A DNA stretch of 21,054 nucleotides, taken from the IMG/VR virus record IMGVR_UViG_3300042691_044527, positions 1 to 21,054 of that record; one strand, given 5' to 3'. A program made the position numbers and the translations under genes. Below are positions 1-21,054 of the stretch, piece by piece. The notes beneath the pieces were generated by a model that worked only from the letters and a program-made list of their open reading frames with translations, made no database searches and was not told where the DNA came from. Position 1 is the stretch's first letter, and each line of letters begins with the position of its first letter. The stretch comes from a virus.

Positions 1-573
1 ACAGATTTTGCAAGTAAAACAACTGAATCTGAGAATTCAGAAAAAGAAATACAAGACACTGAAACAGAACTATCTGCCTCAGAGGATGAAATAAGCGAAC
101 TTGTTTCATCAACTTTAAATACTATAGAAGAAACAAAGGAAGAGCAAAGGCTACAAAGAATTGAAGAAGCAAAGGAAGAAGCCAGAGAAGCAGCAGAGTC
201 TGGTGGAGAAATAACAGAAGAGCAGAAAGAGCTTATAGTTAATGCTTTATTTGAAAATGCTGGGGGGGAACCAATAACGGCAGAAGCTATAGCTGAATCT
301 GGAATTGATTATGAAGATCTTCCACCAGATACTCCAGTTGAATTAGAAAATGGCGTGGTGTTAACAGCTGAAATAGCAGATGCGCTTGAGGTTTTTGAAG
401 ATGTTGGTGAATTGTTTACAGAAGTATTCTCTGATCCAGGAAAAGTGTTAATGGCATTTGCAAATGTGGGTGCCGATATGTCTCCAGAGGTTAGAGAGAA
501 GGCTGAGGATATCGTTGTTATAACGCTTGTCGTTGGTCAAATAGTAGTAGCAGGATCAATACTTAGGAGGTAA
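1..573 (+). CDS. C-terminal part of a large acidic protein of unknown function
   Basis: The frame is open from the first base to the TAA at 571-573, so this is the 3' end of a longer gene whose start lies left of the window. The visible 190 residues are very rich in Glu, Ser, Thr and Ala. Residues about 40-70 look like a charged helix or coiled coil. A more ordered C-terminal segment follows, and the last 20 residues are hydrophobic and end in Arg-Arg, as in a membrane-associated tail. Its place just before the lysis genes would fit a late virion protein, but I recognise no domain. An internal GTG at 355 could be taken as a start, but the continuous upstream reading frame argues against it. 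The Shine-Dalgarno sequence of the next gene lies in its last codons. Confidence 0.75.
   Translation, partial: TDFASKTTESENSEKEIQDTETELSASEDEISELVSSTLNTIEETKEEQRLQRIEEAKEEAREAAESGGEITEEQKELIVNALFENAGGEPITAEAIAESGIDYEDLPPDTPVELENGVVLTAEIADALEVFEDVGELFTEVFSDPGKVLMAFANVGADMSPEVREKAEDIVVITLVVGQIVVAGSILRR
565..570 (+). promoter_or_regulatory. Strong Shine-Dalgarno AGGAGG for the 577 gene
   Basis: AGGAGG lies six bases before the ATG at 577, inside the last codons of the upstream gene. It supports translational coupling and fixes the start of the small membrane protein. Confidence 0.7.
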
Positions 574-576
574 AAA

Positions 577-759
577 ATGAAATGGATTAAAGACAGAGTA
601 CTGGCTATTCTGAATGAAAATTTCACCTTCCTAGGCTTTTTTGTTGCGTGGGTAGTATTAGAGGGCAGTGCAAAGACAGTCGTAGGATATGTGACATTAT
701 TATCAATAGCCCTCTGGTTCCTTACCATTGGTGTCCGAGCAAGGGCAGAAGAAGAATAG
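577..759 (+). CDS. Small membrane protein in the lysis region
   Basis: This 60-residue protein starts at an ATG with a strong AGGAGG site and follows the upstream stop by three bases. It has a charged N-terminus (MKWIKDR), a hydrophobic stretch at about residues 16-29 and a second at about 36-50, then a charged Arg/Glu-rich end, so one or two membrane passes are likely. Position before a lipoprotein, a two-TM protein and the endolysin suggests a role in lysis, perhaps as a holin or antiholin. That role rests on context only, because no family signature is visible. The -10 element of the next gene lies across its 3' end. Confidence 0.7.
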   Translation: MKWIKDRVLAILNENFTFLGFFVAWVVLEGSAKTVVGYVTLLSIALWFLTIGVRARAEEE

Positions 760-768
760 TGTTATAAT
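760..768 (+). promoter_or_regulatory. Extended -10 promoter (TGT-TATAAT) for a leaderless lipoprotein mRNA
   Basis: TGT followed by TATAAT at 763-768 is a perfect extended -10. Seven bases separate it from the ATG at 776, so transcription would start at or within a base of the start codon. No -35 hexamer is evident at the usual distance. Confidence 0.65.
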
Positions 769-775
769 GGAGGCT

Positions 776-1009
776 ATGAAGATCTCAAAAATATTAGCCT
801 CCATATTTTTGGTAGCAGCGCTATCAAGCTGCGGATACGATGGGCACTATAGATACCCATGTCAGGACCCTGCTAATTGGAATACAGAGGACTGCAAGCC
901 TCCAATATGTACTGCTAACGGGGCATGCCCAGAAGATCTGGTTGGTACTGATGTAGTTGATGGTACAATAGATGAGACGGTAGTAGAGGAAGAAATAACA
1001 AATGAATAA
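776..1009 (+). CDS. Small secreted lipoprotein
   Basis: Starting at the ATG at 776 gives a 77-residue protein with a textbook lipoprotein signal: MKIS, a hydrophobic core, and the lipobox LSSC, with lipidated Cys about residue 18. The mature part has several more cysteines (YPCQ, EDCKPPIC, GACPED) and an acidic C-terminal tail. An in-frame ATG at 767 overlaps the -10 box and so is a poor start; 776 is chosen because it sits at the predicted transcription start. It ends overlapping the next gene by eight bases. Within a lysis region it may be a spanin-like or superinfection-exclusion lipoprotein, but the latter is speculative and spanins are not expected in a Gram-positive host. No family recognised. 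Confidence 0.75.
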   Translation: MKISKILASIFLVAALSSCGYDGHYRYPCQDPANWNTEDCKPPICTANGACPEDLVGTDVVDGTIDETVVEEEITNE

Positions 1010-1403
1010 ATCAAGATACACATCAGCCGAATTAGATGCAAGACTAAAGTTTGCTCTGGGCATAATGCTTGGAGTTATTTTGTTATCAACAACACTTGGT
1101 ATTCTTTATGCTCTTATATTTGTAACACAGCCAGTAAATGCACAATCTGAAAATGACAAGATGTTCTTTAATGTTCTTGGTAGCGTTGCTACATTTATTA
1201 CTGGTACCCTTGCTGGTTTGCTTATTGGTAAGAGTGGCGCACAAGAAATGAAAGATGCAATGGCAGACCAGGCAAATGTTTTTGCTGCAACTGAAGAAGA
1301 AACAACAGTTGTTCAAGAAATAACAGAAGAAGTCCCTACTGGAAAACCAGAAGGCGAAATGCCAGAAGAAACAGAAGTAGATGAAGATTGGGATAAGGAT
1401 TAA
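1002..1403 (+). CDS. Two-TM membrane protein, candidate holin
   Basis: This 133-residue protein has a short cytoplasmic-like head, a long hydrophobic segment at about residues 16-41, and a second at about 57-76 rich in Gly, Thr and Ala that ends in IGKSG. A strongly acidic C-terminal tail rich in Glu, Thr and Pro follows. Two membrane segments with a charged tail, immediately before a CHAP endolysin (two bases between the genes), is the arrangement expected of a class II holin or holin partner. The window holds another holin-like protein at 12227, so the roles could be split. The ATG start overlaps the end of the lipoprotein gene. Function is inferred from topology and position only. Confidence 0.7.
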   Translation: MNKSRYTSAELDARLKFALGIMLGVILLSTTLGILYALIFVTQPVNAQSENDKMFFNVLGSVATFITGTLAGLLIGKSGAQEMKDAMADQANVFAATEEETTVVQEITEEVPTGKPEGEMPEETEVDEDWDKD

Positions 1404-1405
1404 TC

Positions 1406-2029
1406 ATGGCAGAGATGGGAACAGCTGCAAAACTTATTGAGGTAGCAAAAGGTGAGCTTGGAGTTATTGAAGGTCCAAGAGATAATGAAACCAAGTATGG
1501 GAAATTTACTAAGGCAAACTTTCAGCCATGGTGTGGATCTTTTGTTATGTGGTGTGCAGATCAAGCTGGAGTAAAAGTTCCTAATACTGTGTATACACCA
1601 GCAGGGGCTCAAGCATTTAAAAAGGCTGGCAAATGGATTGATGGAGATTTGGCAGATCCAGAGCCAGGTGATATTGCATATTTTGATTTTCCTGCTGATG
1701 GTGTAGATCGTATCTCACATGTTGGTATTGTTATTAAAGATAATGAGGATGGAACTGTTTGGTGCATTGAAGGAAATACCACTAATCGTAAAGGCGGAAG
1801 CCAACGAAATGGTGGAGAGGTTTGCAAGCAGCTTCGTGCATATAAGAAAAATAAAAAGGGCGTTCAGATTTCTATTGTAGGGTTTGGTCGTCCTAAATTT
1901 AAAGGTAACGCAGCTAAACAAGATGCATCATTAACTGCTATAGAAGAAAAAACATTTGGTATAAAAGATGAAGATCTTAAGCAGTCAGATGCCAAAAAGT
2001 GTCCAACATGTGGACAAGCAGTAAAATAG
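1406..2029 (+). CDS. CHAP-domain endolysin
   Basis: A 207-residue cell-wall hydrolase. Residues about 6-165 form a CHAP (cysteine, histidine-dependent amidohydrolase/peptidase) domain. The catalytic Cys43 is in PWCGSF, His105 is in ISHVGIV, and the probable third residue is Glu122 in WCIEGN. CHAP enzymes cut peptide or amide bonds in peptidoglycan and release phage at the end of infection. There is no signal peptide, so it needs a holin, and holin candidates lie just upstream. After the domain comes a linker with a motif (SLT..EEK.FGI..E.L, residues 175-191) that recurs in the holin-like protein at 12227, then a CPTCGQ tail like half of a zinc ribbon. No separate wall-binding domain is obvious. 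Confidence 0.9.
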   Translation: MAEMGTAAKLIEVAKGELGVIEGPRDNETKYGKFTKANFQPWCGSFVMWCADQAGVKVPNTVYTPAGAQAFKKAGKWIDGDLADPEPGDIAYFDFPADGVDRISHVGIVIKDNEDGTVWCIEGNTTNRKGGSQRNGGEVCKQLRAYKKNKKGVQISIVGFGRPKFKGNAAKQDASLTAIEEKTFGIKDEDLKQSDAKKCPTCGQAVK

Positions 2030-2034
2030 CATAC

Positions 2035-2063
2035 TTGACGATATAAAAATCTTTTGATATACT
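2035..2063 (+). promoter_or_regulatory. Complete -35/-10 promoter for the Ntn-hydrolase gene
   Basis: TTGACG at 2035-2040, a 17-base spacer, and TATACT at 2058-2063 preceded by TGA (extended -10). This is among the most complete rightward promoters in the window. The transcript would have a short leader containing AGGGG before the ATG at 2086. Confidence 0.7.
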
Positions 2064-2085
2064 AGTTAAGAAGCTAGGGGTAAGC

Positions 2086-2607
2086 ATGACTTGTATTGCT
2101 GCAATAATCAAAGATGGCAAAGCGTATATGGCTGGTGAAAGAGCCGTAACTGATGATTCCCATATATCTAAAATAGATACACCAAAAATATGGAAAACTG
2201 GTGACTACCTTATGGGGTATTGCGGTGGACTAGAAGCACAAATAATACAAAATAATTTTAAGCCCCCTGCCATTGAAGGCAATGTAGATAAGTTTATGCG
2301 TACTAAATTTCTTGAATCTATTAAGGCATTTTATGATAAGTGGGGCATGAGGATAGAAAAAGAATCAGAATTATCTTTATTAATATGTGTAAAGGGTAGA
2401 ATGTTTGAGCATGAGACCGCTACTCTTACAATGATTTCCTATGATACGCATTATCATGCCATAGGATCTGGGTCAGCCTACGCTTTGGGTTCTCTTCATG
2501 CTACCCAAAACTATAAAGATCCAAAGCGGAGGCTCACTCAGGCTCTTGATGCTGCAATAATGTATAGTCCAAATTGTTTATATCCAGTTGACTTTCTAAG
2601 CAAGTAG
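2086..2607 (+). CDS. Proteasome-like Ntn-hydrolase (HslV / 20S beta superfamily)
   Basis: The 173-residue product opens MTCIAAIIKDGKAYMAGERA, the pattern of N-terminal-nucleophile hydrolases of the proteasome type. Removing Met1 exposes a Thr. Counting that Thr as 1, a Lys falls at position 33 (in DTPKIW), where the catalytic Lys33 of proteasome beta subunits lies, and a Glu is at 17 in place of the usual Asp. A later Gly-Ser-rich strand (IGSGSAYALG) matches the 128-135 region of the fold. Length is close to HslV (about 175). No ATPase partner such as HslU is in the window. It has its own promoter, and an SD (AGGGG) sits six bases before the ATG. It may mature or degrade virion or host proteins; the target is unknown. 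Confidence 0.75.
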   Translation: MTCIAAIIKDGKAYMAGERAVTDDSHISKIDTPKIWKTGDYLMGYCGGLEAQIIQNNFKPPAIEGNVDKFMRTKFLESIKAFYDKWGMRIEKESELSLLICVKGRMFEHETATLTMISYDTHYHAIGSGSAYALGSLHATQNYKDPKRRLTQALDAAIMYSPNCLYPVDFLSK

Positions 2608-2610
2608 GGG

Positions 2611-2616
2611 TAGAAT
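2611..2616 (+). promoter_or_regulatory. -10 box (TAGAAT) for a leaderless start at 2623
   Basis: TAGAAT ends six bases before the ATG at 2623, the same spacing as the TATAAT-start pairs elsewhere in the window. It is one mismatch from consensus, has no TGn extension and no clear -35. Confidence 0.45.
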
Positions 2617-2622
2617 ATATAT

Positions 2623-2832
2623 ATGGCAATTAACTTTGAGGAAGAATTTGAGCGAGATATAAACGACAAAGAGTTTCATATCTGGCTACAAAATGGAGTA
2701 GACAGGGGATGGGTTACAGCACCATTCTGTTATACTCATGAGGGTGATCCCTATATGAATGATGAAGAAATGATAGAGTGGGAACAGGGTGGAGATCCTT
2801 GTTGCTTTGTAATGAAAATGATAGATAACTAA
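2623..2832 (+). CDS. Small acidic conserved phage protein of unknown function
   Basis: A 69-residue protein beginning MAINFEEEFERDIND. It is rich in Asp, Glu and Trp, has three cysteines (FCYTH, DPCCF), and carries phrases such as GVDRGWVTAPFCYTHEGDPY and GGDPCCFVMK that I recall from short hypothetical proteins of actinobacterial phages; that memory cannot be checked here. The Cys/His pattern could bind a metal. It is probably transcribed from its own -10 and has no SD, and it ends eight bases before the subtilase gene, which has its own AAGGAG. No function can be assigned. Confidence 0.7.
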   Translation: MAINFEEEFERDINDKEFHIWLQNGVDRGWVTAPFCYTHEGDPYMNDEEMIEWEQGGDPCCFVMKMIDN

Positions 2833-2840
2833 GGAGAAGC

Positions 2841-3650
2841 ATGAAAAAGGCAGTGGGTATTTTTGTTTCATTGATGTTGGTTGTATTTTTGCAACCAACT
2901 ATTGCACAGGCAGAGGACCAAAAGGTTCTTGCTATTATTGATACGGCTATGGATTCTACAAAGAATTCATCTGTTATACATGAAGTATGTATTACTACTT
3001 ATGTAAATAATCGTCCCGTAATGGATTCTAATAGATATTGTCCAAATGGAACTAACCGTCAAGAAGGTCCTGGATCTGCAAATGTAAAGAGCTGGACAGC
3101 CAAAGGGAGTGGTTATAATGTTGATCACGGGTATGACATTACTCAAGTAGCAAATAATGTTGCTCCAAATGTTAAAATTGTTTTTATTCGTATTGCAGAA
3201 ATTACAAGTGCAAATACTGTTGTTATGCAAGGCCAATCGCTTTCTGATGCTGTTCAATGGGTGGCAAATAATGCTTCACGATTTAGCATTGATGCTTTAT
3301 CAATTAGCGTATCAAGAAGTAATTTTCTTGCTGGTACATGTCCAGTAGATAACATCCTTTCAGGTGCTGTACAAAAGCTTAAGTTACAGGGAATTACTAC
3401 GTATGCTGCTACTGGAAATGACTCCAAGACAAATATGGTTGGATTCCCAGCATGTGTAACTGACGTTGTTGGCGTTGGTGCAGTTACTTCTGGTGGAATC
3501 TTGTATAAGACAACTAATAGTGGTCCTGGTATGGATTCTACATTTTTGGGAGAAGCAAGAGTCAGATCTTATACTGGACTTGCAAAAACAATTCACGGAA
3601 CCTCCGTTTCTTCCCCAGGATTAGCAGCAACTGTCTTAGGACAAAGATAA
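2841..3650 (+). CDS. Secreted minimal subtilisin-like serine protease (S8)
   Basis: The ATG at 2841 follows AAGGAG. Residues 1-24 are a classical Sec signal peptide ending AQA. The S8 catalytic set is complete and in order: Asp34 in LAIIDTAMD, His96 in VDHGYDITQ, oxyanion Asn193 in AATGND, and nucleophile Ser255 in HGTSVSSPG. At 269 residues, with the chain ending 14 residues after the Ser, it is shorter than usual and lacks both an inhibitor prodomain and the usual C-terminal helices. Cysteines at 50, 67, 167 and 205 could form disulfides, which fits an exported enzyme. The likely role is cutting host surface or extracellular proteins, or helping lysis or entry. A terminator follows directly. 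Confidence 0.85.
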   Translation: MKKAVGIFVSLMLVVFLQPTIAQAEDQKVLAIIDTAMDSTKNSSVIHEVCITTYVNNRPVMDSNRYCPNGTNRQEGPGSANVKSWTAKGSGYNVDHGYDITQVANNVAPNVKIVFIRIAEITSANTVVMQGQSLSDAVQWVANNASRFSIDALSISVSRSNFLAGTCPVDNILSGAVQKLKLQGITTYAATGNDSKTNMVGFPACVTDVVGVGAVTSGGILYKTTNSGPGMDSTFLGEARVRSYTGLAKTIHGTSVSSPGLAATVLGQR

Positions 3651-3660
3651 TAAATAAAAA

Positions 3661-3701
3661 AATAGCTCCCATACTTACATTGGTGTGGGAGCTATCTTTT
3701 T
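3661..3701 (+). terminator. Strong intrinsic terminator after the subtilase gene
   Basis: A 13-base-pair stem (ATAGCTCCCATAC at 3662-3674 against GTGTGGGAGCTAT at 3683-3695, with one G-T pair) encloses an 8-base loop and is followed by CTTTTT. The -10 box of the carbamoyltransferase gene begins right after it, so the two form an insulated boundary between transcription units. Confidence 0.9.
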
Positions 3702-3709
3702 GATATAAT
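3701..3709 (+). promoter_or_regulatory. Extended -10 promoter (TGA-TATAAT) for the carbamoyltransferase unit
   Basis: TGA at 3701-3703 and TATAAT at 3704-3709 follow the terminator directly. The ATG lies at 3726, leaving a short leader with an AAGAGG site, so this gene is leadered, unlike many others in the window. Confidence 0.65.
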
Positions 3710-3725
3710 AGGTAAGAGGTTATAT

Positions 3726-5375
3726 ATGAGTGAAATTTTTGGTATTTCTTTTAATCATGACTCATCTTTTTGTGCTTTTGAAAATGGTAAAGTAAAATAT
3801 TTTTCTAAAGAAGAAAGATTTTCAAAGAAAAAAAGAGATACCCACCCAGTTCTATCAATGCTTGCGTATAATACAAACGATACGGATGTTGCATTGGCTT
3901 TTTCATCACCTACATATAGAAAAGGTGTTGCAGAATCATATATTGACCTAGTTAGAAAAAAACATAATGTAAAAAATTTCGTAGAGTATTCAGACCAACA
4001 CCATCTAATTCATGCTAATCTTGCATTTTATAATAGTGGTTTTTCAGAAGCATTAGTATTTGTAATTGATAGAAATGGTTCAGTATATTTTGATTCCTGC
4101 AGAGAGTCAGAAACTGTGTTTGTGGCATCTTATCCAAATAACTTTAAACCAATATATAAAAATTTTTGGATAGAAAAAAATAGTGCACATGAAGAGCTTT
4201 TAAGATTTCAAAGAGAAAATCCAGATTGCGATGTCAATGGAAGATCTATGTTTAGCATAGTCAAGGTATATGAGTCAGCTACTTCTTTAATTAAACAGCA
4301 CCCGCTTGAAAATGGAAAAACTATGGGTCTTTCTGCATATGGAGATAAAGACATTGTATATCCAAATCTATTCATAGATAAAATTACTCCAAATGATTAT
4401 TATTTTGCTCATGACCAAATCAAAGATATGAAGGCATCAGTTAACAGAGAACTAAATCATCTTGCTATTGATTCGGTTCCAAAGAATGAATATCAGATTT
4501 ATGCAAATTACGCTTGGCAAGTACAAAAACAAACTCAAGAAGCAGTTGCAGAACTTATTAATCGTTATGTAGAAAAAACTGGAATAAAAAATGTTTGTGT
4601 GACTGGTGGATATGGACTAAATGTAGTTGCCAACTATTATTATATAACACAATTTCCAGACGTTAATTTCTTTTTTGAGCCACTTGCTGATGATTCTGGC
4701 AATAGTATAGGCGCTGCAATGAAGTTATATAGAGATCAAACTCTTGATTCAAACATATATCCGCTTGAGCATACATTTTTTAGCGGTATTAGATATGATC
4801 TAAGAGGAATACAAGGAAGTAAGACCACTGTACAAGAAGTTGCTGACCTATTATCTAATGGAAAGAGTGTGGCTATATATAATGGTTTATCTGAAGCTGG
4901 ACCTAGGGCATTAGGAAATAGATCAATATTATTTGATCCAAGAGATCCAGATGCAAAAGAAAAAATTAATAAAATCAAAAAAAGAGAGTGGTATAGGCCA
5001 TTTGCTGCAATGTCTCTTGAAAAAGATGCACAAATATATTTTGATATGGGCAAAATAGAAAAAAGCGAATTTATGACAATTTCTTTTCCCGTTAATGAAA
5101 AAGCAAAAAAGCATATACCTGGTGTTGTACACATAGACGGAACATGTAGAATTCAAACAGTAAATAAAAATAATCGTGAAATTTTTAATTTATTAAATGA
5201 ATTTAAAAACCTTACTGGCGTAGGTATTTTGCTTAATACTAGTTTTAATTTGGCTGGAAAACCTTTAGTAGAAACACCAGAAGATGCCTTTTATACTTTT
5301 AAAAATAGTAATCTAGATTATGTTTGGTTTCCAGAGATATCAAAAATAGTTTCTAGAAAAGATATAGGAGAGTAG
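3726..5375 (+). CDS. Carbamoyltransferase, NodU/TobZ family
   Basis: A full-length 549-residue enzyme of the NodU/CmcH/TobZ family, which moves a carbamoyl group from carbamoyl phosphate, through carbamoyl-AMP, onto a hydroxyl of a sugar or antibiotic. Family marks: GISFNHDSS at residues 6-14, the metal-binding HHLIHA at 92-97, GLSAYG at 201-206, TGGYGLN near 293-299, GPRALGNRSIL at 392-402 and REWYRPFA at 420-427. The N-terminal part is the TsaD-like half and the C-terminal part the YrdC-like carbamoyltransferase half. The acceptor is not predictable. Glycosyltransferase genes about 7 kb downstream make a sugar on the virion, DNA or host surface a reasonable guess. It is the first gene of a long rightward unit with its own promoter and a terminator upstream. 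Confidence 0.9.
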   Translation: MSEIFGISFNHDSSFCAFENGKVKYFSKEERFSKKKRDTHPVLSMLAYNTNDTDVALAFSSPTYRKGVAESYIDLVRKKHNVKNFVEYSDQHHLIHANLAFYNSGFSEALVFVIDRNGSVYFDSCRESETVFVASYPNNFKPIYKNFWIEKNSAHEELLRFQRENPDCDVNGRSMFSIVKVYESATSLIKQHPLENGKTMGLSAYGDKDIVYPNLFIDKITPNDYYFAHDQIKDMKASVNRELNHLAIDSVPKNEYQIYANYAWQVQKQTQEAVAELINRYVEKTGIKNVCVTGGYGLNVVANYYYITQFPDVNFFFEPLADDSGNSIGAAMKLYRDQTLDSNIYPLEHTFFSGIRYDLRGIQGSKTTVQEVADLLSNGKSVAIYNGLSEAGPRALGNRSILFDPRDPDAKEKINKIKKREWYRPFAAMSLEKDAQIYFDMGKIEKSEFMTISFPVNEKAKKHIPGVVHIDGTCRIQTVNKNNREIFNLLNEFKNLTGVGILLNTSFNLAGKPLVETPEDAFYTFKNSNLDYVWFPEISKIVSRKDIGE

Positions 5376-5377
5376 CA

Positions 5378-5563
5378 ATGGCAAGATATGAATATGATTG
5401 CATGAGGTGTTCTTATAGAACAGTAAAAGAAAGATCTATGCATGAAGAAGATCCAGGATATATCTGTGAAGCTTGCAATAAACCACTGGTTCGTGTATAC
5501 TCTAATATAGGAGTTACATTTAACGGCACTGGATTTTATTCCACCGACAATAGAAAGAAGTAA
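5378..5563 (+). CDS. FmdB-like zinc ribbon protein
   Basis: A 61-residue protein that opens MARYEYDCMRCSY, has a second CxxC (CEACNK), and ends with the NGTGFYSTD segment typical of the FmdB family of putative regulatory zinc ribbons. Four cysteines in two CxxC pairs should bind one zinc. It follows the carbamoyltransferase stop by two bases and has an AGGAGAG site before its ATG, so the two are probably translated from one mRNA. FmdB-like proteins are common in actinobacteria and their phages; their biochemical role is poorly defined, so DNA, RNA or protein binding all remain possible. Confidence 0.8.
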   Translation: MARYEYDCMRCSYRTVKERSMHEEDPGYICEACNKPLVRVYSNIGVTFNGTGFYSTDNRKK

Positions 5564-5564
5564 A

Positions 5565-6377
5565 GTGATAGATATAGTTCCAATATCTTTTAATGGAATT
5601 GAAGATATAGAATATAACAGCATTTTGTACAAAGAAAAATTTATAAAAGATGCCGTTATGGTTTTTAGAAATGCAAACCTATCACATGAAAATCATATAA
5701 AAATTAACGATGTTTTTTCTAAAATTCTTGGATGTCATAGAGAAAATAATGTAAATGGTTATACAGAAAATCATTCAAGAATGACAGAAAATAAAAAACA
5801 TCAAGTTGGTAGTGATGATATTATGTTGACTTGGCATATTGAGCATCCGCACTACGAAAATCCAATCGTTCTTGGTACATGGAATATGCATAAGTTTACT
5901 ACAGACGAAGAAAATGGAAAAACATATTTTGTAGATACTGAAACATTATTTAATATGATGCCAAAGAATATGCAAGATTTTTCTTTTAATTGCAAAATTA
6001 TCAATCCAGTTGGAGAAACACAAGGACTTTCTGGCATACACAATTTGATTGAAAATCATTGGATAACAAATAAACCATTGATCAGAATTAGCCATTTATA
6101 TCAAACTGGAAAAGATTATCAGGTTTTGCATTCTTTTGAAAATAGAATACCAACAAGTTTTGAATATGAAGAATATAACAATGTTATTTCTTGGATACAA
6201 AATCAAATATCTAAAAATTTAGACATAAGAATGGTACATAGATGGAATCAGGGTGATTTGGCTGTTACCGATATGTACAAGATGTGTCATGCTGTTAGCG
6301 GAGGGTTTGAATCTAAAGATAGAGAGTTTACTGGAATTTGGGCTCGTCAATATAAAAACGATATAAGAAAAGGGTAG
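5565..6377 (+). CDS. TauD/clavaminate-synthase-like Fe(II)/2-oxoglutarate oxygenase
   Basis: A 270-residue protein starting at a GTG directly after the zinc-ribbon stop, with AAGAAG upstream. Iron ligands fit the TauD/TfdA fold: His91-x-Glu93 in LTWHIEHPH and distal His242 in YKMCHAVSGG; Arg261 in IWARQ is placed to hold 2-oxoglutarate. The HxE pair, rather than HxD, is the form seen in clavaminate synthase and asparagine oxygenase. Such enzymes hydroxylate or desaturate small molecules, often amino-acid derived, using oxygen and 2-oxoglutarate. Its position behind the carbamoyltransferase suggests a joint modification pathway, since hydroxylation could create the hydroxyl that is carbamoylated; this is inference. 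The substrate is unknown. Confidence 0.8.
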   Translation: MIDIVPISFNGIEDIEYNSILYKEKFIKDAVMVFRNANLSHENHIKINDVFSKILGCHRENNVNGYTENHSRMTENKKHQVGSDDIMLTWHIEHPHYENPIVLGTWNMHKFTTDEENGKTYFVDTETLFNMMPKNMQDFSFNCKIINPVGETQGLSGIHNLIENHWITNKPLIRISHLYQTGKDYQVLHSFENRIPTSFEYEEYNNVISWIQNQISKNLDIRMVHRWNQGDLAVTDMYKMCHAVSGGFESKDREFTGIWARQYKNDIRKG

Positions 6378-6383
6378 TAAAAT
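6378..6383 (+). promoter_or_regulatory. Possible -10 box (TAAAAT) before the DUF7455-like gene
   Basis: TAAAAT lies just before two in-frame ATGs, at 6384 and 6393. The second is nine bases away and would suit a leaderless or near-leaderless transcript. The match is weak in an AT-rich region. Confidence 0.3.
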
Positions 6384-6392
6384 ATGAATACA

Positions 6393-6629
6393 ATGAACAC
6401 ACAAGAAAAAATATGGATTTTGGATTTGTCTGATCGTTGTGATAGATGTGCCGCACAAGCATTTGTAAAGGTTATTGGTCAGAACGGAGACCTTCTTTTT
6501 TGCTCACATCACTACAATAAAATAGTTGATAATGCTGTTGGATATGATAAAATAATGAAGTTTGCTGTAGATATTATTGATGAAAGAGAAAAGCTCGCTG
6601 AAAATAAACTCATTGGAAGTGCAAATTGA
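6393..6629 (+). CDS. DUF7455-like actinobacterial zinc-binding protein
   Basis: A 78-residue protein with the segment DRCDRCAAQAFVKV followed by GDLLFCSHHYNK. The CxxC plus CxHH pattern and the flanking words match a short family (DUF7455) that I know mainly from actinobacteria and their phages. It should bind one zinc; no biochemical role is established. An alternative ATG at 6384 adds MNT, but the second ATG at 6393 is preferred because it is better spaced from the upstream TAAAAT. No SD is visible. It ends overlapping the thioredoxin gene by four bases. Confidence 0.75.
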   Translation: MNTQEKIWILDLSDRCDRCAAQAFVKVIGQNGDLLFCSHHYNKIVDNAVGYDKIMKFAVDIIDEREKLAENKLIGSAN

Positions 6630-6880
6630 TTAAGCATGCTTTTTATTTTACTGCAGAGTGGTGTGGCCCTTGTAAGCGAGTTCGTCCAATTGTTGAAGAG
6701 GTCAACAGAGATAGTGCTATAAAATTTCAAATCATAGATGCAGATGATAATTTAAATTTATGTAAAAAATATTCAATAACTTCAATTCCAACTTTTATAT
6801 TAATTGAAGATGAAAAAGAAATAAGCAGAATGTCTGGAGCTAAAACTAAAAAAGAACTTGAGGATTTTTTAAATGGATAG
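6626..6880 (+). CDS. Thioredoxin-like protein
   Basis: A compact 84-residue thioredoxin fold. The redox site WCGPC has cysteines at 13 and 16, and the cis-proline loop ITSIPTF is at about residues 50-56. At 84 residues it lacks the first strand and helix of the usual 105-residue thioredoxins and looks like a glutaredoxin-sized phage thioredoxin. The start appears to be TTG at 6626, overlapping the previous stop, with GGAAG about seven bases upstream; there is no ATG between there and the active site. Likely roles are electron supply to ribonucleotide reductase, or recycling of peroxidases such as the AhpC encoded at 18013. No partner reductase is in the window. Confidence 0.85.
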   Translation: MIKHAFYFTAEWCGPCKRVRPIVEEVNRDSAIKFQIIDADDNLNLCKKYSITSIPTFILIEDEKEISRMSGAKTKKELEDFLNG

Positions 6881-7202
6881 CCACGAAGAGAAAATTATAG
6901 AGGATTTAATTTTAAAAGGAGCGTTAGAATTTGCAGGCATTGATCCAGATACTGGGGAAATGTTATACAACTTTTCTGATAAGATAAAAACAGTAATGCC
7001 TGCTCTATATGACCAACATTTAAAAAACATTAATGAAGATGTAATGTATTTTTGGGAACATGGTTATTTAGATATGGATCTTTTTTCTGATAATCCATTG
7101 GTTTTATTGACAGACAAAGCATTAGACCCAGATGAAGTTTCTAAACTCAGTGTAGAAAAACAAAGATCTTTTCAAGAGATAAAAAGAATTGTTTTGTCTT
7201 AG
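6873..7202 (+). CDS. Conserved phage hypothetical protein
   Basis: A 109-residue acidic protein starting inside the end of the thioredoxin gene, with GAGG nine bases upstream. It carries phrases such as LEFAGIDPDTGEMLYNF and VMYFWEHGYLDMD that I recall from hypothetical proteins of actinobacterial phages, but no named domain. It looks helical and soluble, with no signal peptide or membrane segment. Its end lies just before the extended -10 of the next gene. Function unknown. Confidence 0.65.
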   Translation: MDSHEEKIIEDLILKGALEFAGIDPDTGEMLYNFSDKIKTVMPALYDQHLKNINEDVMYFWEHGYLDMDLFSDNPLVLLTDKALDPDEVSKLSVEKQRSFQEIKRIVLS

Positions 7203-7204
7203 TC

Positions 7205-7213
7205 TGGTATAAT
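7205..7213 (+). promoter_or_regulatory. Extended -10 promoter (TGG-TATAAT), leaderless start at 7220
   Basis: TGG plus TATAAT at 7208-7213, then six bases to the ATG at 7220. The predicted transcription start coincides with the start codon. No -35 hexamer is evident and no SD is possible. Confidence 0.65.
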
Positions 7214-7219
7214 TTTGAT

Positions 7220-7639
7220 ATGATGGATCCATACCTTATCGCCTTGACATTGATGGCAATTTGGTATATACTTATTAAGACAAAAGGAACAAAAAGAACA
7301 AAAAAAATTGAATATAGACAAAGCGATATACATATGGTTGTAAAAAAATTTATTAACCCAGTATCGTATGATCATCCATCACGGCAATCTCAGTCAGAAA
7401 AACATGCTGAGAAAAATAGTGTAAAAGTTATTTTTGTGGATGATAAAGCTTATTGGGTAAGCAATAATGTTTTTTATTGTGCGGATGTGGATAACGGAAA
7501 CGTTGATACAGAATCTGCAAAACCAATTGATGTATACAATCTTGATAAAAATGATATAAAAAAACTTTTATTCATATTGGATAAATTAGGGGATGGAAGC
7601 AGCAATGATAGTGGCAGTTCAGGGGACAAGAGACTTTGA
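7220..7639 (+). CDS. Membrane-anchored hypothetical protein
   Basis: A 139-residue protein with one N-terminal hydrophobic segment at about residues 5-20, followed at once by a Lys/Arg-rich stretch (KTKGTKRTKK). The topology is likely an N-out anchor with a cytoplasmic body. The rest is a soluble domain of about 90 residues with a KVIFVDDKAYWVSNNVFYC strand-rich core and a Ser/Gly/Asp-rich tail. It is read from a leaderless promoter; the first of two adjacent ATGs is taken. Its 3' end overlaps the next gene. Not recognised. Confidence 0.65.
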   Translation: MMDPYLIALTLMAIWYILIKTKGTKRTKKIEYRQSDIHMVVKKFINPVSYDHPSRQSQSEKHAEKNSVKVIFVDDKAYWVSNNVFYCADVDNGNVDTESAKPIDVYNLDKNDIKKLLFILDKLGDGSSNDSGSSGDKRL

Positions 7640-7955
7640 TGATTATAAAGTATTCCTTCGTGCTATGGCAGTTGCTTTATCTACAATGCCAAAGGACGAT
7701 ACGGAGTTCTTAATTTATTCTGCAGGACCAGCCAAGGTCAACTCCATGGTTTCTGAGTTTACCAATGTGTCCGAGCGTGGCATGAAGTCTAGAGGCAAAA
7801 AAATAAAGTTTTTTAAAGTTCCATCTTCTTACTTAGAAGAAAACATGGACAGTATTAACTATCTTGCTTTTTTAAGTAAGCCAAAAGAGCCTGTCTCAAA
7901 ATTAGTAGCAGAAGCCGAACTCAAAAATATTGAAGTCGGAATTTATAGATACTGA
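7605..7955 (+). CDS. DUF2493/SLOG-like nucleotide-binding protein
   Basis: The protein (116 residues from the ATG at 7605; an in-frame ATG at 7593 would add MEAA) opens MIVAVQGTRDFDDYKVFLRA. This resembles the Rossmann-like start of DUF2493/SLOG proteins, where a GSRxFxDY loop binds a nucleotide or related ligand. The later half has KKIKFFKVPSSYL and a helix-rich end. SLOG-type proteins sense or process nucleotide derivatives, and some act in conflict between phages and hosts. Homology is called from a short motif, so the function is tentative. The start is uncertain because GGGGA lies too near 7593 and somewhat far from 7605. Confidence 0.55.
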   Translation: MIVAVQGTRDFDDYKVFLRAMAVALSTMPKDDTEFLIYSAGPAKVNSMVSEFTNVSERGMKSRGKKIKFFKVPSSYLEENMDSINYLAFLSKPKEPVSKLVAEAELKNIEVGIYRY

Positions 7956-7962
7956 GGGTAAA

Positions 7963-8172
7963 ATGTTAATAAACAAACTAGAAACAATGGAGCACATTGT
8001 AAAGAAAAATAAAAACCTGCGTTGGGATGGTTGGGATATTCTTGATCTAAAAAAGTCAGAGGCAGCAAGAACATCCCCAAATGGTATCCGTATTAATAAT
8101 GAATGGTATCTGCATAGAAGGTATCTCCTTGGAAACAAGGGCTGGGATATTCCTAATAAGTATAGGTCGTAA
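7963..8172 (+). CDS. Small conserved actinophage-type protein
   Basis: A 69-residue protein. The ATG at 7963 is chosen because GAGGG lies four bases upstream; an in-frame ATG at 7930 lies inside the previous gene. It is basic and Trp-rich, with NLRWDGWDILDL, SPNGIRINNEWY and KGWDIPNKYR. I recall these from short hypothetical proteins of actinobacterial phages. It is probably a compact beta-rich fold and may bind nucleic acid, but no function is known. It ends two bases before the WhiB gene, whose expression is probably coupled to it. Confidence 0.65.
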   Translation: MLINKLETMEHIVKKNKNLRWDGWDILDLKKSEAARTSPNGIRINNEWYLHRRYLLGNKGWDIPNKYRS

Positions 8173-8174
8173 TC

Positions 8175-8462
8175 ATGAGGCAGCATCTATGGAAAGATAG
8201 CGGGCTTTGTAATGGACTAGATACAAATCTTTATTTTGATTCATATGAAAATGATGAGTCAGTAAGACCAATTATTGATAGTCTTTGTGCAAAATGTCCA
8301 GTGGCTAAAACATGTTTTGCAAACGGAATATCTGGAAAAGAGTGGGGCGTGTGGGGTGGAATATATCTAGAAAATGGAGAAATTTCTAAAGAATTTTCTA
8401 AGCATAGATCAAAAATGCAATGGGGAGATCTTTGGAAAAATTTAACAACAGAGAGTAATTAG
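8175..8462 (+). CDS. WhiB-like iron-sulfur transcription regulator
   Basis: A 95-residue WhiB-family protein. The four cysteines that hold a [4Fe-4S] cluster are at 12, 38, 41 and 47 (GLC, then CAKCPVAKTC), and the turn GVWGG at 58-62 is the family hallmark. A short basic segment (KHRSK) stands where the DNA-binding tail lies. WhiB proteins bind the primary sigma factor and respond to redox change or nitric oxide; phage versions such as WhiBTM4 can repress host whiB2. It is a strong actinobacterial host marker and could tie viral or host transcription to redox state. It lies two bases after the previous stop. Confidence 0.92.
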   Translation: MRQHLWKDSGLCNGLDTNLYFDSYENDESVRPIIDSLCAKCPVAKTCFANGISGKEWGVWGGIYLENGEISKEFSKHRSKMQWGDLWKNLTTESN

Positions 8463-8467
8463 CAAAA

Positions 8468-8698
8468 ATGTATACTGATTCTATGCGTAGAGCTTTTCAT
8501 TCTATTGATCCATTGTCATATTTTTCTATAAACATTGTTGACAACGACCACTTTCTTACGATAAAATTAGATGAAAGATCGTTTCTAACACTTTCACATG
8601 ATGAAAAGATAGAAGCAGTAAAGTATGTTACTCAAGTTAAAAAAGCTCTAGAGATGGAGGGGGCCATAGTTCTAGTAACTAGAGAGCCATTAAAATAA
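8468..8698 (+). CDS. Hypothetical protein
   Basis: A 76-residue protein directly after WhiB (five bases between the genes) and overlapping the next start by one base. Predicted strand-rich N-terminal half (FSINIVDNDHFLTIKL) and a helix with KYVTQVKKALEMEG, ending with a strand. No membrane segment, no cysteine, no recognised motif. Placement suggests the same mRNA as whiB. No clear SD precedes the ATG. Confidence 0.6.
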   Translation: MYTDSMRRAFHSIDPLSYFSINIVDNDHFLTIKLDERSFLTLSHDEKIEAVKYVTQVKKALEMEGAIVLVTREPLK

Positions 8699-9195
8699 TG
8701 CAAACCTTTATACCATATTCCGACGTTAACGAAATTGCTCGTAATCTTGATAGCAAACGACTAAATAAACAAATTCTTGAATGCTACCAAATACTCAATG
8801 TACTATCTGGTAAATCTCCAACTGGTGGATGGCGAAATCATCCAGCAGTACTTATGTGGAAAGGTTATGAGCGTGGTCTTTGGCATTATACACAGGCCAT
8901 GATTGTTGAAGCCAGGGCCAGGGGTATTCGTACAGAAAACAATGAAGCTAATCTTAATAATCTAAAAAATCAATGTTGGGAACAATGGGGGGACAAAGCT
9001 CCATCATTTTGGACAGATAATGATAAGTTGATGCGTGTAATTACAACTCACAAGGTTAGCCTATTCAACAAAGATCCTTTATATTATATTAAATATCAAC
9101 ATGCATCTAATAGTCCATATAATACTCCATGTTGTCCAGATCGCAAACAACCATGTAAATATTATTGGCCCACACACCAAAGTGAATTGGTATAA
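8698..9195 (+). CDS. Pyrimidine-dimer glycosylase family protein (Pyr_excise-like)
   Basis: A 165-residue protein starting MQTFIPYSD, with NLDSKRLNKQILE and GWRNHPAVLMWKGY. These words match the family of actinobacterial proteins grouped with T4 endonuclease V (PF03013, MSMEG_6728-like). Members are thought to remove UV-induced pyrimidine dimers through a glycosylase/AP-lyase reaction. The C-terminal part has two cysteines in PCCPD and one in QPCKYYW. A UV-repair role would suit a phage living in light. The start ATG overlaps the previous stop (TAATG). It is homology by memory and not every member has been tested for activity. Confidence 0.7.
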   Translation: MQTFIPYSDVNEIARNLDSKRLNKQILECYQILNVLSGKSPTGGWRNHPAVLMWKGYERGLWHYTQAMIVEARARGIRTENNEANLNNLKNQCWEQWGDKAPSFWTDNDKLMRVITTHKVSLFNKDPLYYIKYQHASNSPYNTPCCPDRKQPCKYYWPTHQSELV

Positions 9196-9196
9196 T
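9188..9196 (+). promoter_or_regulatory. Extended -10 promoter (TGG-TATAAT) before the 9205 start
   Basis: TGG and TATAAT at 9191-9196 overlap the end of the glycosylase gene. The ATG at 9205 is eight bases downstream; the ATG at 9199 is only two bases away and would lie before the transcription start. Confidence 0.6.
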
Positions 9197-9204
9197 ATAT
9201 GAAC

Positions 9205-9603
9205 ATGTTATCTATAATTCTTGCAATAGTTGCCTCTATGTCTACAATAGGTTATACTTTTGCTTCTATAAAAATTATTAGAATGTCAAAAGATTTATTA
9301 GAAGTAACAAATTTATATAATAATTTAGAACAGGCTGTTATGTCAGAACCAGAAAATGCTGGTATTGATACACATACACAAAGTTTTATCAAGTTTTTGT
9401 CTGATTCTCGTGAAATGGCTTTTGACTATATAGATAATGCACAGCAACAAATAAAAGAGTTTATTGATATTGCCGACAAGCAGTTTGCATTTTTTGATTC
9501 ATATGGAATGCTTACACAAGGATATCCAAATTATGAAGCAATGGAAATATTGTCTAAAGAATATAAAAAACTAAAGCTTTTATTGCCAGAGGAAACAAGT
9601 TAG
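9205..9603 (+). CDS. Membrane-anchored conserved phage protein
   Basis: A 132-residue protein. The start is moved to the second in-frame ATG at 9205, since the first (9199) is too close to the -10 box to be in the mRNA. Residues about 1-20 (MLSIILAIVASMSTIGYTFA) are a membrane anchor. A coiled-coil-like body follows, with QSFIKFLSDSREMAFDYID and QQQIKEFIDIAD, features I recall in actinobacteriophage hypothetical proteins. Function unknown; a surface-exposed or membrane-linked scaffold is possible. Its stop overlaps the GTG of the next gene. Confidence 0.65.
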   Translation: MLSIILAIVASMSTIGYTFASIKIIRMSKDLLEVTNLYNNLEQAVMSEPENAGIDTHTQSFIKFLSDSREMAFDYIDNAQQQIKEFIDIADKQFAFFDSYGMLTQGYPNYEAMEILSKEYKKLKLLLPEETS

Positions 9604-10442
9604 TGAATTTTTATTATTTTAATACACACATAGACGACATAGATGAGCTTGTCGGTAGTCATTTCTACGGCGGTTTGTTTATATATGATGTACCACTTGG
9701 CGATAGATTTACAAAAATAGCTAGAATTATTGACTCTGATATTGAAATGAAGTACCTTGTTGCAATTAGACCATATGTTGTATCTCCACAATATCTTTCT
9801 ATGCTATACAATTCAGTTAACAGCATGCACCCTGGCAGACTACAGATTAATATTGTTTCGGGTAGTGGTGATATACAGAGAGAGGTAAAAAGAACAAGAA
9901 CAGAATACATGATGAATGAAAATAAAGATTTTGGTGGAATACTTGGTCCAGTAACAGATCTTTCGTCAAACATTGATAGGTCAAACTATCTAATAGAATA
10001 TGTTGATATGCTAAATACACTTGATACAGACTTGCCAGATTTTTATGTGTCTGTTACAAATGAATATGTTTTTGATGTTGCTAAAAGAAATCAAAATAAA
10101 ATAATTATTCCTTATGCCATGTATAAGTATAAAAAGTTTGATATATCAAATATGAATACAATGGTAGCCATAAAGCCTATTTTAAGAGAAACAGAAGAAG
10201 AACTTGACCAACTACCAAAACCTACTGGCATTTGGAATAAATACCATGGTCAATACGATAGAAAAGATTATGATTATTTTACTTATGCTGAATTTGCACA
10301 ACTTATGGATCAATTTAAAACCGACGGCATAACTGAAGTCCTGATTTCTAGTTGCAAGATAGAAGATATATATAATCCTCCACCTATAGAGAGACATCAC
10401 GTATTTAGTTTTGTTAAAAGATATAAGGAGAATAATATATGA
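9603..10442 (+). CDS. Luciferase-like flavin monooxygenase family protein, copy 1
   Basis: A 279-residue protein starting at GTG inside the previous stop, with AGAGGA upstream. It resembles the bacterial luciferase/SsuD group of flavin-dependent monooxygenases: FTKIARII, then a KYLVAIRPYVVSPQYLSML strand-helix, GRLQINIVSG, and DFYVSVTNEYVFDVAKRN, which match the order of blocks in SsuD (ALRPxxVSP, GRLLINVVTG, a later strand for flavin or substrate). Normal members have 330-380 residues, so this is a shortened barrel. The next gene is a paralog. The substrate is unknown and a flavin reductase partner is not in the window. The family call is moderate because the flavin contacts cannot be verified by eye. 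Confidence 0.65.
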   Translation: MNFYYFNTHIDDIDELVGSHFYGGLFIYDVPLGDRFTKIARIIDSDIEMKYLVAIRPYVVSPQYLSMLYNSVNSMHPGRLQINIVSGSGDIQREVKRTRTEYMMNENKDFGGILGPVTDLSSNIDRSNYLIEYVDMLNTLDTDLPDFYVSVTNEYVFDVAKRNQNKIIIPYAMYKYKKFDISNMNTMVAIKPILRETEEELDQLPKPTGIWNKYHGQYDRKDYDYFTYAEFAQLMDQFKTDGITEVLISSCKIEDIYNPPPIERHHVFSFVKRYKENNI

Positions 10443-11191
10443 AAATTTATTTTTTTGGTGCTGACATTGATATTTTAGATAAGCTATATGATAGCTGGTT
10501 TGATGGTGGATTATTTTTATTCAATTCTCAAAGTGGTGATGCATTTACTAGAATTGCACGAAAATTAAACAAAGACAAACAATTCAAATACATGGTTGCA
10601 TTAAGACCATATGTAATGTCTCCGCAATATTTAGTAATGATAAATGATACATTTTATAATATATGCTCAAGAAACAATAAATTGCAAATAAATTTAATTT
10701 CTGGACATATTAAAGAAGAAGAAAAAGGTTTTGGTGGAATTATAGGAGAGGTTAACGATTCATCTCCTGGTATAGATAAATCAAAATATTTAATAGATTT
10801 TGTCCATGTTATTAATAATTTTAATAAAGAAAAGATACCAGATATTTATATATCGGCAACTAACCAATACACTTTTGATGTAGCAAAACAATACGGTCAT
10901 AAGGTAATAATGCCATATTCCCAATACTTATCAAAAGAATATGATTTAGATCCAAAAAATACAATGATATCAATAGGACCAATCTTAAGAGATAGTGAGT
11001 CTGATTTTGGTGGATTGCTAGATTTCAATCATCCAAACGATTCTAAGTATTTTACTCCGTTACAATTTAAAGATACCTTGGATCAGTTTAAAAGGGAGGG
11101 TTTTAAGGAAGTTATAATTTTTGGATGGCCAGACAAGGAAAAAGAAAGAGTAATTGAATTTGTAAAAAAATATAAAGAAGGAAAAATTTAA
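10439..11191 (+). CDS. Luciferase-like flavin monooxygenase family protein, copy 2
   Basis: A 250-residue paralog of the preceding protein. Shared blocks in the same order: GGLF, GDxFTxIAR, KYxVAxRPYVxSPQYL, LQINxxSG, FGGIxGxVxD, IPDIYISATNQYTFDVA and a PILR strand. It starts with AAGGAG eight bases before the ATG and overlaps the first copy by four bases, so both are made from one mRNA and could form a heterodimer like LuxA/LuxB. It is shorter because an insert after the SG block is missing. Its stop overlaps the next ATG. Substrate unknown. Confidence 0.65.
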   Translation: MKIYFFGADIDILDKLYDSWFDGGLFLFNSQSGDAFTRIARKLNKDKQFKYMVALRPYVMSPQYLVMINDTFYNICSRNNKLQINLISGHIKEEEKGFGGIIGEVNDSSPGIDKSKYLIDFVHVINNFNKEKIPDIYISATNQYTFDVAKQYGHKVIMPYSQYLSKEYDLDPKNTMISIGPILRDSESDFGGLLDFNHPNDSKYFTPLQFKDTLDQFKREGFKEVIIFGWPDKEKERVIEFVKKYKEGKI

Positions 11192-12201
11192 TGATTTTAA
11201 ATAAAAGCTCAATTTGTTTTGATGATATCCTATTACTACCTGGCTATTCTAATGTAGATAGCAGAAAAAATGTTGATCTTACTATGCATGGATACAAGTT
11301 TCCAATAGTGGCTTCTCCAATGGATACCGTTTGCGAATGGGAAATGGCAAAGGCAATTGTAGACGAAGGCGGTATTGGAATTATCCATAGGTACATGGAT
11401 ACTTCTGAGCGAATAGTACAAATTCAAGAAGTTGATATTAGATCACATAATAAAGACGGCCTTGGTGTAGCATTATCATCGTTAGAATGTTTTGATACAA
11501 CTTTTATAGATGATGCCATAAATGTTGGATGCCAATGGTTTTGTATTGATACTGCCAATGGTCATGGCGAAGCTGCAATTAGTGCAGTCAAACATCTTAG
11601 AGCATACTATCCAGGAATTAATATTATGGTTGGGAATGTTGCCACAGCAGAGGGATTTGCAAGACTTGCTGATTCTGGCGCTGATGCGGTTAGAGTTGGT
11701 ATTGGTGGCGGAGCTACATGTATTACTAGGATAGTTTCTGGCCATGGCATGCCCACTCTTCAATCTATTATAGATTCCTACGAATATAAAATTAATAATA
11801 ATATAAAAACATTAATTGTTGCAGACGGAGGACTAAGAACTTCTGGAGATATTGTAAAAGCCTTTGCAGCGGGTGCAGATTTAGTTATGCTTGGATCCAT
11901 GCTGTCAGGCACAGAAGAAGCTCCAGGGGACCTTATAGATGGCTTTAAAGAGCTTCGTGGCATGGCTAGTGGAGAAGCGCAAATGGACTGGAAAGGTCAA
12001 GTCTCTGTTGTTGAAGGAGTATCTGCAAAAATAAAATATAGGGGTAATGTTAAAGATATATTTAATCAAATTAAAGGTGGTCTAGGTAGTGGATGCTCAT
12101 ATTCTGGGGTGTCTAAGCTATCAGAACTGGCAAAAAATTCTGAATATACTATAGTGTCACACGCTTCATTATCAGAATCTAAGCCACATGCTATACTATA
12201 A
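11191..12201 (+). CDS. GMP reductase / IMP dehydrogenase family enzyme without CBS domains
   Basis: A 336-residue TIM-barrel enzyme. Landmarks: [33 protein letters not shown], the cysteine loop [11 protein letters not shown] with Cys177, [15 protein letters not shown] and [13 protein letters not shown]. The Bateman (CBS) domains of ordinary IMP dehydrogenase are absent, and the segment after GMAS that should hold the mobile flap with its Arg-Tyr pair is very short. Length and flap therefore fit GMP reductase (GMP plus NADPH to IMP) better than IMP dehydrogenase. The cysteine loop has Gly and Ala where the family has Pro and Ser. It would steer purines in infection, perhaps toward adenine for an AT-rich genome. 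It is coupled to the monooxygenase gene by an ATGA-type overlap. Confidence 0.85.
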
Positions 12202-12215
12202 ATAGTTTCTATCCT

Positions 12216-12221
12216 AGGAGG
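12216..12221 (+). promoter_or_regulatory. Strong Shine-Dalgarno AGGAGG for the 12227 gene
   Basis: AGGAGG lies five bases before the ATG at 12227 and fixes that start. Only a few genes in this window have a full-consensus site, so high translation is likely. Confidence 0.7.
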
Positions 12222-12226
12222 AAAAA

Positions 12227-12589
12227 ATGAAACTTAATAAGAAACATAAGGCAATGCTTGCATCATATGGACGATCTGTTCTTGGTGCCGTAGCTGCTCT
12301 TTATATTGCTGGTGTTACAGATCCTAAGGAGTTGTGGGCTGCACTCGTTGCTGCCCTAGCGCCTGTGGCTCTACGTGCAATCAATCCAAACGATACAGCT
12401 TTTGGTCGTCTTCCAAAAGCAAGTACTGTGGAGAGTGCTTTGAGAAAAGTCAAGGCTCCAGCAAAGAAACAAAATACTTCTTTAACAAAAACAGAAGAAA
12501 AGCTTTTTGGAATAACAAACGAAGAGCTTAATAAGAAAAAGCCTGCAGCTAAAAAAGTTGCTAAAAAGGCAGTAAAGAAGAAGAAGTAA
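12227..12589 (+). CDS. Holin-like membrane protein with Lys/Ala-rich tail
   Basis: A 120-residue protein. Residues about 9-55 hold two hydrophobic segments (MLASYGRSVLGAVAALYIAG and LWAALVAALAPVALRAI) joined by a short turn and followed by NPNDTAFGR. This matches the shape and wording of holins I know from actinobacteriophages (SYxRSxLxA, RxxNPxDxAFGR). A second part, residues 85-101, holds the SLT..EEK.FGI..E.L motif shared with the endolysin at 1406. The last 20 residues are a Lys/Ala repeat like a histone tail, giving a strongly positive end. A full AGGAGG precedes the ATG and a terminator follows. Confidence 0.7.
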   Translation: MKLNKKHKAMLASYGRSVLGAVAALYIAGVTDPKELWAALVAALAPVALRAINPNDTAFGRLPKASTVESALRKVKAPAKKQNTSLTKTEEKLFGITNEELNKKKPAAKKVAKKAVKKKK

Positions 12590-12601
12590 TTATAAAGGAG
12601 G

Positions 12602-12631
12602 GGGGAGATATTAATAGTATCTCCCCTTTTT
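12602..12631 (+). terminator. Intrinsic terminator after the holin-like gene
   Basis: GGGGAGATA (12602-12610), a 7-base loop, and TATCTCCCC (12618-12626) form a 9-base-pair GC-rich stem followed by TTTTT. It ends only six bases before the ATG of the glycosyltransferase gene. Confidence 0.85.
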
Positions 12632-12636
12632 ATATT

Positions 12637-13353
12637 ATGGACTTTTTATATTCAAATCAAGTAAAAGAAAAATCAAAAACAGCACTCATAATGTGCACTT
12701 ACAGAAGATTTAAAAACTTATCCGATACATATAAAGATATATCTAATCAAACAAACAAAGATTTTGATTTTTACATATGTGATAACTCTGGCGCAAATCC
12801 AAAACTTTTAAAAATAACAAAAAGATATGAGCCACATATAAACTATAATCTTTTTATTAAAGAATATTGGAATCAATATAGCATTTTTGGCAGGTTTCAT
12901 CTTGCAAGAGATTTAGCAAAAGATGGATATGAAAAAATAATTATTATAGATGATGATCAAAGAATACCAAAAGAATTTATTCAAGACTGCTATAATCAAT
13001 ATGAGGATAATACAATAAAATCATTTTATGCTCACATGATAATAGGGGATTATTGGAAAAAAGAAATGCTTGATCCAACTGAAGAAGGTAACTATGTGGG
13101 CGGTGGTGGCTTATTGTGTAATGCAAATGTATTTTTAAATGATAAATTTTTTGATTGCCCAGAAAAATATTGGATTCTAGATGATTTGTGGCTTTCTTAT
13201 TATGTAGCAAAATTTACAGATTACAAAATGAAAAAATTAAACACTCACATTTCTTTTATAAAAGATAGTCTTGCAACTGCAAAAAATCTTAAAGAAGAAA
13301 AAAGAAGGTTCGCTGATAGATATATTTTAAAAGGGGAATCAATAAAAATATGA
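12637..13353 (+). CDS. Family 2-like glycosyltransferase (GT-A fold)
   Basis: A 238-residue enzyme. Residues 15-24 (TALIMCTYRR) form the nucleotide-sugar-binding start of the GT2 family. YICDNSG near 47-53 and the metal-binding triple Asp at 105-107 (IIIIDDDQRI) are the other GT-A signatures. A later WILDDLWLSYY holds a likely catalytic acidic pair. It probably moves a sugar onto an acceptor on the virion, DNA or host envelope. The ATG comes just after the terminator and no SD is seen; TATATT immediately before may be part of its promoter, but the spacing to the ATG does not fit the leaderless pattern. It overlaps the next glycosyltransferase gene by four bases. Confidence 0.8.
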   Translation: MDFLYSNQVKEKSKTALIMCTYRRFKNLSDTYKDISNQTNKDFDFYICDNSGANPKLLKITKRYEPHINYNLFIKEYWNQYSIFGRFHLARDLAKDGYEKIIIIDDDQRIPKEFIQDCYNQYEDNTIKSFYAHMIIGDYWKKEMLDPTEEGNYVGGGGLLCNANVFLNDKFFDCPEKYWILDDLWLSYYVAKFTDYKMKKLNTHISFIKDSLATAKNLKEEKRRFADRYILKGESIKI

Positions 13354-13955
13354 TTATTGATTTAAGAGATATTGAAACTTTTTATATCAACATAAAAAAA
13401 GACAAAGAAAAAAATGAATCAATGTTGAATTTAATTGATCAGTTTGGATTTAAAAAAAATCAAAGAGTTGATGCTACTTACATTGCAAATAATCCCATAT
13501 CTGGCTGTGCAGCGTCACACTACAAAATATTTTTAAATATGAAAAACCCAAGCATAATTCTTGAAGATGATTGCATGATAAAAAACAATACACCAGTTAT
13601 TGAAGTTCCAGACGATGCTGATGCGGTTTATCTTGGGTTATCTCAATGGGGATATAAAGATGATATATCAAGACCAAGAAACTTTGACTTTGTAAAACAT
13701 AAAGATGTAAAAAACATATACAGGATTAGCTCAATGCTGGCAACACACGCTATTTTTTATATAAATAAAGATTATATGAATGCTTGCACTAGAATTGCTA
13801 AATATTCTATGGATAATGGTGTACATATTGATCAGGGTTTTGCACGAATACAAAGATATTACAATATATATGCACTTGGTAATCCAATATTTTATCAACA
13901 GAGTAATAGGTCTGCAACTAATTTTAAATTTTCAAACAATAAGATTGTGATTTAA
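13350..13955 (+). CDS. Family 25-like glycosyltransferase
   Basis: A 201-residue protein. It starts with FYINIKKDKEKN (residues 11-22), the opening strand of GT25 (LPS/procollagen galactosyltransferase) enzymes, followed by the signatures SGCAASHYKIF (51-61) and SIILEDDC (68-75), the Glu-Asp-Asp metal site. A later VHIDQGF segment is in line with the family. The GT25 group transfers hexoses, often to lipopolysaccharide or collagen-like proteins. The ATGA overlap with the previous gene indicates shared translation. The acceptor cannot be inferred. Confidence 0.75.
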   Translation: MIIDLRDIETFYINIKKDKEKNESMLNLIDQFGFKKNQRVDATYIANNPISGCAASHYKIFLNMKNPSIILEDDCMIKNNTPVIEVPDDADAVYLGLSQWGYKDDISRPRNFDFVKHKDVKNIYRISSMLATHAIFYINKDYMNACTRIAKYSMDNGVHIDQGFARIQRYYNIYALGNPIFYQQSNRSATNFKFSNNKIVI

Positions 13956-13957
13956 TC

Positions 13958-14671
13958 ATGGCAAACTTTGGATCATTATGGGTTGGCAATAGTATGACAA
14001 AAATACAAGAAATATCTTTATCTTCCTTTGTATATCACAAACACAATCTAACATTATATGTCTATGATTTAGATATGGTAGTTCCAGAAGGAATTAAAAA
14101 GGCAGATGCTAAATTAATAATGGATGATTCAGAGCTATTTCTTGTACAAAATACTTATGCAGCATTTTCTGATTTATTTAGATACAGAATGATAAAGAAA
14201 ACAGGACTATCTTGGGTGGATGCAGATACTATTTGTTTATCATCAGACTGGGATGGATTAGGAAATACATATGCATGTCTTGAAAATGAAACAGTTGTTG
14301 GTGGAGTTTTATCATTGCCACAAAATTCTCCAGCACTTGATTACTTAATTAAGAAATCAACAAGGTTTGATAAAACAAAAATTAAATGGACAGATGTGGG
14401 TCCAGCACTTGTGGACAAAGCTTTTAGAAAGTTTAATTTAATGGATAGTGTTTATCCAATGGAAGTGTTTTGCGGAATTCACTGGTCGCAATGGGAAAAA
14501 CTATGGAATCCAAAACATTTAAAAGAAATTAAATTATTAGAAAAAACATCAAAAAGCATATCTGTATATCATTCAATGACAACTCGTGGTGGAATAGATA
14601 AAAATTATTTACCACCTAAATCAGCAATGGAATATTTTTATGATAAGTTCGTAATGAGAAAGTGGGGATAG
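13958..14671 (+). CDS. Family 32-like glycosyltransferase (DXD sugar-binding)
   Basis: A 237-residue protein with SDLFRYRMI (71-79) followed by the metal-binding DAD at 88-90 (LSWVDADTICL). This is the arrangement of the GT32/Gly_transf_sug family, which includes Och1-type mannosyltransferases and capsule enzymes. The N-terminal part (NFGSLWVGNSMTKIQEISL) fits the usual first strand and helix. It follows GT25 by two bases with no SD. Three unlike glycosyltransferases in a row suggest a multi-sugar chain built stepwise. The sugar and acceptor are unknown. Confidence 0.75.
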   Translation: MANFGSLWVGNSMTKIQEISLSSFVYHKHNLTLYVYDLDMVVPEGIKKADAKLIMDDSELFLVQNTYAAFSDLFRYRMIKKTGLSWVDADTICLSSDWDGLGNTYACLENETVVGGVLSLPQNSPALDYLIKKSTRFDKTKIKWTDVGPALVDKAFRKFNLMDSVYPMEVFCGIHWSQWEKLWNPKHLKEIKLLEKTSKSISVYHSMTTRGGIDKNYLPPKSAMEYFYDKFVMRKWG

Positions 14672-14672
14672 C

Positions 14673-15320
14673 ATGAATAAAATAAGCATTGAATATGATA
14701 AAGGTGCTAACTTTTTATCTAGTTTAATGAAAAAATATGGAAGTGATAAAGGATCCCCGCATGAGGTAGACATTACTCCTTCAGGCTGGATAGCAAATAG
14801 ATATACTGATATTTATCATATCTTGTTTGGAACAATTCGTGATAGCGCTCAGAAAATTTTTGAGTGTGGTATTGGAACAAACAATGAAGATGTTAAATCT
14901 AATATGACATCTAATGGCAGACCAGGGGCATCTTTGAGGGGATGGAGAGACTATTTTTGGAATGCCCAGATATATGGGGCAGACATAGACTCTAGAATAT
15001 TGTTTGAAGAAGATAGAATTAAGACATACTATGTTGATCAAACTGATCCAGAATCAATCAAGATAATGTGGGAGCAAATAGGAGAGTATGATTTTGATGT
15101 TATCTTAGATGATGGACTTCATGAAGCTTATGCAAATATTACTTTATTTGAAAACTCATGGGACAGGCTAAAGCACAACGGTATTTATGTAATTGAGGAT
15201 GTTTACTATACCCATGAGCCGATAAAAAAATATCTTAAGGAAAATGGGCATAATTTTATATTAGTGACCTTTGACAATACCGCCAGCTATTGTTTTATTA
15301 TATTTAAAACCACGGTATAA
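14673..15320 (+). CDS. Class I SAM-dependent methyltransferase (sugar O-methyltransferase type)
   Basis: A 215-residue protein. FECGIGTN (63-70) is the glycine-rich SAM loop, YGADID (101-106) the acidic ribose-binding motif, and DVILDDGLHEAY the post-motif with likely metal- or substrate-binding Asp and His. The wording GASLRGWRDYFWNAQIYGADID is characteristic of methyltransferases that act on antibiotic sugars and glycans (mycinamicin/macrocin-like). It lies just after three glycosyltransferases and overlaps none, with GGGGA before the ATG. It would be expected to cap or modify the glycan made by its neighbours. Specificity unknown. Confidence 0.8.
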   Translation: MNKISIEYDKGANFLSSLMKKYGSDKGSPHEVDITPSGWIANRYTDIYHILFGTIRDSAQKIFECGIGTNNEDVKSNMTSNGRPGASLRGWRDYFWNAQIYGADIDSRILFEEDRIKTYYVDQTDPESIKIMWEQIGEYDFDVILDDGLHEAYANITLFENSWDRLKHNGIYVIEDVYYTHEPIKKYLKENGHNFILVTFDNTASYCFIIFKTTV

Positions 15321-15336
15321 ATGAATATAAATGGGG

Positions 15337-15342
15337 TATAAT
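15337..15342 (+). promoter_or_regulatory. -10 box (TATAAT), leaderless start at 15349
   Basis: A perfect TATAAT ends six bases before the ATG at 15349. It lacks the TGn extension but keeps the spacing of the other leaderless sites in the window. Confidence 0.6.
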
Positions 15343-15348
15343 GTATAT

Positions 15349-16176
15349 ATGCCATATCGTGTAGGTGCTAAAGGATCTTATGGGTGTTCTGGATACCCAG
15401 CCCTTAAAGAAGGCACAAATGAGGTTATGGGGTGTCATAAGACACGTTCTGCTGCTGCAGGTCAAATCTATGCCATTAATCGCTCTGAAGGCAATATAGG
15501 CAAGGCAATGGTCAAAGAAGGCGATATGGTCATGGCACCAAATGACGACGAGGTTTATGTTGGTCGTGTAGTTCATGTAATGGCTGATGGTATGCTTGGA
15601 ATGCCTGGATCAGAATATGCACTTTCTGCATCTCCAGAAGATCCAGCAGTATTGATTCAGCTCTTTGAAATGGAAGAGGGCGGATTAGAAGAAACAGAAT
15701 ATTTTATTGGCAAGAAAGCATCTGAAGTTATGGCTATGCCATCTCTTGAAGCAAATGAGGGTATGGATAAGTCTATGGACAATGGATCTTATGACATGGA
15801 TGAAGATGATGAAGAAGACGATGAAGAAGATATTGATAAAAAATCACCATGTTGGGAAGGATATGTTCAGCGTGGTATGAAAGAAAAAGATGGAAAAATG
15901 GTTCCTAACTGTGTGCCAGTTGAAAAGGCTGACAAAGAAGATTATGAAGATATGATCAATCCACGTCGTGGTGGCAGCAAACCATCTAATGCAAAACTAT
16001 ATGCACAAATTCTTCGTGAGGCAAAAGATAAGTTTGATGTTTATCCATCAGCAGTTGCTAATGCTTGGGTAGTTCAAGAATATAAGCGTCGTGGTGGAAC
16101 ATACAAAACAGAAAAAAGTGTTTCTAAGAGTATTTGGAATGGCGGTCTTTTAGATTTTAAGGGTTTTACAAAATGA
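15349..16176 (+). CDS. Modular phage protein with four short domains
   Basis: The start is placed at the ATG at 15349, giving 275 residues; an in-frame ATG at 15331 lies upstream of the -10 box. In order: residues 1-45, a Cys/Gly unit with YGCSGYPALKEGTNEVMGCH; about 50-130, a beta-rich unit with KEGDMVMAPNDDEVYVG and LGMPGSEYAL; an Asp/Glu-rich linker near 145-165; a PCWEGYVQRGMKEKDGK unit; then a C-terminal SNAKLYAQILREAKDKFDVY unit ending VVQEYKRRGGTYK. I recall each unit from tails of phage portal, prohead or capsid-region proteins, but here they stand alone. A virion or assembly role is inferred. It overlaps the DUF2061 gene by four bases. Confidence 0.7.
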   Translation: MPYRVGAKGSYGCSGYPALKEGTNEVMGCHKTRSAAAGQIYAINRSEGNIGKAMVKEGDMVMAPNDDEVYVGRVVHVMADGMLGMPGSEYALSASPEDPAVLIQLFEMEEGGLEETEYFIGKKASEVMAMPSLEANEGMDKSMDNGSYDMDEDDEEDDEEDIDKKSPCWEGYVQRGMKEKDGKMVPNCVPVEKADKEDYEDMINPRRGGSKPSNAKLYAQILREAKDKFDVYPSAVANAWVVQEYKRRGGTYKTEKSVSKSIWNGGLLDFKGFTK

Positions 16177-16376
16177 CAGACTCAAATAAAAGAACTTTAG
16201 CGAAGACTATAAGCTGGGAAACATTTCATCTTATTGGGGTTGCTGGTGTAATTTATTTGTTTACGGGCGAATGGGAATATGCAAGCCTTGGAGCTTTAAT
16301 TTATATAGGTTGGGAAGCAATAGGATATTATATTCATGAAAGACTTTGGATTAAGTTTGGAAATAAGGTAAAATAA
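16173..16376 (+). CDS. DUF2061-like small membrane protein
   Basis: A 67-residue protein with the NKRTLAKTISWETFH start and YYIHERLWIKFG end that define DUF2061 proteins, and two hydrophobic segments at about residues 18-31 and 37-52. DUF2061 proteins are short inner-membrane proteins found in bacteria and aquatic phages, with no assigned role. It overlaps the preceding gene by four bases and is followed at once by a short ORF. AAGGG about eight bases upstream of the ATG supports this start. Confidence 0.75.
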   Translation: MTDSNKRTLAKTISWETFHLIGVAGVIYLFTGEWEYASLGALIYIGWEAIGYYIHERLWIKFGNKVK

Positions 16377-16517
16377 ATGTCTTCAGGTCAAAGAAAAAAG
16401 AAACACAGATTTAATCCAATACAAATCAAAGATGGTAATATTGTTAGATTAAACAAGAATGGCACAATAAGAGAAGTTCTTGGAAAGTATGGGGAGTATA
16501 AAAAAAATGCGAAGTAA
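16377..16517 (+). CDS. Short basic protein (46 residues)
   Basis: An ORF under 60 codons begins at the ATG immediately after the stop of the DUF2061 gene (TAAATG) and ends overlapping the next gene by 11 bases. The product opens MSSGQRKKKHRFNPIQIKDG and ends KYGEYKKNAK. It is rich in Lys, Arg and Asn, with a central KDGNIVRLNKNGTIREVLG likely to form beta strands. It fills what would otherwise be a 130-base gap between tightly packed genes, and the composition fits the neighbours. It may bind nucleic acid. No homolog is recognised. Confidence 0.55.
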   Translation: MSSGQRKKKHRFNPIQIKDGNIVRLNKNGTIREVLGKYGEYKKNAK

Positions 16518-16905
16518 AATAGTTCAGCCATCAGACATTCATAAGGCAGAAACCTATACGCCAACATCTGGCATGAAGGCTGCTGCTCGTCGTGCATTGA
16601 AATGGAAAGAACAGGGCAAAGCACGAGGTGCTGGAACACCAGTTGGTTGGGGTCGTGCAAGTGATATAGTAGCTGGTCGTGGTTTATCTCTTGATACTGT
16701 AAAAAGAATGTATTCTTTCTTTTCTCGCCATGAAGTAGACAAAAAGGGTAAAGATTTTTATAACACATCCAATCCATCTAATGGTAGGATTATGTGGGAT
16801 GCATGGGGAGGGGATGCTGGCTTCTCTTGGTCTCGTGCAATTGTTGAGCGTGAAAAGAAAAAGGCTGAAAAAGCTTGGCAAGGTAGTGGTTTTAGTACAA
16901 AATAA
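16507..16905 (+). CDS. Phage DNA-binding-like / head-region protein (WGGDAG motif)
   Basis: The start is taken as the ATG at 16507 (MRSKIVQPSD), with GGGGAG ten bases upstream, giving 132 residues; an in-frame ATG at 16480 adds nine residues. The core reads KAAARRALKWKEQGKARGAG, VGWGRASDIVAGRGLSLDTV, KRMYSFFSRHEVDK and IMWDAWGGDAGFSWSRA. I recall this set from phage head-region and prohead-associated proteins, often fused to larger ones. It is basic and helical. The role is not established; packaging or head assembly is the likely context. The gene is convergent with hsp20. Confidence 0.65.
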   Translation: MRSKIVQPSDIHKAETYTPTSGMKAAARRALKWKEQGKARGAGTPVGWGRASDIVAGRGLSLDTVKRMYSFFSRHEVDKKGKDFYNTSNPSNGRIMWDAWGGDAGFSWSRAIVEREKKKAEKAWQGSGFSTK

Positions 16906-16906
16906 T

Positions 16907-16929
16907 TGAGCAGTTTAGTCACATGCTCA
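16907..16929. terminator. Weak hairpin between convergent genes
   Basis: TGAGCA and TGCTCA form a 6-base-pair stem with an 11-base loop, between the 16507 gene and hsp20, which end facing each other. T-rich sequence lies on both sides. It may act as a bidirectional terminator but the stem is short. Confidence 0.3.
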
Positions 16930-16939
16930 GGTGATTTTG

Positions 16940-17359
16940 TTACTTGATCTTTACAGACTTTGGCTTCTTTTCTTCAGGAACAATACGATCAATATCAATA
17001 TGTAACATGCCGTCCTTCATAGTAGCTCCAGTCACTTCCATATATTCACCAAGAGCAAATGTGCGAGTAAACTTTCTACTAGCAATACCCTTATGAACAA
17101 TTTCTGCATCTGAAGACTCAGCAATCTCACCCTTAATAATTAATGTTCCATTGTCAATAGAAACATCAATGTCATCTTTAGAAAATCCAGCAACAGCAAG
17201 AGATAACTTGTATGTGTCATCATCTAACTTAAGCAGATCGTAGGGTGGATAGTTGTTTTGTCTTGATGCTAATTGAACATTGGCCAATCTTTCCATTTCA
17301 CGATTAAAGCCAATAAAAAAAGGATCCTTAAATAGATCCCATGCAAATGTACTTACCAT
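16940..17359 (-). CDS. hsp20: Small heat-shock protein, Hsp20/IbpA family
   Basis: A 139-residue alpha-crystallin-domain chaperone. The N-terminus has FFIGFNREMERLANV, then NNYPPYDLLKLDDDTYKLSL and AVAGFSKDDIDV, which match the IbpA branch, and the core ends with GMLHIDIDR and a Glu/Lys-rich tail (PEEKKPKSVKIK). It holds unfolded proteins and might help virion assembly or protect proteins under stress; Hsp20 genes are well known in T4-like cyanophages. AAGGAG lies before the ATG and an extended -10 is found 56 bases upstream, directly after tRNA-Thr. The 5' end of the RNA could fold GTACC with GGTAC. The C-terminal IxI motif appears as VKIK. Confidence 0.88.
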   Translation of the reverse strand: MVSTFAWDLFKDPFFIGFNREMERLANVQLASRQNNYPPYDLLKLDDDTYKLSLAVAGFSKDDIDVSIDNGTLIIKGEIAESSDAEIVHKGIASRKFTRTFALGEYMEVTGATMKDGMLHIDIDRIVPEEKKPKSVKIK

Positions 17360-17414
17360 TTTATTCTCCTTTTCAGCGAGTTAATTAGTACCCCCTATTG
17401 GCAGGTACATATAT

Positions 17415-17423
17415 ATTATACCA
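17415..17423 (-). promoter_or_regulatory. Extended -10 promoter (TGG-TATAAT) for hsp20
   Basis: On the minus strand TGG-TATAAT (ATTATACCA on plus) starts just two bases past the 3' end of tRNA-Thr. The predicted start near 17408 gives a leader of about 49 bases with a 5'-terminal inverted repeat (GTACC/GGTAC). Confidence 0.6.
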
Positions 17424-17424
17424 G

Positions 17425-17496
17425 AGCCCCCCGTCAGGATTGAACTGACGACCTTCCGCTTACAAGGCGGATGCTCTACCACTGAGCTAGGGAGGC
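17425..17496 (-). tRNA. tRNA-Thr (anticodon UGU)
   Basis: A full cloverleaf on the minus strand: acceptor GCCTCCC with GGGGGGC (one T-G pair), D arm TAGCTCAGTGGTAGAGCA, anticodon stem TCCGC/GCGGA with loop CTTGTAA (anticodon TGT), and T arm GTCAG-TTCAATC-CTGAC. CCA is not encoded. It reads ACA codons, common in this AT-rich DNA, and lies seven bases past ahpD. Confidence 0.95.
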
Positions 17497-17503
17497 GGTA
17501 AGG

Positions 17504-18013
17504 CTAAGAATTTAATATCTTAGCCAAAGCATTTACAGTTGCAGCAATCCTACCGATATCACGTAGCTGTTCAACAGTAAACCCTTCTTGTTTTAGTGTT
17601 TCATAATGTGCTTTAACACAAAAATGACATTTTCCAATAATAGATGATGCTAATGAATATGCCTCAAAGTTAGCTTTTGTTGTTCCGCCATGAGATGCAA
17701 TAGCATTCATCCTAAGCTGTGCTGGCAAACCCTTTAGCGCTGGATCATCAGTCATTTCAACGTATGGATACCATACATTGTTTTGAGCCATTAACGCACC
17801 CGCAGTCATTGCAGCATTTTTTTCAACCTCATTAGTTGAACTTGCAGCAATAAAAGCAATAAGTTTTCCATTACCAGTAGCAAAAGAAGCAGCTAAAGCT
17901 AAATGAGTTGCTAATTCTGGATCAACTGTACTTCGGTTAATAACAGAATCAAGGTTTAGTTTTATATCTTTTGCATACTCAGGCAAAGACTCTTTTAATT
18001 GCTCCACCCACAT
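17504..18013 (-). CDS. ahpD: Alkyl hydroperoxide reductase AhpD-like
   Basis: A 169-residue AhpD (carboxymuconolactone decarboxylase superfamily). The redox centre GKCHFCVKAH has Cys129 and Cys132, with His136 beyond and a Glu at 117 in the proton-relay position. These lie one residue from the corresponding sites of the mycobacterial enzyme (Cys130, Cys133, His137, Glu118). In mycobacteria AhpD takes electrons from the lipoylated dihydrolipoamide transferase and reduces AhpC. The start ATG overlaps the ahpC stop (TGATG), so the two are translated together. In phage DNA it would recharge the adjacent peroxiredoxin, using host lipoate electrons. Length matches the family (about 175). Confidence 0.93.
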   Translation of the reverse strand: MWVEQLKESLPEYAKDIKLNLDSVINRSTVDPELATHLALAASFATGNGKLIAFIAASSTNEVEKNAAMTAGALMAQNNVWYPYVEMTDDPALKGLPAQLRMNAIASHGGTTKANFEAYSLASSIIGKCHFCVKAHYETLKQEGFTVEQLRDIGRIAATVNALAKILNS

Positions 18014-18591
18014 CAGAGTGTTTCTCCGCCAAGTTGTCTATTGCAGGCACAAAGTTCTCCTGTTTGCAAAGCATCTAGAATTCGCAATGTCTCCTCTGGG
18101 CTTCTTCCAACATTAAGATTATTGACCGTAACATGCTGAATAACGTTGTCTGGATCAATAATAAAAGTTGCACGAAGAGCAACACCATCATCATTTAAAA
18201 CACCAAGCTGCTCTGCTAAACCTGTTGGAATATTTTCTGCCTCAGTCCAATATTTTGAATTATTACGAAGCTGATCTGCAAAGGACCACGAATTTGTTTT
18301 CTTTAGATCTTCATGTGCATTGCGCCATGCTACCTTACAAAACTCATTGTCTGTTGAGCCAGTCAATAGTATTGCATCACGATCATTAAAATCGTTAACT
18401 AGCTTATCATATGCCACGATTTCTGTCGGGCAAACAAAAGTAAAGTCCTTTGGATAATATACAACTACTTTCCATTTTCCTGGAAACCATTGTTCGCTTA
18501 GCACCTCAAAAACATCATCTGATGCATCAAGTCTACCTGGTTTTACACCAACAATACGAAATGGCTCTAGCTTGTATCCTACTGTCTTCAT
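18013..18591 (-). CDS. ahpC: AhpC peroxiredoxin (two-cysteine, mycobacterial type)
   Basis: A 192-residue typical 2-Cys peroxiredoxin. The peroxidatic Cys54 is in FTFVCPTE. The C-terminal ELCACNRQ carries Cys181 and Cys183, the double-cysteine resolving tail seen in mycobacterial AhpC. It reduces hydrogen peroxide, organic hydroperoxides and peroxynitrite, then is restored by AhpD encoded just downstream. AAGGAG sits before its ATG. Upstream on the same strand lie tRNA-Glu, tRNA-Asp and tRNA-Asn with a promoter at 18860-18888, so the peroxidase may be cotranscribed with tRNAs. All catalytic residues seem intact, so it should be active. Confidence 0.95.
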   Translation of the reverse strand: MKTVGYKLEPFRIVGVKPGRLDASDDVFEVLSEQWFPGKWKVVVYYPKDFTFVCPTEIVAYDKLVNDFNDRDAILLTGSTDNEFCKVAWRNAHEDLKKTNSWSFADQLRNNSKYWTEAENIPTGLAEQLGVLNDDGVALRATFIIDPDNVIQHVTVNNLNVGRSPEETLRILDALQTGELCACNRQLGGETL

Positions 18592-18622
18592 CTTTCTCCT
18601 TATATATAAGTGGGTTTCCCCG

Positions 18623-18695
18623 TGTCCCCAACGGGATTTGAACCCGTGTTACCGCCGTGAAAGGGCGATGTCCTAGGCCCCTAGACGATGGGGAC
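18623..18695 (-). tRNA. tRNA-Glu (anticodon UUC)
   Basis: A cloverleaf with acceptor GTCCCCA/TGGGGAC, anticodon stem TCGCC/GGCGG with loop CTTTCAC (TTC), and T arm ACGGG-TTCAAAT-CCCGT. CCA is not encoded. It follows tRNA-Asp by four bases and reads GAA. Confidence 0.95.
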
Positions 18696-18699
18696 ATAG

Positions 18700-18773
18700 C
18701 GATCCATATCAGACTTGAACTGACGACCTCTTCCGTGACAGGGAAGCGCTCTAACCAACTGAGCTAATGGACC
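18700..18773 (-). tRNA. tRNA-Asp (anticodon GUC)
   Basis: A cloverleaf with acceptor GGTCCAT/ATGGATC, discriminator G, anticodon stem CTTCC/GGAAG with loop CTGTCAC (GTC), and T arm GTCAG-TTCAAGT-CTGAT. CCA is not encoded. It lies four bases after tRNA-Asn. Confidence 0.95.
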
Positions 18774-18777
18774 TCAG

Positions 18778-18850
18778 CTGGTCTGGCAGGGCACGATCCT
18801 GCGACATTCGCATTAACAGTGCGACGCTCTACCAACTGAGCTACAGACCA
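18778..18850 (-). tRNA. tRNA-Asn (anticodon GUU) with unusual T loop
   Basis: Acceptor TGGTCTG/CAGACCA is perfectly paired, discriminator G. Anticodon stem TCGCA/TGCGA holds loop CTGTTAA (GTT). The T stem GCAGG/CCTGC is intact, but its loop is ATCGTGC instead of TTCRANN, so the usual T54-A58 pair is A54-T58 here. It starts three bases from the predicted transcription start of the tRNA/ahp unit. Confidence 0.9.
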
Positions 18851-18859
18851 ATTTATTCA

Positions 18860-18888
18860 ATTATAGCAGTAGATTGATAAAGTATCAA
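18860..18888 (-). promoter_or_regulatory. Promoter of the tRNA-ahpCD unit, with inverted repeat
   Basis: On the minus strand TTGATA (18883-18888), a 17-base spacer and TGC-TATAAT (18860-18865) form a near-ideal promoter ending just before tRNA-Asn. Its -35 is one arm of the perfect inverted repeat TTGATA-AAG-TATCAA (18874-18888), a possible operator. It is back to back with the rightward promoter at 18901. Confidence 0.8.
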
Positions 18889-18900
18889 GCCAATTTTACC

Positions 18901-18909
18901 TGATATAAT
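18901..18909 (+). promoter_or_regulatory. Extended -10 promoter (TGA-TATAAT), leaderless start at 18916
   Basis: TGA plus TATAAT (18904-18909) ends six bases before the ATG at 18916. It is divergent to the tRNA promoter, with the inverted repeat 18874-18888 between them. Confidence 0.65.
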
Positions 18910-18915
18910 TGAATA

Positions 18916-19677
18916 ATGGTGGATGATAAATATAAAAATTTAACTATAGACGAACTTAAAAATAAAACAGAAATAGTATATAGAGACGATGTTATTAAAA
19001 TATCTCATATAGACAATAACAGCGATTCTGTTGTAATAGTTTTTGCATATGGCCTGAAGCCACCAGCAGAACCAAAAGAAAACTTCTACCTTTATACTCG
19101 TAATGATAAAAATATTATTCACGTTGTTGATTTGATGGTCAGCTGGTTTAATAATTTTACAGCAGACTTTATCTTAGAAAAAATTAATCATCTAATAAAA
19201 AATAAAAAAATTTATCTTGTGGGTATGTCCATGGGGGCATTCAATGCAGTACAATTTTCTAATCACATAAATTTTGAAAGGTGTCTTGCATTTTGTCCAC
19301 AATTTTTTGTAAAGAAAATGGATATGGATTTATATGATGGATATTTAAGGTTTGTTCTTGAAAGACTAAAAACATTTGATGTTCATACCTCAAGGTATTC
19401 CAAAGATGGTAAATATTTTATAGTGTTTGGATCTGATGAACAAGAAAAAGCCCACTCTTACGACACTATAAAATATTGTTATGATAATAATATAGATGCA
19501 TCGTTTACAGTATTTAATGATTCCCCCCACTTGGTTTTAGATTATTTAAATACTAATGATGGCCCAGTAAATAAAATTATAGAAAATTTTTTATATGATG
19601 ATTTAAATACTTTGAGAGATAAATACTCAAATTACTCTGCACACTTTTTTCATGCCTCTGATAATTTTATTATTTGA
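18916..19677 (+). CDS. Alpha/beta-hydrolase fold protein
   Basis: A 253-residue protein. The nucleophile elbow GMSMGAFNA (Ser105), acid Asp174 in VFGSDEQ and His205 in DSPHLVLDY give a catalytic triad in the right order for an alpha/beta hydrolase. The N-terminal VVIVFAYGLKPP segment suits the oxyanion strand. No signal peptide is seen, so it acts inside the cell. It may hydrolyse an ester, thioester or peptide; the substrate is not predictable. The mRNA is probably leaderless. The 3' end overlaps a small leftward gene by 28 bases. Confidence 0.75.
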   Translation: MVDDKYKNLTIDELKNKTEIVYRDDVIKISHIDNNSDSVVIVFAYGLKPPAEPKENFYLYTRNDKNIIHVVDLMVSWFNNFTADFILEKINHLIKNKKIYLVGMSMGAFNAVQFSNHINFERCLAFCPQFFVKKMDMDLYDGYLRFVLERLKTFDVHTSRYSKDGKYFIVFGSDEQEKAHSYDTIKYCYDNNIDASFTVFNDSPHLVLDYLNTNDGPVNKIIENFLYDDLNTLRDKYSNYSAHFFHASDNFII

Positions 19678-19835
19678 TATCCATTTTCATTTAACTTATC
19701 AATAATGGCATATGCAATCATGTGATAGTCCATTTCAATTGCAGAATTCTCGCTATCTATTTTGTGTACAATAACTGCGTCAACATATGAGTGTTGTAAT
19801 GCATCAAAAATTATTTCTTTTACTTCTTCATTCAT
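19650..19835 (-). CDS. Small acidic protein, leftward
   Basis: A 61-residue ORF on the minus strand, opening MNEEVKEIIFDALQHSYVDA. It is acidic and helical, with AYAIIDKLNENGYQIIK near the end. TAAAAT lies five bases before the ATG (19841-19846 on plus), the same layout as the leaderless genes on the other strand, which is the main reason to accept it. It fills the 206-base gap between two rightward genes and overlaps the 3' end of the hydrolase gene. It is divergent from the 19884 gene. No family recognised; a regulatory or anti-host role is possible but unsupported. Confidence 0.6.
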   Translation of the reverse strand: MNEEVKEIIFDALQHSYVDAVIVHKIDSENSAIEMDYHMIAYAIIDKLNENGYQIIKLSEA

Positions 19836-19840
19836 AGTTA

Positions 19841-19846
19841 ATTTTA
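19841..19846 (-). promoter_or_regulatory. -10 box (TAAAAT) for the leftward small gene
   Basis: TAAAAT on the minus strand, five bases before the ATG at 19835. Weak on its own in AT-rich DNA but consistent in spacing with the other leaderless sites. Confidence 0.4.
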
Positions 19847-19868
19847 CTATGTTTATTTTAGTTGCACA

Positions 19869-19877
19869 TGATATAAT
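19869..19877 (+). promoter_or_regulatory. Extended -10 promoter (TGA-TATAAT), leaderless start at 19884
   Basis: TGA plus TATAAT (19872-19877), six bases before the ATG at 19884. It is divergent to the small leftward gene; no -35 is evident. Confidence 0.65.
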
Positions 19878-19883
19878 GAAATA

Positions 19884-20411
19884 ATGAATATAGCGCTTAT
19901 TGGTAACGGAAATGTATCACAAGCACTTGTTCCAATTATCCTTAATAAAAATAATAAACTATTTTTATTTAAAAGGGGTAATGGATTTTTTGAAGATCAA
20001 GTATTTGATAAAGTTTATAATGATTTTTTTTCTGTCTCTTCTTTAAAAAATATTGATGTTGTTATTGATATGCTAGGAACAAATGATGAAGCTATCCAAA
20101 TTTCAAGAAAAATAATAAAAGATTCTTTATCAAATAATAAATATGTTATTACTTGTAATAAAAAATTAATGAGCAGGTATGGTGCAGAACTTTGTGATCA
20201 TGCAAAGAATACAAATGGTCATCTTTACATAAACTCATTAGTTGCCTCTTCAGTTTACTACAAAAAATATCCAGTATATTTATCAATAGATAATTTTAAA
20301 GAAATCAGTAAGAATAAAGATATATTTTTTTATCGTGGCGCTGGTCCACATGAAACGGCACTATCAATATATGATGAAATAATTAGAATAGGTAAAATAC
20401 ATAATGAATAG
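19884..20411 (+). CDS. Shrunken homoserine-dehydrogenase-like protein
   Basis: A 175-residue protein. Residues 1-20 (MNIALIGNGNVSQALVPIIL) are a GxGxxx nucleotide-binding start. VITCNKKLMSRYGAELCDHA follows, which matches the ANK...HG segment that closes the coenzyme domain of homoserine dehydrogenase. The end has FYRGAGPHETALSIYDEI, matching the GAGxxxTAxAVxxDL block that in normal enzymes lies after the catalytic domain. The catalytic domain of about 150-200 residues between these blocks is nearly gone, so ordinary homoserine dehydrogenase chemistry is unlikely. It may be a coenzyme-binding or subunit-like remnant with a new role. It overlaps the next gene by eight bases. Confidence 0.65.
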   Translation: MNIALIGNGNVSQALVPIILNKNNKLFLFKRGNGFFEDQVFDKVYNDFFSVSSLKNIDVVIDMLGTNDEAIQISRKIIKDSLSNNKYVITCNKKLMSRYGAELCDHAKNTNGHLYINSLVASSVYYKKYPVYLSIDNFKEISKNKDIFFYRGAGPHETALSIYDEIIRIGKIHNE

Positions 20412-20982
20412 TAAAGAGCTAGCTCCTGGAATAGAGTTATGGGAAAACTTTTTAACAGAAGAAGAGCATTTGTTTTTGATTAATACTTGTAGGTCTTTAA
20501 CTCAGGAAGATTGGGAAAAAACATTTAAGAAGCAGTTTGATTATAACATCAATAGAGACGGCAAAGAGCCAGATAGTGATTGGAAGGATAGAATATTTGA
20601 GTTTCCTAAAGATCATCCAGTAATTATTTCTATCAATGAAAAGATTCGCAATTTTGTTGTCTCAGAAGGAGAGTACCCTGGATTACTGTGTAGAGCACAA
20701 AGACATTATCCAGGATCTTTTTTAAAAGAACACTATGATGCTGTTCAAAGTAATTCTTTGTCTCACGCTTTAGTTTTATATCTTAATGATGATTATTCTG
20801 GCGGAGAGCTTTATTTTAAAAAGTTTAATATTGAATTTAACCCACCCGTAAGATCTTTAATAAAGTTTCCATCAACTGAAGACTACATGCATGGTATAAA
20901 CATGGTTAATGATGGTCCAGACAGATTCGTGTTAACCAGTTTTGTTTGGAATAATGAGCAGTCAGCAAAAACTGGAAGATAG
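20404..20982 (+). CDS. Prolyl-4-hydroxylase-like Fe(II)/2-oxoglutarate oxygenase
   Basis: A 192-residue enzyme. Iron ligands His110-x-Asp112 are in LKEHYDA, the distal His163 is in DYMHGINM, and Arg174 in DRFVLTSF is the 2-oxoglutarate anchor. The block SLSHALVLYLNDDYSGGELYF is typical of the P4Hc family, which includes many cyanophage and host hydroxylases. It likely hydroxylates a protein or small substrate. Length is near the family norm. It starts inside the end of the previous gene and ends four bases before the tRNA that faces it. Confidence 0.88.
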   Translation: MNSKELAPGIELWENFLTEEEHLFLINTCRSLTQEDWEKTFKKQFDYNINRDGKEPDSDWKDRIFEFPKDHPVIISINEKIRNFVVSEGEYPGLLCRAQRHYPGSFLKEHYDAVQSNSLSHALVLYLNDDYSGGELYFKKFNIEFNPPVRSLIKFPSTEDYMHGINMVNDGPDRFVLTSFVWNNEQSAKTGR

Positions 20983-20985
20983 TTG

Positions 20986-21054
20986 TACCCCTAGTTGGAT
21001 TTGAACCAACGCTTGGACGATTTTAAGTCGTCTGCCTCTACCGCTGGGCTATAG
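20986..21054 (-). tRNA. tRNA with anticodon UAA (Leu by codon), short variable arm, truncated by window edge
   Basis: The 3' 69 bases of a leftward tRNA: anticodon stem GACGA/TCGTC with loop CTTAAAA (TAA), variable region CAAGC (5 bases), T arm GTTGG-TTCAAAT-CCAAC, and 3' acceptor TAGGGGT with discriminator A. The visible CTA at the edge pairs with TAG, and four 5' bases (expected ACCC) lie outside. CCA is not encoded. Leucine tRNAs normally have a long variable arm; this one does not. Confidence 0.85.

Follow-up and report, generated by a model that had tools for sequence, protein, structure and literature searches.

Operons in which a protein gene and tRNAs share one transcript are already known in bacteria, examples being thrU-tyrU-glyT-thrT-tufB and secG-leuU of E. 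coli. tufB is parted from its tRNAs by tRNA maturation, and in secG leuU maturation of the tRNA reportedly separates it from the protein gene. In mitochondrial tRNA punctuation, too, tRNAs mark the ends of mRNAs, and their excision makes these ends. Among phages, T4, T5 and mycobacteriophages carry compact tRNA arrays with small ORFs between the tRNAs in their large genomes, and the role of phage tRNAs is debated, mostly as codon supply or as an escape from tRNA-cleaving defences. 5'-terminal hairpins of the ompA/papA type are thought to slow 5'-end-dependent decay, and 5'-terminal stem-loops impede RNase E in sensing the 5' end (PMC3985628). Kavagutti et al. (2019; PMC6802176) described freshwater actinophages that bear WhiB, as well as phages from fresh water that carry genes for defence against ROS; the accessible excerpts of that paper name ferritin, SOD, glutathione peroxidase, thioredoxin and glutaredoxin and use tRNAs only for host prediction. 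In the literature that we searched, we found neither tRNA-adjacent peroxidases nor tRNA punctuation in phages.

The locus described here resembles each of these systems in part, and what is new in it is a covarying hairpin at the junction between a tRNA and ahpC. Unlike the bacterial mixed operons, it is phage-borne and carries a peroxidase pair, with tRNAs on both sides whose identity has been repeatedly exchanged. It is unrelated to mitochondrial punctuation, from which it differs in that the phage mRNA is predicted to keep a leader with a Shine-Dalgarno sequence and a 5' hairpin, and in that only some genes are punctuated. Whereas the arrays of T4, T5 and mycobacteriophages hold small ORFs, here a conserved metabolic pair comes with its own junction element, and, in contrast to the ompA/papA type, it would be tRNA 3' processing, not transcription initiation, that sets the 5' end of the message. 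The unit measures about 2 kb and lies in a 21-kb virus record (IMGVR_UViG_3300042691_044527), of which we analysed positions 1 to 21,054, the whole of this stretch of 21,054 nucleotides being referred to as the window. Its features, in the direction of transcription, are the following:

18860..18888, minus strand: promoter TTGATA-N17-TATAAT with extended TG (11/12 matches), the -10 ending 9 nt before tRNA-Asn
18777..18850, minus strand: tRNA-Asn(GTT), without encoded CCA (ARAGORN and Infernal, 66.4 bits)
18699..18773, minus strand: tRNA-Asp(GTC), without encoded CCA (ARAGORN and Infernal, 66.3 bits)
18622..18695, minus strand: tRNA-Glu(TTC), without encoded CCA, its last base being the C after discriminator A (ARAGORN and Infernal, 59.1 bits)
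18612..18621, minus strand: 5' hairpin GGGGAAACCC, abutting tRNA-Glu and covarying in relatives; predicted to form the 5' terminus of the ahpC mRNA after processing
18596..18611, minus strand: conserved box ACTTATATATAAGGAG, a weak palindromic stem overlapping the Shine-Dalgarno sequence AAGGAG
18013..18591, minus strand: ahpC, 2-Cys peroxiredoxin of the M. tuberculosis AhpC type (Pfam AhpC-TSA; FVCPTE, C-terminal ELCAC)
17504..18013, minus strand: ahpD, alkylhydroperoxidase D with CxxC (Pfam CMD)
17424..17496, minus strand: tRNA-Thr(TGT), 7 nt past the ahpD stop codon (ARAGORN and Infernal, 68.4 bits)
17415..17423, minus strand: extended -10 TGGTATAAT, probable hsp20 promoter, from sequence; TATAAT at the same place in L246, L146, L148 and L157
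16940..17359, minus strand: hsp20, small heat-shock protein (Pfam HSP20; phrog_432, E 3.6e-39)
16890..16945, minus strand: terminator hairpin (ACAAAAU..GAGCA / UGCUC..AUUUUGU) closing the unit between convergently transcribed genes (-15 kcal/mol, z -5.2)

ARAGORN, Infernal and Pfam bore out the order and placement of the tRNA, ahpC, ahpD and hsp20 genes proposed by the sequence-only reading, and the four tRNAs score as intact (59 to 68 bits by Infernal). The gaps of 4, 4, 31 and 7 nt that it had reported agree with the Infernal boundaries, but the gap of 0 between ahpC and ahpD turned out to be an overlap of 1 base (TGATG). It had also placed an hsp20 promoter behind tRNA-Thr, and here the extended -10 is present but a recognisable -35 is absent, which is why this site does not appear in the list of a simple promoter scan. 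The catalytic residues of the encoded proteins are conserved. AhpC, whose best match was 2bmx, carries the peroxidatic cysteine in DFTFVCPTEI and ELCAC at its C terminus, and in AhpD the CxxC, Glu118 and His137 relay residues align with those of M. tuberculosis AhpD, with His132 (CSHC) replaced (the query reads CHFC). Judged by these residues, the two proteins likely form a functional AhpC-AhpD pair.

The tRNA and protein genes lie on the same strand behind one promoter, with no intervening terminator, as in a mixed tRNA-mRNA operon. Of 15 promoter-like sites in the region, the upstream promoter ranked first, no U-run stem was found in the 31-nt and 7-nt gaps, and the gap between tRNA-Glu and ahpC is too short to hold a terminator. 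Across the related loci, 45 of 54 distinct arrays had a near-consensus promoter (at least 10 points) ahead of the tRNA with which the run begins, compared to 1.9 expected by shuffling, usually 8 to 13 nt away from it. Own promoters of ahpC scored clearly higher where no tRNA lies upstream than where one does (Mann-Whitney p 5e-7); many copies of the first kind have such a promoter, while in the second it is rare. The proposal that tRNAs and ahpC share one transcript is thus strongly supported by the lack of room for a terminator, the array promoters and the rarity of own ahpC promoters, and co-transcription appears near certain from these sequence features.

We scanned IMG/VR with AhpC and AhpD and kept the best 80 loci of each scan, which gave 75 distinct upstream regions with enough sequence. 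Within this set, in which related sequences are not independent, a tRNA was found 28 to 52 nt before ahpC in 47 of the 75 upstream regions and at most 80 nt after ahpD in 33 of 64 assessable loci, and 27 regions had tRNAs on both sides of ahpCD. The sequence-only reading had allowed for a chance insertion should no related genome show the same order; the order of the window up to tRNA-Thr was found in three further loci (L002, L003 and L033), and since 47 of 75 viral ahpC genes start within 60 nt of a tRNA 3' end, chance insertion is excluded. hsp20 directly behind the last tRNA recurred only in a few loci (L246, L146, L148 and L157), and this gene lies mostly outside the conserved unit. By contrast with the viral loci, no tRNA was found within 500 nt upstream of ahpC in the 80 nearest cellular loci (one scan), and only 1 of 80 had one after ahpD, this sample consisting nearly entirely of Burkholderiales and other proteobacteria. 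No relative of ahpD was detected in 50,697 deposited phage records, and all AhpC matches in these records were below 60% identity. The arrangement is widespread in uncultured phages, yet absent from deposited phage records as judged by ahpD.

A WhiB gene is present in the window and in 18 of 20 long contigs with related ahpC genes; according to PMC6802176, WhiB is taxonomically restricted to Actinobacteria and serves as an actinophage marker. A 120-kb relative (G008) was seen directly to have genes for portal, terminase and tail proteins, while the terminase family PF03237 matched only 2 and phrog_2 matched 7 of the 20 contigs. On the basis of the G008 genes and of WhiB, the carriers are tailed phages whose hosts are probably actinobacterial, and the arrangement belongs to a whole group of these uncultured phages.

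Immediately behind the upstream tRNA, we found a hairpin of 3 to 6 pairs in 34 of the 47 tRNA-ahpC leaders (all shorter than 60 nt), compared to 3.2 expected by shuffling. It starts 0 to 1 nt after the called tRNA, that is, after the discriminator base and one C. The stems are wholly different among leaders (GGGG/CCC, GATAC/GTATC, GGATA/TATCC and AGATCT/AGATCT, for example). Because MAFFT aligned these variable stems poorly, the claim of covariation is based on a test of arm re-pairing between leaders, in which 29 of 37 were observed against a mean of 12.2 and a maximum of 21 in 5000 trials, and on a smaller consensus fold in which all three core pairs change on both sides. The stem of the window itself has only 3 bp (leader -5.4 kcal/mol, z -1.5), and the support for the hairpin is therefore comparative. 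Among the 13 of 47 leaders without a hairpin as defined, two (L067 and L110) have one a few nucleotides further on and two (L011 and L020) have a promoter instead. Three other roles were considered and discarded: the hairpin is not a terminator, as it has no U-run, nor a DNA operator, as the pairing is kept while the letters vary, and the distance of the adjoining box to the start codon rules out a phage promoter.

At other tRNA/ORF junctions of the same phages the hairpin is almost entirely absent and the Shine-Dalgarno sequence often follows the tRNA by 0 to 3 nt, indicating that the hairpin is not a general need at such junctions. A hairpin was also found in several promoter-driven copies of ahpC (the L149-L158 group, L154, L036 and L081), starting only a few bases from where transcription is predicted to begin, whereas two further promoter-driven copies (L061 and L065) had none. 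This suggests that the hairpin goes with the start of the ahpC mRNA, wherever that start lies. The mRNA 5' end would be the common factor of tRNA-preceded and promoter-driven copies, and this is the chief new reason to place the beginning of the message at the tRNA 3' end. A paired hairpin, such as a protective 5' stem-loop would require, is seen within a few nucleotides of the putative 5' end, which is taken to be the tRNA 3' end or the predicted start. The proposal that tRNA cleavage frees the mRNA with a defined 5' end thus gains a covarying hairpin at that very end, while the cleavage itself we infer.

We consider it probable that the unit is a mixed tRNA-mRNA operon in which tRNA maturation yields an ahpCD mRNA fronted by a protective hairpin. 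RNA polymerase would start before the first tRNA and read through the tRNAs, ahpC-ahpD and the downstream tRNA. To be functional, the tRNAs must be excised from the shared transcript, which RNase Z or an equivalent (3' ends) and RNase P (5' ends) of the cell would do. The resulting ahpCD mRNA would start one base (C) before the hairpin and end just past the ahpD stop codon. RNase Z prefers precursors without CCA, and CCA was unencoded in 38 of 41 distinct tRNAs before ahpC compared to 166 of 241 other tRNAs in the same loci (Fisher p 0.001, kinship ignored); the missing CCA before ahpC thus suits RNase Z. Downstream of the RNase Z cut, the RNA would carry a 5'-monophosphate, through which decay normally gains entry, and the hairpin at the terminus would protect this end. 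Translation from the Shine-Dalgarno sequence about 20 nt downstream would then give AhpC and its reductant AhpD, which could detoxify peroxides during infection, with a presumed physiological or fitness benefit. Going further, the tRNAs may be exchangeable boundary elements of a phage form of tRNA punctuation, in which the hairpin evolved to protect the ahpCD message and peroxide defence is coupled to tRNA maturation, a broader proposal to which we give an even chance. If true, tRNAs would double as processing signals by which an mRNA is made and shielded, which would be a further reason for the presence and exchange of tRNAs in arrays, and a stress-defence gene would come under the direct influence of host anticodon nucleases or of RNase P/Z activity.

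The hairpin is followed by a conserved, roughly palindromic box that runs into the Shine-Dalgarno sequence. Together with the start codon, the box was found at one place in the window and at one in G008, each in front of ahpC, while a scan with the leader pattern gave 10 places, several at ahpC and four at other genes without tRNA or hairpin. Hairpin and box could together form a translational switch of ahpC (an RNA thermometer, a redox switch or a control of ribosome access), the processing of the tRNA being incidental. Such a switch would account for the fact that the palindrome over the Shine-Dalgarno sequence (CUUAUAUAUAAGGAG) is kept through changes in length and sequence (CTTATATATAAG, CTTATATAAG, CTATATATAG and CTATATAG), and the unit that holds ahpC also includes hsp20, a textbook case of control by RNA thermometers. 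However, the second stem is very weak, with 3 to 4 A/U-rich pairs, and the first hairpin does not touch the Shine-Dalgarno sequence; pairing and position at the start of the RNA are conserved in this hairpin but not the letters of loop and stem, also in promoter-driven copies with different leaders. We thus regard a switch as rather unlikely.

The turnover of the flanking tRNAs bears on a different explanation, which we hold to be just as doubtful, namely that tRNA arrays are hotspots of recombination and cargo and that ahpCD sits in them through an exchange of modules at tRNA sequences, the short gaps reflecting genome compaction without a functional link. Seven types of tRNA were found before ahpC (Arg, Asn, Lys, Glu, Met, Leu and Asp), the AhpC tree shows at least 13 changes of isotype among tRNA-preceded copies, many other genes adjoin tRNAs, and mosaic operons occur as well (L093, L057, L070, L091 and L246). 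In these five loci, AhpD is 90 to 96% but AhpC only 68 to 77% identical to the protein of the window, a mismatch that probably reflects recombination inside the ahpCD pair. A hotspot may well be the origin of the arrangement, but it does not account for a covarying hairpin that keeps its distance to the tRNA whatever the type of tRNA, for the almost complete lack of this hairpin at other tRNA/ORF junctions, or for the single tRNA kept between promoter and ahpC in split arrays (L146, L148, L157 and L144, for example).

Finally, it is very improbable that ahpC has its own promoter within or at the end of the preceding tRNA and that tRNA and mRNA are transcribed separately: a putative ahpC promoter, TATAAT directly behind tRNA-Glu, was found in one lineage (L011, L014, L015, L020 and L022) and TATATA occurs in the leader of the window, but the main groups generally have no promoter between tRNA and ahpC, the sole -10-like element in the window and in these groups has poor -35 matches and overlaps the Shine-Dalgarno region, so that a start there would leave almost no leader, and, as there is no terminator, such a promoter would merely add to the readthrough transcript.

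Several further RNA elements were observed in these loci. A possible hairpin with differing stems (UGGCA..UGCCA and UGGG..CCCA) occurs in ahpD-tRNA gaps of 35 to 41 nt (L048, L055, L073, L078 and others) and is possibly a 3' protective stem. In L017 (5822-6000), L019 and L096, tRNA-Asn and ahpC are separated by some 180 nt of RNA with strong structure (about -49 kcal/mol), and a structured RNA of 90 nt lies between tRNA-Arg and tRNA-Asn. In L004 and L007, a stable 70-nt hairpin and, behind it, CCTATTTTT separate a putative promoter from ahpC, an attenuator-like arrangement. A search of Rfam returned no family for the leaders or for any of these larger structured inserts. The hsp20 leader (17355-17420 of the window, minus strand) recurs in L246, L146, L148 and L157: TATAAT directly behind a tRNA precedes a hairpin, and the Shine-Dalgarno sequence lies within a second, weak stem (UUAUUC...GAAUAA, for example). 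This leader is possibly an RNA thermometer.

In L063, L119, L111, L146, L157 and others, tRNA-Met is followed after 10 to 12 nt by an ORF of about 110 amino acids (IQHYIDIGAI..GEAIFELNE) whose Shine-Dalgarno sequence abuts the tRNA, and ORF 6873-7202 of the window is similar by eye. At its end, the window contains a fifth tRNA (20986-21054, minus strand; Infernal 50.4 bits) that is truncated, being cut at its 5' end. On the plus strand, the window also carries carbamoyltransferase (3726-5375), TauD-like dioxygenase (5565-6377) and IMP dehydrogenase-like (11191-12201) genes, the last of these read by eye.
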